NCBI GenBank assembly: GCA_903880855.1
Contig: CAIRQX010000039.1
Span: 1 to 64,000 of the forward strand
Source of the DNA: an uncultured Burkholderiales bacterium
Lineage (GTDB): Bacteria; Pseudomonadota; Gammaproteobacteria; Burkholderiales; Burkholderiaceae_C
Length of the DNA: 64,000 bases
Direction: 5' to 3'
The notes beneath the pieces are model-generated. The model searched no databases and had not been told where the DNA came from. It saw only the letters and a program-made list of their open reading frames with translations. Shown here one piece after another: positions 1 to 64,000 of the stretch; the first letter of the stretch is position 1, and every line of letters starts with the position of its first letter. The position numbers and the translations under genes are program-made.

Positions 1-728
1 AGCAAACCAAAGGCCAAAGGCGAATAAGCCAACAACGACACATTCAACCGATGGCAGGTTTCATCTAAGGCGTTTTCAAAAGTACGGTTGACCAGGCAGT
101 AAGGGTTTTGAATGGTGTGCACTCGGGGCAAGCCATGTTGATCCGCCAAGCGAATAAATTCATGCACGCCGTAAGGGGTTTCATTGGATAGGCCAATGTG
201 TCGGACTTTTCCAGCTTTCACCAACTTGGACAAGGCCTCCAACTGCTCATGGATAGACGTAGCGCTATTGTCTTTGGCTGGGTCGAAATAAACGATGCCA
301 AACGCAGGCACATGGCGCTCGGGCCAGTGGATTTGGTAGAGGTCGATCACATCGGTTTTAAGACGTTTGAGACTGGCATCGCAGGAATTCAAAATGTCTT
401 GCGCGGTCATGCCTAAGCCTTCGCGTACCCACGCCATGCCTCTGGATGGGCCGGCCACCTTGGTGGCCAGCACGAGTTTTTGTCGAACACCTGGGTGTTT
501 GGTAAACCAGTTTCCCAAAATCGTCTCAGTCGCACCGAAAGTTTCAGCCTTGGCTGGGACTGAATACATCTCTGACGTATCCAAGAAGTTCACACCACGT
601 TCTAAAGACCGATCAAGAATCGCATGCGAATCGGCTTCGCTGACCTGCTCGCCAAAAGTCATTGTTCCCAAACAAATCGGGGTGACGCGCAAATCACTGC
701 TGCCCAGTGAGACCAAGGGGAAAGACAT
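1..728 (-). CDS. Aldo/keto reductase (Tas-like), C-terminus cut by window edge
   Basis: This open frame is not in the ORF track because it runs off the left edge. Read on the minus strand it begins MSFPLVSLGSSDLRVTPICL and continues with GTMTFGEQ, an NFLDTSEMY stretch holding the catalytic Asp/Tyr of the aldo/keto reductase barrel, and IDLYQIHWP, all typical of Tas/YghZ-type NADPH-dependent reductases. About 242 residues are present, so roughly the last third of a usual 340-350 residue protein is missing. It lies 40 bp downstream of the acyl-CoA synthetase on the same strand and may be co-transcribed with it. The physiological substrate cannot be told from the sequence. Confidence 0.85.
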   Translation of the reverse strand, partial: MSFPLVSLGSSDLRVTPICLGTMTFGEQVSEADSHAILDRSLERGVNFLDTSEMYSVPAKAETFGATETILGNWFTKHPGVRQKLVLATKVAGPSRGMAWVREGLGMTAQDILNSCDASLKRLKTDVIDLYQIHWPERHVPAFGIVYFDPAKDNSATSIHEQLEALSKLVKAGKVRHIGLSNETPYGVHEFIRLADQHGLPRVHTIQNPYCLVNRTFENALDETCHRLNVSLLAYSPLAFGL

Positions 729-768
729 TTCTAGAACTCCAAGAATCGGTTTTTCAAAGCGGGTAAGT

Positions 769-2598
769 CTAATGCCTAGCCTTCAAAGCGGCTCTTTCCT
801 CCTCTTGCAGGCGTAAAACCCGCCTTTGCACCTTACCCGTCGTGGTCATGGGCAACTCAGCGATGAATTCGATCTCTTTGGGGTACTCATACGGCGCCAG
901 CTTGCCGCGCACGTGGGTTTGCAGCTCAGCGATGAGGGCTTCACTGGCTTGAAAACCAGCCGCCAACACCACATAGGCTTTGACCAAAGCGCCCCGTTCG
1001 GGGTCAGGCTTTGGCACCACGGCCGCATTGGCAACGGCGGGGTGTTTGACCAAACAGTTTTCTACTTCACTCGGACCAATGCGGTACCCAGCTGCTTTGA
1101 ACACATCGTCAGCGCGGCCTTGGTACCAGAGATAGCCGTCCTTGTCGCGCACGGCCAAGTCACCCGTGCGGCACCAGTCGCCCGTGAACTTGCCCTGCGT
1201 GGATCGTGGGTTTTTCCAATAGCCCAAAAAGAAAATTGGATCTGGCTCGCCATGTTGGTTGAATCGGTGCAAAGCCACATCTCCAGGTACTCCGACAGCA
1301 CACTCGTTGCCGTCCTCGTCGATTACTGCCACGCGGTGGCCTGGGTAACCCTTGCCCATGCTGCCAGGCTTGGCGGGCCAACCGGCGTTGTGTCGATGCG
1401 CGACAGGGGTTTGTCCACCGCCACTCGCCCATTCCATCGCGCAATTGCCCACGATGTAATTGATTTCGGTTTGGCCAAACATCTCGTTGACCGTCACACC
1501 CAATTGCTTTTGGCAATAAGCAAACACCGCGTCGCCCACCGCTTCGCCCGCACTCATCATGGCTTGGAGTTGAAGCTTGAATTGGCTGCGCGGCGTGGGG
1601 TAGGCCTTCATCATGGCCTTGAGTGCAGTGGGAAATAAAAACGAGTGCGTAACGGCATGAGCCTCCATCAAACCAAAAGCCAACTCAGGGCTGAAGCGTC
1701 CGTTGTGAGCCACGATGGGTCGGCCAAAGTACAGCGTGGGAAGTAATGCGTCCATCAAGCCACCAGTCCAAGCCCAATCGGCTGGAGACCAGAAAACGCT
1801 AGGAAACTTACCGGTCGGCAACTGTTGCGAATTGACCTTATCGGTTGGCGAAAAACCAAACCAGTTTTGGCTACACACGAAACCCGTCAAGTTACCAATC
1901 AAAGCCCGATGCGGAATTAGCGCGCCCTTAGGAGGGCCAGTGGTTCCGCTGGTGTAAATCAAGACTGCAGCATCGTCCGCTTGGGTGATGACGGGAATAA
2001 AACTGTGTTTTGATTTCTTATTACTAGTGTCACTCGCAGACGCTTTACCTTCATGCGCAACATGACGCCCACCGGCATCTTGGATTTGCAAGGCATCTAA
2101 GCGAACCACTTCACGCAAAGCGATGCATTCACCCTTTACCTGCAACACCTGCTCAAGCGAAGCACCATCTACCAAAGCCACCACCGCCTCGCTGTCATTC
2201 AGCCGGTAAGACAAAGCATCCGGCCCGAACAGTAAAGACAAGGGCATCGCTACTGCACCCATTTGCATCACCGCGATATAGGCCACCGCTGTCTCAAAGC
2301 GTTGTGGCAAAACAATCGCCACACGGTCGCCCTTTTGCGCCCCCATCGCTTGTAAGCGCAAACTCAAATCGTCTGCTGCCTTCTGTAACTGCGCAAAGCT
2401 GTAGGAGCGATGCGCACCCCCCGTGTGGTGTTCGATGATCGCAGTGCGTTGGGCGGCATCCGTTTGCGCCGCCCATCGCTGGCTACAAACTTGGGCCATA
2501 TTGAAATTTGCTGGTACCGACCAACCAAAGCTGTGCTGCATAGCAGCATAAAAATCGCCCGTCGCGCGGGCGTTGTCGTTTGTATGACGCGAAGACAT
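769..2598 (-). CDS. AMP-dependent acyl-CoA synthetase
   Basis: This 609-residue adenylate-forming ligase would activate a short- or medium-chain carboxylic acid to its acyl-CoA with ATP and CoA. Visible motifs are the P-loop-like YTSGTTGPPKGALIPH (about residue 215), MFGQTEINYIVG, the Asp motif TGDLAVRDKDGYLWYQGRADD and the C-terminal GKVQRR, which carries the catalytic Lys. The spacing resembles acetyl-CoA synthetase or ACSM-like enzymes more than long-chain FadD proteins. Its ATG is only 13 bp from the start of the divergent hydrolase gene, so each promoter probably lies inside the other's 5' coding region or upstream of it. The natural acid is unknown. Confidence 0.85.
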   Translation of the reverse strand: MSSRHTNDNARATGDFYAAMQHSFGWSVPANFNMAQVCSQRWAAQTDAAQRTAIIEHHTGGAHRSYSFAQLQKAADDLSLRLQAMGAQKGDRVAIVLPQRFETAVAYIAVMQMGAVAMPLSLLFGPDALSYRLNDSEAVVALVDGASLEQVLQVKGECIALREVVRLDALQIQDAGGRHVAHEGKASASDTSNKKSKHSFIPVITQADDAAVLIYTSGTTGPPKGALIPHRALIGNLTGFVCSQNWFGFSPTDKVNSQQLPTGKFPSVFWSPADWAWTGGLMDALLPTLYFGRPIVAHNGRFSPELAFGLMEAHAVTHSFLFPTALKAMMKAYPTPRSQFKLQLQAMMSAGEAVGDAVFAYCQKQLGVTVNEMFGQTEINYIVGNCAMEWASGGGQTPVAHRHNAGWPAKPGSMGKGYPGHRVAVIDEDGNECAVGVPGDVALHRFNQHGEPDPIFFLGYWKNPRSTQGKFTGDWCRTGDLAVRDKDGYLWYQGRADDVFKAAGYRIGPSEVENCLVKHPAVANAAVVPKPDPERGALVKAYVVLAAGFQASEALIAELQTHVRGKLAPYEYPKEIEFIAELPMTTTGKVQRRVLRLQEEERAALKARH

Positions 2599-2611
2599 TT
2601 CTAGGGTCCTT

Positions 2612-3526
2612 ATGATTCAAACAATGTACCCAATTCAAAAAGAAGCGCGTAGCGAGTTTGTACCGATACGCCAACTCAACTACCACGTGCGCCAATGGGG
2701 CACGCCAGACAACAACACCCCACCCTTGGTCATGGTCCATGGCTGGATGGACGTTTCTGCTTCGTTTCAGTTCGTAGTCGACGCCTTGGCTCAAGACCGC
2801 TGGATCATCGCGCCTGACTGGCGCGGTTTTGGACTCACCGAAACGCCCAACCAAGACAACTACTGGTTTCCAGACTACCTCGCCGACCTAGACTTCTTAC
2901 TAGACCACTATGTCGGCGACCGCAGCATCCACTTACTTGGTCACAGTATGGGTGGACATATCGCCACTTTGTATGCGGGCGTGCGCCCAGAGCGCGTAGA
3001 CAAACTGATCAATCTTGAGGGCTTTGGCATGGCTGCCTCCCGACCTGCCCAAGCCGCAGGGCGCTATGCCAAATGGATAGACGAACTCAAAACCATGCAC
3101 AAAGGCGCGCTAGACCTTAAACCTTACGCCAACCTAGAAGGTGTAGCCAGGCGTCTTATGAAAACCAATCCACGCCTCAGTAGCGATAAAGCCCATTGGT
3201 TGGCCAGCCATTGGGCACAGCCCAATGCACAAGGAGAATGGCGAATCTTGGGGCATGCCGCCCACAAAATCATCAACGCCCAATTGTTCAAAGTTGACGA
3301 AGTGCTGGGCATTTACGAGCGCATCACCGCACCTACCCTGTTCGCCATGGCCGATACCGACAGCCTGACCCAGTGGTGGAAAGACAAATACACCTTGGAC
3401 GAATTCAAACAGCGCATCGCCTCGGTGCCTGACCTACGGCACGCAGTCATCGAAGACGCGGGCCATATGCTGCACCATGACCAACCCGAAAAATTAGCCC
3501 GCCTTATCGAAGAATTCCTGGCCTAA
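2612..3526 (+). CDS. Alpha/beta hydrolase
   Basis: This 304-residue alpha/beta-hydrolase fold protein shows the oxyanion region MVHGWMDVSASF, the nucleophile elbow LLGHSMGGHIA (Ser in GHSMGG, about residue 113) and a C-terminal EDAGHMLHHDQPE giving the catalytic His. It lacks a signal peptide, so it is probably cytoplasmic. It is divergent from the acyl-CoA synthetase with a 13-bp gap. The ATG at 2612 has AGGG a few bases upstream; an in-frame ATG at 2624 is the alternative. The pairing with an acyl-CoA ligase hints at ester or thioester substrates, but this is inference. Confidence 0.8.
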   Translation: MIQTMYPIQKEARSEFVPIRQLNYHVRQWGTPDNNTPPLVMVHGWMDVSASFQFVVDALAQDRWIIAPDWRGFGLTETPNQDNYWFPDYLADLDFLLDHYVGDRSIHLLGHSMGGHIATLYAGVRPERVDKLINLEGFGMAASRPAQAAGRYAKWIDELKTMHKGALDLKPYANLEGVARRLMKTNPRLSSDKAHWLASHWAQPNAQGEWRILGHAAHKIINAQLFKVDEVLGIYERITAPTLFAMADTDSLTQWWKDKYTLDEFKQRIASVPDLRHAVIEDAGHMLHHDQPEKLARLIEEFLA

Positions 3527-3589
3527 ATTGCTCTGCTTGCGCACGTGAGAAAATCACGGGTTGTATCCGTCACGTAAAGAAGAAGCACC

Positions 3590-4694
3590 ATGGAAGCAGA
3601 ACGCACCAACCTCATTGGCACCACTTTGGCCGACCTCACAGTTCGTACCGTCGAACTTCGGGGGTATCTTTGACTTCGATGCCAAATCTGAGCGTTTAAG
3701 AACTGTCAACGCCTCGCTAGAAGACCCCAAAGTCTGGGACGACCCCAAAAAAGCCCAAGAGCTTGGGCGTGAGAAAAAAATGCTGGATGGTGTCGTCGTT
3801 ACCATCACCCACCTAACCCAATCGCTTGCCGATAACACCGAACTCTTCGAAATGAGTAAGGCTGATGGCGATGACGACGGTCTCGTCACCATTGAGGCCG
3901 ACACGCTGTCTTTGGTCAAAACCATCGAAGACCTCGAATTTCGCCGCATGTTCAGCCAAGAGGCGGACCCTTGCAATGCCTTCCTCGACATCCAAGCCGG
4001 CGCAGGTGGCACCGAAGCTTGCGACTGGGCCAGCATGTTGCTGCGCCAATATTTGAAATACGCCGAACGCAAAGGTTTCAAAACTACAGTCGAAGACGAA
4101 TCGGCCGGTGACGTGGCGGGCATCAAAGGCGCGACCATCAAAATCGAAGGCGAGTACGCTTTCGGCCTGTTGCGCACCGAAACCGGCGTTCACCGTTTGG
4201 TGCGCAAATCTCCGTTCGACAGTTCAGGCGGACGTCACACCAGTTTTGCCAGCGTCTTTGTCTATCCGGAGATCGATGATTCGATTCAGATTGACATCAA
4301 CCCTGCCGATGTCCGCACCGACACTTTCCGAGCCAGCGGTGCGGGTGGTCAACACATCAACAAAACCGACTCTGCCGTGCGTCTGACGCACATCCCTACG
4401 GGCATCGTCGTGCAGTGCCAAGATGGTCGTAGCCAACACAGCAACAAAGACGTGGCCTGGAAGCGCCTGCGCTCGCGCTTGTACGACTTCGAAATGCGCA
4501 AACGCCAAGAGGCCCAACAAAAACTCGAAGACACCAAAACCGATGTCGGCTGGGGCCATCAGATTCGCAGCTATGTTTTGGACAACAGCCGCATCAAAGA
4601 TTTGCGCACCAATGTAGAAATCTCCAACACCCAAAAAGTTTTGGATGGCGATTTAGACGCCTTCATCGAAGCTTCTCTAAAACAAGGTGTGTAG
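3590..4694 (+). CDS. prfB: Peptide chain release factor 2, programmed +1 frameshift
   Basis: RF2 terminates translation at UGA and UAA. The ORF track shows a TTG-started frame at 3561, but the true gene starts at ATG 3590 ([16 protein letters not shown]), reads 27 codons to an in-frame TGA at 3671, and continues in the +1 frame from GAC at 3672. The product is about 367 residues, matching the family (E. coli 365). The stop-codon recognition tripeptide SPF is seen in [12 protein letters not shown] and the peptidyl-hydrolysis motif GGQ in [15 protein letters not shown]. pepN follows 46 bp downstream. Any single-frame annotation would give a wrong N-terminus. Confidence 0.97.
3656..3674 (+). promoter_or_regulatory. 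RF2 programmed +1 frameshift site
   Basis: The sequence CTTCGGGGGTATCTTTGAC contains the Shine-Dalgarno-like GGGGG, the slippery CTT and the in-frame stop TGA followed by C, spaced as in the E. coli prfB site (AGGGGGTATCTTTGAC). When RF2 is scarce the ribosome shifts from CTT to TTT and continues in the new frame, so RF2 autoregulates its own synthesis. The only difference in the core is C for A just before the G run. Confidence 0.97.
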
Positions 4695-4740
4695 ACATTC
4701 AAGTCTGCACGCCTATTGACCACACTTAGGAAACACACCC

Positions 4741-7434
4741 ATGTACCGTGAAGGCACTGCCCCATTGATCCAACGCGCGGATTACACCGCACCCGCGTTT
4801 TGGATAGACAGCGTCGATTTAACGTTTGACCTAGACCCCGCCAAAACCCGCGTGCTCAACAAAATGGTGGTGCGCCGCAATGCAGATGTTCCCGCGCAAG
4901 CATTGCGCTTGGACGGCGACGGTCTCAACCTCTCGCGCGTCTTGGTCAACGGCCAAGGCACCTCTTTCAAGATGGACGGCGACAAACTGGTGCTGGAAAA
5001 CTTGCCAGAAGGCGATGCACCGATAAACTTAGAAATCTTCACCACCTGTTTTCCTATTAAAAACACTGCGTTGACAGGCTTGTACGTGAGCAACGACTCC
5101 TTCTTCACCCAATGTGAAGCAGAAGGCTTTAGACGCATCACCTACTTTCTAGACCGTCCCGATGTCATGTCAAGTTACAGCGTCACGCTGCGGGCAGACA
5201 AAAAGGCTTACCCAGTTCTTTTGAGCAACGGCAACTTGGTCGAAACTGGTGACTTAGAAGAAGGCCGTCACTTTGCTAGATGGGTCGACCCACATAAAAA
5301 ACCTTGCTACCTCTTCGCGTTGGTCGCAGGCCAGTTGGTATGCCGCGAACAGCGCATCAAAGCCCCTTCTGGCAAAGAACATCTGTTGCAGGTCTATGTT
5401 CGTCCTGGCGATCTAGACAAAACCGAACATGCGATGAACTCCCTGATGGCCAGCGTGGCATGGGACGAGCACCGTTTTGGTTTGAGTTTGGACTTGGAGC
5501 GCTTCATGATCGTTGCGACCAGTGACTTCAACATGGGCGCCATGGAAAACAAGGGTTTGAATATTTTCAACACCAAGTTTGTACTAGCCAATTCGTCTAC
5601 TGCAACCGACACTGACTATGCCAATATCGAAAGCGTCGTCGGCCACGAATATTTCCATAACTGGACTGGCAACCGCATCACTTGCCGTGACTGGTTCCAA
5701 CTCTCGCTCAAAGAGGGCTTGACCGTTTTCCGCGACCAAGAGTTCAGTCAAGATCTCGCAGCGCAAGCGCTTAAAGATAACCCCATCGCAGCGGCTTCTG
5801 CCAAGGCTGTCAAACGCATCGAAGACGTTCGCTTGTTGCGCACCGTGCAATTTGCCGAAGACGCAGGTCCGATGGCGCATCCGGTGCGCCCTGACAGCTA
5901 TGTAGAAATCAATAACTTCTACACCGTCACCATTTATGAAAAAGGCGCCGAGGTGGTGCGCATGATGCAAACGCTCACCAGCAGAGAAGGTTTTGCCAAA
6001 GGCATGGCGCTTTACTTTGATCGCCATGATGGCCAAGCTGTCACCTGCGATGACTTCGCACAATGCATTGCCGACGCTAACCCAGGCTCTGCGCTTGCCC
6101 AGCACCTTGACCCATTCAAACGTTGGTATTCCCAAGCGGGCACTCCACGCGTCAAAGCTTCTGGAGTTTTCGATCCTGCAAACAAACGTTACTCTCTCAC
6201 TTTGAGCCAAAGTTGCGCAGCGAGTGTGGATCAAAATACCAAAGAGCCATTTGTAGTTCCTGTGTCTTTTGGACTATTGGCTGCTGACGGTAGAGAGATC
6301 TTGCCAACGCAATTACTGGTGCTTACACAAACCTCGCAAAGTTTTGACTTTGATGCACTAGACATCCGCGATGGTCTAGCACCAGTACCCTCCTTGTTGC
6401 GCGAATTCAGCGCGCCTGTGGTGCTGGATTTAGAAGTCACACCAGATCAACGCTTGGTTCAACTCGCGCACGACACTGATCCTTTTAACCAATGGGAAGC
6501 TGCGCAACAACTTTGCTTGCAATCTGCGCTGGAAGCCATCGCTTCTGATGTCACCCCCAATGCGGTGTTAAGCCCAGAATTATTAAAGGCCTTGTCGCTC
6601 GTTCTCAAACACCCCACCTTGGATCCAGCGTTCAAAGACCTGGTGCTGACTTTGCCCTCCGAGTCTTATATTGCAGAACAACTCAGCGTGGTCGATCCGC
6701 AACGCGTGCATGCAGTCCGCGAAGCTATGCGATTGCAATTGGCAACCGCTTTGCATGCCGATTGGGTGTGGGCGTTCGATGCGCATCGTGACAACGGAAT
6801 CTACGCACCTGATCCCGTTTCTAGTGGGCGTCGCGCTTTGAGTGGATTAGCGCTCACGATGTTGTGTTTGCATGGAGTCCATGCAAAAGATAACAGCTGG
6901 CCGCACAGAACACTTTTGCACTTCACCAAGGCCAGCAATATGACGGATCGCTTCAATGCACTGAGTGCGTTGGTGCAATCGGGCCACTCCTTGTCTGCAG
7001 AAGCGTTGGCTATTTTTTACAAAATATTCTCTAACGAAGCCTTGGTCATCGACAAGTGGTTTGCTTTACAAGCGGGTGCTAGTGACCGCGGCGGGAATAT
7101 CTTGCCCACCGTGCGTCAGTTGTTACAACACCCAGATTTCTCTATGAAGAACCCCAATCGCGCACGCAGCCTTGTGTTTAGTTATTGCAGCGCTAACCCA
7201 GGCGCTTTCCACCGTAGCGATGCGGCTGGTTATGTGTTTTGGAGTGACCGTGTTTTAGAAATGGACGCCATGAATCCACAAGTCGCTGCGCGTTTAGCAC
7301 GTGCGCTGGATCGTTGGAGCCATTTGGCAGAGCCTTATCGCTCAGCTGCCAAAGTAGCGATTGAACGTGTGGCTGCAAAACCTGATTTAAGCAACGATGT
7401 GCGCGAGGTTGTCTCTCGCGCCCTTTCTCAATAA
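4741..7434 (+). CDS. pepN: Aminopeptidase N (M1 family)
   Basis: This 897-residue cytosolic zinc aminopeptidase removes N-terminal residues from peptides. The exopeptidase motif [11 protein letters not shown] (about residue 262) is followed by the zinc site [26 protein letters not shown], with two His of HEXXH and the downstream Glu. The length and C-terminal ARM-like domain match the E. coli PepN subfamily (870 residues) rather than eukaryotic-type M1 enzymes. It lies between prfB and fbp on the same strand (46 and 17 bp gaps). Confidence 0.95.
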
Positions 7435-7451
7435 GACACGAAGGAAGCACG

Positions 7452-8465
7452 ATGAGTATTTCTCTCACCCGCTATTTGGTCGAAGAGCAACGCGCCAAAG
7501 GCCGCATTCCCTCTGAACTACGTTTGTTGCTTGAAGTGGTAGCTCGCGCTTGCAAAAGCATTAGCCATGCCGTCAACAAAGGTGCATTGGGCAGTGAGCT
7601 TGGCGATGTTATGGGCTCGGCTGGAAGCGAAAACGTACAAGGTGAGGTTCAAAAGAAACTCGACATCATTGCCAACAATGTATTGATTGAAGCCAATGAA
7701 TGGGGTGGCCACTTGGCCGCTATGGCATCTGAAGAGATGGACAGTATTCACGTGGTGCCGAATCGTTATCCGCAAGGCGAATACCTGTTGATGTTTGATC
7801 CACTCGATGGATCTAGCAACATTGAAGTCAATGTGAGCATCGGCACTATCTTCAGCGTTCTAAAAAAGGTGAGTAGTAACGCTGCAGTAACCGAACAAGA
7901 TTTTTTACAGCCCGGTACCCAACAAGTTGCTGCTGGGTATTGCGTGTATGGCCCGCAAACTACTCTGGTCTTAACCGTGGGAGATGGCGTTGCTATGTTC
8001 ACATTGGACCGCGAGCAAGGCTCGTTTGTCCTCACCCAAGAAAACGTAAAAATCCCAGAAGACACTAAAGAATTCGCCATCAACATGAGCAATATGCGGC
8101 ATTGGGATGCGCCCGTAAAACGTTATATTGACGAATGCTTGGCAGGAAAAGAAGGCCCGCGCGGCAAAGACTTCAATATGCGTTGGATTGCTTCTATGGT
8201 GGCCGACGTCCATCGCATCTTGACCCGTGGCGGCATATTCATGTATCCCTGGGACAAACGCGAACCTGAGAAACCTGGGAAGTTACGTTTGATGTATGAA
8301 GCTAATCCTATGAGTTGGCTGATCGAGCAAGCCGGCGGGGCTGCAACCAATGGCAAGCAGCGCATTTTGGAGCTTGAACCCACACAACTGCATCAACGTG
8401 TCAGCGTGATTTTGGGATCTAAGAATGAGGTGGAACGGGTGACTAAATATCACGTCACTCCATAA
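7452..8465 (+). CDS. fbp: Fructose-1,6-bisphosphatase class I
   Basis: This 337-residue enzyme hydrolyses fructose-1,6-bisphosphate to fructose-6-phosphate in gluconeogenesis. The metal-binding motif [20 protein letters not shown] is intact, as are YMYPWDKR-like and [12 protein letters not shown] segments characteristic of class I FBPase. GAAGGA precedes the ATG as a ribosome binding site. It is 17 bp after pepN and convergent with livF (11 bp gap). Gluconeogenesis fits an organism living on organic acids and amino compounds. Confidence 0.95.
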
Positions 8466-8476
8466 AATATTCAACC

Positions 8477-9187
8477 TCAAACCCCGATATAGCGCTGCCA
8501 CAAAGCGCGATCAGACTCAAGTGCACCTGAGCCACCCTGCCACACCACCTTACCGCGCTCAATGAGGGTGTGTTGGTCGGCCAGTTGCACGAGTTTTTGT
8601 ACATATTTATCTATCACCAAAATGCTTTGACCCTCTGCGCGTAAAGCATGTAGGCAACGCCAAATATCTTCACGCACTAGAGGAGCGAGTCCTTCAGTGG
8701 CTTCATCGAGCACCAGCAAATGGGGATTTGTCATCAATGCGCGGCCAATGGCCAACATTTGCTGCTCGCCACCTGAGAGTTGATTACCCATATGCCGGTG
8801 CCGCTCTTGCAACCGTGGAAATAAAGCATAAACACGCTCAAGTGTCCAAGGTGCATTAGTGTGATTACGGTTGCCAGCAAACGCCAGTAAGTTTTCGCGT
8901 ACAGACAAGGTTGGGAAAATCATGCGCCCCTCAGGCACCAAAGCCATGCCCATGCATGCAATGTGATCGGCAGATCTTCCATCCACACGCTCTCCACAAA
9001 ATCGCACTGTTCCACCCATACCAGGCGTTAGGCCTAAGACAGCGCGTACTATTGTAGTTTTACCCATGCCATTGCGACCCAGCAAGGTGGAGGCGCCACC
9101 AGAAGCTATAGAAAAACTCACACCAAACAACACTTGGCTATTGCCGTATCCTGCTTGCAAGTCTTTCACTTCAAGAAGCGTACTCAT
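8477..9187 (-). CDS. livF: Branched-chain-type ABC transporter ATP-binding protein LivF
   Basis: This 236-residue ATPase has Walker A GRNGMGKTT, signature LSGGEQQMLAIGRAL and Walker B LLVLDEATEGLAP, with the short C-terminus typical of LivF. It powers the importer together with LivG. It is the last gene of the minus-strand run substrate-binding protein-livH-livM-livG-livF, 3 bp after livG. HAAT-family systems carry branched-chain amino acids, amides, urea or aromatic acids; the substrate here is not determined. Confidence 0.92.
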   Translation of the reverse strand: MSTLLEVKDLQAGYGNSQVLFGVSFSIASGGASTLLGRNGMGKTTIVRAVLGLTPGMGGTVRFCGERVDGRSADHIACMGMALVPEGRMIFPTLSVRENLLAFAGNRNHTNAPWTLERVYALFPRLQERHRHMGNQLSGGEQQMLAIGRALMTNPHLLVLDEATEGLAPLVREDIWRCLHALRAEGQSILVIDKYVQKLVQLADQHTLIERGKVVWQGGSGALESDRALWQRYIGV

Positions 9188-9190
9188 GGC

Positions 9191-9937
9191 TTAAGCATCG
9201 CCCAGATAGGCATGTTGAACTGCCACATCGTTTTTGATTTGGTCAGCGTTTCCACTTGCCACAACCCGTCCAGACACCAGCACTGAAATCGTATCGGCCA
9301 GGCGAAATACCGCGTCCATATCGTGCTCGACCAACACAATCGTTGTGTTGCCGCGCAAACTTTTCAATAACTCCACCATACGCTGCGACTCATCAGGGCC
9401 CATGCCCGCCATTGGCTCATCTAACAGCATCAGCTTTGGGTTTGTACATAAAACAAGTCCGACTTCCAATTGACGCTGCGCGCCATGCGATAGCGTACCT
9501 GCAGCTTGCATGCGGTGATCTGAGAGACCCATGCGCTCAGCCATCGTATCGGCTTGGATGAAGCGCGCGCGATCTCTACTTGCCCCCCTCCAAAAGCCAA
9601 AGCCACTTTTCTGAGTCGCAAGAATTGCCAAAGCCAAGTTGTCTTGCACACTCAAATGCGGAAACACACTGGTGATTTGGTATGAACGAACCAAGCCTTG
9701 CCGCGCACGCTGATGTAGGGGCAGTTGTGTCACGTCATGGCCATCAAACACAATCCGTCCTTTATCTGCATGCATAGCGCCGGAAATATGGTGTATCAAC
9801 GTAGTTTTGCCCGCACCGTTCGGTCCAATCAGCGCGTGAATTTCACCTGTTTGAACCGACAAGCTAGTGTGGTCCAAGGCGACCAAACCACCAAAACTTT
9901 TGGTCAGGCTCTCCACATAAAGCAAAGGCGTAGTCAT
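9191..9937 (-). CDS. livG: Branched-chain-type ABC transporter ATP-binding protein LivG
   Basis: This 248-residue ATPase has Walker A GPNGAGKTTLIHHISG, a signature region LSHGAQRQLEVGL and Walker B LMLLDEPMAGMGPDES. The LivG mark is the longer insert after Walker A. The signature reads LSHGAQ in place of LSGGEQ, as is usual in LivG and urea-type UrtD proteins. It overlaps livM by 4 bp, indicating translational coupling. Confidence 0.92.
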   Translation of the reverse strand: MTTPLLYVESLTKSFGGLVALDHTSLSVQTGEIHALIGPNGAGKTTLIHHISGAMHADKGRIVFDGHDVTQLPLHQRARQGLVRSYQITSVFPHLSVQDNLALAILATQKSGFGFWRGASRDRARFIQADTMAERMGLSDHRMQAAGTLSHGAQRQLEVGLVLCTNPKLMLLDEPMAGMGPDESQRMVELLKSLRGNTTIVLVEHDMDAVFRLADTISVLVSGRVVASGNADQIKNDVAVQHAYLGDA

Positions 9938-10908
9938 ACCGATCGATCTTTTCGTAAATGGGTCAGCGCACTGGTCAAGCCATTAGGCAGAAGCAGAACC
10001 ACCATCAACAACAGCGCACCCAAACCAAGCTGCCAATGGATCGTGAAATGGCTCAAGGTTTCTTCCAGCAATAAAAACACAATGGCACCCCAGACGCCAC
10101 CATAGAGATGCCCCACGCCACCTAATATCACCATCATCATCAACATGCCTGACTGGCTCCATTGCATCATTGCTGGGCTCACAAATCCAGATTGGTTTGC
10201 TAATAATGCGCCAGCCAAACCGGCCATAGCACCCGACATGACAAATGCACATAGCTTGTAACGAAAAACCGCATATCCCAAAGACTGCATGCGTATTTCG
10301 TTCTCACGAATCGCTTGCAGCACATGGCCAAAGCGCGCATTCAACACACGCGCAATCAAAACCAAAACGGCGACGCAGGCTATGAGGGTGGCGTAATAAA
10401 AATGGGTGTCATTTGACATGTCCAAAAATTCGATGCGAGAGCGCGTTGGCAACGAAATGCCATCATCACCACCATACGCTTTGAATGACACCACTAGGTA
10501 GTACATCATTTGCGCAAAAGCCAAAGTGATCATGATGAAGTAAACACCTTGTGTTCTCAAGCTCACCGCGCCAATCAAAAAAGCAAATAGACCTGCTACC
10601 ACCATCGCAGTGGGCCACGCCACCCAAGCATCTACCGCTCCCATCTGCGAAAGAATGGCAATGGTATAGGCGCCAACACCCAGAAAAGCAGCATGCCCAA
10701 AACTCACCATGCCACCGAATCCCAAAATGAGATTCAAACTGGTAGCAGCCAAAGCAAAAATCAATATGCGGGTCGCTAGTGAAATATAGAACGCTTCACC
10801 GAAAACATTGGCTACAAAAGGCAATGCAATCAACGCTAACAACACAAGGCCAGACCAACGCCACTTCAGGTCGTGGTCTAAAGACTTAAGCGCCAAGGAT
10901 TTAGCCAT
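9934..10908 (-). CDS. livM: Branched-chain-type ABC transporter permease LivM
   Basis: This 324-residue, highly hydrophobic membrane protein has about nine predicted helices and the family segment LNLILGFGGMVSFGHAAFLGVGAYT near the N-terminus. It forms the channel with LivH. The C-terminal tail LLLPNGLTSALTH matches LivM. It overlaps livH by 8 bp and livG by 4 bp, so the operon is very tightly packed. Confidence 0.92.
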   Translation of the reverse strand: MAKSLALKSLDHDLKWRWSGLVLLALIALPFVANVFGEAFYISLATRILIFALAATSLNLILGFGGMVSFGHAAFLGVGAYTIAILSQMGAVDAWVAWPTAMVVAGLFAFLIGAVSLRTQGVYFIMITLAFAQMMYYLVVSFKAYGGDDGISLPTRSRIEFLDMSNDTHFYYATLIACVAVLVLIARVLNARFGHVLQAIRENEIRMQSLGYAVFRYKLCAFVMSGAMAGLAGALLANQSGFVSPAMMQWSQSGMLMMMVILGGVGHLYGGVWGAIVFLLLEETLSHFTIHWQLGLGALLLMVVLLLPNGLTSALTHLRKDRSV

Positions 10909-11821
10909 GCGTTGGAAACAATCCGCGTGGTTTAAAAAACAATACCGTCGCCATCAAGACATAAATCAAGATTGATGCCATGGCAGGCCCGGCGTTAGAT
11001 GCTGCTTCGGGGCTCAGCAAAGACTCAAACACCATCGGAACCAAGGTACGCCCAGCTGTATCAACAAAACCCACCAGTAAAGCACCTAAAAAAGCACCAC
11101 GGATAGAGCCAATACCGCCAATCACAATCACTACAAAAGCCAAGATCAAAATACTCTCACCCATACCCACTTGCACAGCCAGAAGCGGTCCTAGCATTCC
11201 ACCCGCCACCGCGCATAGCGCCGCGCCTACGCCGAATACAGCTGTGAACAAGATCTTGACATTGCTACCCATGGCCATCGCCATATCTCGGTTTGATGCA
11301 CCAGCGCGAACTTGCATGCCAACGCGCGTATGGGTGATGAGCACATACAGCAACATGGCCACTAACAAACCCACCCCAATAATGAGTAAGCGGTATGCGG
11401 GGTACATCAAACCTGGAAGCAGTTCTACAGGCCCACTCAAAGACTCTGGGGGATTTAAGGTGATGGGCTGTGCACCCCATATCAAACGCACAGCTTCGTT
11501 ACACATCAACAAAATAGCGAAGGTACCTAACACTTGAGACAAGTGATCGCGCGCATACAGTTTGCGCAAAATGCCGACTTCCAGCAAGATACCGAATACT
11601 GCCGTAGCGACAACTCCGCCCGCCAAACCCATCCAAAAAGAACCCGTGGCAGTCGCAACCGATGCAATGCAATAGGCACCCACCATGTAAAGCGAACCAT
11701 GCGCTAGGTTAATCATGTCCATGATGCCAAACACAAGTGTGAGACCTGCAGCCAGCAAGAACAACATGAGACCAAATTGCAAGCCGTTGAGCGATTGCTC
11801 CAACAGCAATATCCCATTCAT
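10901..11821 (-). CDS. livH: Branched-chain-type ABC transporter permease LivH
   Basis: This 306-residue inner-membrane permease begins MNGILLLEQSLNGLQFGLML and carries AAGLTLVFGIMDMINLAHGS, the hallmark N-terminal segment of LivH-type permeases. The C-terminus FFKPRGLFPTHG is also typical. It follows the periplasmic binding protein gene by 9 bp. It partners LivM in the translocation pore. Confidence 0.92.
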   Translation of the reverse strand: MNGILLLEQSLNGLQFGLMLFLLAAGLTLVFGIMDMINLAHGSLYMVGAYCIASVATATGSFWMGLAGGVVATAVFGILLEVGILRKLYARDHLSQVLGTFAILLMCNEAVRLIWGAQPITLNPPESLSGPVELLPGLMYPAYRLLIIGVGLLVAMLLYVLITHTRVGMQVRAGASNRDMAMAMGSNVKILFTAVFGVGAALCAVAGGMLGPLLAVQVGMGESILILAFVVIVIGGIGSIRGAFLGALLVGFVDTAGRTLVPMVFESLLSPEAASNAGPAMASILIYVLMATVLFFKPRGLFPTHG

Positions 11822-11830
11822 TGGAAATGC

Positions 11831-13015
11831 TTATAGGCTAGGCATCTTGCAACTGGCGGCATAGGCATCTGCATGGCCTTTGAAAACAGTATTCAAAGTA
11901 CGGTTGGTCACACGGCCTTTGCTGTCTTTGATGATGACGCGCAGGTGGTAGTCTTGGATAGGAAAGTGGTTAGTGTTGAATTTAAAGGGTCCGCGCACAG
12001 AATCGAATTTCGCAGTTTGCAAGGCTTTTTGTACCAGCGCTTTGTCTTCTAATTTACCTTTGGTGTCACGCACTGCAGACTCAATCAGTCGGGCAGCGTC
12101 ATAACCTTGCGCAGCATAGAGCGTAGGCAAACGGCCATAGGCTTTCTCGAACTCCGCTACAAATTTCTTATTGGCAGCGTTGTCCATATCATGTCCCCAT
12201 TGCGAGGTATTGAACATGCCCAACATGGGGTCTCCCACTGCTTTGATGACGTCTTCGTCTGCCGAGAATCCCGGGCCAAACAAGATCATGTCTTTGGATA
12301 AACCAGCGCCTACAAACTGCTTGATGAAGTTGATGCCTAAGCCTCCAGGCAAAAAGATATAGACCGCATCAGGTTTAGTTGCACGCAACTTCGACAACTC
12401 AGTGCCGTAATCAAGTTGGTTCAATGCGGTATAGGTTTCCGAGGCAACCTCACCTTTATAGAAGCGCTTAAAACCAGTGATGGCGTCTTTGCCAGCCGGG
12501 TAATTAGGAGCGATCAAAGCAACGCGCTTGAAGCCTTTGTCATTCACCACCTTACCCACAGCCTCATGCATATTGTCGTTTTGGTATGACGCACTGAAGA
12601 AATAAGGGTTGCACTGCTCGCCCGCCAATTGCGAAGGGCCCGCATTGGCACTGATGTAAAAAGTTTTGGACTGGAAAGTAGGCGCGCCGACGGCCAACAT
12701 CACGTTCGAGAACACAATGCCCGTCAAGAAGTCGACTTTGTCACGTTTCACCAAACGGTCAGCCGTTTGACGGCCTACATCGGGACTGGCTTGGTCATCT
12801 GCCACGATGACTTCAACATCTTTGCCGCCAAATTTACCGCCGGACAGTTTCACGGCCAATTGAAAACCATCGCGGATATCCACGCCAAGGCCTGCGCCAG
12901 GTCCAGACAAAGTGCTGAGCAGGCCCACTTTAATGGCGGAATCGGTTTGTGCCATAGCGGCGGTTGCGGCAACGCCCAAGCAAAGGGCGATACATGTTTT
13001 GCGAATGAGTTGCAT
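11831..13015 (-). CDS. Periplasmic substrate-binding protein of HAAT ABC transporter
   Basis: The ORF track extends to 13282, but the chosen ATG at 13015 gives MQLIRKTCIALCLGVAATAA, a clear Sec signal peptide cleaved after AMA, and avoids running through the divergent gene at 13059. The mature part starts TDSAIKVGLLSTLSGPGAGL, the type I periplasmic-binding fold of the LivJ/AmiC class. The product is 394 residues. It leads the livHMGF operon and decides the importer's specificity, which cannot be read from sequence. An ATG at 13041 is a possible alternative start. Confidence 0.9.
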   Translation of the reverse strand: MQLIRKTCIALCLGVAATAAMAQTDSAIKVGLLSTLSGPGAGLGVDIRDGFQLAVKLSGGKFGGKDVEVIVADDQASPDVGRQTADRLVKRDKVDFLTGIVFSNVMLAVGAPTFQSKTFYISANAGPSQLAGEQCNPYFFSASYQNDNMHEAVGKVVNDKGFKRVALIAPNYPAGKDAITGFKRFYKGEVASETYTALNQLDYGTELSKLRATKPDAVYIFLPGGLGINFIKQFVGAGLSKDMILFGPGFSADEDVIKAVGDPMLGMFNTSQWGHDMDNAANKKFVAEFEKAYGRLPTLYAAQGYDAARLIESAVRDTKGKLEDKALVQKALQTAKFDSVRGPFKFNTNHFPIQDYHLRVIIKDSKGRVTNRTLNTVFKGHADAYAASCKMPSL

Positions 13016-13058
13016 CTGAGATTTCCCGACAAAAGGTTTCATTCTATGATTCTTCCCC

Positions 13059-13799
13059 ATGAAACTTTTAATTTGGCCCATACCAGCGCTACTTGCCTGG
13101 AGTTCTTCATGGCTCATTTTTGCTGGTCTAAAGCATGTAGGCGCTCCAGAATGGGTGGGTCTGACAGTCGCCACCTTTTGGGGTGGGATATTGACTTCTC
13201 TGGCCACCACCAAAATGCGCCGTATTTTGATATTGGTGGGTTTTCCCTTATCGATGTGGGCCGCCTCAGGCGCACTCACCATGCCACCGATTGGTTGGTT
13301 GCTTTTGCTGGGCTTGATTGTGGTGATTTATCCGCGTAAAGCCTGGAAAGACGCGCCGCTCTTTCCTACTCCACGCAGAGCTTTGCGCCAATTGCCTGAA
13401 CACATCACCTTACTGGGTGGTGCGCGAATCTTGGATGCTGGTAGTGGCTTAGGAGACGGCTTGATTGCTCTGCGCGATGCCTATCCGCGTGCAGATTTAA
13501 ATGGTGTTGAGATGAGCTGGCCATTACGCATCATCAGCGCCATCCGATGTTCGTTTGCCACGATTCGCCAAGGCGACATTTGGATGGTCGATTGGCGCAG
13601 TTACGACATGGTCTATATGTTCCAACGCCCCGAGAGCATGCCTCGTGCTATTGAAAAAGCTGAAGCCGAGATGCGACGCGGCGCTTGGCTGGTCAGTTTG
13701 GAATTTGAGGCGATTGGTATTGTTCCTTCTGCCATTATTTATGGCAAAGACTCTCGTCCTATTTGGGTGTACCAACTGCCTTTTCAGCGACGCGGCTAA
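13059..13799 (+). CDS. Membrane-anchored SAM-dependent methyltransferase-like protein
   Basis: This 246-residue protein has about three hydrophobic segments in residues 1-90 and then a Rossmann-type domain. The domain carries SAM-binding motif I ARILDAGSGLGDGLIALRD (about residue 125) and the acidic motif II NGVEMSW. The catalytic domain is expected on the cytoplasmic face. It is divergent from the transporter binding-protein gene and convergent with the CNNM gene, overlapping its 3' end by 41 bp. The methyl acceptor is unknown. Confidence 0.7.
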   Translation: MKLLIWPIPALLAWSSSWLIFAGLKHVGAPEWVGLTVATFWGGILTSLATTKMRRILILVGFPLSMWAASGALTMPPIGWLLLLGLIVVIYPRKAWKDAPLFPTPRRALRQLPEHITLLGGARILDAGSGLGDGLIALRDAYPRADLNGVEMSWPLRIISAIRCSFATIRQGDIWMVDWRSYDMVYMFQRPESMPRAIEKAEAEMRRGAWLVSLEFEAIGIVPSAIIYGKDSRPIWVYQLPFQRRG

Positions 13800-15084
13800 C
13801 CAACACCTTGTCAATCCTTCGTCCGTCTAAGTCAACAACCTCTATTTTCCATTCGCCACAGTCAAAGCACTCTGCTTCTGTCGGCATATATCCCGCAATG
13901 GCCATCACCAAACCAGCGACAGTGTTGTAAATACCTCGGTCTTCGTCTGGCAACTCCAGTATTTGCAAGCGCGCTTTGAATTCACCCACAGGCATCAGAC
14001 CATCGACCAACCAACTCCCATCGGGTCTTGGCACAGCCCAAGCATCTTCGGACGAAGTGGCTTGAAGCAACTCTCCCGTAATAGCCTCTAATAAATCACG
14101 TGGCGTCATCAACCCTTGCACTACCCCGTATTCATCCACCACCAACACCATACGGCCATGCGCTGTTGCGCGCTCAACGGGTCTTCTGAACTGCTCAAGC
14201 AAATCTAACCCACTCAAGGTTTCTGGAACAAACGCCACTGGTTGCGCCAAGGTCTCAATGGTGATTTGTGAGTTAGGGGGGACGCGCAAAAGTTGAGAGA
14301 CGCTCACTGCGCCCACCACCTCGTCTAACCCGTCACGGCATACCGGGTACCAAGAATGCGCACCAATCGCACCTACTTCTGCCAAAGCCTGCGTGACAGA
14401 GGTCTTTGCATCCAACCACTCAATGTCAGAGCGCGGGACCATGATGGATGTCAAGGGTCGCTCGTCTAAGTTAAAAACGTTTTGCACCATTTGGTGTTCG
14501 TGCGCTTCAATCACTCCTGCGTCCACACCTTCCACCAAGCTCGCGCTAATTTCTTCTTCGGTCACAGTGCGTAAACCCCGAGTGTCAATATGGAGCCATT
14601 TCAATATCACACTCGTACTGCCGGATAAAAAGAACACCACAGGCTTTGCCATAGTGGCAAGCGCCAACATCAAAGGCGCAGTCAAACGCGCCACGGATTC
14701 TGGAAACAACTGTCCTATCCGTTTGGGTACCAATTCGCCAAACAAAATCGTGCTCAGCGTAATCAAGGTCACTACACACGCAGTGGCAAGGCCTTCGGCA
14801 AATCGATCGGCTACACCTTGCGCTATCAACCAACGGGATAAATTCAAACTGAATGCGGCCTCACCCACGATACCGTTGAGTACGCCTATCGAGGTAATAC
14901 CAATTTGTACCGTCGATAAAAACTGTGTGGGCTGCGCCAGCAAACGCAAAGCCGCACGTGCGCCTGAGTCTCCCTCTGCATCAAGCGCCACCAAGCGTGG
15001 CTTGCGGCACGATGCCAAGGCCATTTCGGACATCGCGAACATGCCGTTGAACAGCGTAAGAAGAACTATAAGAAAGATATCCAT
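13759..15084 (-). CDS. CNNM/HlyC-CorC family transporter with CBS domains
   Basis: The track gives a TTG start at 15117; ATG 15084 (MDIFLIVLLTLFNGMFAMSEMALAS) is preferred since it begins directly with the first membrane helix of the DUF21 domain. After about 190 residues of membrane domain come two CBS motifs (around MVPRSDIEWLDA and VDEYGVVQGLMTPRDLLE) and a C-terminal CorC/HlyC domain. Such proteins are linked to Mg/Co efflux or membrane stress. The 3' end overlaps the convergent methyltransferase gene by 41 bp. It is divergent from apaH. Confidence 0.88.
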   Translation of the reverse strand: MDIFLIVLLTLFNGMFAMSEMALASCRKPRLVALDAEGDSGARAALRLLAQPTQFLSTVQIGITSIGVLNGIVGEAAFSLNLSRWLIAQGVADRFAEGLATACVVTLITLSTILFGELVPKRIGQLFPESVARLTAPLMLALATMAKPVVFFLSGSTSVILKWLHIDTRGLRTVTEEEISASLVEGVDAGVIEAHEHQMVQNVFNLDERPLTSIMVPRSDIEWLDAKTSVTQALAEVGAIGAHSWYPVCRDGLDEVVGAVSVSQLLRVPPNSQITIETLAQPVAFVPETLSGLDLLEQFRRPVERATAHGRMVLVVDEYGVVQGLMTPRDLLEAITGELLQATSSEDAWAVPRPDGSWLVDGLMPVGEFKARLQILELPDEDRGIYNTVAGLVMAIAGYMPTEAECFDCGEWKIEVVDLDGRRIDKVLVSRVAEKAVGTPK

Positions 15085-15124
15085 GGGTACCAGACTAAGG
15101 CATTGGGTTTGAGACAATCAGAAT

Positions 15125-15970
15125 ATGGCACTTTACTTGATTGGTGACGTACAAGGTTGTGACGAGGCTTTGGTGCGTTTGCTTCAATACATCGACTTTT
15201 CACCTAGCCGCGATACGCTCTTCATGCTGGGCGACATGGTCAACCGTGGGCCTGATAACGCGCAAGTATTGCGACGCTTAATGGCGTTTGGAAGCAGTGC
15301 GCAGTGCGTTCTTGGTAACCATGATCTCCATTTATTAGCTACGTCGTTTGGCGCACGAAAGCTCAATACCTCAGACACTATCCAAGATATTTTGAATGCG
15401 CCTGACCGTGAAGCGCTCTTGCATTGGTTACGCCATCAACACATGGCGATGCGGGTCGGCAATGTTTTGATGGTGCATGCTGGAGTATTGCCGCAATGGA
15501 CAACTGAGAAAACCTTGGCACTTGCTGGCGAAGTGGAGTCGATATTACGCAGCGACACACTTGGTGACTTCATTGCCCATATGTATGGCGGCATGCCCAA
15601 TCAGTGGGATGACACTTTGATAGGACACGACCGATTACGCATCATCGTCAATGCATTCACCCGCATGCGCTATTGCAATGCACAAGGGGCAATGGATTTC
15701 TTTTATAAGAAAGCCCCAGAAAACGCGCCAGATGGTTTGATGCCTTGGTTTGATCTTCCCAACCGTTTGACCCAGCATACTGTGATTGCATTTGGTCACT
15801 GGTCAACACTCCAATTGCCGCCCCGTGCAGACGTGGTGTGTTTGGATGACGGATGTTTATGGGGAGGCTGCTTAACTGCGCTAAAGCTAGATGATGTGCT
15901 GATTAAAGATGCACGGCTCGCAGAGCGCTTACAAGTTAAATGTCCGCAGTCCCAAGATCCCTTGAAATAA
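15125..15970 (+). CDS. apaH: Bis(5'-nucleosyl)-tetraphosphatase, symmetrical
   Basis: This 281-residue enzyme splits Ap4A to two ADP. The metallophosphatase motifs GDVQGCDEAL, GDMVNRGPDN and GNHDLHLLA are present in order, and the length equals E. coli ApaH (280). The start at 15125 gives MALYLIGDVQG. It stands alone on the plus strand, divergent from the CNNM protein and convergent with the helicase gene, without the usual ksgA/apaG neighbours inside the window. Confidence 0.95.
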   Translation: MALYLIGDVQGCDEALVRLLQYIDFSPSRDTLFMLGDMVNRGPDNAQVLRRLMAFGSSAQCVLGNHDLHLLATSFGARKLNTSDTIQDILNAPDREALLHWLRHQHMAMRVGNVLMVHAGVLPQWTTEKTLALAGEVESILRSDTLGDFIAHMYGGMPNQWDDTLIGHDRLRIIVNAFTRMRYCNAQGAMDFFYKKAPENAPDGLMPWFDLPNRLTQHTVIAFGHWSTLQLPPRADVVCLDDGCLWGGCLTALKLDDVLIKDARLAERLQVKCPQSQDPLK

Positions 15971-16032
15971 ATGGGCCTTGACTAAGCGTCTAGGGCAATG
16001 TGCGAGAAAACTTCAACCCGCAACCAACCCAT

Positions 16033-17448
16033 TTAAGCCGTTGTTTTAAACAGCGCCGCCACATTGCGCTTTGGCTTGATATTGGGTGATTTACGCAATG
16101 GATCTGGTGCAGCCGCTGGTTTGACAGCATCAGCAGCAGGTTCTTCATAAGGCTTGTCAAAAAACGGATCTTGTTTGGCACGTGGTGAACTGGCGTAATT
16201 GCTACGCGCGCGGTTCTGAGACTCGCGAGGTGCGTCTATCGCGTCACGGGGATCGTCATTACCCCAGGCCCGACGGCCTGTGTTCATATGTCCCCGTGGC
16301 TTGTCTTCTTCAAACTCTACGGCTTCGAGTTCGATTTTGGTTTTCAACAGCTTCTCAATGTCCACCACCAAACGTTGATCACTCGCAGAAACAAAGCTGA
16401 TCGACTGCCCCAGCGCACCAGCTCGGCCAGTTCGACCAATACGGTGCACATAGTCTTCGGCATTGAAAGGAATGTCAAAGTTAAACACGGCTGGCACGTC
16501 TTTGATATCCAAACCGCGGGCGGCGACATCGGTACACACCAATAAATCCACTTGGCCTTGCTTGAAAGCTTCCAGCGCCTTGAGACGTTCATCTTGGCTT
16601 TTGTCGCCATGCAAAGCCGTAGTGCGCAAACCGTCGCGCTCAAGCGAACGGGCCAAGCGCGCGCAACCTAATTTGCTATTACAAAAAACAAAAGCTTGGG
16701 TAATGCCTTTGCTCTTGACCAATTGGCGCAAGGCACGGTATTTGTCATCCACACTGACGCTGTAGAAATGTTGCTCAATCGTCGCAGCGGTCTCGTTAGG
16801 ACGCGCGACTTCAATCGTGACGGGGTTTTGCAAATAGCTACTAGCCAAGCGTTTGATTTCAGGAGAAAACGTGGCAGAAAACAACAAGGTCGTGCGTTGC
16901 TTAGGCAAGTGGCTCAAAATGCGTTGTAAATCTGGCAAGAAGCCGATGTCGAGCATTCGGTCTGCTTCGTCCAACACCACATACTCAACTTGGTTAAGCA
17001 CCACACTCTTACCTTCAATATGGTCTAGCAAACGGCCTGGTGTGGCCACCAAAACTTCCACACCTTTTTTCAACTCAATCGTTTGTGGCTTCATGTCCAT
17101 GCCACCGAACACCACTGCACTGCGCAACTGCGTGTATTTCGCATAGGCCTTGACTTGCTGCGCCACTTGGTCTGCCAACTCACGCGTTGGCAATAGAACC
17201 AATGCGCGCACAGGGTGGCGCGCAGGTGAAGTAGAGCTGTTTTCGTGTTTGAGTAAACGTTGCAAAAGCGGCAAAGAGAATGCAGCTGTTTTACCGGTAC
17301 CCGTTTGTGCAGCGCCCATCACGTCTTGACCTGTCAAAACAACAGGGATCGCTTGCGCTTGGATAGGCGTCATGGACTCATAGCCCATTTCAGAGACGGC
17401 ACGTGCTAGCGCTGGGGCTAACTGTAAATTAGAGAAGGAAGTAGTCAT
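16033..17448 (-). CDS. rhlE: DEAD-box ATP-dependent RNA helicase (RhlE-like)
   Basis: This 471-residue helicase shows the Q motif region MGYESMTPIQAQAIP, motif I AQTGTGKTAA, motif II VLDEADRMLDIGF, motif III SATFS, and the C-terminal motif VI YVHRIGRTGRAG. The last ~90 residues are basic, low-complexity and end KPKRNVAALFKTTA, an RhlE-type tail. Such helicases remodel RNA in ribosome assembly and mRNA decay. It is monocistronic, convergent with apaH, and 62 bp downstream of dcd. Confidence 0.92.
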   Translation of the reverse strand: MTTSFSNLQLAPALARAVSEMGYESMTPIQAQAIPVVLTGQDVMGAAQTGTGKTAAFSLPLLQRLLKHENSSTSPARHPVRALVLLPTRELADQVAQQVKAYAKYTQLRSAVVFGGMDMKPQTIELKKGVEVLVATPGRLLDHIEGKSVVLNQVEYVVLDEADRMLDIGFLPDLQRILSHLPKQRTTLLFSATFSPEIKRLASSYLQNPVTIEVARPNETAATIEQHFYSVSVDDKYRALRQLVKSKGITQAFVFCNSKLGCARLARSLERDGLRTTALHGDKSQDERLKALEAFKQGQVDLLVCTDVAARGLDIKDVPAVFNFDIPFNAEDYVHRIGRTGRAGALGQSISFVSASDQRLVVDIEKLLKTKIELEAVEFEEDKPRGHMNTGRRAWGNDDPRDAIDAPRESQNRARSNYASSPRAKQDPFFDKPYEEPAADAVKPAAAPDPLRKSPNIKPKRNVAALFKTTA

Positions 17449-17510
17449 TTAGAGCGCTATTGTCGCACTCTGGGATGGTGACTTTAAAACAAGCTAGTTG
17501 TAGGGATAGA

Positions 17511-18080
17511 TTAGGTTTTAGGGAGTGTCACGCCTACTTGACCTTGGTATTTGCCACCGCGGTCTTTGTAGCTGGTCTCACACACTTCATCGCTCTCAAA
17601 AAAGAGCACCTGTGCGCATCCCTCGCCCGCATAAATCTTGGCGGGCAGTGGCGTGGTGTTACTGAACTCAAGCGTCACATAGCCTTCCCATTCTGGTTCG
17701 AACGGTGTGACGTTGACGATGATGCCGCATCGTGCATAAGTGCTCTTGCCTAAACATACTGTCAAAACATTGCGTGGAATACGAAAGTATTCGACTGTGC
17801 GCGCCAGCGCAAAACTATTAGGAGGAATGATGCAGACATCGGAATGCATATCCACAAAACTGCGTTCATCAAAGTTCTTAGGATCGACCACCGTGCTGTA
17901 GATGTTGGTGAAGACCTTGAACTCAGGCGCACATCGGATGTCATATCCGTAGCTACTGGTGCCGTAGCTCACGATTTTTTCACCAGCCGCGTTGTGGCGA
18001 ATTTGGCCTGGCTCGAAAGGTTCGATCATGCCGTGCTGCTCGGCCATGCGCCGAATCCATTTGTCTGATTTGATGCTCAT
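17511..18080 (-). CDS. dcd: dCTP deaminase
   Basis: This 189-residue enzyme deaminates dCTP to dUTP for thymidylate synthesis. Characteristic segments are [51 protein letters not shown] and EGCAQVLFF with the catalytic Glu in EPEWEG. The length matches the family. It lies between rhlE and ttuD on the minus strand, 35 bp from the ttuD stop. Confidence 0.95.
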
Positions 18081-18115
18081 GTGGGAGATTTTAGAGGCAG
18101 GCTTTACATAGTAAG

Positions 18116-19456
18116 TTATAGAACCAAAATCGCACGGAAGTCGTTGACATTGGTGTATGTGGGGCCTGTCATCACCAAGTCTTCCAAACCCTCAAAGAAA
18201 CCATAGGCATCATTGCGATCTAAATAGCTAGTTGCTTGCATGCCCTTATCACCAGCGCGTTGCAGAGTGTCGGGTGTCACTAGGGCGCCTGCATTGTTTT
18301 CTACACCATCAATGCCGTCTGTATCTGCAGCCAACGCCCACACGTTTTTCTGAGCTTGCAGGGCAACTGCAAAGCCTGAACAAAACTCACCAGCACGTCC
18401 ACCCCGACCTTTAGGTGTTCCTGCTACTTGCTGACGAATCGTCACCGTAGTCTCACCACCACTCAAAATCACACAAGGTTTTTGAAATGGTCCGACCCCT
18501 CGTGCAGCCGCTCTTGCCAGTGCAGCATGCACTTTGCCAACTTCGCGGGACTCGCCTTCCAATTCATCTGACAACACATAAGCATTGAGGCCCGTTTCAC
18601 GGGCCAATAGGGCGGCGGCCTCCAATGATTGCAAAGGAGTTGCAATTAAGTGAACGCTGTTGTTGCTCCATTCAGCTGAAGGCTTTGGCGTCTCCAATAC
18701 ACCAGCCTTCAAATCAGCATCCACCTTAGGAGGCAAAGCAATGCCATAGCGTTGCAAGATATTCCAAGCATCTAAACAAGTAGACGCATCAGGCACGGTG
18801 GGTCCGCTGGCAATAACAGAAGGATCATCGCCCGGCACATCGCTGATGGTGAGTGTCACCACACGGGCAGGTTTACACGCTGCTGCTAAACGACCGCCTT
18901 TGATACTTGACAAATGTTTGCGCACACAGTTCATCTCACCAATCGAGGCACCACTGTTCAACAACTCTTGGTTAATACGTTGTTTATCTTCTAAACGCAA
19001 ACCGTCTGCAGGTGCAGTGAGCAATGCAGATCCACCGCCAGATATCAAACACAACACCAAATCATCTTCAGTCAGCCCTTGCGTCAAAGACAAAATACGT
19101 TGCGACGCGTCCAGCCCCGCCTTGTCTGGCACCGGATGAGAGGCCTCCACAATATCGATGCGTTGTGGCACACCTTGCGGACGATCTGGCGTGTGTCCGT
19201 AGCGTGTGACCACCAATCCAGACAGAGGTTTGTCTGCAGGCCACAAAGCCTCGACGGCATGCGCCATTGCACCTCCAGCTTTACCAGCACCAAGCACCAA
19301 GGTGCGCCCCTTGGGCGGAGTTGGCAAAAAGGCTTGCGTGTTGTGCAAAGGCATAGCACGTCGCACAGCAGCATCGAACAATTGCCGCAAAAAAGCTTTG
19401 GGGTCTGCCCCTACATCTTCTAGATTGAAATTTTTTCGTGCGGCCTCTGTCTGCAT
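18116..19456 (-). CDS. ttuD: Glycerate 2-kinase / hydroxypyruvate reductase-type protein TtuD
   Basis: This 446-residue MOFRL-family protein (DUF4147 plus C-terminal MOFRL) begins with a [14 protein letters not shown] segment, has the glycine-rich [17 protein letters not shown] and [12 protein letters not shown] motifs, and ends with [16 protein letters not shown], the MOFRL core. Family members phosphorylate glycerate at C2; TtuD of tartrate operons was first described as hydroxypyruvate reductase. It shares a TAATG stop/start overlap with the upstream Bug gene and sits in one run with ttuC, so it would funnel glycerate from tartrate. Confidence 0.9.
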
Positions 19457-20432
19457 TACTTCTTACCCAACCCTAAACGCGCAGCACCCTCTGTGTAAAT
19501 TTGGGTGCGTTCTTTCATGAATGCATCCATTTGCTCAACGCCAATATTGGTGAGCTCAAATCCATTTTTAGCGGCAAGCTCTTTCATCTCGGCGTCGTTG
19601 TTTAAATTCGCCCAAAGGTCAGACATGCGTTTGCGCAGTTCTGGCGGTGTGGATTTAGGCATACCTATACCGCGAAACGCACCGTCTACCCAATTCACAC
19701 CGAGCTCTTTAAATCTTTAAAGGTAGGCACATCAGGCATCAAGGGATGGCGTTTATCCATAGCCACCGCCAATGCGCGTACACGGGTTTTGTTGGCAATC
19801 GCAAAAGGTACATAAGTAATAGCGCCATCTACTTGGCTACCCAAAACAGAGGTGGTCATATCGCCTGTGCCCTTGAAAGGCACATAAATTGTTTTGACAT
19901 TGAATGCGGCATTGAGTCGCTCATGCGCGGCATGGTTGGCTGAATTCAATCCTGAGCCACCCAATGAGAGTTTGCCTGGCTCTTTTTTGGCGGCCTCTAC
20001 AAATTCTGCGAAGTTTTTAATAGCGCTTGCGACGGGAACTACCAAAATATCTGGTGTGTAGTGAAACCAATACACAGGAGTGATGTCAGACGTCTTGTAC
20101 TGCACCTGCCCCTCAATCGGTTGGAACACGATGTGTGGCAAATTAATACCCACCACATTCAAGCCATCTCCAGGCAATGTATTGATTTGCGACCACATCA
20201 ACGCACCGCCAGCACCCGCCTTGTATTGCACGATGGTTTCAATCGCGGGGCATTTGCGTTTAAGCACAGTTTGTTGGTGGCGTGCAGACAAATCGGATTC
20301 GCCACCTGGCGTAAAGGCTTGCCAATAGTTCACGTTTTTATCTGGGCAAGGCTGCGCCCAAGCACTGGTGGTTAGCAAACTACCAATAAGGCTCACCATG
20401 AGCCACGCATTTTTTATCTGTACATTTTTCAT
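19456..20432 (-). pseudogene. Bug/TctC-family tricarboxylate receptor, frameshifted
   Basis: Two track ORFs (19695..20432 and 19456..19698) are halves of one Bug-type periplasmic receptor. The first half has a signal peptide ending SAWAQP and runs to MPDVPTFKDL, then goes out of frame to KSSV and a stop. The second half continues VNWVDGAFRGIGMPKSTPPEL, the standard C-terminal domain. Joined, they give about 325 residues, the normal Bug length. The break is explained by an 8-bp tandem duplication. With no tctA/tctB nearby, it is an orphan receptor in the tartrate operon. It may be a true recent pseudogene, a slippage-variable gene or, less likely, an assembly error. Confidence 0.88.
19706..19721 (-). 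repeat. 8-bp tandem duplication that breaks the Bug gene
   Basis: On the coding (minus) strand the sequence reads ACC TTTAAAGA TTTAAAGA GCTCGG. Removing one TTTAAAGA unit restores ACC TTT AAA GAG CTC GGT GTG AAT TGG (TFKELGVNW), the expected Bug sequence. The duplication adds 8 bases and shifts the frame. It also creates T TTA AAG in the reading frame, a heptamer of the X XXY YYZ type on which a -1 shift would rejoin the two halves. Confidence 0.93.
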
Positions 20433-20460
20433 ATTTGTCTCCTCGTTTTTTTAACTTAAC

Positions 20461-21525
20461 TCAACTCAATTCTGCACACACTGCTTTTGTAACTTGGTCT
20501 GTTGTTGCCTTACCGCCCAAGTCGCCCGTATGCAACGCAGGGTTTGCGGTTACTTTTTCAATCGCGGCCATCAATGCATTGGCAGTTTCTTTTTCTCCCA
20601 AATGCTCCAAGAGCATGACACAACTCCAGAAAGTTCCAACAGGGTTTGCCAAACCTTTGCCCATGATGTCAAAGGCAGAGCCGTGGATAGGCTCAAACAT
20701 ACTGGGGTAGCGACGTTCAGGATCGATGTTGCCGGTGGGCGCGATGCCCAAGCTACCAGCCAAAGCCGCAGCAAGGTCGCTCAGGATATCGGCATGCAAA
20801 TTGGTAGCCACTAAGGTGTCTAACGTCGCAGGGCGGTTGACCATACGCGCAGTGGCAGCGTCTACCAATTCTTTGTCCCACTTAACGTCTGGAAATTCTT
20901 TGCTGATTTGTACTGCGATCTCGTCCCACATCACCATGGCATGGCGTTGGGCGTTCGACTTGGTTACCACCGTCAACAATTTCCGAGGACGCGACTGCGC
21001 CAGCTTGAACGCATAGCGCATGATGCGCTCTACGCCTGCACGCGTCATCATCGACACATCAGTTGCTACCTCAATCGGATGGCCTTGGTGCGCGCGTCCA
21101 CCGACACCTGCGTATTCACCCTCTGAGTTTTCACGCACGATCACCCAATCTAAATCTTTGGGGGTGCAGCGCTTCAGCGGTGCATCGATACCCGGCAAGA
21201 TACGTGTGGGACGCACATTGGCATATTGGTCAAAACCTTGGCAAATTTTGAGGCGCAGGCCCCACAAGGTAATGTGATCTGGAATATCAGGGTCCCCAGC
21301 AGAGCCAAACAATATGGCATCCATGGGTCGTAATGCATCCAATCCATCCGCGGGCATCATTTCGCCATGTTCGCGGTACCAGTCACCACCCCATCCGAAA
21401 TGGCTGAATGTAAATTGAAAGCTCTTAGATTTATTCGCTAAAGCTTGCAAGACAAGTTTGCCAGCGGGAATAACTTCTTTACCAATGCCGTCACCTGGGA
21501 TGCACGCAATTTTGTAAGTTTTCAT
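20461..21525 (-). CDS. ttuC: Tartrate dehydrogenase/decarboxylase
   Basis: This 354-residue member of the isocitrate/isopropylmalate dehydrogenase fold acts on tartrate (and D-malate) with NAD. Seen are the N-terminal CIPGDGIGKEVIPAG, the substrate segment DWVIVRENSEGEYAGVGG, and the metal/NAD region NLHADILSDLAAALAGSLG and FEPIHGSAFDI. The tartrate dehydrogenase subgroup is favoured by the VIVRENSEGEYAG form and by the neighbours: a Bug receptor (28 bp downstream) and ttuD. It is the first gene of that minus-strand operon and divergent from the deaminase. Confidence 0.92.
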   Translation of the reverse strand: MKTYKIACIPGDGIGKEVIPAGKLVLQALANKSKSFQFTFSHFGWGGDWYREHGEMMPADGLDALRPMDAILFGSAGDPDIPDHITLWGLRLKICQGFDQYANVRPTRILPGIDAPLKRCTPKDLDWVIVRENSEGEYAGVGGRAHQGHPIEVATDVSMMTRAGVERIMRYAFKLAQSRPRKLLTVVTKSNAQRHAMVMWDEIAVQISKEFPDVKWDKELVDAATARMVNRPATLDTLVATNLHADILSDLAAALAGSLGIAPTGNIDPERRYPSMFEPIHGSAFDIMGKGLANPVGTFWSCVMLLEHLGEKETANALMAAIEKVTANPALHTGDLGGKATTDQVTKAVCAELS

Positions 21526-21636
21526 GGGATGATCTTCGCTCTTTTCATGTTGATTTGTAAAACAGAGACTTTAAGCGTTTGAGATAGGCTTTTTTACATC
21601 CCGATTTAAAGTAGTGAAAGACACATTTTGACGCAT

Positions 21637-23073
21637 ATGACCACCCTTCTTATTCATCGCGCCCAACACCTAGCCACCCAAGACGATCACGACACCGAAC
21701 TCCAAGGTGCTTCGGTTTTAGTACGTGACGGACGTATCGCACGTATCTTTACCAAAGACGAGCCGCTAGATGCATGGTTGGCAGATAACCCAGTGGATGA
21801 AGTAATCGATGCGCACAAGCATGTTGTGATACCCGGCATGGTGAACACGCATCACCACATGGTGCAATGCCTCACACGTGCAGTACCGCAGGTTCAAAAC
21901 GCGGAGTTGTTTTCTTGGTTGAAAGGCTTGTATCCCATATGGCTAGGGCTAACACCAGAAATGGTGCGCGTCTCAAACCAAGTAGCGATGGCTGAATTAA
22001 TGCTATCTGGGTGCACAACCACCAGTGACCATCTCTATATCTATCCCAACGGCGTCAGATTGGATGACAGCATAGAAGCAGCACATACGATTGGCATGCG
22101 ATTCACTGCAACACGCGGCAGTATGAGCGTGGGGGAATCACAGGGTGGTCTTCCTCCCGATCAAGCCGTTGAAAAAGAACCCTTCATATTGAAAGAAACC
22201 CAACGCCTAATAGAGACTTGGCATGACGCCAGTTTTGGTTCCATGACCCATGTAGCAGTTGCACCTTGCTCCCCATTCAGTGTGAGCCAAGATTTAATGC
22301 GAGAGTCTGCCAAATTAGCCCGTGCTTATGGCGTGCGCTTGCACACGCACTTGGCAGAAAACGACCACGATGTCGCTTACACCCAAGAAAAATTCAATTG
22401 CACGCCTGCGCAATATGCGCAAGATTTAGACTGGGTAGGCAATGACGTGTGGCATGCCCATTGCGTCAAGTTAGACGACGATGGCGCATATCTTTTTGCC
22501 AAAACACGCACAGGCTTAGCGCACTGCCCTTGCAGCAATATGCGACTTGCAAGCGGCATATTGCCACTGCGCCAGTTTCTCGATATGGGCGTCCCTATTG
22601 GTTTAGGCGTAGACGGCAGCGCTAGCAATGACGCAGGGCATATGTTGAACGAAGCGCGTCAAGCCATGCTGCTTGCGCGTGTGGGGCGTGGAAACCAGCC
22701 ACCGCAAACTAAGAATGGACAAACATTTTTCGGTTGCGATGTAGGACCTTCGGAGATGACGCCACGCGACGCTATTCGTTTAGCAACGCGCGGAGGCGCT
22801 GAGGTCCTAGGGCGTTCCCATGAGATTGGCCAGATCAAAGTGGGCTATTGCGCCGACTTCGCAATGTTTCGCACCGACACACTCAGCATGGCAGGTGGTG
22901 CAGTGCATGACCCCTTAGGAGCTTTGCTTTTGTGCTCTAGCGATAACGCTGACTACACAATTGTGAATGGGCGGGTGATAGTGCGAGAAGGCCAACTGAA
23001 TTCAGTAGATATCAATAAATTAATAGAAAAGCATAATAATTTTTCGATTGAATTGGCTAAAATTAGTTATTAA
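21637..23073 (+). CDS. 8-oxoguanine deaminase (amidohydrolase family)
   Basis: This enzyme is predicted to deaminate 8-oxoguanine to urate, feeding the purine breakdown genes that follow. The amidohydrolase metal site is visible: NTHHHMVQ (about residue 69), LHTHLAENDHD, WHAHCVKLDDDG and GLGVDGSASNDAGHM. The track starts at a TTG (21628); ATG 21637 (MTTLLIHRAQHLA) is more likely. The sequence resembles the AtzB/TrzN-like subgroup that includes 8-oxoguanine deaminase; a related guanine deaminase or triazine hydrolase is the alternative. Its position beside xdh/puuD genes supports the purine role. Confidence 0.8.
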   Translation: MTTLLIHRAQHLATQDDHDTELQGASVLVRDGRIARIFTKDEPLDAWLADNPVDEVIDAHKHVVIPGMVNTHHHMVQCLTRAVPQVQNAELFSWLKGLYPIWLGLTPEMVRVSNQVAMAELMLSGCTTTSDHLYIYPNGVRLDDSIEAAHTIGMRFTATRGSMSVGESQGGLPPDQAVEKEPFILKETQRLIETWHDASFGSMTHVAVAPCSPFSVSQDLMRESAKLARAYGVRLHTHLAENDHDVAYTQEKFNCTPAQYAQDLDWVGNDVWHAHCVKLDDDGAYLFAKTRTGLAHCPCSNMRLASGILPLRQFLDMGVPIGLGVDGSASNDAGHMLNEARQAMLLARVGRGNQPPQTKNGQTFFGCDVGPSEMTPRDAIRLATRGGAEVLGRSHEIGQIKVGYCADFAMFRTDTLSMAGGAVHDPLGALLLCSSDNADYTIVNGRVIVREGQLNSVDINKLIEKHNNFSIELAKISY

Positions 23074-23107
23074 TAATTTAAAATGAATTTAGCTAAAATG
23101 GCTAAAA
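23056..23107 (+). promoter_or_regulatory. Candidate autoregulatory operator of the TA pair (GCTAAAA repeats)
   Basis: Three direct copies of GCTAAAA occur at 23056, 23092 and 23101, just upstream of the antitoxin start and its AGGGAGG ribosome binding site; the first lies inside the deaminase 3' end. Phd/YefM antitoxins usually bind short repeats overlapping their own promoter. That these repeats are the operator is inference. Confidence 0.4.
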
Positions 23108-23124
23108 ATAAACAGGGAGGTCAA

Positions 23125-23394
23125 ATGCACATTACAGCGACAGAAGCTAAAAATAAGTTTGGCAGCATTTGCTCTGCTGCAAAACGTTCGCCTGTCTTCG
23201 TGGAAAAAGCGGGACAAGTCGATACTGTAATTCTCTCGGTTGATCAATACCGCGCACTTCAAGCCAACCAAAACACCAATTCCTTCGCCAATCGCAAAAA
23301 AGAATTTGAGATGCAATATCGCGAATGGATAGTTGCTCAAAATAACTGGGTTGATGGACAGGGTATCCCTGGCGCAGATCTACGTCCTTGGTAG
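23125..23394 (+). CDS. Phd/YefM-type antitoxin of a Phd-CcdB hybrid pair
   Basis: The track starts at 23083, but ATG 23125 follows a strong AGGGAGG ribosome binding site. The 89-residue product begins MHITATEAKNKFGSICSAA, a Phd/YefM DNA-binding fold signature, followed by VDTVILSVDQYRALQ. The C-terminal half is charged and ends GIPGADLRPW, which looks like the extreme C-terminus of CcdA (FADENRDW), the segment that binds CcdB. The stop is 6 bp before the toxin start. So this antitoxin appears to join a Phd DNA-binding head to a CcdA-like tail. Confidence 0.85.
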   Translation: MHITATEAKNKFGSICSAAKRSPVFVEKAGQVDTVILSVDQYRALQANQNTNSFANRKKEFEMQYREWIVAQNNWVDGQGIPGADLRPW

Positions 23395-23400
23395 TTAGTG

Positions 23401-23715
23401 ATGGCGCATTTTGACGTCTATGTGAATCCAAGTGAAAGCGCTTCAAAGGGAATTCCTTATGTTGTGGTCATGCAGAGCGACTTGCTTGAGTCTTTAGCGA
23501 CCCGCATGACGATTCCACTTGCAAGCATTGAGTTTGCATCTAAAGCGCCTGAAAAACTTTGTCCGACTGTCCTTGTAAATGGCCAACTTTTGCGCGCATT
23601 AGCCCATTACGCCGCTCCGCTTCCCTCAAAAAATTTGAAGAAAGTCGTCAGCAATCTTTCCAGATCTTCAGATGCCCTTATCGGCGCTATGGATGCGGTC
23701 TTTGCTGGGGTTTAA
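23401..23715 (+). CDS. ccdB: CcdB-family toxin
   Basis: This 104-residue protein matches CcdB along its length: FDVYVNPSE, YVVVMQSDLLESLATRMTIPLAS, LCPTVLVNGQLLRALAHYAAPLP and AIGAMDAVFAGV-like end. CcdB poisons DNA gyrase through its C-terminal helix. The terminal residues read FAGV where F-plasmid CcdB has FWGI; the Vibrio fischeri homologue also lacks the Trp, so toxicity is not excluded. ATG 23401 is preferred to the track's GTG 23398. The gene is convergent with modC, 4 bp apart. Confidence 0.87.
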   Translation: MAHFDVYVNPSESASKGIPYVVVMQSDLLESLATRMTIPLASIEFASKAPEKLCPTVLVNGQLLRALAHYAAPLPSKNLKKVVSNLSRSSDALIGAMDAVFAGV

Positions 23716-23719
23716 GGTG

Positions 23720-24838
23720 TCATTTCACCAAAGCAACTGACTTCACTTGCGCCCAAGCCTGCGTTCCAACTTGTAACCCTAAATCGTGCACACCACGCGC
23801 AGTTACGCGCGCAAGCAAAAACACCTCACCACAACGCAAGCGCAACAACACTTGCGAGGGATGAGACTCTGCATGGATGGACTCGACTACACAAGGTAAA
23901 TGGTTTTGAATACTGGTGTTTTGAGCCTCTTCTAGGGTAATACTCACATCGCGTGCCAACACGCGTAAGCGCACTGGTTGACCTATTTGCAAGCCACTAT
24001 CGCGTACCCATATAGATGCAACTGTTGGGTTGCCTTCAACTGCCATACCTGAACTTGCTTTAGATATACGCACTTGCGCCAAGTGCCACTGCTCATCTAA
24101 GGCCTGCACATGGCCCTCAATCAGCGCGCCCACATCGTCACCCACCACCAAAGGAAGATCTATATTGGAGAGCACCTCAGAGACAGGCCCTACTGCGCGC
24201 ACTTGTCCAGACTCCATCACTACCAAGGTATCGGCTAATCGCACCACTTCGTCCGCAGCGTGAGTGATGTAGAGCATAGGAATTTTTAATTCATCGCATA
24301 ACTTTTCAAGCCACGGCAAGATGTCTTGTTTGCGAGCAGGGTCAAGGGAGGCAAGTGGCTCATCTAGCAAAAGCAATTTGGGTTGCGTCGCTAATGCACG
24401 TGCAATCGCTACACGTTGACGCTCTCCGCCAGAAAGTTGGTTGGTGCTTCTTTGAAGCAAATCGCCTATTCCCAACAAATTAATTACTTCGTCTAAAACA
24501 ACTTCTTGGTTGGGCGCTTTGCTACGCTTCAATCCATAGGTCAAGTTTGCCGCGACATCTAAGTGTGCAAATAAAGAGGCTTCTTGGAACACATAACCCA
24601 AGGGTCTTAGGGAAGTGGGCAGGCTTACCCCTAGCGAATCGTCTTGCCAAACATCTGAACCCACTTGCACCCGTCCAAGCGCTTGCGTCTCAAGCCCAGC
24701 AACGCAACGTAACAAAGTGGTTTTGCCAGAACCTGATGGACCGTAAATAACACTGATTCCCTGCACAGGCAGTTGCAGGTCCACTTTCAAATTGAAACTG
24801 CTACGCGCGAGATCGAGTTGTAATCGGATTTCACTCAT
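23720..24838 (-). CDS. modC: Molybdate ABC transporter ATP-binding protein
   Basis: This 372-residue ATPase has Walker [17 protein letters not shown], signature [15 protein letters not shown] and Walker [17 protein letters not shown], then a C-terminal TOBE (molybdate-binding) domain of about 130 residues. It energises ModB. It overlaps modB by 4 bp and is the last gene of the apparent xdhAB-xdhC-puuD-modABC run, so it would deliver Mo for the xanthine dehydrogenase cofactor. Confidence 0.94.
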
Positions 24839-25524
24839 ATTGCTGTTTGCGCCCTGCGCCTGCTAACCCAAGAAAGCACCAGAAGCACCACAAAAGAAAA
24901 CACCAACATTGCACCAGCCAGACCATGCGCTTGCGCGTACTTCATAGCTTCTACATGCCCATAAATTTGGGTCGAGACCACACGCGTTTTATCTGGGATA
25001 TTTCCGCCGATCATGAGCACCACACCAAACTCTCCAACGGTGTGCGCAAAACTCAACATGGCCGCCATCACAAACCCAGGTTTTGCCAACGGAATTGCCA
25101 CTGTAAAAAATGCGTCTAACTTATTCGCGCGCAAAGTAGCGGCGACCTCCATAGGGCGTGAACCCATCGCTTCAAAAGCATTGACCAAAGGTTGGACCGC
25201 AAAGGGCAAGGAGTAAATCATCGAACCCAACACCAAACCCGAAAAGCTAAATGCCAATGAACCCCAGCCTGCCCAATGTGTGAATTGCCCAACAGGCCCG
25301 AGTGGTCCCAATGCAATTAGCAAATAAAACCCCAGCACGGTCGGAGGCAAAACCAACGGCAACGCCACCAAGGCAGCGATAGGTGCACGCCATCTAGATT
25401 GCGTATGCGCCAACCACCAAGCAATAGGCGTTGCCAGAAAAAGCAACAACACCGTGGTGACGCTAGCCAATTGCAGCGTCAACAAAATGGCGGCTAAGTC
25501 TTCGGAAGTTAAATGCATAGCCAC
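24835..25524 (-). CDS. modB: Molybdate ABC transporter permease
   Basis: This 229-residue inner-membrane protein has five to six helices and the permease loop [30 protein letters not shown] (EAA motif). [19 protein letters not shown] is specific for ModB. It overlaps modC by 4 bp and follows modA by 4 bp. Confidence 0.95.
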
Positions 25525-25528
25525 AACT

Positions 25529-27545
<2,017 letters not shown>

Positions 27546-27582
27546 TTTTGTTTTAACGCCTTTAAATACTTTTCAATTATTT

Positions 27583-28389
27583 TTAATCCTGTTGCAGGAG
27601 TTGCGCTGCTACAGCCACAGCAATGACTTCGGGTTCTTTGCCATGAATGCCCTCCACACCAATTGGACAAGTGATGAACGCCAATTCTTCAGCGCTAAAC
27701 CCTTTGGCCTCTAAGCGGTGTTGAAACGTCGCCCATTTGGTTTTGCTACCGATCAGTCCTACAAATTTCAAATCACCCTGCAAGCGTTGCCGCTTGAGAC
27801 AAGCCGCCACCACATCTAGATCTTCTGCATGGCTAAAGCTCATGATCAACACTGAAACGCCACTTGGCAAAGCTTCAACTGCAGCATGTACAGGATCCGA
27901 GTGGTCACACACCACATTCGCCGGAAGCTGCGCAGGGAAAATTTCATCTCTACTGTCTATCCATTGCACCTGAAACGGCAGGCTGCTCAACACATTCACC
28001 AAGGCATGTCCTACATGTCCTCCACCAAACAATGCCAATGGCTTGGCTTGGTTGGGTAAACGTTGCCGCAACATGGGCATGTCCGTCTGCGAGATGTGCT
28101 CAAACTTCAAATGCACCACACCACCACAACATTGTCCCAATGCTGGACCCAATGCGTATCGGTTAACAAGCGCGCCTTCATGTGGACTCGAGCTGAGCAA
28201 AGATCTCCCCTCAGCAATGGCTTGGAATTCCAAATGTCCGCCACCAATGGTGTTGACCAAGGTCTGAGGGAACACCGCCATCCAAGCGCCTACTTCCCGA
28301 GGTCCAGAACCTTCCACGCTAGCAACTGTGACCAACACGCCAGGGGCATGCTGAAGCTGGTTCCATAACTCGGCGGTATGACGCGGCAC
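27583..28389 (-). CDS. xdhC: Xanthine dehydrogenase accessory protein XdhC
   Basis: This 268-residue protein helps insert the sulfurated molybdenum cofactor into XdhB. The N-terminal XdhC/CoxI domain shows VTVASVEGSGPREVGAWM and NTIGGGHLEFQA, and the C-terminal Rossmann domain shows LALFGGGHVGHALVNVL. It follows xdhB by 51 bp and precedes puuD by 37 bp. Confidence 0.94.
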   Translation of the reverse strand: MPRHTAELWNQLQHAPGVLVTVASVEGSGPREVGAWMAVFPQTLVNTIGGGHLEFQAIAEGRSLLSSSPHEGALVNRYALGPALGQCCGGVVHLKFEHISQTDMPMLRQRLPNQAKPLALFGGGHVGHALVNVLSSLPFQVQWIDSRDEIFPAQLPANVVCDHSDPVHAAVEALPSGVSVLIMSFSHAEDLDVVAACLKRQRLQGDLKFVGLIGSKTKWATFQHRLEAKGFSAEELAFITCPIGVEGIHGKEPEVIAVAVAAQLLQQD

Positions 28390-28440
28390 GCGAATGTAGG
28401 GCGAAGCGAAAGAGACTGGACAAGCAAAGCGCTAACGCGC

Positions 28441-30804
28441 TTAAGCTTGTGCGACTTCCGCTTTCACCTTCTCACAAGCCATCAAGATGCGCTCAGGCGT
28501 GGCAGGCGCATCTAGATGCACCACTGCTTTGTGCTCAGCGCTTGCAGCGACGGCATCGCGCAAAGCAAAGAAAGTAGATAAGCCCAGCATCAGAGGTGGC
28601 TCACCCGTCGCTTTACTGTTGAATGGTGTGGGCTTCAAGTTGTAGCCGTCAAATAGTGTCACGTTGAAATGCTCTGGGATATCGCCAGCCACTGGGATCT
28701 TGTAAGTGCTCGGGCCATGCGTGAGCAACTTACCCTTCTTGTCCCAAATACATTCCTCCATGGTGAGCCATCCCATGCCTTGGACAAACGCGCCTTCGAT
28801 TTGGCCTTTGTCTAAGGCGGGGTTGATGCTCTTGCCCACGTCATGCACGATGTCCACGGCCTTGAGCCACCATTCACCGGTGCGCGTGTTGATTTCCACT
28901 TCACTCACCGCAGCGCCGTAGCAGTAGTAATAAAAAGCACGGCCATTCAGTTTGGCGAAGTCATATTTGATTTCAGGCGTCATGTAAAAACCTGTGACGC
29001 TCAATCCCACGCGGTCTAACCACGCTTGCTTGGTGACCTCTTCCCATTTCACTGACTTACCACCGCCATGCGCTTCGCTATTGGCAAAAGTAATGTCAGT
29101 TTCTGCGCAACCGAGCATGCGTGCGGCTACGGGCTTTAGTCGTTCACGCATTTGCGACGTGGCATTCATGATGGCTGCGCCGTTGATATCCGCGCCGCTT
29201 GAAGCAGAAGTAGCCGATGCGTTGGGAACTTTCTGTGAGTCAGTCGCAGTGATGCGCACTTTGTCGACGCTGATGCCCAAACCATCGGCACATACCTGCG
29301 CCATCTTGGTGTTGAGGCCTTGGCCCATCTCCGTGCCGCCATGGTTGCAACTCACGGAGCCATCCATGTAAACCACGAGCAAAGCGCCGCCTTGGTTCAA
29401 ATGGGTGGCGGTAAAGCTGATGCCAAACTTCAAAGGCACCAAAGCTAAGCCGCGCTTGCGGGTTTTGCTCTTGGCGTTAAAAGCTTGCACTGCCTTGCGG
29501 CGTTCTGCGTAATTGGATTCTTTTTCAACCTGCGCAATCACCTTGTCACCCACCCAGTCTTCTATCAACTGGTTGTATTGGGTGGTCATGGTGTCCGGCG
29601 TTCCACTGATAGCGGGATCTTGGTAGAGGTTGATTTTGCGAACATCCAAGGAGTCTTTGCCCAAAGTGGCGGCAATTTCGTCCATCACGGTTTCGATACC
29701 AAACATGCCTTGCGGTCCACCAAAACCACGGAAAGCAGTCGCGCTTTGGGTATTGGTTTTGCAGCGGTGGCTGATCAACTTCAAAGCGGGGATGTGGTAG
29801 ACGTTATCAATGTGCAAACAAGCGCGGTCATTGACGGGGCCAGAGTAGTCCGTGCTGTAACCGCAACGCGACATGAGAGTAATGTCTGCGCCCAAGATAC
29901 GGCCGTTATCGTCAAACCCTACTTCGTAGTCGATTCTGAAATCGTGGCGCTTACCAGTGATGGTCATGTCATCGTCGCGGTTCACCCGCAACTTCACAGG
30001 CTTTTGCAACTTGAAAGCTGCCAAGGCCGCGCTTTGGCTGAAGATGCTGGCATTGCCTTCTTTGCCGCCAAAACCACCACCCATACGACGGCAGATCACT
30101 TCCACGTCGTTGGTATGCAAATTCAGCGCATGGGCTGCTTCGCGTTGGTTGCCGTCGGGGTGCTGGGTAGACACATACAAAGTGAGTTGTCCGTCTTCTT
30201 TGGGCACCGCATACGTGATCTGCCCCTCTAAATAGAACTGCTCTTGCTGCCCTGTTCGGGTCGTGCCTTTGATGGTGTGGGGTGCTTTGGCAATGGCGCC
30301 GGCAGCGTCGCCGCGGGTGATGCCTTTTGGCGGCATGATGAAACTACTGGCCGCCATCGCTTCTTCAATGGTCAAAACAGGCGTGAGTTCTTTGACCAAC
30401 ACCTTGGCTTTGTGGGCAACTTCGCGCGCATAGAGCATGTCGCGCGCAACGACCACCGCCACAGCTTGGCCGATAAATTCCACTTTGCCATCTGCTAAGA
30501 ATGGGTCGTCATGGATGATCGGGCCACAGTTGTTTTCGCCTGGAATATCTTTGGCGGTGTAGACCGCCACCACGCCGTGTTCTTTCAGAATAGCTTCGCG
30601 GTCAATGCCGTCGCCAATCAACTCGCCATGCGCTACGGGCGACAAAATCAACGCAGCATAAAGAGTGCCGGCTAATTCAGGAATGTCGTCGATATAAGTT
30701 GCTGTACCCGTCACATGCAAGTGTGCAGATTCGTGCACCAGCTCTTTGCCCTGCTGCACGTTGGTGGCAGGCAAAAGATTTTTAAGGTTGGTAGGAGCGT
30801 TCAT
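28441..30804 (-). CDS. xdhB: Xanthine dehydrogenase molybdopterin-binding subunit
   Basis: This 787-residue subunit carries the molybdenum site that oxidises hypoxanthine and xanthine to urate. Visible are the N-terminal HESAHLHVTGTATYIDDIPE, the Moco segment RRMGGGFGGKEGNASIFSQ, GFGGPQGMFGIETVMDEIA and the late region DVGKSINPALDKGQIEGAFVQGMGW. The length fits the XdhB half of the bacterial A/B enzyme. The start is directly adjacent to the xdhA stop (TAAATG), indicating coupled translation and a 1:1 complex. Confidence 0.96.
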   Translation of the reverse strand: MNAPTNLKNLLPATNVQQGKELVHESAHLHVTGTATYIDDIPELAGTLYAALILSPVAHGELIGDGIDREAILKEHGVVAVYTAKDIPGENNCGPIIHDDPFLADGKVEFIGQAVAVVVARDMLYAREVAHKAKVLVKELTPVLTIEEAMAASSFIMPPKGITRGDAAGAIAKAPHTIKGTTRTGQQEQFYLEGQITYAVPKEDGQLTLYVSTQHPDGNQREAAHALNLHTNDVEVICRRMGGGFGGKEGNASIFSQSAALAAFKLQKPVKLRVNRDDDMTITGKRHDFRIDYEVGFDDNGRILGADITLMSRCGYSTDYSGPVNDRACLHIDNVYHIPALKLISHRCKTNTQSATAFRGFGGPQGMFGIETVMDEIAATLGKDSLDVRKINLYQDPAISGTPDTMTTQYNQLIEDWVGDKVIAQVEKESNYAERRKAVQAFNAKSKTRKRGLALVPLKFGISFTATHLNQGGALLVVYMDGSVSCNHGGTEMGQGLNTKMAQVCADGLGISVDKVRITATDSQKVPNASATSASSGADINGAAIMNATSQMRERLKPVAARMLGCAETDITFANSEAHGGGKSVKWEEVTKQAWLDRVGLSVTGFYMTPEIKYDFAKLNGRAFYYYCYGAAVSEVEINTRTGEWWLKAVDIVHDVGKSINPALDKGQIEGAFVQGMGWLTMEECIWDKKGKLLTHGPSTYKIPVAGDIPEHFNVTLFDGYNLKPTPFNSKATGEPPLMLGLSTFFALRDAVAASAEHKAVVHLDAPATPERILMACEKVKAEVAQA

Positions 30805-32280
30805 TTATGCCACCTCCGAAGTGTGTTCTTCAATAAATTCAAGTACCAAATTTCTGGCCACTAAAGCGCGGTAGGCCCAGGTAGCGCGCAATCCGTCGCG
30901 TGCAGTGAAACTCGCAGTAATTGCCGCATCAAGATCTGCGGCTTTCACATCGCTAGGCGCTTTGCCTTCTAACACTGCCTCTAACTTAGGCGCTCTGCAA
31001 GGTGATGGTGCCAAGCCGTTGTAGGCCAATTTCACGCCACTTAACTTGCCCGCTTTGAGCGAGTAAGTGATGGCAGCACAAGTAGCTGAAATATCTTGCT
31101 CGAACCGCTTGCTGATTTTGTGAGCGCGGAACACCTGTCCAGAAACGGGCTTGGGCAATTCAATCGCCTCGATAAATTCACCCGCTTCAAGCACGTTTTT
31201 CTTCATGCCGGTGTAGAAGTTGTCTAAAGACACGCGCCGGCTCTTGTCGCCGCGGCGCAAGACCAAGGTGGCACCAAGTGCCATCAAGCAAGGCATGGTG
31301 TCACCGATCGGTGATCCATTGGCAATGTTGCCAGCAAGTGTGGCGGTGGAACGGATGGGCGGTGAGCCAAAGCGTCGCAACACTTCTGCAAAGTCGGGGT
31401 AGGCCTTGGCGACTAAGGTTTCAACTTGGGTCAAGGAGACCGCTGCACCGATGCGCCAAGCTTTGTCCGTCTCACCGATTTGGCGCAACTCTTTGACGTT
31501 GCCTAAATACATGATGTGATCTGGCCTAGAAAACTGCTTGTTGACCTGCAAACCAATTTCAGTGCTTCCAGCCAGCAAAGTGGTGGTGGGGTGCTTGACC
31601 AAATAGTCAGCCACTTCGCTCAAGGTGCTGGGCGAGACAAACTCGTTGCCCTTCTTGGTGCGCACGACGGGCTGAACAATAATCTCGCCGTCCAAACTCA
31701 TGGTCGGCGTGTTGGGGCGTTTGATTTCTTTGAGCAAAGCGATGTCCGCGCTGTCGTCGATTTTCAAAGCGGCTTTTTTCTCGCAGGCTTTGGCAGCTGC
31801 GTCGATGATGGGTGCGTAACCCGTGCAGCGGCATAAATTGCCGCTCAAGGCGTCGGTGATTTCGATGCGAGAAGGTTGTGTATTGGTTTGGACCATGTTG
31901 ACCAAACTCATCACGATGCCGGGGGTACAAAAGCCGCACTGTGAACCATGGCACTTGACCATTTCTTCTTGCACAGGGTGGAGCGTTCCATCGGGCTTTT
32001 TCAAACTCTCCACGGTTTTGACAGACTTGCCGTCAAGCGATGGCAGCAATTGGATACAGGCATTGGTCGCTACGTAGTCCACGCCCGTCCCTGCGGCATC
32101 AAGTTCGCCCACCATCACCACACACGCGCCACAGTCTCCCTCAGCGCAGCCTTCCTTGGTTCCGGTGCGCTGTAGTTGTTCGCGCAGATAGTCCAAAACG
32201 GTGGTGGTGCGGCGTTTGCCTTGGGCTTCAACGATTTGTCCGTCGAGCACAAAGCGCACGGTGTTGGTGGCTTGGGTCAT
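30805..32280 (-). CDS. xdhA: Xanthine dehydrogenase small subunit (2Fe-2S and FAD)
   Basis: This 491-residue subunit holds two 2Fe-2S clusters and FAD. The first cluster is in EGCAEGDCGACVVMV, the second in GSQCGFCTPGIVMS and SGNLCRCTGYAPI, and the FAD domain contains TTTLLAGSTEIGLQVN and LAGNIANGSPIGDTMP. It is the first gene of the minus-strand run. A 119-bp gap separates it from uraH and contains a GTATACA element. Confidence 0.96.
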   Translation of the reverse strand: MTQATNTVRFVLDGQIVEAQGKRRTTTVLDYLREQLQRTGTKEGCAEGDCGACVVMVGELDAAGTGVDYVATNACIQLLPSLDGKSVKTVESLKKPDGTLHPVQEEMVKCHGSQCGFCTPGIVMSLVNMVQTNTQPSRIEITDALSGNLCRCTGYAPIIDAAAKACEKKAALKIDDSADIALLKEIKRPNTPTMSLDGEIIVQPVVRTKKGNEFVSPSTLSEVADYLVKHPTTTLLAGSTEIGLQVNKQFSRPDHIMYLGNVKELRQIGETDKAWRIGAAVSLTQVETLVAKAYPDFAEVLRRFGSPPIRSTATLAGNIANGSPIGDTMPCLMALGATLVLRRGDKSRRVSLDNFYTGMKKNVLEAGEFIEAIELPKPVSGQVFRAHKISKRFEQDISATCAAITYSLKAGKLSGVKLAYNGLAPSPCRAPKLEAVLEGKAPSDVKAADLDAAITASFTARDGLRATWAYRALVARNLVLEFIEEHTSEVA

Positions 32281-32354
32281 AAGAGGGGAGGCTTAAGGGG
32301 AAAGATGGGTTATTTTAGGGATAAGCACTGGCATTTTCGGGGAAGTATGCACTT

Positions 32355-32364
32355 GCGTATACAA
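32355..32364. promoter_or_regulatory. Candidate GntR operator upstream of xdhA
   Basis: GCGTATACAA lies in the gap between uraH and xdhA, about 75 bp upstream of the xdhA start. It shares the core GTATACA with the TGTATACA site upstream of the GntR gene. FCD-type GntR proteins bind short palindromes of this size. Operator identity is inference from two shared sites. Confidence 0.4.
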
Positions 32365-32399
32365 AATCTAAGGGCATGGCACACATCAACAGATTCTTT

Positions 32400-32753
32400 T
32401 CAGGAACCCCGATAAGTAGAGTAACTCCAAGGACTTACAAGCAGGGGCACGTGGTAGTGCTGATCGGTATGCGCCACGCCAAAGTCCAAACTGACTTGGT
32501 CCAGAAAATTGGGCTCGGGCAAAGCAACGCCCTTTGCGGCGAAATAACCCTTGACATCAAAAACCAAGCGGTAAGTACCCTTTTTTAGACTGTCGTTGTC
32601 ATAAAGGGGGCCATCAGGGTTACGTCCATCGTGGTTCAGGGTGAAAGATTTCACCAAAGTGGCGTTGCCTTTGTCAGTCGTGAAAAGGGAAACCCGCATG
32701 CCCGCTGCGGGGCCGCCATGCATAGTATCTAGAACGTGCGTACTCAATCCCAT
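32400..32753 (-). CDS. uraH: 5-Hydroxyisourate hydrolase
   Basis: This 117-residue transthyretin-like enzyme converts 5-hydroxyisourate, the PuuD product, to OHCU. The diagnostic segments are MGLSTHVLDTMHGGPAAGM (catalytic His), the internal TLNHDGRNPDGP and the C-terminal YSTYRGS tetrapeptide that marks HIU hydrolase as opposed to transthyretin. There is no signal peptide. It is transcribed divergently from the GntR gene across 102 bp. Confidence 0.96.
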   Translation of the reverse strand: MGLSTHVLDTMHGGPAAGMRVSLFTTDKGNATLVKSFTLNHDGRNPDGPLYDNDSLKKGTYRLVFDVKGYFAAKGVALPEPNFLDQVSLDFGVAHTDQHYHVPLLVSPWSYSTYRGS

Positions 32754-32792
32754 AAAAACTCCAAAAACAAGCGCGAAATAGTCTGCAAAAAG

Positions 32793-32800
32793 TGTATACA
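32793..32800. promoter_or_regulatory. Candidate GntR operator between uraH and gntR
   Basis: The perfect 8-bp palindrome TGTATACA lies within the divergent uraH/GntR intergenic region, 40 bp from the uraH start and 56 bp from the regulator start. A similar element lies upstream of xdhA. This is a natural place for autoregulation plus control of uraH. Confidence 0.45.
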
Positions 32801-32855
32801 GTTTTTGGCTTTCAGGCTATCATGACCAGTCCTTTTTAAAGACCCAAAAAACTGC

Positions 32856-33524
32856 ATGGACACCACCACTGCCACCCGCTCTATTGTGGACGCATTGACA
32901 AAAGCCATCGTGGAGCACCGACTGCACCCTGGCAGTAAATTGGCCGAACAAAAACTCGCCGACCACTTTGGCGTGTCGCGCACTTTGGTTCGCCAAGCTT
33001 TATTTCAATTGGTCCAAAAACGCCTGATTCGTATGGAGCCTGCCCGAGGTGCTTTCGTGGCGACTCCCTCTGGAGAAGAAGCCCGCCAAGTATTTGCAGT
33101 TCGCAGAATGCTCGAGGCCGAAATGACCCGTAACTTTGTGCGCAACGCCACCAAAACGCAAATTCAAGCCTTACAAGAACATGTCGCGCAAGAAAAGGCC
33201 GCCGTCCAACGCGGTGATGTTGCTGGCAGAACCGATTTGCTAGGCGACTTCCACGTTCGGATGGCTGAGTTGATGGGCAACCCCGTTTTAGGGCAAATCC
33301 TGGGCGAACTCATCTCCCGCTGTTCGCTGATTACCTTGATGTACCAATCGGACAACGCGGCCGAACATTCTGCGGAGGATCACGCAGCCATCCTCAAAGC
33401 CATAGTGGCCAAAGACGAAACCCTTGCCGTGCAATTGATGGAAGACCACCTAAGCAATGTAGAAGCGAGCTTGACGCTCGACCGCAAACTCCCAAATAGC
33501 GATATCGCGATGGCTTTAGCCTAA
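32856..33524 (+). CDS. GntR-family transcriptional regulator (FCD domain)
   Basis: This 222-residue repressor-type regulator has an N-terminal winged helix (LTKAIVEHRLHPGSKLAEQKLADHFGVSRTLVRQALFQL) and a C-terminal FCD ligand domain with metal-binding His positions (GDFHVRMAEL, AEDHAAILKAI, LMEDHLSNVEAS). It stands between uraH (divergent) and puuE (25 bp downstream), so it most likely controls the purine genes in response to a pathway intermediate. The ligand is not known. Confidence 0.88.
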   Translation: MDTTTATRSIVDALTKAIVEHRLHPGSKLAEQKLADHFGVSRTLVRQALFQLVQKRLIRMEPARGAFVATPSGEEARQVFAVRRMLEAEMTRNFVRNATKTQIQALQEHVAQEKAAVQRGDVAGRTDLLGDFHVRMAELMGNPVLGQILGELISRCSLITLMYQSDNAAEHSAEDHAAILKAIVAKDETLAVQLMEDHLSNVEASLTLDRKLPNSDIAMALA

Positions 33525-33549
33525 GACGGTCTGCAAAAAAAGAAATCCT

Positions 33550-34521
33550 ATGTCTAAACACAACGCCCACTACGACAGCACCGCCCCCTACCCACGCGAC
33601 TTGGTGGGCTATGGACGTAACCCACCCCAAGCCCAATGGCCTGGCCAAGCAAGAGTTGCCGTGCAGTTTGTTTTGAACTACGAAGAAGGCGGCGAAAACG
33701 CCACCTTGCACGGTGACGCTGGCAGCGAGCAGTTTTTAAGTGAGATGTTCAACCCGCCCAGCTTTCCAGACCGTCACCTGAGCATGGAAGGCATATATGA
33801 GTACGGCTCACGTGCAGGCGTATGGCGCATCTTGCGTGAATTTGAGAAACGCAAGCTGCCACTCACGGTGTTTGGCATCAGCATGGCGCTAGAACGCCAT
33901 CCAGAAGTCACCCAAGCATTCATAGACCTGGGCCATGAAATCGCTTGCCATGGCTGGCGCTGGATCAATTACCAAACCATCGACGAAGCCACCGAACGTG
34001 CGCACATGCAAAAAGGCATAGAGATCATTGCGCGCTTAACCCAGACTACGCACGGCAACTCAATCCACGGCGCTGGTTGGTACACCGGCCGCGACAGCCC
34101 CAACACACACCGCTTGGTAGCAGACCACGGCGGCTTTGAATACGACAGTGACTATTACGGCGACGACCTGCCCTTCTGGATGCAGGTGAAAAAATCTAAC
34201 GGCGAAGTCGTACCGCAACTCATCGTGCCCTACACCATGGACTGCAACGACATGCGCTTCGCACTGCCCCAAGGATTTAGCCAAGGCGAAGACTTCTTTA
34301 CCTATTTGCGTGACAGTTTTGACGCGCTGTATGCCGAGGGAGCAGAAGCCCCCAAGATGATGAGTATCGGAATGCACTGTCGCTTGCTAGGTAAACCAGG
34401 ACGTATCGTGGCTTTGCAAAAGTTTTTGGACCACATTGAAAAACACGACAAAGTGTGGGTGTGCCGCCGTGTTGATATCGCCCGCCATTGGAAGAAGGTA
34501 CATCCTTTTCAAGCTGACTAA
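33550..34521 (+). CDS. puuE: Allantoinase PuuE (polysaccharide deacetylase fold)
   Basis: This 323-residue protein of the NodB/PuuE family hydrolyses allantoin to allantoate without the binuclear metal centre of classical AllB. Diagnostic segments are YPRDLVGYGRNPPQAQWPGQ, LNYEEGGENATLHGD, GHEIACHGWRWINYQ and GMHCRLLGKPGR. It follows the GntR gene by 25 bp and precedes the UraD-AllC fusion by 25 bp, in pathway order. Confidence 0.95.
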   Translation: MSKHNAHYDSTAPYPRDLVGYGRNPPQAQWPGQARVAVQFVLNYEEGGENATLHGDAGSEQFLSEMFNPPSFPDRHLSMEGIYEYGSRAGVWRILREFEKRKLPLTVFGISMALERHPEVTQAFIDLGHEIACHGWRWINYQTIDEATERAHMQKGIEIIARLTQTTHGNSIHGAGWYTGRDSPNTHRLVADHGGFEYDSDYYGDDLPFWMQVKKSNGEVVPQLIVPYTMDCNDMRFALPQGFSQGEDFFTYLRDSFDALYAEGAEAPKMMSIGMHCRLLGKPGRIVALQKFLDHIEKHDKVWVCRRVDIARHWKKVHPFQAD

Positions 34522-34546
34522 ATTTTTGAACGAAGCCACTTTAAAG

Positions 34547-36346
34547 ATGACCTCAACATTGATCACCTTGCAACAAATTAACAGCCTGCCTCACTCTGAG
34601 GCTGCTGCCTTGTTGCAAGGCTTGTACGAGCACTCCGACTGGATCGCAGAACAAGCTTTAGATGCCCGCCCTTTTGTATCACCTGCAGCTCTCAAATATG
34701 CGATGGTGCAAGTGCTTCAGCGCGCAGGCCGAGACGCCCAAATTGCATTGGTACGCGCCCACCCAGAATTGGCCGGCAAGGCCATGGTGAGTAAAAGCCT
34801 GACCGCAGAATCCACCAACGAACAAAGCAAAGCTGGCTTGACGGATTGCACACCAGAAGAGTTCGCGCATATCCAACAACTCAACGCTAACTACAACGCC
34901 AAGTTTGGTTTTCCTTTTATCTTGGCTGTACGAGGCCCCCGCGGCACTGGGTTGACGCGCCAGCAAATCATTCGTACTTTTGAGCGACGTTTAAATCACC
35001 ATCCAGACTACGAGTTGGCGGAGTGCTTGCGTAATATTCACCGTATTGTTGAAATTCGTCTCAACGATAAATTAGGTTATCAACCAACACTCGGAAACGA
35101 AGTTTGGGATTGGCACGAGTGGTTGGCGCAATTTAGCGACGTAGGCTATATCGATAAGAAAGCTCCCCATGCCGCGCGCGAGGAACTAACCGTTACCTAC
35201 CTCACAGACGCGCATCGTAAATGTGCGCGCACGATAGAACTCGGTATGCAAGCTTGCGGCTTTGATGACGTCAAGATCGACGCCGTCGGCAACGTTGTCG
35301 GCATATACAAATCCAACAAGCCGCACGCCAAAACTTTAATGACGGGTTCCCACTACGACACTGTGCGTAATGGCGGCAAGTACGACGGGCGCTTTGGCAT
35401 CTTTGCTCCTATGGCTTGCGTGAGAGAACTTGTGCGTGATGGCAAGCGCTTACCTTTCCATTTAGAGGTTGTTGCCTTTGCAGAAGAAGAAGGCCAACGC
35501 TACAAAGCCACCTTCTTAGGATCTGGCGCATTGGTCGGCGACTTCAAATCTGAATGGCTGGATCAAAAAGATGCGGACGGCATCAGCATGCGCCAAGCCA
35601 TGCAACAAGCTGGCTTGAAGATTGCAGATATTCCTCGACTCAAACGTCGGGCAGAAGAATACTTAGGTTTTGTTGAGATACACATCGAGCAAGGGCCTGT
35701 TCTGAACGAACTCGATATCCCTCTCGGCGTGGTCACTTCGATCAACGGCAGCGTGCGTTTTGTAGGAGAAATTTCGGGCATGGCCAGCCATGCAGGTACC
35801 ACGCCCATGGACCGCAGGCGTGATGCTGCTACAGCAGTAGCAGAGTTGGCTTTGTATGTAGAAAAACGTGCGCTACAAGTTGCCGAGACTTGCGTTGGAA
35901 CCGTAGGTCAGTTACAAGTACCCAATGGATCTATCAATGTTGTACCTGGCCGCTGCCAATTCAGCCTTGACTTACGCGCAACAACCAACGCAGCGCGCGA
36001 CGCACTCATGCATGACGTTCTTGCAGAACTCAAAGCCATTTGCCTACGCCGTGGTCTGCACTACACCCTAGAAGAAACCATGCGCGCCAGTGCAGCGCCT
36101 AGCCATCCCGCTTGGCAAGACCGTTGGGAGAACGCGGTGCAATCACTAGGTGTGCCTGTGTTCCATCTCCCAAGTGGTGCAGGCCACGACGCCATGAAGT
36201 TGCACGACATCATGCCCCAAGCCATGCTTTTTGTGCGCGGACAAAATGCTGGTATCAGCCATAACCCGCTAGAGAGCACCACCAGTGATGACATGCAGTT
36301 GGCCATCGATGCATGCATGCATCTGTTGCACAACATAGCTGACTGA
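34547..36346 (+). CDS. OHCU decarboxylase / allantoate amidohydrolase fusion
   Basis: The track start (34436) lies inside puuE; ATG 34547 gives MTSTLITLQQINSL and 599 residues. Residues 1-170 are a UraD-type decarboxylase (LVRAHPELAGKA with the catalytic His, NAKFGFPFILAVRG), making S-allantoin. Residues about 190-599 are an M20/AllC-type amidohydrolase: TGSHYDTVRNGGKYDGRFG and AFAEEEGQRY bind metal, then EIHIEQGPVLNELD and GAGHDAMKL. One polypeptide therefore carries the steps before and after allantoinase PuuE. Such fusions are known in proteobacteria. The gene follows puuE by 25 bp. Confidence 0.93.
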   Translation: MTSTLITLQQINSLPHSEAAALLQGLYEHSDWIAEQALDARPFVSPAALKYAMVQVLQRAGRDAQIALVRAHPELAGKAMVSKSLTAESTNEQSKAGLTDCTPEEFAHIQQLNANYNAKFGFPFILAVRGPRGTGLTRQQIIRTFERRLNHHPDYELAECLRNIHRIVEIRLNDKLGYQPTLGNEVWDWHEWLAQFSDVGYIDKKAPHAAREELTVTYLTDAHRKCARTIELGMQACGFDDVKIDAVGNVVGIYKSNKPHAKTLMTGSHYDTVRNGGKYDGRFGIFAPMACVRELVRDGKRLPFHLEVVAFAEEEGQRYKATFLGSGALVGDFKSEWLDQKDADGISMRQAMQQAGLKIADIPRLKRRAEEYLGFVEIHIEQGPVLNELDIPLGVVTSINGSVRFVGEISGMASHAGTTPMDRRRDAATAVAELALYVEKRALQVAETCVGTVGQLQVPNGSINVVPGRCQFSLDLRATTNAARDALMHDVLAELKAICLRRGLHYTLEETMRASAAPSHPAWQDRWENAVQSLGVPVFHLPSGAGHDAMKLHDIMPQAMLFVRGQNAGISHNPLESTTSDDMQLAIDACMHLLHNIAD

Positions 36347-36421
36347 TTTCGATAGCAACCACGACCGTCTTACTTCATTGCGCCACTCGCCCTTTCTGCG
36401 TCAATACATTTTTATTTTTCT

Positions 36422-37684
36422 ATGACCAACAACACAACTTACACCCAACTAGACGCGTGGATCGACGCGCACTTTGACGAACAGGTCAAATTTCTGCAAG
36501 CCTTGATTCGTGTACCCACCGACACACCACCCGGTAACAACGCGCCACATGCCGTGCGCACAGCCGAGCTACTCAAAGACTTTGGTTTTGAAGCAGAGAA
36601 ATACCCAATCCCTGCCAATGAAGTCCATGACAACGGCCTAGAAAGCATTACCAACCTGATCGTGCGCCGCAAATATGGCCAGGGAAAAACAATCGCTTTG
36701 AACGCCCACGGCGATGTGGTGCCTCCTGGTGAAGGATGGATCAAAGACCCTTACGGCGGAGAGATTGAAAACGGAAAAATATTTGGCCGCGCAAGTGCGG
36801 TCAGTAAATGTGACTTCTCTACCTTTACCTTTGCAGCACGTGCGCTAGAGGCCGTGAACGCCGGGTCACAACAAAAACTCCACGGCACATTGGAATTGCA
36901 TTTCACCTATGACGAAGAGTTTGGCGGATTGCTAGGTCCAGGGTGGTTACTAGAGCATGGACACACCAAACCCGATTTGATGATTGCAGCGGGTTTTAGT
37001 TACCAAGTGGTCACAGCACACAATGGTTGCTTGCAAATGGAAGTCACGGTGCATGGCGAAATGGCTCATGCCGCAATTCCAGACAGTGGTACCGATGCAC
37101 TACAAGGTGCAGTGCATATATTGGAAGCGTTGTACGCACTCAATACCCAATACCTGCAAATTACTTCCAAGGTAGAAGGTATCAGTCACCCCTATTTGAA
37201 TGTCGGCCAAATCCATGGCGGCACCAACACCAACGTAGTGCCTGGCAAAGTGGTTTTCAAACTAGACCGCCGAATGATTCCAGAAGAAGACCCCATCGAA
37301 GTAGAAGCCAGCATCCGTCAGGCGATTGAAAAGGCAGCGCAATCTTTCAAACCTCCTCGCGGTGGTAGCCAACTCAAGGTGGACATCAAACGCATCTTGT
37401 TGGCAAACGCTATGAAACCTTTAGCGGGTAACCAACTTTTGGTCGATGCCATTCAAAAGCACGGTGAAGTTTTATTCGGCGAACCTATCCCTGCGCTTGG
37501 CACACCCTTGTACACCGACGTTCGCCTATATGTAGAACGCGGCATTCCTGGTGTGATTTATGGCGCTGGTCCGCGCACCGTACTGGAGTCTCACGCTAAA
37601 CGCGCAGATGAGCGACTCGACCTTGAAGATTTGCGACGCGCCACTAAAGTTATTGCAAGAACGCTTCAAGACTTATTGACTTAA
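36422..37684 (+). CDS. M20-family metallohydrolase (ArgE/DapE-like)
   Basis: This 420-residue zinc hydrolase has the metal motif ALNAHGDVVPPGEGW, GRASAVSKCDFSTF (the bridging Asp is probably in KCDF), the catalytic FTYDEEFGG and the C-terminal ESHAKRADERLDLEDL. The dimerisation domain HGEMAHAAIPDSGTDALQG lies in the middle. Its place at the end of the purine gene run, 75 bp after the AllC fusion, suggests a ureido or amide substrate, but a peptide deacylase role is equally possible. It ends at a clear terminator. Confidence 0.8.
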   Translation: MTNNTTYTQLDAWIDAHFDEQVKFLQALIRVPTDTPPGNNAPHAVRTAELLKDFGFEAEKYPIPANEVHDNGLESITNLIVRRKYGQGKTIALNAHGDVVPPGEGWIKDPYGGEIENGKIFGRASAVSKCDFSTFTFAARALEAVNAGSQQKLHGTLELHFTYDEEFGGLLGPGWLLEHGHTKPDLMIAAGFSYQVVTAHNGCLQMEVTVHGEMAHAAIPDSGTDALQGAVHILEALYALNTQYLQITSKVEGISHPYLNVGQIHGGTNTNVVPGKVVFKLDRRMIPEEDPIEVEASIRQAIEKAAQSFKPPRGGSQLKVDIKRILLANAMKPLAGNQLLVDAIQKHGEVLFGEPIPALGTPLYTDVRLYVERGIPGVIYGAGPRTVLESHAKRADERLDLEDLRRATKVIARTLQDLLT

Positions 37685-37690
37685 AAGAAA

Positions 37691-37720
37691 AAAGCCTCGA
37701 TTTCTCGAGGCTTTATCTTT
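37691..37720. terminator. Bidirectional rho-independent terminator
   Basis: AAAGCCTCGA and TCGAGGCTTT form a perfect 10-bp stem around the loop TTTC. On the plus strand it is followed by the T-rich ATCTTTTAT, on the minus strand by TTCTTTTAA. It closes the M20 gene (plus) and the tRNA-Arg gene (minus). Confidence 0.9.
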
Positions 37721-37723
37721 TAT

Positions 37724-37800
37724 TGGTGCGGCTGGCAGGAATTGAACCCACGACCCCTTGGTTCGTAGCCAAGTACTCTATCCAACTGAGCTACAGCCGC
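37724..37800 (-). tRNA. tRNA-Arg(ACG)
   Basis: Read on the minus strand the 77-nt gene starts GCGGCTGTAGCTCAGTTGGA, has anticodon stem CTTGG/CCAAG with loop CTACGAA (anticodon ACG), T-arm GGGTTCAATTCC and acceptor 3' strand CAGCCGC followed by A and an encoded CCA. All seven acceptor pairs are intact. A TAGAAT -10-like hexamer lies about 20 bp upstream of the 5' end. Confidence 0.97.
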
Positions 37801-37865
37801 TTTGAAAAGATAAGAATTCTAGCATAGCCATTTAGATATCATCTTTGGATTAAAGGAAAAACAAC

Positions 37866-38660
37866 ATGGATCTTCAACTCAAACAAAAACACGTATTGAT
37901 CACCGGTGGCAGCAAAGGAATAGGGCTTGCTTGCGCTGAAAACTTTCTTGCTGAAGGTGCAAAAGTCACATTAGTCTCGCGTGACCCTCAGAATTTAGCC
38001 AATGCACTAAAGAAACTGTCTGCACATCATCCGGTTACTTCCATTCACACTATTGCCGCTGATTTGCAAATTACTACTGCTGGTGAAGAAGTTTTAAACA
38101 ATGCAGAAAAACACTTTGGTCCAGTCGATATATTGGTCAATTCTGCAGGTGCTGCTAAACGCACACCACCTGAAGAGTTAACACCGGAGGTCTGGCATGC
38201 CGCCATGCAAGCCAAGTATTTCTCCTACATCCACATGACAGATCCCACGATCAAACGTATGGGTCAGCGCGGTTCAGGTGCTATCGTGAACGTGATCGGT
38301 GCCGGCGGAAAAATTGCCAGTCCTATTCATATGCCTGGGGGCGCAGCGAACGCAGCCTTGATGTTGGCTAACGCGGGTATGGCCTCGGCCTATGCTGCAA
38401 AAGGCGTACGCGTAAATGCTGTCAACCCTGGACTCACATTAACAGACAGATTACAAGAGGGTATGTCTGCAGACGCAAAGGCACAAGGCATAACTGAAAC
38501 CGAGGCAATGCAGCGCGCAAACGCACGCATCCCACTTGGTCGAATGGCCAAACCCAGCGAAGTTGCAGATGCTGTTGTTTTCTTAGCGTCTTCAAGAGCT
38601 AGTTACATCACTGGTGTTTCACTCACTATGGATGGGTGCACGACACCTGTTGTGTTTTAA
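37866..38660 (+). CDS. Short-chain dehydrogenase/reductase
   Basis: This 264-residue SDR has the NAD(P) motif TGGSKGIGLACAENF, the NSAG-type segment VNSAGAAKRTPPE and a C-terminal YITGVSLTMDGC. The usual catalytic YxxxK is not obvious; the segment after INVIGAGGK reads HMPGGAANAALML, so Tyr and Lys may be replaced. This is an atypical SDR found in several proteobacteria. It starts a five-gene same-strand run ending at 42167. Substrate unknown. Confidence 0.82.
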   Translation: MDLQLKQKHVLITGGSKGIGLACAENFLAEGAKVTLVSRDPQNLANALKKLSAHHPVTSIHTIAADLQITTAGEEVLNNAEKHFGPVDILVNSAGAAKRTPPEELTPEVWHAAMQAKYFSYIHMTDPTIKRMGQRGSGAIVNVIGAGGKIASPIHMPGGAANAALMLANAGMASAYAAKGVRVNAVNPGLTLTDRLQEGMSADAKAQGITETEAMQRANARIPLGRMAKPSEVADAVVFLASSRASYITGVSLTMDGCTTPVVF

Positions 38661-38676
38661 ATTTAAGAGATCGCAT

Positions 38677-39378
38677 ATGAATAAAAAACCTAAAGTCATT
38701 GCCTTCGACATATTTGGAACAGTTGTAGATTGGCATGGATCTATTGCGGCCGAAGTACAAAGACTAAAACTACCAGTTGATGCCAATGCATTTGCAACGG
38801 CCTGGCGAAAAGGCTATCAACCAGCCATGGCCCGGGTTAGATCAGGCGAGCTACCTTGGACAAAGATTGATGATCTGCATCGCATGATCTTGGACGGCAT
38901 TTTGGAAGACTTCGCACTGACGACATTGTCTGAAAGTGAAAAGCAGCATCTGAATCTTGTTTGGCATCGCCTAAACCCTTGGCCAGATTCAGTTCAAGGG
39001 CTCACACAATTGAAAAGTAAATTCACAATAGTGACGCTTTCGAATGGCAATCTCAGTTTGTTGGCCAATATGGCGAAGCACGGCTCGCTACCTTGGGATT
39101 TGATTTTGTCAGCCGAGGTTTTTAAACACTACAAACCAGATCCCGAGACCTATCTTGGCGTTGCCCATATTTTTGACCTACAACCGCATGAAGTGATGTT
39201 GGCAGCTGCACACAAGGATGACCTACTGGCCGCGTACCACTGCGGCTTACAAACGGCATTTATTGAAAGACCCGCTGAATTTGGTATTGGCCATATTAGG
39301 CAAGATTTACATCAAGAACCTTTTACAAACTATCATGCCAAGAACATCGTCGATTTAGCTACCCAATTGGGTCGTTGA
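38677..39378 (+). CDS. Haloacid dehalogenase type II-like HAD hydrolase
   Basis: The track start (38614) overlaps the SDR; ATG 38677 gives MNKKPKVIAFDIFGTVVDWH. The HAD nucleophile is Asp in AFDIFGTVVDW, motif II is VTLSNGN and the Lys motif is FKHYKPDPETYL. The 233-residue length and motif form match L-2-haloacid dehalogenases, but many relatives act on phosphates. The gene follows the SDR by 16 bp and precedes the methyltransferase-like gene by 13 bp. Confidence 0.8.
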   Translation: MNKKPKVIAFDIFGTVVDWHGSIAAEVQRLKLPVDANAFATAWRKGYQPAMARVRSGELPWTKIDDLHRMILDGILEDFALTTLSESEKQHLNLVWHRLNPWPDSVQGLTQLKSKFTIVTLSNGNLSLLANMAKHGSLPWDLILSAEVFKHYKPDPETYLGVAHIFDLQPHEVMLAAAHKDDLLAAYHCGLQTAFIERPAEFGIGHIRQDLHQEPFTNYHAKNIVDLATQLGR

Positions 39379-39391
39379 TTCAAAAAACAGC

Positions 39392-40285
39392 ATGGCATTA
39401 ACTAACGGTTTTTTAAAACAGTATTTTGTAGCCAGTGCTTGCGCGCTACTGGTAGTTATTTGCGGTTGCACTTCTTATGTCAGTAATTCCTACACACCTC
39501 AAAGAGGGCAATCTGGAAAAGATGTTGTTTGGATTGCTACCCAAGATGCATTGGTAGTCAAGATGCTAAGCGCTGCGCAAGTTACATCACAAGACCTTGT
39601 CTACGATTTGGGTGCTGGTGATGGAATTATTCCTATTACTGCGGCTAAGCAATTTGGTGCACGTGCCGTCGGAGTCGAGTACAACGAAAAGTTAGCGACT
39701 TTGGCGCAAGCCAATGCCTTGCGCTCTGGTGTTGGCGATAAAGTGAAGATCATCCAAGGCGATATTTTTGTTGAAGATTTTTCCAAAGCTAGCGTAGTGA
39801 CTTTATATTTGCTTGAAGAGTTAAATGCCAAATTACGTCCGCAAATACTAAAGATGCAGCCAGGTACTCGCGTGGTCTCCAATACTTTTTCCATGGGAGA
39901 TTGGGAGCCAGATCAAGTGATTGACTCTTATGGCCACACAGCGTATTTGTGGAGGGTACCCGCCCAAGTCGGAGGCGGCTGGACTGTAAGTGGTCTTGCC
40001 AGTGACGGAAAATCGCATACATTACACATCCATTTCGATCAGCGTTACCAACGTTTGTCAGGATCAATGACAGTTGATGGGAAAAAACAAGTCTTGCTGG
40101 GTGCAAGGATAGAAGGTAACGTCTTACATTTTAGTTTTCTCAATGCACAAGATGAGCTTAAACACGTGAAGGCATTTATAGATAACAATCAGTGGATGGG
40201 CGAAGTGGTAGCGCCTTACGGCATGGTTGAGTTGAAATTGCCAGCTCAAAAAGTAACAGCGGTTCGCAGCGTAAATAATCAGTAA
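39392..40285 (+). CDS. Methyltransferase-fold protein with lipoprotein-like signal
   Basis: This 297-residue protein begins with a hydrophobic segment ending VVICGC, a plausible lipobox with Cys as +1 near residue 26, followed by TSYVSNSYTPQRGQSGKDVVW. It then has SAM-binding motif I DLVYDLGAGDGIIPITAA, motif II GVEYNEKLATLAQ, IIQGDIFVEDFS and VTLYLLEELNAKLRPQILKM. This family is widespread in proteobacteria but its role is unclear, since SAM should not be available outside the cytoplasm. It lies mid-operon between HAD and RraA genes. Confidence 0.72.
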   Translation: MALTNGFLKQYFVASACALLVVICGCTSYVSNSYTPQRGQSGKDVVWIATQDALVVKMLSAAQVTSQDLVYDLGAGDGIIPITAAKQFGARAVGVEYNEKLATLAQANALRSGVGDKVKIIQGDIFVEDFSKASVVTLYLLEELNAKLRPQILKMQPGTRVVSNTFSMGDWEPDQVIDSYGHTAYLWRVPAQVGGGWTVSGLASDGKSHTLHIHFDQRYQRLSGSMTVDGKKQVLLGARIEGNVLHFSFLNAQDELKHVKAFIDNNQWMGEVVAPYGMVELKLPAQKVTAVRSVNNQ

Positions 40286-40318
40286 TTGGTTTGTGTAAGT
40301 TCTTTTTAAAGGATTCCC

Positions 40319-40972
40319 ATGATTGAAGATGCTCCCCAACTACAAACCCAACCCATCATCCGACCAGACTCAAAACTGGTTGCGCAATTCCGTGGAACCC
40401 CTACTGGATTTCTAGTCGATGCCATGGGCGGCTCCGGCGCTCTGGATTTTCGAATCCAGCCCGCAGTGTTAGAGCAGTATGCTTTTTGTGGCGTTGCGCT
40501 CACTTGTCATGCAGGCCCTGCCGATAACCTTGCCTTGGTCCATGCTCTTCAATATGTCGAGCCTGGTGATGTATTGATGGTTGCCACAGACTCCTTTACA
40601 GGTTGCGCAGTCACTGGCGACTTGGTGCTAGGTATGGCTAAGAATTCTGGCGCCGTAGGTTTTGTAACGGATGGGTGCGTACGAGATTTAGTCGGCTTGA
40701 AATCTGTTGGGCTACCAGCGTGGTCTTTGGGGGTCACACCTAATTCACCGCACCGCAATGGTCCTGGAACCATTGGTTTTCCCGTCAATATTGCTGGCTA
40801 TCCCGTTAGAAGCGGAGATGTAGTTGTGGCAGATCAAGACGGCGTCGTCATTATTCCCATCGAGAAGATTGCAATGCTTCTTGAAAAACTACCCGCCATA
40901 CGAAAGGCTGAAGCGAGTGCAGATGAATCTGTTCGACAGGGCGCGAGACTGCCGGGTTTCTTGAAAAAGTAA
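40319..40972 (+). CDS. RraA-like / HMG-type aldolase family protein
   Basis: This 217-residue protein shows the RraA/4-carboxy-4-hydroxy-2-oxoadipate aldolase signature: AVTGDLVLGMAKNSGAVGFVTDGCVRDLVGL, with Gly/Arg/Asp positions that bind Mg and substrate, then VRSGDVVVADQDGVVIIP. Bona fide RNase E inhibitors are about 160 residues; the longer form and the oxidase downstream (19 bp) favour aldolase or decarboxylase activity on a 2-oxo acid. Confidence 0.78.
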   Translation: MIEDAPQLQTQPIIRPDSKLVAQFRGTPTGFLVDAMGGSGALDFRIQPAVLEQYAFCGVALTCHAGPADNLALVHALQYVEPGDVLMVATDSFTGCAVTGDLVLGMAKNSGAVGFVTDGCVRDLVGLKSVGLPAWSLGVTPNSPHRNGPGTIGFPVNIAGYPVRSGDVVVADQDGVVIIPIEKIAMLLEKLPAIRKAEASADESVRQGARLPGFLKK

Positions 40973-40991
40973 TTTCACCCGAATAATTTTT

Positions 40992-42167
40992 ATGCATGCC
41001 GACCTGCAAAAAAATGGCTACAGCGTTGCTGCGCTTAGACGCATAGCGCAAAAACGTCTCCCTCGCCCCATATTCGATTTTATTGATGGCGGCGCCGAGG
41101 ATGAAGACACCTTGCGTCAAAACGAGTCAGCGTTTTCAGATTGGGAGTTGCTACCCAAACCTTTAAACGGAGCGGCAAAAAGAGACTTATCAACTTCATT
41201 ATTCGGCCACACGCTTAGCAGTCCATTGCTGATTGGCCCAACAGGTCTTGCTGGATTTTTTTGGCCACAAGGCGAGGTTGCTGCTGCGAATGCGGCATCT
41301 GACTATGGCACTGTTTATTGCCTGAGCCACGGCTCTGTTTGTACGTTGGAGCAGCTTGCAAAGATGCACCAAGGCTTGAAATGGATGCAAGTTTTTATAT
41401 ACAAAGACAGAGGGTTTACACGCGAATTAACAACGCGAGCCCAAGAGAGTGGCTACGATGCATTGGTTCTCACTATAGATAACCAATTAATTGGCAAACG
41501 CGAACGAGACATAGTCAATGGTTTCACCATTCCGCCACGGTTAGATTTGTCTCAGATGCTCGCCTTTGCAAAAAAACCGTCCTGGTGGTGGGCGATGCGT
41601 CATGAATTAGCCAATGTGACGTTTGGTAACTACGTGCAATCTAATTCACCTGAATCTGTAGCTGCACTAGCGGCCCGAATGGGCTCTTTGCTAGATCCGA
41701 GCATGTCATGGGAAGACGTAGATATGGTGCGCGCGCATTGGAAAGGTCGCTTGATTCTTAAAGGTGTTCTCCACCCCGATGAAGCTTCACAAGCCGTCAA
41801 ACATGGGGTAGACGCCATCATTGTGTCTAACCATGGCGGTCGCCAACTCAACGGCGCTATCGCCAGCGTCAGGGCATTGCCAGCAGTGGTTAAAGCCGTC
41901 AATGGCGCTATTCCAGTTTTGCTTGACGGAGGCATACGTCGGGGAAGTGATATTTTCAAAGCAGTCGCGCTAGGTGCTTCGGCTGTCCTGATTGGACGGC
42001 CCCATTTATGGGGTCTGTCGGTCGCAGGAAAAGACGGAGTGCAGTGGGTGCTTGAAATGCTGCATGGTGAACTTGATCGAACTATGGGATTAGCTGGTGC
42101 AAGCAATATTGAAGAGATTCGTACCGGTCAGTTTATGAAAGCTAGGCGCTTTTACGAATCCTCATAA
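40992..42167 (+). CDS. FMN-dependent alpha-hydroxy-acid oxidase/dehydrogenase
   Basis: This 391-residue enzyme of the LldD/glycolate oxidase/mandelate dehydrogenase family oxidises a 2-hydroxy acid. Features are PIFDFIDGGAEDEDTLRQNE, GPTGLAGFFWPQGE, the catalytic His region IIVSNHGGRQLNGAIAS and FMN-phosphate binding LLDGGIRRGSDIFKAVALGA. It is the last gene of the SDR-HAD-MTase-RraA run, convergent with ahpF. Lactate is possible but a less common hydroxy acid is suggested by the RraA-like neighbour. Confidence 0.87.
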   Translation: MHADLQKNGYSVAALRRIAQKRLPRPIFDFIDGGAEDEDTLRQNESAFSDWELLPKPLNGAAKRDLSTSLFGHTLSSPLLIGPTGLAGFFWPQGEVAAANAASDYGTVYCLSHGSVCTLEQLAKMHQGLKWMQVFIYKDRGFTRELTTRAQESGYDALVLTIDNQLIGKRERDIVNGFTIPPRLDLSQMLAFAKKPSWWWAMRHELANVTFGNYVQSNSPESVAALAARMGSLLDPSMSWEDVDMVRAHWKGRLILKGVLHPDEASQAVKHGVDAIIVSNHGGRQLNGAIASVRALPAVVKAVNGAIPVLLDGGIRRGSDIFKAVALGASAVLIGRPHLWGLSVAGKDGVQWVLEMLHGELDRTMGLAGASNIEEIRTGQFMKARRFYESS

Positions 42168-42184
42168 AAGCACCTAGCCTCAGT

Positions 42185-43774
42185 TCAAGCAGCGGTCAAT
42201 TCTTTGAGTGATTGCGCAACAGGCGTGCGAATCAAATAATCGAATGCACTCAATGCTGCTTTGGCGCCCTCGCCTGCAGCAATCACAATTTGCTTGTATG
42301 GCACGGTAGTCACATCACCAGCAGCGAACACGCCTGGCACATTGGTGTGGCATTTGGCATCTACTACGATTTCACCGTATTTGCTCAATTCAAGCGTGCC
42401 TTTCAAGAACTCGGTATTGGGCACTAATCCAATTTGAACAAACACGCCTTCAAGCGCCACCGAATGCTCTTGGTTTGTTGCCCGGTCTTTGTAACGCAAT
42501 CCGTTGACCTTTTGTCCGTCGCCGGTGATCTCTATCGTTTGTGCGTTCACATGGATAGAAACATTGGGCAAGCTCTTTAACTTGCTCACCAAAACGGCAT
42601 CTGCTTTCAAAGCGTCAGCAAACTCCACCAAACTCACGTGCTCGACAACACCTGCTAAATCAATCGCCGCTTCTACGCCTGAGTTACCACCGCCAATCAC
42701 GGCTACGCGCTTGCCCTTGAATAGAGGGCCGTCGCAATGTGGGCAATAGGCCACGCCTTTGTTTTTGTATTCTTGTTCGCCGGGCACATTCACATTGCGC
42801 CAACGTGCACCTGTAGACAAAATAACACTGCGTGCACTCAAGATTCCACCATTGGCCATATGGACTTGCACCAAACCACCTGCTTCGCTAGCAGGTACGA
42901 TTTTGTCGGCACGTTGTAAATTCATGATGTCAACTTCGTAGTGACGCACTTGTTGCTCTAATGCTGCTGCGAACTTAGGACCATCAGTCTCTAAAACAGA
43001 GATGTAGTTTTCGATCCCCATGGTGTCGTTGGTTTGTCCGCCAAAGCGCTCTGCCGCCACACCGACACGAATGCCTTTGCGTGCTGCGTAAACAGCAGCA
43101 GCAGCGCCCGCAGGGCCGCCGCCAACTATCAATACATCGAACGGCTCTTTCTCGCTGAGTTTGACAGCGTCACGCTCTACAGAGGATGTGTCCAACTTTG
43201 CCAAGATTTCTTCTAAGCTCATGCGGCCAGAGCCAAACACTTGGTCGTTTTTGAAGACCATAGGTACTGCCATCACTTGTCGCGCATCCACTTCGGCTTG
43301 GTTCAAGGCGCCATCGACGATGGTGGTGTTGATCTTGGGGTTGTAAATCGCCATCAAAGTTGCCGCTTGCACAACGTCAGGGCAGTTATGGCATGACAAA
43401 GACATATAGACCTCTAACTTCATCTCTGTCTCTAAGCCTTTGATTTGCTCCAACACCTCAGCCTCTACTTTTGGAGGATGGCCACCCGTCCACAGCAATG
43501 CCAATATCAAGGAAGTGAACTCATGTCCCATAGGAATCGCGGCGAATCGCACACCACGTGTCTCACCTTCTTTGGCAACCACAAACGAAGGTGTGCGCCC
43601 GTCATTGCCTGATTCATCGAAACTCACTTTGTCAGACAACTCGGCGATTTCTTTTAAGAGCTCACGCAATTCAACACTTTTTTCGCTGCCGTCTAGCGTG
43701 GCGATCAAGCGAATGGGCGTACGCAAGTTTTGCAAATACGCTTGTAATTGGGTTTTCATTTGAATATCGAGCAT
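42185..43774 (-). CDS. ahpF: Alkyl hydroperoxide reductase subunit F
   Basis: The track start (43906) runs into the ahpC side; ATG 43774 ([14 protein letters not shown]) follows AAAAGGAAAA. The 529-residue flavoprotein has an N-terminal thioredoxin-like domain with CHNCPD and a C-terminal NADH:disulfide reductase with [25 protein letters not shown] redox pair and [14 protein letters not shown]. It regenerates AhpC with NADH. ahpC lies 74 bp upstream on the same strand. Confidence 0.96.
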
Positions 43775-43848
43775 TTTTTTCCTTTTCAGAGACAAAACTT
43801 CTGACAAAAGAGGCGCGCAGCGCACACCTCTTTCAGCAGAAATACTGC

Positions 43849-44412
43849 TTAGATCTTGCCAACCAGGTCGAGTGATGGTGTCAATGTCTTGGCACCTTCG
43901 TTCCATTTGGCAGGGCAGACTTGGCCAGGGTTGTTAGCGACGTACTGCGCAGCCTTTAACTTACGCACTGTTTCTTTGACATCACGGGCGATAGCGTTGT
44001 CGTGCACTTCAGCAGTTTTGATGAAGCCTTCTGGGTTGATGATGAAAGTTCCGCGCAATGCCAAACCTTCTTCTTCAATGTGCACGCCAAATGCTCGTGT
44101 CAATTGGTGTGTGGGGTCGCCAATCAGTGGGAACTTGGCTTTGCCAACAGCGGGTGACGTCTCGTGCCACACCTTGTGGGCAAAGTGCGTGTCGGTCGTC
44201 ACGATGTACACCTCAGCACCGGCTTTTTGGAACTCGGCGTAGTTGTCTGCGGCGTCTTCGACTTCGGTGGGGCAGTTGAAGGTGAAAGCGGCTGGCATGA
44301 AAATCAGGACAGACCACTCGCCTTTGAATGATTCGTCAGAGACTTGGACAAACTTGCCATTGTGAAAAGCTTGGGCTTTGAATGGCTGGACTTTGGTATT
44401 GATAAGAGACAT
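43849..44412 (-). CDS. ahpC: Alkyl hydroperoxide reductase C (peroxiredoxin)
   Basis: This 187-residue typical 2-Cys peroxiredoxin reduces H2O2 and organic peroxides. The peroxidatic Cys is in [11 protein letters not shown] (about residue 47) and the resolving Cys in [12 protein letters not shown] (about residue 166). GAAAGGAA precedes the start as a ribosome binding site. It leads the ahpCF operon. Confidence 0.97.
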
Positions 44413-44484
44413 GACTGATTCCTTTCAGTGGTTGATAAAAACTATTGAATGAGCGAAACTCATTGATTGGAATCATAATGACTT

Positions 44485-44500
44485 TCAGGGTTAACCCTGA
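44485..44500. repeat. 16-bp perfect palindrome between ahpC and the divergent gene
   Basis: TCAGGGTTAACCCTGA is a perfect inverted repeat in the 176-bp divergent region upstream of ahpC and the chalcone-isomerase-like gene. The size and position fit a dimeric regulator operator. It does not match the OxyR ATAG-N7-CTAT pattern. The binding protein is unknown. Confidence 0.6.
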
Positions 44501-44588
44501 TTGTTTGTATCAATCACGGCGATTGCCCCTCCCTAACGGCAACAGATGCCCCTGTAATATCTACCACCCACATTCAGAACGCCAATTG

Positions 44589-45170
44589 ATGCCAATATCC
44601 AGCAACAGACGTAAAGTGCTCGCCCTCGGACTCCTCATGGGCCTGTTATGTGCCAACCGATTGGGCGCGCAAAACAAAACTGCTGAAGCCGACTCAGCGC
44701 GCATAAAACGGCTTCAACCCTATTTGCAAACTCCCACCCTGATCGGCCAAGGCAAATACACCTACTGGGGGTTTGACGTTTACAACGCAAGTCTTTGGGC
44801 TGGTGAGTCCACCATCGCCTCAGACCAGTGGGCCAGTCAGCGAATTGCGTTGGATTTGCAGTACCTCAGGGACTTCACTGGCGCGGACATTGCTAAACGC
44901 TCCGTGGATGAAATGCATGCCCAAAACGCCCTGCCGAAAAACAAAGCAGCTGTTTGGCTTAAAACATTGGAGGGGATTTTTCCTAATGTGGGCAAAGGCC
45001 AATATCTCACTGGCATCTTTATTCCCAACGCAGGTGCGCAATTTTTATATGACAACACCGCTATTGGCGAAATCAAAGACCCCGAATTGGCCAAACGCTT
45101 TTTTGATATCTGGCTAGCCCCGCAAACCTCAGCGCCAGATTTACGTAAGCGCTTGTTCGCGGGAAATTAA
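44589..45170 (+). CDS. Exported chalcone-isomerase-like protein
   Basis: The track start (44445) adds an unlikely N-terminus; ATG 44589 gives MPISSNRRKVLALGLLMGLL, a signal peptide (possible Arg pair but no full Tat motif) ending RLGAQ. The 193-residue protein has the chalcone isomerase-like domain seen in many Burkholderiales: GQGKYTYWGFDVYNASLW, IALDLQYLRDFTGADIAKRS and GIFIPNAGAQFLYD. Bacterial members probably bind fatty acids or other hydrophobic ligands in the periplasm. It converges on the enoyl-CoA hydratase gene. Confidence 0.75.
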   Translation: MPISSNRRKVLALGLLMGLLCANRLGAQNKTAEADSARIKRLQPYLQTPTLIGQGKYTYWGFDVYNASLWAGESTIASDQWASQRIALDLQYLRDFTGADIAKRSVDEMHAQNALPKNKAAVWLKTLEGIFPNVGKGQYLTGIFIPNAGAQFLYDNTAIGEIKDPELAKRFFDIWLAPQTSAPDLRKRLFAGN

Positions 45171-45193
45171 GCAGCGTTCATTTACCAAGCTAC

Positions 45194-45976
45194 TCACCAC
45201 TGGGGCGAACGTTTTTCTAGAAACGCTTGCACGCCTTCTAAAGCGCTGTCGTCCATCATGTTGCATGCCATGGTATTTGCTGCAATCGTGTAAGCACCAT
45301 CTATTCCTGTTTCGAGCTGTTTGTAAAACAACTCTTTTCCCATGGCTAACGCCACAGAAGGTTTAGACAATATTTTGGAGACCAATTCTTCTACCTTGGC
45401 ATCTAGTGCATCCGGTGGCGCCACGTGATTGACTAAGCCTTTTTCCATCGCCTCTTGGGCACTGATGAAGTCACCGGTGACAAGCATTTCAAAAGCGGCT
45501 TTTCGTGAGAGGTTGCGCGAAAGCGCAACACTAGGTGTGGAACAAAACAAGCCCAGATTCACCCCGCTGACGGCAAATCGCGCATCCGAACTTGCCACGG
45601 CCAAATCGCACTGGGCCACCAATTGGCAGCCTGCAGCGGTCGCAATACCCTGAACTTTGGCGATGACAGGCACGTGGAGGGTTTGAATACCCATCATCAT
45701 GCGACCGCATTGTGCAAACAATTTTTGGTAGTAATGGAGCGATGGATCTGCACGCATTTCGCGCAAATCATGTCCCGCACAAAATGCCTTGCCTATCGCG
45801 GCAATGATCAGCACACGCAATTTTTTATCTTGCGCCAGATCGTCCAAATTGTTTTGCAAGTCAGTTAAGAGTTCCTCGCTTAAAGCGTTGAACGCTGCAG
45901 GACGATTGAGCGTGAGGGTCGTTACGCCTCTTGCATCATCCGTGCGCAAAAGCAACTGTGATGTTGTGTCAACCAT
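45194..45976 (-). CDS. Enoyl-CoA hydratase/isomerase family protein
   Basis: This 260-residue crotonase shows GVTTLTLNRPAAFNALSEEL, the oxyanion-hole segment GKAFCAGHDLREM and QGIATAAGCQLVAQCDLAVAS with LGLFCSTPSVALSR. The Glu pair expected for plain hydratases is not clearly present: the first position lies in AAGCQLVAQ and the second in NLGLFCSTP. The reaction on the CoA thioester may therefore differ. It is the last gene of the metY-ligase-hydratase run (24 bp after the ligase). Confidence 0.85.
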   Translation of the reverse strand: MVDTTSQLLLRTDDARGVTTLTLNRPAAFNALSEELLTDLQNNLDDLAQDKKLRVLIIAAIGKAFCAGHDLREMRADPSLHYYQKLFAQCGRMMMGIQTLHVPVIAKVQGIATAAGCQLVAQCDLAVASSDARFAVSGVNLGLFCSTPSVALSRNLSRKAAFEMLVTGDFISAQEAMEKGLVNHVAPPDALDAKVEELVSKILSKPSVALAMGKELFYKQLETGIDGAYTIAANTMACNMMDDSALEGVQAFLEKRSPQW

Positions 45977-46000
45977 ATATGTCTCCTTAATTAGCGCACT

Positions 46001-47638
46001 TTAAATATTTTTTGCGCGTTCACGTAATTGGAATTTTTGAATTTTTCCAGTCGATGTTTTTGGAATTTCTTCAAAACGAATTTCTTTGGGTACCTTATAG
46101 CCCGCCAATAATGATTTGCAATGTGCGATCAGATCAGCCGCAGTAATGTTAGTGCTTGGCTTGAGTTCTACAAAAGCCAATGGCGACTCACCCCATTTGC
46201 TATCTGGCTTAGCCACCACAGCACAAGCCATCACCGCGGGGTGCCGATACAAAGCATCTTCTACTTCTAGCGAACTGATGTTTTCACCACCAGAGATGAT
46301 GATGTCTTTACTTCTATCTTTAATCTTCACGTAGCGGTCTAGCTCCATCACAGCCAAATCGCCTGTGTGAAACCAACCACCTGCAAAAGCTTCTTGTGTG
46401 GCTTTGGGATTTTTCAAATATCCCTTCATCACAATATTGCCTCTGAACATGATTTCGCCCATGGTGTTGCCGTCTGCTGGGCACTCCAACATGGTTTCCG
46501 GGTCCATTACTGTCATACCTTCTTGTAATGGGTAGCGCACGCCTTGGCGTCCATTCAATCGCGTTTGCTCAGACAAACTAGCCTGCGCCCACGCATCACG
46601 CTTGACCGCCACACTGGCAGGCCCATAGACCTCCGTCAATCCATAGACATGCGTGATGTCAAAACCAATATTTGCCATTCCTTCGATCATGGCGGCGGGT
46701 GGAGCAGCCCCCGCCACCATGCCTCGTACTTGCTGGGTGATACCAGCACGCATAGATTCAGGCGCGTTGTAAATCAAGCTGTGGACGATAGGCGCAGCGC
46801 AGTAATGGTTCACGGCATGCTCGCGCATCGCATCCAAAATCGGTTGCGCTTCCACCTTTCGCAAACACACATGCGTACCCGCAAGCATGGCAACCGTCCA
46901 AGGGAAGCACCAGCCGTTGCAATGGAACATCGGCAGTGTCCACAAATAAGTAGGGAAATGCGGCATGGTCCACGTTGCCACATTACTTACCGCATTGAGG
47001 TAGGCACCACGGTGATGGGTCACTACACCTTTAGGGTCACCCGTAGTGCCGCTGGTGTAGCTCACTGCAATAGCGTCCCATTCATCTTGTGGACCTTCCA
47101 AACGTGACAGCGGAGTATGTAACGCTAACCAATCTTCGTATTCATGGTGGCCTAACTGTTCGCCTGCACCCGTGTATTCGCTATCGCAAACATCAATCAC
47201 CACAATGTCTCTGCCATGCTCTGTTTTGAGGATTTCCAAGGCTTTTGCAATGACTGGCGCGTATTCACGGTCGGTAATCAACACCTGGGATTCACAGTGG
47301 TGAAGTTGCCAAGCGATCAAAGCGGCATCTAGTCGGGTGTTCAAAGTATTGAGCACTGCATTCAAGGCAGGTACCGCGTAGTGGACTTCGACCATCTCAG
47401 GAATGTTGGGCAGCATGGCGCTTACCGTACTTCCTCTTCCAATGCCTTTGGACTTGAGAGCCGCAGCAAGTCGCGCTGAGCGCTCGCGTGTCTGCGCCCA
47501 GTTGTAGCGTCTTTTGCCATGGATGACGGCAGGCAAGTCTCCAAAAATTTCAGCACTGCGCTCTACAAAGCTCACTGGAGAAAGCGCCACGAAGTTGGCA
47601 ATGTTTTTATCTAATCCTTGGTCGAAGATGCTCGTCAT
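46001..47638 (-). CDS. Acyl-CoA synthetase, DmdB/AlkK-like
   Basis: This 545-residue adenylate-forming ligase has YTSGTTGDPKGVVTHHRGAYLN, the DmdB/AlkK-type LPMFHCNGWCFPWTVAMLAG, YGLTEVYGP, FHTGDLAVMELDRYVKIKDRSKDIIISGGENISS and GKIQKFQLRERAK with the catalytic Lys. The family includes medium-chain and 3-methylmercaptopropionate CoA ligases. It lies 21 bp after metY and 24 bp before an enoyl-CoA hydratase. Substrate remains open. Confidence 0.88.
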   Translation of the reverse strand: MTSIFDQGLDKNIANFVALSPVSFVERSAEIFGDLPAVIHGKRRYNWAQTRERSARLAAALKSKGIGRGSTVSAMLPNIPEMVEVHYAVPALNAVLNTLNTRLDAALIAWQLHHCESQVLITDREYAPVIAKALEILKTEHGRDIVVIDVCDSEYTGAGEQLGHHEYEDWLALHTPLSRLEGPQDEWDAIAVSYTSGTTGDPKGVVTHHRGAYLNAVSNVATWTMPHFPTYLWTLPMFHCNGWCFPWTVAMLAGTHVCLRKVEAQPILDAMREHAVNHYCAAPIVHSLIYNAPESMRAGITQQVRGMVAGAAPPAAMIEGMANIGFDITHVYGLTEVYGPASVAVKRDAWAQASLSEQTRLNGRQGVRYPLQEGMTVMDPETMLECPADGNTMGEIMFRGNIVMKGYLKNPKATQEAFAGGWFHTGDLAVMELDRYVKIKDRSKDIIISGGENISSLEVEDALYRHPAVMACAVVAKPDSKWGESPLAFVELKPSTNITAADLIAHCKSLLAGYKVPKEIRFEEIPKTSTGKIQKFQLRERAKNI

Positions 47639-47659
47639 ATCAAACCCGTATACGTTAAT

Positions 47660-48946
47660 TTAAGTCGCAGTGGTAACCGCCAAAGCTTGGTCGATGTCCC
47701 ACAAAATATCGTCAATGTGCTCTAAACCGACAGAAATTCGAACCATATCGGGGCCCACGCCTGCAGCTAACTGTTGCTTTTCATCTAGCTGCCTGTGCGT
47801 GGTGCTTGCGGGATGGCTAATCAGCGTACGTGTATCGCCAATGTTGACCAAATGACTCATGAATTTTGCGGCCTCAATGAACTTCACGCCCTGCGCAAGC
47901 CCGCCTTTCACACCAAAAGCCAAGAGACCGGAAGCACCGCGCATTTGTTTTTGCATCAATGCGTGTTGCGGATGATCGGATAGGCCTGGGTAATTGACCC
48001 AAGCAACACGCGCATCTTCTTTGAGAAATGTTGCAACTGCGAGGGCATTACTGCAGTGCCTCTCCATACGCAATGGCAGTGTTTCGACGCCTTGCAAAAT
48101 TTGCCAGGCACTCATAGGGCTCAAAGATGCACCAAAAACCCGCAAGCTTTCCATACGACACCGCATGGTGAATCCAAAATCACCAAAGGTTTCGTAAAAC
48201 TTGACGCCGTGATAACCAGCGGAAGGCTCGGTCATCCCAGGAAATTTTCCGTTGCCCCATGGAAACTTGCCGCTCTCCACAATCACACCGCCCAAAGTTG
48301 TTCCGTGCCCTGCTAGGTATTTGGTCGCCGAATGGACCACGATGTCTGCGCCGAATGTTATGGGGTTACACAGCATGGGACTTGGGACGGTGTTGTCAAT
48401 GATCAAAGGAAGACCGTGGGCATGGGCTACATCTGCTACCGCAGCAATATCGAGCACCAACATGCTGGGGTTCCCCAAGCTCTCTGCATAAATTGCTCTT
48501 GTATTGGCTTGTATGGCCGCCGCAAACGCCTCCGGTTGACTGGCGTCTACAAAAGTCGTTTGGATACCAAATTTTGCAAGGCTAACAGCCAGTAAAGTGA
48601 CCGAACCGCCATATAAAGCACCAGCCGCCACCACATGGTCCCCTGCTTGCAAGATAGTCATGAGTGCCATCGCTTCTGCGGCCATCCCAGAGGCCGATGC
48701 AACTGCTGCACGGCCACCTTCTAGCGCTGCCACACGCTCTTCTAGTGCGGCAACCGTTGGGTTGCTAAGGCGTGAGTAGACATTGCCAAAAGTTTGCAAG
48801 TTAAAAAGAGAAGCCGCATGTTCAGCGCTGTCAAAAACAAAACTGCTGGTTTGATAAATAGGCAAAGCGCGCGCACCAGTGGCGGAGTCTGGAATTTGTC
48901 CCGCGTGAATGGCCAAGGTCTCTGGCTTGAACAGATGGTCGCTCAT
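47660..48946 (-). CDS. metY: O-acetylhomoserine sulfhydrylase (MetY type)
   Basis: This 428-residue PLP enzyme makes homocysteine or methionine from O-acetylhomoserine with sulfide or methanethiol. It opens ETLAIHAGQIPDSATGARALPIYQTSSFVF, has RLSNPTVAALEERVAALEGG, the PLP-Lys segment VVHSATKYLAGHGTTLGG and DTRTLISHPASTTHRQLDE. The long form and SATKYLAGHG favour MetY over MetB/MetC. It heads a run with an acyl-CoA ligase and a hydratase, and follows a CoA-binding protein by 11 bp. Confidence 0.92.
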   Translation of the reverse strand: MSDHLFKPETLAIHAGQIPDSATGARALPIYQTSSFVFDSAEHAASLFNLQTFGNVYSRLSNPTVAALEERVAALEGGRAAVASASGMAAEAMALMTILQAGDHVVAAGALYGGSVTLLAVSLAKFGIQTTFVDASQPEAFAAAIQANTRAIYAESLGNPSMLVLDIAAVADVAHAHGLPLIIDNTVPSPMLCNPITFGADIVVHSATKYLAGHGTTLGGVIVESGKFPWGNGKFPGMTEPSAGYHGVKFYETFGDFGFTMRCRMESLRVFGASLSPMSAWQILQGVETLPLRMERHCSNALAVATFLKEDARVAWVNYPGLSDHPQHALMQKQMRGASGLLAFGVKGGLAQGVKFIEAAKFMSHLVNIGDTRTLISHPASTTHRQLDEKQQLAAGVGPDMVRISVGLEHIDDILWDIDQALAVTTAT

Positions 48947-48957
48947 GAAAGTCTTGC

Positions 48958-49443
48958 TTACTTCTGCCGCTTAGCAGAAATCACACCTGTATTCACACCG
49001 GCCCAATGGAGCCCACCAAAAATACGTGCATGCTCAATCTTCACGCAACGGTTAGTGACCGAATGGCGGCCTGCATTGAGAAAAACTTGACTCGCCTCCA
49101 TGTTGTCGACATTCAATTGCTGCCATAAGCAACTTGCACCGATTTGTAGAGCTTCATGGGCAATCGGCAACACATCCTCGGTGCGTCTGAAAATATCGAC
49201 GATATCCACTGGGTGCGGAATATCTAACAAACTCGCGTAACAAGTTTCACCCATTATTTTTTCAGGTGGTGTTTGCCCATATCCTGCATATCTTGGATTT
49301 ACAGGAATGATTTTATAGCCATGCTCTTGCATGTACTTAGCAGCAAAGAAACTAGGACGATTCCATTGCGCAGACAAACCCACCACAGCAATTGTTTTTG
49401 CTGACTGCAGTATTTGTCTCAACACTTGGATATCGTTTTGCAT
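48958..49443 (-). CDS. CoA-binding protein (YccU-like)
   Basis: ATG 49443 (MQNDIQVLRQILQSAKTIAV) is preferred to the track's 49482 because an AGGA lies about 9 bp upstream. The 161-residue single-domain Rossmann protein has VGLSAQWNRPSFFAAKYMQEHGYKIIPVNP and a terminal GVISAKRQ. YccU-like proteins bind CoA or an acyl-CoA without a known reaction. It is the first gene of the minus-strand run with metY. Confidence 0.85.
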   Translation of the reverse strand: MQNDIQVLRQILQSAKTIAVVGLSAQWNRPSFFAAKYMQEHGYKIIPVNPRYAGYGQTPPEKIMGETCYASLLDIPHPVDIVDIFRRTEDVLPIAHEALQIGASCLWQQLNVDNMEASQVFLNAGRHSVTNRCVKIEHARIFGGLHWAGVNTGVISAKRQK

Positions 49444-49593
49444 AAGAAATATCCTGTCAGCATACCTTAGCGCAAAGGCCACGTTTTAAATCTGCGAGGC
49501 GACAGCCGCGAGGGATTTCCCTAGCCTATAGGGCCGCGTTTATGGCGGGTATGCTTGGTAAAACGGACGCCCTAGGGAACTTCAAAAAATAAA

Positions 49594-51030
49594 ATGGACA
49601 ACATGTCAAACGCTGACTTACTAGCCATCGATCTTGGTACGCAAAGCATACGGTTGACTGCATTTGATCGAAGTGGACAAAAGCAATGGAATTGGTCTGC
49701 ACTTGTGGACTCGCATATACATGGTGATATTTTTGAACAATCTACCGAGCAATGGGGCGCCCTACTACTGCAAGGACTATGCGAGGCCCGCATAGCTGGA
49801 ATAAGGCCAAAAGCAATTGCTGCAGCAGGCCCATTAGCAGGATACGTTGCTCTTGACAGTGAAGGACATGCGCTTTGTCCCGCAGTGATGTACACAGACA
49901 GGCGCTCCGCCCCAGAAGCCAAATTTGTTGAAGCTATTGCCCTTGTCCAACCAGACGACTCTGGACTGAGAGTTCATATTGCGGACCCCATTCCACAATG
50001 GTTAAGACTCTGCCGTGAGTTCCCAGAAGTGGCTGAAAAAACCGCCTATTTTTTAGACGCAACCGGGTGGATAAACTTTTTTTTAACGGGCCAAGGCACA
50101 GTCAATGCATTCACAGGATTACGCCTCTACACATCTGAGACGCAACGCCTGCTTGGATTGAAAAATCCACCGTTTGGAAAAATTACGCCAGTAGGTCAGG
50201 CTATAGGAACACTGCGCCCTTCCATTGCCCAAGCGCTAGGCGTTGACAGTGCGCAAGTTATTTCCGCAACATTTGATAGCAAGTGTGCTTATCTGGGAAG
50301 CGGTCTGTCTACCCCAGGACAAGCTACTGAAATCTCAGGCACTGTTAGCTCCTTAGGTGTCTTGTCCCATAAACACATTCAAGACAAGACGCGTCGTATT
50401 TACAGCGTACCTTTCCTCAACGCCTACTTGGTAAGAGGCTCAACAGCTGCGGCAGGGAGTTCTCTCGAATGGGCCATGCAAAACTTATTGCAGTGCAACC
50501 TCGCAGAGCTAGATGCTTTTCTAGCTAGATCTCAACCGGGTGCAAATGGAATTTGCTTCTTGCCATATCTCGCAGGTGAGAGAACGCCACTCTGGAACCC
50601 GTGGGCCTCAGGGTCGCTTTTGGGGCTGAGGCTTGAAACAACCAAATCAGATATTGCGCGCGCAGTCATTGAAGGACTGGCCTTTTCTGTTGGGCATATT
50701 GCAACAGTCGTCGCAGAATGCGGCGTGTGCATAGATGAAGTATTTTTAGCTGGTGGATTGGCAAGAAACGACTTGCTTTGTCAAATTAAAGCGGATGTAT
50801 GGAATGTTCCAGTCAAAACATTCAGAGACCATGAATTAACTTCAATTGGGCTGGGCGTCATCATGGCTGTATCTATGGGTTACTTTAAAGACATACCTGA
50901 GGCCACTCAATCATTTACTAAAGTTGAAAAAGAATTTACTCCAAATGCAAATACTCAAAAAGTCCATTTGGAGGCTTTCAAAAGATATCAAGAATACTCA
51001 AAGGCACTGGCACCGCTTTACACTTCTTAA
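49594..51030 (+). CDS. FGGY-family carbohydrate kinase
   Basis: This 478-residue sugar kinase shows the N-terminal phosphate motif LLAIDLGTQSIRLTAFD, the substrate region GPLAGYVALDSEG, the FGGY signature-like VIEGLAFSVGHIATVV and C-terminal VFLAGGLARNDLLCQIKADVW. It resembles xylulokinase-type enzymes, but the sugar is unknown. It is followed by a GST (56 bp), a Bug receptor and a dioxygenase, none of which is a sugar-uptake gene. Confidence 0.82.
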   Translation: MDNMSNADLLAIDLGTQSIRLTAFDRSGQKQWNWSALVDSHIHGDIFEQSTEQWGALLLQGLCEARIAGIRPKAIAAAGPLAGYVALDSEGHALCPAVMYTDRRSAPEAKFVEAIALVQPDDSGLRVHIADPIPQWLRLCREFPEVAEKTAYFLDATGWINFFLTGQGTVNAFTGLRLYTSETQRLLGLKNPPFGKITPVGQAIGTLRPSIAQALGVDSAQVISATFDSKCAYLGSGLSTPGQATEISGTVSSLGVLSHKHIQDKTRRIYSVPFLNAYLVRGSTAAAGSSLEWAMQNLLQCNLAELDAFLARSQPGANGICFLPYLAGERTPLWNPWASGSLLGLRLETTKSDIARAVIEGLAFSVGHIATVVAECGVCIDEVFLAGGLARNDLLCQIKADVWNVPVKTFRDHELTSIGLGVIMAVSMGYFKDIPEATQSFTKVEKEFTPNANTQKVHLEAFKRYQEYSKALAPLYTS

Positions 51031-51086
51031 AAGTGATTTTTTTAAAAGCGTACTTATTTTTAAATCTTTTTACAGGCAAACAAATC

Positions 51087-51713
51087 ATGACAATCCAACT
51101 CTACGCATTCGACACACCTAATGGCCGCAAAATATCTGTGGCGCTTGAAGAGATGGACTTGCCATACCAAGTAAACGTCATCAACATCATGAAAGACGAG
51201 CAGTTCGCTGCAGATTTCTTAAAAATAAGCCCTAACAACAAAATTCCTGCAATTGTTGACAGTGAAGGACCAAACGGCCAACCCATCAGCGTTTTTGAAT
51301 CAGGTGCGATTCTTATTTATTTAGCGGAGAAAACCGGTAAGTTTTTACCTGCAAGCGGCCCCCAACGCATTGCGGTTTTGGAATGGTTGATGTTCCAAAT
51401 GGCGGGGTTTGGCCCCATGCCAGGACAAGTGCACCATTTCCTAGGTCTCAGCGATGAAAGCGACAAACGCTACGGGCTTGAACGTTTCATGAAAGAAACT
51501 AGACGCTTGTATGGCGTGATGGATAGACGCTTAGCCACCCATGAATATTTCGCACAAGAACTTTCAATTGCAGATTTTGCAATTTTGGGCTGGGTATGGC
51601 GCCATCCTCGTCATCAGGTCGATTTGAATGATTTTCCAAATGTCAAGCGCTGGTTTGAGTCTTTGATGTCTAGGCCTTCAGTCAAAAGAGGTTTCGATAT
51701 TGCTTTGAAGTGA
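51087..51713 (+). CDS. Glutathione S-transferase (YfcG/YghU-like)
   Basis: ATG 51087 gives MTIQLYAFDTPNGRKISVAL and 208 residues. The PNGRKISVALEEM start, NKIPAIVD segment (cis-Pro for glutathione binding), ESGAILIYLAEKTG and LSIADFAILGW are typical of the YfcG/nu-class GSTs, which have disulfide-bond reductase activity. Track start 51033 lacks support. It sits between an FGGY kinase and a Bug receptor. Confidence 0.9.
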   Translation: MTIQLYAFDTPNGRKISVALEEMDLPYQVNVINIMKDEQFAADFLKISPNNKIPAIVDSEGPNGQPISVFESGAILIYLAEKTGKFLPASGPQRIAVLEWLMFQMAGFGPMPGQVHHFLGLSDESDKRYGLERFMKETRRLYGVMDRRLATHEYFAQELSIADFAILGWVWRHPRHQVDLNDFPNVKRWFESLMSRPSVKRGFDIALK

Positions 51714-51788
51714 AAACTTTTTTGCATTTTCCTAAATAGAGTGCCATGATCTGCACTTTATAAGTTTCCATTTATTCGGGAAATCATC

Positions 51789-52790
51789 ATGCCAATTTCA
51801 AAATCGTATTTTCTTAAAACATTAACCATGCGGTTCTTCGTTTTTTTATTAGCGACTAATTTAATAGGTGCAGTCTCTGCACAAACCCTTGCGCCTAATT
51901 TCCCAATCAAACCTGTCCGAATCATCGTTCCACAAACTCCAGGTGGTGCTTCAGATGCATTAGCACGCATCGTTGGACAAAAACTTTCAGAAAAATGGGG
52001 GCAACCAGTTGTAATCGAGAATCGCCCTGGTGCCGGAGGCAATATCGGAATGGACGCAGTTGCAAAAGCACCTGGTGATGGCCATACCTTACTCATGTCT
52101 TATGTAGGCTCGCACGCCATTAACCCGAGCATCTATAGCAAATTACCTTTTGACCCCGAAGCTGATTTCGTGGCGGTGGCAACCTTGGCTAACGTACCCT
52201 TTGTAGCAGCCGTTAACGCGTCTGTGCCCGTGACGAATATGAAAGGCTTGGTGGCCTATGCCGCGCAAAGACCTGTGGCATTTGGATCTGCAGGCAACGG
52301 ATCTGTGAACCATTTGTTGGGCGAAATGTTCAACACCGCAAGTGGCGCCAAGATGCAGCATGTGCCTTACAAAGGTGCCGCTCCAGCTTTGACGGATCTA
52401 ATTTCAGGTCAAATCCAAGTGGTCTTTACCAGCTTGCCGTCCGTAGCGCAGCATATTCGCTCGGGTACGGTGAAGGGCTTGGGTGTCACTGGTTCTAAAA
52501 GAGCGGTTGCTTTCAAAGATATTCCTACCATCGCCGAGTCAGGTTTTCCTGGTTTTGTGATCAACCCTTGGTTTGGATTGTTCGCTTCTAAAGGAACCCC
52601 TGCCAATGTGGCGAAGCAGATCAATGCGGATGTGAAAAAAGTCTTAGAAGACAAAGACATCTTGGATAAATTTTCAGCTTTAGGGGCTGAGCCTTTTGAA
52701 ACAACACCACAAGAGTTTCAAGCCATTCTTCACGCTGATATCAAAACTTGGGCTGCAGTTGTCAAAAGCTCGGGTGCTACTGCAGATTAA
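51789..52790 (+). CDS. Bug/TctC-family periplasmic solute receptor
   Basis: This 333-residue protein has an N-terminal signal peptide (FFVFLLATNLIGAVSAQ) and the Bug core FPIKPVRIIVPQTPGGASDALARIVGQKL, VVIENRPGAGGNIGMDAVAKAPGDGHTLLM and HVPYKGAAPALTDLISGQIQ. It is intact, unlike the copy at 19.5-20.4 kb. No tctAB genes are near, so it is an orphan receptor, as is frequent in Burkholderiales. Ligand probably an organic acid; the TauD-type dioxygenase starts 20 bp downstream. Confidence 0.93.
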   Translation: MPISKSYFLKTLTMRFFVFLLATNLIGAVSAQTLAPNFPIKPVRIIVPQTPGGASDALARIVGQKLSEKWGQPVVIENRPGAGGNIGMDAVAKAPGDGHTLLMSYVGSHAINPSIYSKLPFDPEADFVAVATLANVPFVAAVNASVPVTNMKGLVAYAAQRPVAFGSAGNGSVNHLLGEMFNTASGAKMQHVPYKGAAPALTDLISGQIQVVFTSLPSVAQHIRSGTVKGLGVTGSKRAVAFKDIPTIAESGFPGFVINPWFGLFASKGTPANVAKQINADVKKVLEDKDILDKFSALGAEPFETTPQEFQAILHADIKTWAAVVKSSGATAD

Positions 52791-52810
52791 TTAAAAATAA
52801 AGCTTTGGAT

Positions 52811-53635
52811 ATGAAATTCAGAAAAATTGCTGGTGCATTAGGTGCGGAAATTTCAGGTGTCGACTTAACGCAAGACCAGTCAGCTGATTTGATAAAAAAT
52901 ATTCGAGATATTTTTTTAAATCACAATGTAATTTTTTTTAAAAACCAACCACTGACATCGCGGCAATTTATGAATTTTGCTAAGTCAATGGGTACACCTG
53001 TCGAGTATCCATTCGTGAAAGGATTTGAAGATTTTCCTGAAATCATTGAAGTTAAAAAACTAGAACATGAAAAAGTTAACTTCGGTGGCGTTTGGCACTC
53101 CGATACGACTTACCTGGAGTGCCCCCCCATGGGCTCTATGTTGCTATCCAAAGAAACCCCGCCCTTTGGCGGGGACACATTGTTTGCTTGTCAATACGCC
53201 GCCTACGAAGCTTTGTCAGACACCATGCAGCGCATGCTGAACGGCTTGCAGGGCATAAGTTCCTCTGCAAAAGCTGATGTGTCTAAAACACGTGAAGATC
53301 GGATCAAATCTGATGGTAAAGATTCAGCTCCTAAGAGTTTTAGCAGCATCCATCCGGTTATCAGAACCCATCCAGAGACAGGTCGCAAAGCTCTTTATGT
53401 GAACGTGGCACACACATCTGGAATTGAAGGCCTGACAAACGCAGAAAGTGCCTCATTGTTGTCATTCTTGTTTGAACATCAAGTGAAGCCTGAATTCACT
53501 TGCCGATGGGCTTGGGAACTAAATTGCTTGGCGTTTTGGGATAACCGTTGCACTCAGCACAATCCAATCAATGACTATGACGGATACCGAAGAGTACTTC
53601 ACCGAATCACACTTCAGGGAGATAAGCCTGTTTGA
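52811..53635 (+). CDS. TauD/TfdA-type 2-oxoglutarate dioxygenase
   Basis: ATG 52811 gives MKFRKIAGALGAEISGVDLT and 274 residues. The Fe(II) facial triad is seen as HSD in VWHSDTTYLECPPMGSML and the distal His in DYDGYRRVLHRITLQG, with Arg for 2-oxoglutarate just around it. The family hydroxylates taurine, phenoxyacetates, alkyl sulfates or similar acids. The upstream Bug receptor may import the substrate. Neither sulfur-assimilation nor aromatic genes are adjacent, so the substrate is open. Confidence 0.9.
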   Translation: MKFRKIAGALGAEISGVDLTQDQSADLIKNIRDIFLNHNVIFFKNQPLTSRQFMNFAKSMGTPVEYPFVKGFEDFPEIIEVKKLEHEKVNFGGVWHSDTTYLECPPMGSMLLSKETPPFGGDTLFACQYAAYEALSDTMQRMLNGLQGISSSAKADVSKTREDRIKSDGKDSAPKSFSSIHPVIRTHPETGRKALYVNVAHTSGIEGLTNAESASLLSFLFEHQVKPEFTCRWAWELNCLAFWDNRCTQHNPINDYDGYRRVLHRITLQGDKPV

Positions 53636-53650
53636 GTTTTAAATAGACTC

Positions 53651-54559
53651 ATGATTCCCACAGATTTCATTTTTCCCATGAAAACAGTTGAAACCTCTCT
53701 CTTAAAAATTGCATACGAAGAGCTAAACCCAACGGCCAAGCGTTGTGTCATTCTTTTACACGGCTGGCCTGATAGCCCTAGAACTTGGAATGGCGTAGCA
53801 CCTGAATTGGCTAAGCAAGGCTGGCGTGTATTGGTTCCAGCGCTTCGCGGATTCTCACCCACCCAGTTTTTGAAAAGTGAAACTCCACGTACTGGACAAC
53901 TTGCTTCACTGGGGCGAGACCTTGTCGAGTTCATTGCCGCATTAGGCATAGAGAAGCCTGCCTTAATAGGCCACGACTGGGGCGCTCGTGCCGCAGGAAA
54001 TGCATGCGGTTTGTCTCCAGATATTGCTAGCCATCTTGTCCTCGTGTCTGTAGGGTATGGGACTAATCTTCCCAGTCAGCACATTGACTTCTTACAAGCC
54101 AAAAATTATTGGTACCACTGGCTAATGGCAACCTCAAAGGGAGCTGAGTTAGTTAAAAACGATCCGAAGGGATTCGCAAAAATCATGTGGGATACGTGGT
54201 CTCCTCCTGGGTGGTACAGCCATGAGGAGTTCGAGATAACAGCGCAAGCTTTTGACAACCCTGATTGGCTAGATGTGACTCTTCATTCCTACAGCCACAG
54301 GTGGGGACATGCACCTAGTGACCCTTACTACGCAAATGACGAGTCTGTTTTAAATCAAATACCCAAAATCGATATTCCCACCTTGATGCTTCACGGAATA
54401 GAAGACTCAGTTAGCCTTCCTAAAACATCTGAAGGAAAAGAGCATTTATTTAGTAACCATTACGAAAGAAAACTACTGCCAAAAATTGGTCACTTCCCGC
54501 AAAGAGAAAATCCAGATTTGATTGCGCGTGAATTGGTTGATTTTTTAGAGCGACATTAA
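53651..54559 (+). CDS. Epoxide-hydrolase-like alpha/beta hydrolase
   Basis: This 302-residue hydrolase has the HGWP oxyanion motif (LLHGWPDSPRTWNG) and the nucleophile elbow ALIGHDWGARAAG with Asp as nucleophile, the mark of epoxide hydrolases, haloalkane dehalogenases and fluoroacetate dehalogenases. The C-terminal KIGHFPQRENPD gives the catalytic His. An in-frame ATG at 53687 is an alternative start. It follows the dioxygenase by 15 bp. Confidence 0.85.
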   Translation: MIPTDFIFPMKTVETSLLKIAYEELNPTAKRCVILLHGWPDSPRTWNGVAPELAKQGWRVLVPALRGFSPTQFLKSETPRTGQLASLGRDLVEFIAALGIEKPALIGHDWGARAAGNACGLSPDIASHLVLVSVGYGTNLPSQHIDFLQAKNYWYHWLMATSKGAELVKNDPKGFAKIMWDTWSPPGWYSHEEFEITAQAFDNPDWLDVTLHSYSHRWGHAPSDPYYANDESVLNQIPKIDIPTLMLHGIEDSVSLPKTSEGKEHLFSNHYERKLLPKIGHFPQRENPDLIARELVDFLERH

Positions 54560-54712
54560 GTCTTAAAACAGACTGCTGCAGACGAGAGCAGATGTCTTGG
54601 ACATGGACAGTTGCTGATTAGAAGCTGCACCCAATCTAATTGGGGCCCAAGTTGTTAACGATGTGATCGGTACAAACTGTAAATAGTGTCTTCAGTATGT
54701 ACCATTTTTGAA
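54560..54712. other. Gene-free stretch before the tRNA remnant
   Basis: About 150 bp with no supported gene, terminator or tRNA. It contains a weak inverted pair GGTACAAACTG / CAGTATGTACC near 54670-54703. It forms the left shoulder of the possible insertion boundary. Confidence 0.5.
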
Positions 54713-54761
54713 TGGTGGACCCACCTGGACTCAAACCAGGGTTCACAGGACCAAAGGATTA
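54713..54761 (-). repeat. Degenerate direct repeat of the tRNA(CAU) 3' half (candidate att remnant)
   Basis: TGGTGGACCCACCTGGACTC continues to AACCAGGG, then an 8-base insert TTCACAGG, then ACCAAAGGATTA. It matches the 3' half of the tRNA at 58768-58844 (from the CCA end to the anticodon loop) with two substitutions and that insert, in the same orientation. It cannot fold as a whole tRNA. The track ORF N-terminus WTHLDSNQG is a translation of this fragment. Confidence 0.85.
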
Positions 54762-54772
54762 AAGGGATCGCA

Positions 54773-55210
54773 ATGAAAATAAGAATGGCACGCGAAGCCG
54801 ACTTCGCACAATGGCTTCCACTTTGGCAGGGCTACCAGACCTTTTATAAAACCGCCATCACAGAAGAAGTAACCGCCAAGACTTGGGCGCGTTTCTTAGA
54901 CCAAAACGAGCCCATGCATTGCGCCTTGTTAGAAATCGATGGCAGTCTAGTCGGAATGGTGCACTACATCTTTCACCGCAGTTGCTGGACTGAAGGCGAC
55001 TATGTCTATTTACAAGACCTATTTGTTGATCTGGAATTACGCGGCAAGGGTTTAGGCAGAGCCCTGATTGAGCATGTTTATAACGCTGCTGAAAAGGCTA
55101 AGGCCTCTCGAGTCTGGTGGCTTACTCATGAATCCAATACACAGGCCATGCATTTGTATGACCGCATTGCGGACAAGAGCGGATTTATTCAGTACCGAAA
55201 GCTGATGTAA
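54773..55210 (+). CDS. GNAT-family N-acetyltransferase
   Basis: ATG 54773 gives MKIRMAREADFAQWLPLWQG and 145 residues; the track's extension to 54686 is tRNA-derived. The acetyl-CoA site is VYLQDLFVDLELRGKGLGRALIEHVY, followed by VWWLTHESNTQAMHLYDRIADKSGF. The start uses an AAAGGGA ribosome binding site that lies right after the tRNA fragment. It is the first gene inside the block bounded by the tRNA repeat. Substrate unknown. Confidence 0.88.
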   Translation: MKIRMAREADFAQWLPLWQGYQTFYKTAITEEVTAKTWARFLDQNEPMHCALLEIDGSLVGMVHYIFHRSCWTEGDYVYLQDLFVDLELRGKGLGRALIEHVYNAAEKAKASRVWWLTHESNTQAMHLYDRIADKSGFIQYRKLM

Positions 55211-55346
55211 TCAAACTAGGAACCATAGCGGCAACAAGTAATGCGGCCATAGTCACATTAAAAATCTTTGCGTATACCTTGATCGCAAATAACTTACGCA
55301 TACGTGAAGCTGCACAGCAGAACGGAGGTTGACAGCAGTTATGGTT

Positions 55347-55979
55347 TCAAACCACTTTATCGCTTATGGTTTGCGGATAAGGTTGCGTTTGCTGAAATGA
55401 AGGTCGCCGCTCCAACTTAGTCGAATAGTTGGCTAAGGCGGGGTATAAGTTCTGCCAGTCAAACTCTTTGTAACGCACTTTCAAGTACCCAAGGGCTGAA
55501 CCTACGGCGATATCAGCCAGTCCGAACTTATTACCAACGGCAAACTGACTTTGCTCGACCAGTCGCGCTAACTCGCAAACCCCAGCCTCGATCTTGTGCA
55601 CCTGCCGAGCCGTCCATTCAGCACTTGCGTTGTCGCCGCGCATTCGCTCGAAAAACACTAGTACTACCGCGTCGCATATGCCGTCCGCCAAAACTTCCAA
55701 CTTTTTCGCCATCAGTCTTTCAGGTACGTCGCTAAACAGCAGTGGCGTCTGGGGGTAGATCAATTCCAAATATTCCAGAATGAACCGCGAGTCAAAGATG
55801 CTGCTTCCATCTTCAAGAATCAGTACGGGCAGTTTGGCAAGAGGGTTGTGCTGTTCAGTAATGGCACCTTGGTTCCATGGGACTTCAGTGATTAACTCGA
55901 ATGGAATATTTTTTTCTATCAGCGCAATCCTCACCTTGCGAGCGTAAGGACTGGGTGTGGCGCTAATGAGTCTGAGCAT
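55347..55979 (-). CDS. Glutathione S-transferase (YibF-like)
   Basis: This 210-residue GST begins MLRLISATPSPYARKVRIAL, with Ser/Pro of the active-site loop, then LAKLPVLILEDGSSIFDSRFILEYLE for glutathione binding and a helical C-terminal domain with FGLADIAVGSALGYL. It resembles YibF. It lies 55 bp from the next GST on the same strand. Confidence 0.88.
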   Translation of the reverse strand: MLRLISATPSPYARKVRIALIEKNIPFELITEVPWNQGAITEQHNPLAKLPVLILEDGSSIFDSRFILEYLELIYPQTPLLFSDVPERLMAKKLEVLADGICDAVVLVFFERMRGDNASAEWTARQVHKIEAGVCELARLVEQSQFAVGNKFGLADIAVGSALGYLKVRYKEFDWQNLYPALANYSTKLERRPSFQQTQPYPQTISDKVV

Positions 55980-56034
55980 GAAAAGATCCTTTAGAGCTAA
56001 CTTGACGATGCCGTTTTGATTTAAATTAATTGAA

Positions 56035-56664
56035 TTAAGTTAAGGGCGCGCTTGCGTATTTAATATATCCAGGTCTTAGCTCAATTTGTTTAAACCAACG
56101 GATCAAATGTTGATAGTCCTCACGCTCAATTCGCAAGTTAAACCATCGAAAAGCAATCAAAGCTAATGGCAAATCAGCAATAGTGAAATGATCCCCTGTT
56201 ACCCATGGTGTGCTTTTAAGTTGGTAGTCGAGAATTTTTAGAATTGAACTCATTTGAACTCTTGTTTTTTCAAGTTCCTGCAAATTACGTTCTTCAAGCT
56301 TAGTACGAATAAAACCCCAGAACAAAGGCCGCATTACAGGCCATGCGGTAGTGTTATACCAATCTAGCCATTGATCAATTTTGGCAGATTGATCTGCAGA
56401 TTTTGGATAAAGAATATCTGTGACGTCGTGCTTTTTTGAAAGATATCGCAAAATTGCATGCGACTCCCACAACACCAATTCATTATCTTTAATGACGGGT
56501 ACCAACCCGTTGGGGTTCAATTGAAGATAGGACTGTGTTTTGTTCACACCATATTGCATACCTGCATCGGTACGTTCAAATGGGATTTTTAAGTCTTCAC
56601 ACAACCAAAGTACTTTTTGAACATTGATTGAATTTAGTCGCCCCCAGATGTGTAAATTGTTCAT
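56035..56664 (-). CDS. Glutathione S-transferase (GstB-like)
   Basis: This 209-residue GST begins MNNLHIWGRLNSINVQKVLW, then LNPNGLVPVIKDNELVLWESHAILRYLSKK, a GstB/theta-like pattern, and HFTIADLPLALIAFRW. Asn in the RLNSINVQK loop takes the position that is Ser or Cys in related enzymes. It is paired with the YibF-like GST downstream. The gene is AT-rich compared with the ggt gene beside it. Confidence 0.87.
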   Translation of the reverse strand: MNNLHIWGRLNSINVQKVLWLCEDLKIPFERTDAGMQYGVNKTQSYLQLNPNGLVPVIKDNELVLWESHAILRYLSKKHDVTDILYPKSADQSAKIDQWLDWYNTTAWPVMRPLFWGFIRTKLEERNLQELEKTRVQMSSILKILDYQLKSTPWVTGDHFTIADLPLALIAFRWFNLRIEREDYQHLIRWFKQIELRPGYIKYASAPLT

Positions 56665-56817
56665 GCGATTTCATCGTGTTACATTTTTTTCATCATAACT
56701 GACGCCCCTAAATATTATTAAAAATCTTATCGAAACAATTAGATGCCCATTAATAAGAGTGTCTAAATTGAAGGAATAACAAACTAAATGGTCAAGCCTG
56801 CATGTAGCGCCTAACTC

Positions 56818-58506
56818 TCAGGCTTTGCGTGTTTCCGGCAAGAAACGAACTCCTTTGCGAGCCAATCCACCACCTATACCGATAGGTGTGCCGTCTGCCC
56901 GCCAGCATGCAGCGCCTTCGAGGGATCTATCTTCATGGAATTCAATTGCATTCATGCCTCCGCCCACATTGGGCACGCTTACAACGGCGTGACCACGGGT
57001 TTGAAGAGCTGTGTGCAGCGTCGGAGAAAAGGCGGGCTCTAGCTCCAGCTCAAACCCTTGGGTCCAGATGCGGGGCGCCTCAACCGCCTCTTGCAAGCTC
57101 ATGTCATGATCGATCAGGTTGATAAGGGCTTGAAGCGCAGAAGTAAAGATGCGCAAGCCGCCAGGCAAACCGAGCGCGTAGCGTGGCTTACCGTTCTTGA
57201 TCACCATTATCGGGGCCATGGACGAAGTCACTCGTTTTCCGGGGGCCATCGAGTTGGCGCGGTCAGGCCTCGGATCTAGTACGTAAAGGTAATTGTTGGG
57301 AATCATGCCGGTGCCCGGCACCATGTAGCGCGCACCAAACACCGAATTGATGGTCTGCGTGGCACTGACGATGCGCCCTTCACTGTCAGCTACGGTGATG
57401 TGGGTGGTGTTGGCGCCTTCAGCAGACGCCAGGCCTTGAGACCACGTTTGTGCCTGATGCAGGTTTATTTGCTTTCGGCGCTCGGCGGCGTATTCGGCAG
57501 ACAAGAGTTTTTCGACAGGGACATTTACAAAGTCTGGATCTGCCGTGACCGCAGAGCGATCCGCAAAAGCCATTTTCATCACCTCTGCGAGCAAGTGGAC
57601 GCTTTGTTCGGTTCCGAAGCCGATGGCTTTCAGATCAAAACCCTCAAGCACATTCAGCATTTGTCCGATGTGCAAAGGTCCTGCGCACGGTGGTGGCGGA
57701 CCGATGATTTCAAAACCGCGGTAATAGCTACGCAATGCGGCGGGATCACGGGTGTTGTAGCGGCGTAAATCTTCGAGGCTTAAAAAACCCTGGTGACTTG
57801 CAATATCAGCACAAAAGGCGCGGCCGAGTGCCCCGCTGTACAAAGCGCTGGCGCCTTCTTGGGCAACCAGTTTCAGTGTGTCGGCATAGGCACCTTGCAC
57901 CAGCAAATCTCCTTTTTGAAGCGCTTGACCTTGGGGCAAGAAAAATCGAGAAATTTCGGGGTCCAGCGATAAATCAGCCGCGTTTTCGGCTATGCAATCA
58001 CTCAAGTATTGCGTGGCCCTGAATCCAAAAGAGGCGTGTTTTAAGGCCGGCGCAATCACTTCCGCCAAATACATGGAACCATGGCGTGAAAGCATTTGGC
58101 ACCAGGCCATCAAGTTGCCGGGGGTGGCCACCGCACCTCTGCCCAGGCTGTGCTGGCGACCTACGCTTTCGAGAGAACCGGGGGGTGCCAAAGGATCATG
58201 TGTGAAGGTGTGTTGGCCGACGGCCTGAGGGCATGTGCCTTGACCCTCCAATATGGTGTGCGTTCCATCTGGCTGACGAAGGTGTGCAAACCCGCCGCCG
58301 AGAAGGCCCACCATCATCGGCTCGACCACGCTTAGGGTGAAGAGTGCTGCTACAGCTGCATCCACCGCATTGCCACCGGCGCACAACATTTCTGAGCCGG
58401 CAGCAGAGGCCAACGGATGGTTGGTGACTACCATGCCACGTGATGCGCGAGCCGGTTGTTTTTCGGTGACAAAAGAGGTACCGCAATGATCTGTCCAATG
58501 GTGCAT
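56818..58506 (-). CDS. ggt: Gamma-glutamyltransferase family protein
   Basis: This 562-residue Ntn-hydrolase precursor has GMVVTNHPLASAAGSEMLCAGGNAVDAAVAALF at the N-terminus and the autocleavage site in EGANTTHITVADSEG, where the second Thr becomes the nucleophile (about residue 368). ARYMVPGTGMIPNNYLYVLDPRPDRANSMAPGKRVTSSMAP follows. It would cleave glutathione or other gamma-glutamyl compounds. No signal peptide is apparent, unlike E. coli Ggt, so the protein may be cytoplasmic. It lies next to two GST genes and ends the block beside the tRNA. Confidence 0.9.
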   Translation of the reverse strand: MHHWTDHCGTSFVTEKQPARASRGMVVTNHPLASAAGSEMLCAGGNAVDAAVAALFTLSVVEPMMVGLLGGGFAHLRQPDGTHTILEGQGTCPQAVGQHTFTHDPLAPPGSLESVGRQHSLGRGAVATPGNLMAWCQMLSRHGSMYLAEVIAPALKHASFGFRATQYLSDCIAENAADLSLDPEISRFFLPQGQALQKGDLLVQGAYADTLKLVAQEGASALYSGALGRAFCADIASHQGFLSLEDLRRYNTRDPAALRSYYRGFEIIGPPPPCAGPLHIGQMLNVLEGFDLKAIGFGTEQSVHLLAEVMKMAFADRSAVTADPDFVNVPVEKLLSAEYAAERRKQINLHQAQTWSQGLASAEGANTTHITVADSEGRIVSATQTINSVFGARYMVPGTGMIPNNYLYVLDPRPDRANSMAPGKRVTSSMAPIMVIKNGKPRYALGLPGGLRIFTSALQALINLIDHDMSLQEAVEAPRIWTQGFELELEPAFSPTLHTALQTRGHAVVSVPNVGGGMNAIEFHEDRSLEGAACWRADGTPIGIGGGLARKGVRFLPETRKA

Positions 58507-58736
58507 ACAAATGATGGTGAGGTTGGGTCAAGGAAAGTAGAGTTACAACTTAGTCTGGAAATGCATTAAAAACAAGGGTGCAATCCATAAGTCGTAACCG
58601 AATTGTCTTCAGCTGCCCAACCATCAGTTAATCAAAGTTGCACTTCGTGCTTGAATTCGCCCTTTGAAATAACAGTCTCAAAAGTTAACTTTAAAAATAG
58701 CTTTTATATAGACTGAAAATTAGTTAAAGCACAAGA
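58507..58736. other. Gene-free AT-rich stretch
   Basis: About 230 bp upstream of ggt and before the tRNA terminator. No ORF, repeat or RNA gene is supported. It presumably holds the ggt promoter. Confidence 0.5.
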
Positions 58737-58763
58737 AAAAAGCCACTCAAAGAGTGGCTTTTA
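58737..58763 (-). terminator. Rho-independent terminator of tRNA(CAU)
   Basis: On the minus strand AAAGCCACTC pairs with GAGTGGCTTT around loop TTT, followed by TTTTC. It lies directly downstream of the tRNA 3' end. Confidence 0.88.
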
Positions 58764-58767
58764 AAAG

Positions 58768-58844
58768 TGGTGGGCCCACCTGGACTCGAACCAGGGACCA
58801 AAGGATTATGAGTCCTCTGCTCTAACCAACTGAGCTATAGGCCC
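58768..58844 (-). tRNA. tRNA with CAU anticodon, probably tRNA-Ile2
   Basis: On the minus strand the 77-nt gene starts GGGCCTATAGCTCAGTTGGT, has anticodon stem GAGGA/TCCTT with loop CTCATAA (anticodon CAT), T-arm CTGGTTCGAGTCCAG, acceptor strand TGGGCCC, discriminator A and encoded CCA. The body resembles tRNA-Ile2, in which TilS makes lysidine at C34, more than initiator or elongator tRNA-Met; software may call it Met. A TAGAAT -10-like box lies about 11 bp upstream. Its 3' half is repeated at 54713. Confidence 0.93.
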
Positions 58845-59020
58845 TAATCTTGAATTCTACTTCGTTGCCCCGTCCCTTTGAGGACGGAATTAACGGCAGT
58901 CACTTCTTTTGGTTGACTTAAATAAATGTATTTTTGCGTCAACACGTCTTCTCAGCGTCCCGTTGTAGATGTACTCCAAATCAATTGGAGGATTTCACAA
59001 ACAACTGAAAGGTCCATGAA

Positions 59021-59236
59021 ATGAGCAAATTTATCGCAACCCTAATCGCCGGCCTTATCTCTGTAGGCGCCTTTGCAGCAACTACAACTACAGCTCCTAC
59101 TGCAGTTTCTCCAACGGCTACAAAAGCAGGTGCTGAACCAGCCAAGGAAGTAAAAAAGACAACTGCAAAAGTTGCCCAAAAATCAACTGAGAAAGCAACA
59201 ACTCCAACTGCAAAGACACCTGCATCTATTAAATAA
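59021..59236 (+). CDS. Small exported Ala/Thr/Lys-rich protein
   Basis: This 71-residue protein has a signal peptide MSKFIATLIAGLISVGAFAA and a mature part made almost only of Ala, Thr, Lys, Pro and Val (TKAGAEPAKEVKKTTAKVAQKS). AAAGG precedes the ATG and a strong terminator follows, so it is a genuine separate transcription unit. No known domain. Similar small basic periplasmic proteins occur in Burkholderiales without assigned function. Confidence 0.7.
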   Translation: MSKFIATLIAGLISVGAFAATTTTAPTAVSPTATKAGAEPAKEVKKTTAKVAQKSTEKATTPTAKTPASIK

Positions 59237-59274
59237 ATAGCTCCTCACACAGAGGAAATATCCAAAAGAACTAC

Positions 59275-59306
59275 TGACGACCTCATGGGAGGTCGTCATT
59301 TTTTTT
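59275..59306 (+). terminator. Rho-independent terminator
   Basis: TGACGACCTC and GAGGTCGTCA form a 10-bp stem around ATGG, followed by a run of eight T. It ends the small exported protein's transcript. Confidence 0.95.
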
Positions 59307-59375
59307 GGTACTCAAAAATGATGTGAAAGAATGCAGCTATGAGCACCTTATGTCTGTTTTTAAAGGCAAGCCCTT

Positions 59376-59852
59376 ATGGATATCAACATCATTTCCGAAG
59401 CAATCAAATTAGCTACGGCTCCCGTCTTTCTTTTAACAGGCGTCGGTGGCATTTTGAACGTGCTTGGCAATAGATTAGGCCGAGTCATTGACAGGGCGAG
59501 GCTGGTTCAAAATTTAATCGAAGAGGCTATGGACAAACGCAGTGCCTCATCGCCCGCCAGACTTGAACGTTATTACCAAGAATTGATCACCCTAGAGCGC
59601 CGTAAAAGCATTATCAATATTGCCACTGCTTTTTTGGTACTGTCTGCCGTATTGATTGCCATGACAGTGATCGAATTATTTTTCTCAGTAGGCATTGAAC
59701 CCGGAAAACTCTATCTTTCAAACTGGGTAGCGATCACTTTTGTCAGCAGTTTTATATCGTTGGTTAGCGCATGTGTTTTGTATTTTGTCGAAATCTTGTA
59801 CGCATCTAACACCATCACATTCCATCCTATTGCGCATAACAAAGTTCACTGA
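59376..59852 (+). CDS. DUF2721 membrane protein
   Basis: This 158-residue protein has a first hydrophobic segment KLATAPVFLLTGVGGILNVLGNRLGRVIDRARLV, a central charged helix (ERYYQELITLERRKSIIN) and two more helices (ATAFLVLSAVLIAMTVIELFF, ITFVSSFISLVSACVLYFVEI). The GNRLGRVIDRAR segment is the DUF2721 signature. Function unknown. It is followed by the DMT transporter after 2 bp, so the two are probably coupled. Confidence 0.82.
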   Translation: MDINIISEAIKLATAPVFLLTGVGGILNVLGNRLGRVIDRARLVQNLIEEAMDKRSASSPARLERYYQELITLERRKSIINIATAFLVLSAVLIAMTVIELFFSVGIEPGKLYLSNWVAITFVSSFISLVSACVLYFVEILYASNTITFHPIAHNKVH

Positions 59853-59854
59853 GT

Positions 59855-60790
59855 ATGAAATTTTCACCAAGAGCCATTGGCCTGATTGCGGCCTTGGTGA
59901 CTGTCCTGATATGGACATCTTTCATTGTGATCGCACGGGCATCCGCCTCGCACAATTTATTACCCCTTGATATTGCATTTTTGCGCATCCTAGGTGCAGG
60001 AAGTGTCTTGTTGCCATGGGCTTGGTGGCTAATGCGCCCTGAAAGACGCGCCGGTGAAAAAGTAGGCTCTTTGTTAGGACTGTCTCCGTTACCTCTTCGT
60101 ATCACCATCATCGGCGGATTATTTGGTAGTTTTGTTTTTAGCATGCTGTCTTACTCAGGGTTTTTCTTCGCGCCAGCTGCGCACGCTTCTGTTTTGTTGC
60201 CTGGCAGTTTGCCGCTGTGGACGACTTTGATGGCTTGGCTAGTCTTGAGTCAATCGATCTCTAAAGTACGCGTTATTGGCTTGGCGTGCATTGTTTTAGG
60301 TGATTTGTTAGTTGGTGGCTCTAGCCTACTCAAAGCTTTTGATGGTGGCGAGGTATGGAAGGGCGACTTGATGTTTATGTGTGCAGCTAGTTGCTGGTCG
60401 TTTTATACCGTGATCGTGCGTCGTGAAGGCCTAGATGCAGTCCGCGCAACAATGGCAGTCACTGCTTTTTCATGCGTCACGTTTTTACCTTTGTATGCGC
60501 TTTTAGCTTGGCTACAAATCGTTCCTAGCCACTTAGACGCCGCCCCATGGCAAGAACTTTTATTTCAAGCGCTCTACCAAGGTATTGGTTCAGTCGTGAT
60601 TTCCGGAATTTCATTCAACATGATGGTGCGCCACTATGGGCCAGTACGCAGCACCATGATGACTGCTGTTGTTCCAGTCTTGTCAGCTATCTCTGCGGTG
60701 GTACTTTTGAATGAGCCGATACACTGGAACTTGATGGCAGGCCTCGCACTCGTGACCTGCGGCATCTTGTTTGGCGTTCGAAAATCTTAG
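59855..60790 (+). CDS. EamA/DMT-family transporter
   Basis: This 311-residue inner-membrane protein has about ten helices in two EamA repeats: LVTVLIWTSFIVIARAS and GDLMFMCAASCWSFYTVIVRR start the halves, and VVPVLSAISAVVLLNEPIHWNL is typical of the C-terminal repeat. It would export or import small metabolites. It starts 2 bp after DUF2721 and overlaps the convergent MBL gene by 4 bp. Confidence 0.88.
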   Translation: MKFSPRAIGLIAALVTVLIWTSFIVIARASASHNLLPLDIAFLRILGAGSVLLPWAWWLMRPERRAGEKVGSLLGLSPLPLRITIIGGLFGSFVFSMLSYSGFFFAPAAHASVLLPGSLPLWTTLMAWLVLSQSISKVRVIGLACIVLGDLLVGGSSLLKAFDGGEVWKGDLMFMCAASCWSFYTVIVRREGLDAVRATMAVTAFSCVTFLPLYALLAWLQIVPSHLDAAPWQELLFQALYQGIGSVVISGISFNMMVRHYGPVRSTMMTAVVPVLSAISAVVLLNEPIHWNLMAGLALVTCGILFGVRKS

Positions 60791-61635
60791 AACTCCAGCG
60801 TTTGACCTTCTGTCATGGGAACCACTTTGACAGTACTGCCCTTCATAGCTTCTTGAAATTCGGCCAGAGTACCTTTGGCAATAGGGTTGGAGTTGTAGTG
60901 GATGGGCATCACCATTTTTGGCTTGATCCAATTGCGAATGGCATACGCTGCATCGTCTGGGTCCATAGTGAAGTTACCGCCGATGGGGGCTAACACCAGA
61001 TCAGGCTTGTAGTGTTCGCTGATGAACTTCATATCACCAAACAAACCTGTGTCGCCCATATGCCAAATCTTGAAGCCGTTTTCTAATTCGATGATGTAGC
61101 CAACCGCTTCTCCTGCTGGATGCGCTTCATTCTTGCCAGTGGCTGGGTTGTTCCAAACCAAGAGCGAGGAGTGTTCGGCAGCAACCGCTGTGATCTTGAT
61201 CCCGGGTTGGGGCTTGACTGAACCTGATTTATTGAAGCGGTGTGTCAAGTTAGGTGGCAACACGCCTAAGGTAATGAGAGGTGTCATCATGTCCGCTGGG
61301 CCATACAACACAGAGTTGTTGAGTTTGGCAAGAGCTGGTGCATCACCTAAATGGTCCACGTGACCGTGGGTGACCAACAAGATGTCGATTTTTCCCAAAG
61401 CGGCAAAGTCTGTTTTGTAAGGCGCTGGTGTTTTTGGGCCACCGGTTAACCATGGGTCAATGACGATGATTTTTCCACCGGGGGTTTTGATGCGAAAGCC
61501 TGCTTGGCCGAGCCACAGTAGTTCTGTTTTTCCACTACCAGCAGGTGCTGTTTGCGCTTGGGCATTGGCGCTTAAAAAGCCGACTGCCAACAATCCGATG
61601 GCGATCAAATGTTTAAAAGTATTTTTTATTTGCAC
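60787..61635 (-). CDS. Exported MBL-fold metal-dependent hydrolase
   Basis: This 282-residue protein has a signal peptide (LIAIGLLAVGFLSANAQAQ) and a UPF0173/YtkL-like metallo-beta-lactamase fold: ELLWLGQAGFRIKTPGGKIIVIDPWL, the metal site LLVTHGHVDHLGDAPAL and KIWHMGDTGLFGDM. The cytoplasmic homologues lack a signal peptide, so a periplasmic location is notable. Substrate unknown. Confidence 0.87.
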   Translation of the reverse strand: MQIKNTFKHLIAIGLLAVGFLSANAQAQTAPAGSGKTELLWLGQAGFRIKTPGGKIIVIDPWLTGGPKTPAPYKTDFAALGKIDILLVTHGHVDHLGDAPALAKLNNSVLYGPADMMTPLITLGVLPPNLTHRFNKSGSVKPQPGIKITAVAAEHSSLLVWNNPATGKNEAHPAGEAVGYIIELENGFKIWHMGDTGLFGDMKFISEHYKPDLVLAPIGGNFTMDPDDAAYAIRNWIKPKMVMPIHYNSNPIAKGTLAEFQEAMKGSTVKVVPMTEGQTLEF

Positions 61636-61677
61636 GGTTGTGTCTCCTTTGTTTACGAATAGTAACGGTTATTGAAA

Positions 61678-62685
61678 TTATTTATGGCTCAGAGCGTTGC
61701 TCACCAATTTAGAGGTGATGTCCACAATATGAATCATCCTGTCATAAGCCATGCGTGTCGGACCAATCACACCGAGCGTGCCAACCACTTGGCCGTCAAT
61801 TTCATAAGGAGCGCTCACGACGGAGAGTTCTTCAATAGGCACGATTTGGCTTTCGCCGCCAATGTAGATACGTACGCCCTCGGCTTGGGCAGAAATATCT
61901 AGCAAGCGCACCAACTGGGCTTTTTGCTCAAATAAATCAAAAGCACGACGCAATTGCCCCATGTCGCTAGAGAAGTCACTCACTGACAACAAATTACGCT
62001 CCCCGCTGATGACCACATCATCTTGCGGTTGCGAAAGCGCCTCCGTACTCACCTGCACCGCGGCTTGCATCAAAGTGGCAATCTCGCCGCGCAACGATTC
62101 CACTTCTGCTAACAATTTCTCTCGCACTTGCTCAATCGCCATTCCGGCGAAGTGGTGGTTCAAATAATTAGAAGCTTCGGTCAACTGTGATGCGCTGTAG
62201 TCGACTTCGGTAAACAAGACCCGGTTTTGAACGTCACCCTCAGGCGAAACCATGATGACCAATAGCCTGCGCTCGGACAGTCTGAGGAATTCAATATGCC
62301 TAAATATCGAACTTCGACGTGGCGCAATCACAACACCTACAAAATGTGACAAGTCAGACAACAAATTTGCTGCATTAGCGATTACTTTTTGCGGCTGATC
62401 TGCTGCCAAACTTGGGGTATGCAAATGCTCCCGATCCGCCGTCAACATCGTGTCTACAAACAGCCGGTATCCGCGCGAGGTAGGCACTCGCCCCGCAGAG
62501 GTATGGGGGCTGGCGATGAGGCCCAGCACCTCCAAATCGGACATAACGTTGCGTATGGTGGCAGGAGAGAGTTCTATGCCGGTTTCACGGGCAAGGGTGC
62601 GCGATCCGACGGGTTGCCCGTCGGAGATATAGCGTTCAACCAGTGCTTTCAGGAGCACTTTGGCGCGATCGTCTAGCATGTTCAT
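61678..62685 (-). CDS. hrcA: Heat-inducible transcription repressor HrcA
   Basis: This 335-residue repressor binds CIRCE elements upstream of groE and dnaK-type genes. The N-terminal winged helix [46 protein letters not shown] and C-terminal [28 protein letters not shown] are diagnostic. It is divergent from nadK with 33 bp between starts, an order seen throughout Burkholderiales. No CIRCE sequence was found in the window. Confidence 0.96.
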
Positions 62686-62718
62686 GGTTAAGACAAATTT
62701 TAGTGATGTAATTTAGCC

Positions 62719-63615
62719 ATGAAATCCACATTTCGTCAGATTGCTTTGATTGGTAAATACCATCTGCCCGTGGGCAGTGGGGCGAAACCGTCCTCTAAGC
62801 AAGCACTGCAGAGCATCGCACAGTTTCTGCTCGCCCAAGGCTTGGATGTCATTCTGGAGCACGATACTGCGTCAAACACGGGTATTACCGGATATTCGGT
62901 GATGGATGTTGACGGCATCGGCAAATCTTGCGATTTGGCCTTGGTGGTCGGAGGAGACGGCACCATGTTGGGATACGGGCGGCTTTTAGCGAAATACGAT
63001 GTACCGCTCATTGGTATCAACCAAGGCCGCTTGGGTTTTATTACTGATATCCCGATCCAAGGTTTTGAAGACACCCTCAAGCCTATTTTGCGCGGTGAAT
63101 TTGAAGAAGACAAGCGCGCGCTCATGCATGCCAAAGTTTGGCGCGATGGACACTGTGTGTTTGATGCACTAGCCATGAACGACGTAGTAGTCAACCGTGG
63201 CGCCACCTCCGGCATGGTGGAGATGCGCGTAGAGGTGGACGGCCGATTTGTTGCCAACCAACGCGCAGACGGTTTAATCATTGCCACTTCCACTGGCAGC
63301 ACTGCGTATTCATTGTCGGCAGGCGGCCCTCTTTTGCATCCATCCCTGAATGCCTGGGTGATGGCACCTATCGCCCCGCACACGCTATCGAATCGTCCTA
63401 TCGTCTTAGCTGATACAGAAGAGATTGCGATTGACTTGATCTCTGGTCGAGACGCCAGCGCTAATTTTGATATGCAGTCATTGGCCGCTCTTTTGTTGGG
63501 CGACCGCATAACTGTGACGCGCTCGAAATTTTCTGTTCGGTTTTTACATCCAAAAGGCTGGAGTTATTTCGATACCTTGCGTGAAAAACTGCACTGGAAC
63601 GAGGGTGTGGCATGA
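62719..63615 (+). CDS. nadK: NAD kinase
   Basis: This 298-residue enzyme phosphorylates NAD to NADP. The [34 protein letters not shown] motif and the NE/D-type segment [25 protein letters not shown] with [20 protein letters not shown] are intact. Its stop overlaps the recN start (ATGA). Confidence 0.97.
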
Positions 63616-64000
63616 GCTTGCGCCATATTGTTTTGCGCGACTTTGTGATTGTTCGCGCGTTCGATTTGGATTTATCGACAGGGTTTACGGCACTCACCGG
63701 CGAGACGGGAGCAGGCAAATCGATTTTGATTGACGCAGTTCAACTCGTGCTGGGTTCACGCGCTGAATCTGGTGTGATCAGAGAAGGCGCAAACCGTACA
63801 GAAATTAGCGCTGAATTTGACGTAACGCCTGATGTCTTGTCTTGGTTACAAGAAGAAGGCTTTGACGACATAGCCGCTCAAGATGGCGTTTTACTCAAAC
63901 GCACCATTGACCTACAAGGTAAGAGCCGCGCTTGGATCAATGGCAGCCCTGCTACTGCGGCACAACTGCGTGCATTAGGCGACTTGCTGCTCGACATCCA
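63612..64000 (+). CDS. recN: DNA repair protein RecN (partial, C-terminus beyond window)
   Basis: Not in the ORF track because it runs off the right edge. It starts [20 protein letters not shown] and has Walker [22 protein letters not shown], then [41 protein letters not shown]. This is the N-terminal head of the SMC-like RecN double-strand-break repair ATPase. 129 codons are present of about 550. It overlaps nadK by 4 bp. Confidence 0.95.

What the first reader, a model, noticed from the sequence alone, without database searches (positions are those of the whole stretch)
23056..23715. Hybrid toxin-antitoxin pair: Phd-type antitoxin with a CcdA-like tail paired to a CcdB toxin
Classical CcdB is neutralised by CcdA, a ribbon-helix-helix protein. 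Here the gene before CcdB encodes a Phd/YefM DNA-binding head (MHITATEAKNKFG), yet its last residues GIPGADLRPW resemble the CcdB-binding end of CcdA (FADENRDW). This suggests a domain swap in which the DNA-binding half was exchanged and the toxin-binding tail kept. The toxin end FAGV differs from FWGI of F-plasmid CcdB. The pair sits inside a purine catabolism region on the opposite strand from its neighbours. Triplicate GCTAAAA repeats may be the operator.
Basis: partly seen in the sequence, partly recalled or inferred. Interest (0 to 1): 0.75.

Follow-up and report, generated by a model that had tools for sequence, protein, structure and literature searches.

The report
CcdB toxin with a domain-swapped antitoxin
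A bacterial chromosome carries a CcdB-type toxin (a family known for poisoning DNA gyrase) whose antidote joins the usual toxin-gripping tail to a DNA-binding head from an unrelated antitoxin family; the head and its DNA switch appear to have been replaced once in an ancestor and inherited by many related bacteria, a clean natural example of how such modules are rewired.

Summary
Window 23125-23394 encodes an 89-aa antitoxin with a Phd/YefM head; 23401-23715 encodes a 104-aa CcdB (Pfam E 1.6e-25). Pfam CcdA matches 20 of 30 CcdB-paired Phd relatives and 0 of 33 Phd proteins without CcdB. Two relatives pass both curated cut-offs in one protein. The window protein alone does not score significantly for CcdA; the case rests on its family.

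The pair recurs: 225 related stretches in the GTDB set; all 80 loci kept are Betaproteobacteria. Phd-paired CcdBs form one clade among CcdBs with ordinary RHH-CcdA, so the head was probably swapped once. A candidate operator, TTRGCTAAAATRGCYAA (window 23089-23105), lies within 2 mismatches before 84 of 90 phd-ccdB and 0 of 95 rhh-ccdB operons, over a -10-like TAAAAT. The "triplicate GCTAAAA" is mostly this site.

AlphaFold did not resolve the tail on the toxin. Toxicity, neutralisation and DNA binding are inferred. No held paper found reports the pair; Leplae 2011 could not be read.

The parts
23070..23099 (+). Promoter-like site: TTAATA (23070-23075), 18-nt spacer, TAAAAT (23094-23099)
   Evidence: Consensus scan, 9 of 12 (shuffles give a mean of 1.4 such sites per 1000 nt, so weak alone); TAAAAT is near-invariant in 86 aligned relatives
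23088..23106 (+). Candidate operator: inverted repeat TTTAGC-N7-GCTAAA; conserved core TTRGCTAAAATRGCYAA at 23089-23105
   Evidence: 84 of 90 phd-ccdB loci within 2 mismatches, 0 of 95 rhh-ccdB loci; only perfect match in the own genome; arms shown
23115..23120 (+). Shine-Dalgarno GGGAGG, 4 nt before the ATG
   Evidence: Sequence
23125..23394 (+). Antitoxin gene, 89 aa, hybrid Phd head plus CcdA-type tail, stop TAG included
   Evidence: purifying selection among relatives, median dN/dS about 0.05
23125..23286 (+). Phd/YefM dimerisation and DNA-binding head, residues 1-54
   Evidence: PF02604 residues 2-54, 31.2 bits; predicted fold matches Phd/YefM-type antitoxins
23284..23391 (+). CcdA-type CcdB-binding tail, residues 54-89
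   Evidence: Family-level; the window protein alone is not significant
23401..23715 (+). CcdB toxin gene, 104 aa
   Evidence: PF01845 E 1.6e-25; V. fischeri CcdB by sequence and by predicted fold, TMt 0.86 to 3tcj_B

Best explanation
A chromosomal type II toxin-antitoxin operon. The toxin is a CcdB close to that of V. fischeri, expected to poison DNA gyrase. The antitoxin is a domain-swap hybrid: a Phd/YefM dimerisation and DNA-binding head joined to a CcdA-type C-terminal tail that binds and neutralises the CcdB dimer. The head is expected to repress the operon by binding an inverted repeat at 23088-23106 that covers a -10-like box. The head, most likely together with its promoter-operator, replaced the ancestral ribbon-helix-helix head once in a Burkholderiales ancestor, while tail and toxin stayed together. 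Shown: both protein families, tail homology at family level, conserved pairing, a single clade, operator conservation, purifying selection. Inferred: toxicity, gyrase as target, tail-toxin contact, binding of the repeat by the head, autorepression, and joint transfer of head and operator.
For: PF02604 and PF01845 matches. 20 of 30 paired Phds also match CcdA, 0 of 33 unpaired. L051 and L176 pass both gathering cut-offs, with CcdA ending at profile position 71 of 71. Tail profile comparison 92%; end-anchored register z 6.8. Residues: F61 at CcdA W44 (F in 89 of 89 Phd tails), G80 at G63, R87 at R70, W89 at W72; a W44L/F65G CcdA double mutant is the published binding-defective control (PMC9555053). 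CcdB follows in the relatives. Phd-paired CcdBs are one clade. Operator. dN/dS about 0.05 and 0.15. Head fold Phd/YefM, toxin fold CcdB.
Against: The window antitoxin alone has no CcdA hit and only 2.6 bits with a CcdA-tail HMM. AlphaFold of the fused pair left residues 81-93 under pLDDT 50, so the complex is not seen. The position of CcdA F65 is proline here and in 78 of 89 Phd tails, though also in 22 of 89 RHH-CcdAs. The CcdB tree has 105 columns and weak deep branches. No activity data exist for these genes.
Confidence: 0.87

Rival explanations
1. Convergence rather than swap: a Phd antitoxin adopted a CcdB toxin and evolved a CcdA-like tail on its own, because any peptide binding the same CcdB groove would come to resemble CcdA.
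For: The tails are short and divergent, and the window protein itself is not significantly CcdA-like. Some resemblance could come from shared binding constraints.
Against: The match is ungapped, runs to the last residue and covers about 30-36 positions in a single register. Two proteins pass the CcdA cut-off. Phd-paired CcdBs lie inside the RHH-CcdA-paired toxins, so an ancestor with a CcdA tail was at hand.
Confidence: 0.08
2. The antitoxin works through its Phd head or a new mode, and the tail resemblance is not functional; CcdB is neutralised at another surface.
For: AlphaFold did not place the tail on the toxin; no binding data.
Against: The tail is the most distinctive conserved part: F61, W68, N73, L86, R87, P88 and W89 are invariant in 46 relatives, and the tail is absent from Phds without CcdB. 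[quoted passage not shown]
Confidence: 0.04
3. Chance neighbours: a Phd gene that happens to precede an unrelated ccdB.
For: Phd genes are common in this family (over 90 matches in 31 genomes).
Against: The pairing is conserved in the loci examined across many genera, with close or slightly overlapping genes and a tail found only in paired Phds.
Confidence: 0.01

Closest known systems
ccdAB (F plasmid type, and V. fischeri CcdB)
   Same: CcdB toxin; antitoxin gene first; antitoxin with a CcdA-type C-terminal tail ending in an aromatic residue
   Different: The DNA-binding head is Phd/YefM instead of ribbon-helix-helix, and the candidate operator is different
phd-doc and yefM-yoeB
   Same: Phd/YefM head, inverted-repeat candidate operator near the -10
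   Different: The toxin is CcdB, not Doc or YoeB, and the tail is CcdA-like instead of a Doc- or YoeB-binding tail
PanA antitoxins carrying a Phd-C motif (NetFlax, PMC10440598)
   Same: A linear neutralising motif moved onto another antitoxin body; same modular principle, tested there by experiment
   Different: There the Doc-neutralising motif sits on a Panacea domain; here the CcdB-neutralising motif sits on a Phd head
Phd with the MazF-like SMa0917 toxin (PMC2701414)
   Same: Phd antitoxin paired with a toxin of the wider MazF/CcdB fold
   Different: SMa0917 is an Alphaproteobacterial MazF-like family of predicted mRNA interferases, not CcdB, and no CcdA tail was described

Membership tests
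CcdB toxin (PF01845) | Match to the CcdB profile over its whole length above the cut-off | tested here: met
   89.7 bits against 28.6, profile 2-101 of 101
CcdB toxin (PF01845) | CcdB fold | tested here: met
   Toxin half of the model against 3tcj_B, TMt 0.86, E 9.4e-9
CcdB toxin (PF01845) | Poisons DNA gyrase | not testable with these tools
   No activity data; V. fischeri CcdB has a similar end without W99 and has solved complexes with GyrA fragments, 4elz and 4ely
Phd/YefM antitoxin (PF02604) | Match of the N-terminal head above the curated cut-off | tested here: met
   31.2 bits against 29.8; NCBIfam phd_fam 19.3 against 20.8, just under
Phd/YefM antitoxin (PF02604) | Phd/YefM fold | tested here: met
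   Best matches of the model are RelB1/RelB2 of M. tuberculosis, YefM, a prevent-host-death protein and P1 Phd, probability about 1.0 but E-values 0.004 and weaker
CcdA antitoxin (PF07362) | Ribbon-helix-helix N-terminal head | tested here: not met
   The head is Phd/YefM
CcdA antitoxin (PF07362) | CcdB-binding C-terminal tail | tested here: met
   Met at family level; window protein alone not significant
Type II toxin-antitoxin operon | Two small adjacent genes, antitoxin first, conserved as a pair | tested here: met
   6 nt apart; pair conserved in relatives
Type II toxin-antitoxin operon | Autoregulation by antitoxin binding to the promoter | tested here: inconclusive
   Conserved inverted repeat over a -10-like box; binding not tested
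Type II toxin-antitoxin operon | Antitoxin binds and neutralises the toxin | tested here: inconclusive
   AlphaFold fusion model too weak in the tail end

The most novel reading that the evidence does not exclude
The CcdB-neutralising tail is a portable module that has been re-headed several times. It occurs behind Phd (one large clade), an AbrB-looking head with no Pfam match (4 loci), a DUF2281-like head (1 locus), an XRE-type HTH placed in front of a whole CcdA (L317 clear, L316 only HTH-like), and nearly headless in one case. In the Phd case the promoter-operator was exchanged together with the head in a single event, rewiring control while toxin recognition stayed fixed.
Probability: 0.65. 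Interest if true: 0.68.

Novelty: new variant of a known kind. Interest (0 to 1): 0.6.

Why it matters
Mix-and-match of toxins and antitoxins is known at the level of gene pairs. Here the breakpoint lies inside the antitoxin, and the toxin tree, the tail and the operator can each be read separately. CcdB is reported as one of the least promiscuous toxins (TASmania: 98.8% of the pairs of its CcdB cluster are with one CcdA cluster; PMC6504116), so a stable lineage with another head is unexpected. It makes direct tests possible: whether an RHH-CcdA tail works on a Phd head, whether conditional cooperativity survives a head swap, and whether head and operator moved together.

Tried and rejected
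AlphaFold of the in-frame read-through (TAG read as Q) to place tail on toxin: mean pLDDT 74.5, pTM 0.52, residues 81-93 under 50; not usable for contacts. Tail profile against PDB sequences: only apparent chance hits (plant TGA3 and others), no CcdA. Window antitoxin by phmmer against PDB: apparent chance hits. Longer antitoxin start at 23083 rejected: its extra codons are the operator, and 23125 has the RBS. Three-direct-repeat operator rejected in favour of the inverted repeat. PADLOC: no match. Phage records: one weak CcdB match. Plasmids: one full-length antitoxin relative, on a Variovorax megaplasmid. Three 'unpaired' Phds with CcdA-like tails (L086, L075, L103) turned out to have a broken or contig-cut CcdB. 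Leplae 2011 is not held; phrase searches for phd-ccdB found nothing.

Full report
What is there. The antitoxin gene is 23125-23394 (89 aa) and the toxin gene 23401-23715 (104 aa), both on the + strand, 6 nt apart and in the same frame. Pfam gives PhdYeFM 1.9e-7 (31.2 bits, cut-off 29.8) for residues 2-54 of the antitoxin and CcdB 1.6e-25 for the whole toxin. NCBIfam has the antitoxin just under its phd_fam cut-off and gives a sub-cut-off match to its CcdB equivalog. The nearest solved toxin by sequence is V. fischeri CcdB. In AlphaFold models the antitoxin head matches Phd/YefM-type antitoxins and the toxin matches V. fischeri CcdB. The neighbours are a guanine-deaminase-like gene upstream on the same strand and modC/modB/modA downstream on the other, next to xanthine dehydrogenase and other purine genes (gene names from my reading of the translations). 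A related genome has the pair at the same site (L063), so the locus is shared by at least two related genomes.

Is the tail really CcdA-like? The window protein alone does not prove it: no CcdA hit in Pfam and 2.6 bits with a tail HMM. The family does. (a) Of 30 diverse CcdB-paired Phds, all match Phd and 20 also match CcdA (best E 2.2e-5); of 33 Phds not paired with CcdB, all match Phd and none matches CcdA. (b) L176 and L051 pass both curated cut-offs: Phd residues 2-63 and 2-60, CcdA residues 47-89 and 55-89, ending at the last CcdA profile position. (c) An HMM made only from RHH-CcdA tails gives paired Phds a mean of 8.4 bits, unpaired -1.5 and shuffled tails -1.8; the three best 'unpaired' proteins proved to be paired with a broken or contig-cut CcdB. 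(d) Aligned from the C-terminus without gaps, the two tail families score 21.1, against a shuffled mean of -31.8 (z 6.8, 0 of 20,000); every other register tried is negative. (e) In that register F61 of the window falls on CcdA W44 (F in 89 of 89 Phd tails), G80 on G63, R87 on R70 and W89 on W72. A W44L/F65G CcdA double mutant is a published binding-defective control (PMC9555053). The F65 position is mostly proline in the Phd tails, as in 22 of 89 RHH-CcdAs.

How common is it? A pattern scan of one genome per GTDB species gave 225 confirmed relatives, of which the best 80 were kept. They come from Limnohabitans, Rubrivivax, Hydrogenophaga, Roseateles, Acidovorax, Inhella and others, all Betaproteobacteria and nearly all named as Burkholderiales. 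In all 65 loci first parsed, CcdB sequence follows (some of it fragments or frameshifts: L072, L075, L086, L089), and 77 toxin genes were recovered from the 80 loci by HMM. Searching 399 genomes of the phylum with the antitoxin alignment, matches over residues 1-89 occur only in the window's own family; all others cover the head or little more. Among CcdB loci found without regard to the antitoxin, those from the window's relatives have 38 RHH and 19 Phd partners. The class loci have 29 RHH and no Phd, the first phylum loci 27 RHH and no Phd, and 60 further loci no Phd.

History. On a tree of 104 CcdBs the 29 Phd-paired toxins are one side of a branch (SH-aLRT 93; 96 in a larger tree), lying among RHH-CcdA-paired toxins. 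The simplest reading is one replacement of the head, with tail and toxin kept. The alignment has only 105 columns, so deep branches are weak, the root is not inferred, and the direction rests on the wider spread of the RHH form.

Operator. Most phd-ccdB operons carry TTRGCTAAAATRGCYAA, nearly always 15-25 nt before the start codon: 84 of 90 within 2 mismatches, 0 of 95 rhh-ccdB operons (best 4 mismatches), and no shuffled sequence under 4. Flanking columns are nearly random. The window has a perfect copy at 23089-23105, part of a perfect 6-nt inverted repeat with a 7-nt spacer at 23088-23106. It is the only perfect site in the 2.8-Mb genome. The site contains TAAAAT, a plausible -10 box. That the site comes only with the Phd head suggests that head and promoter were exchanged together. 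This is inference, as is repression itself.

Selection. Median pairwise dN/dS among 11 Limnohabitans-type relatives is about 0.05 for the antitoxin and 0.15 for the toxin, so both genes appear to be under purifying selection.

Mechanism. Most likely: Phd-type dimers bind the inverted repeat and block the promoter, alone or with toxin. The tails bind the CcdB dimer at its C-terminal helices and between its protomers, as CcdA does (described in PMC3460896), keeping it off gyrase. When the antitoxin is degraded, CcdB is free. Only the sequence-level steps are shown. AlphaFold on the fused pair did not settle the contact.

Compared with what is known. One review places the CcdB clan with RHH or AbrB-type antitoxins (PMC7354431), and a comparative survey places Phd with Doc, PIN, RelE and the MazF-like SMa0917 (PMC2701414). 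TASmania reports 98.8% of the pairs of its CcdB cluster with one CcdA cluster (PMC6504116). The principle that a linear neutralising motif can move between antitoxin bodies is established (PMC10440598). So this is a new variant of a known kind: neither a CcdA (head differs) nor an ordinary Phd (partner and tail differ), but expected to work like ccdAB. I could not read Leplae 2011, which may list such a pair.

Broader pattern. The same tail was seen behind other heads next to ccdB: DUF2281-like (L042), an AbrB-looking head without a Pfam match (L057, L307, L319, L328), and an HTH_3 domain in front of a CcdA (L317; L316 has a weaker HTH-like stretch). The AbrB-looking and HTH-CcdA toxins tested each form their own small group on the CcdB tree.

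Noticed in passing
L042, L057, L307, L319, L328, L316, L317, L303 (antitoxin genes before ccdB): CcdA-type tail behind other heads: DUF2281-like, an AbrB-looking head without Pfam match, HTH_3 in front of a CcdA, and nearly headless.
   Followed up: partly
L072 (same gene as L059), L075, L086: phd-ccdB pairs in which ccdB is interrupted (stop or frameshift) while the antitoxin stays intact, as expected if the toxin is costly; assembly errors are possible.
   Followed up: no
window 23053-23063: A second, partial operator-like copy (TTGGCTAAAAT) overlapping the end of the deaminase gene, also seen in degraded form in L063; might be a second binding site.
   Followed up: no
L041, L043, L044, L045, L048, L055, L058: A separate group of RHH-CcdAs ending in ADEHSTL-type tails, paired with CcdBs ending in a charged/aromatic RxW-type end instead of the usual GI/GV; toxin end and tail end seem to change together.
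   Followed up: no
L268 (NZ_CP070344.1, 162158-162424): The only full-length relative of the antitoxin in PLSDB lies on a 1.24-Mb Variovorax replicon and has no gene annotated in that table.
   Followed up: partly
window 23720-32280: Molybdate transporter genes (modA, modB, modC) lie directly beside xanthine dehydrogenase genes, a sensible grouping since that enzyme needs molybdenum cofactor (names from reading the translations).
   Followed up: no
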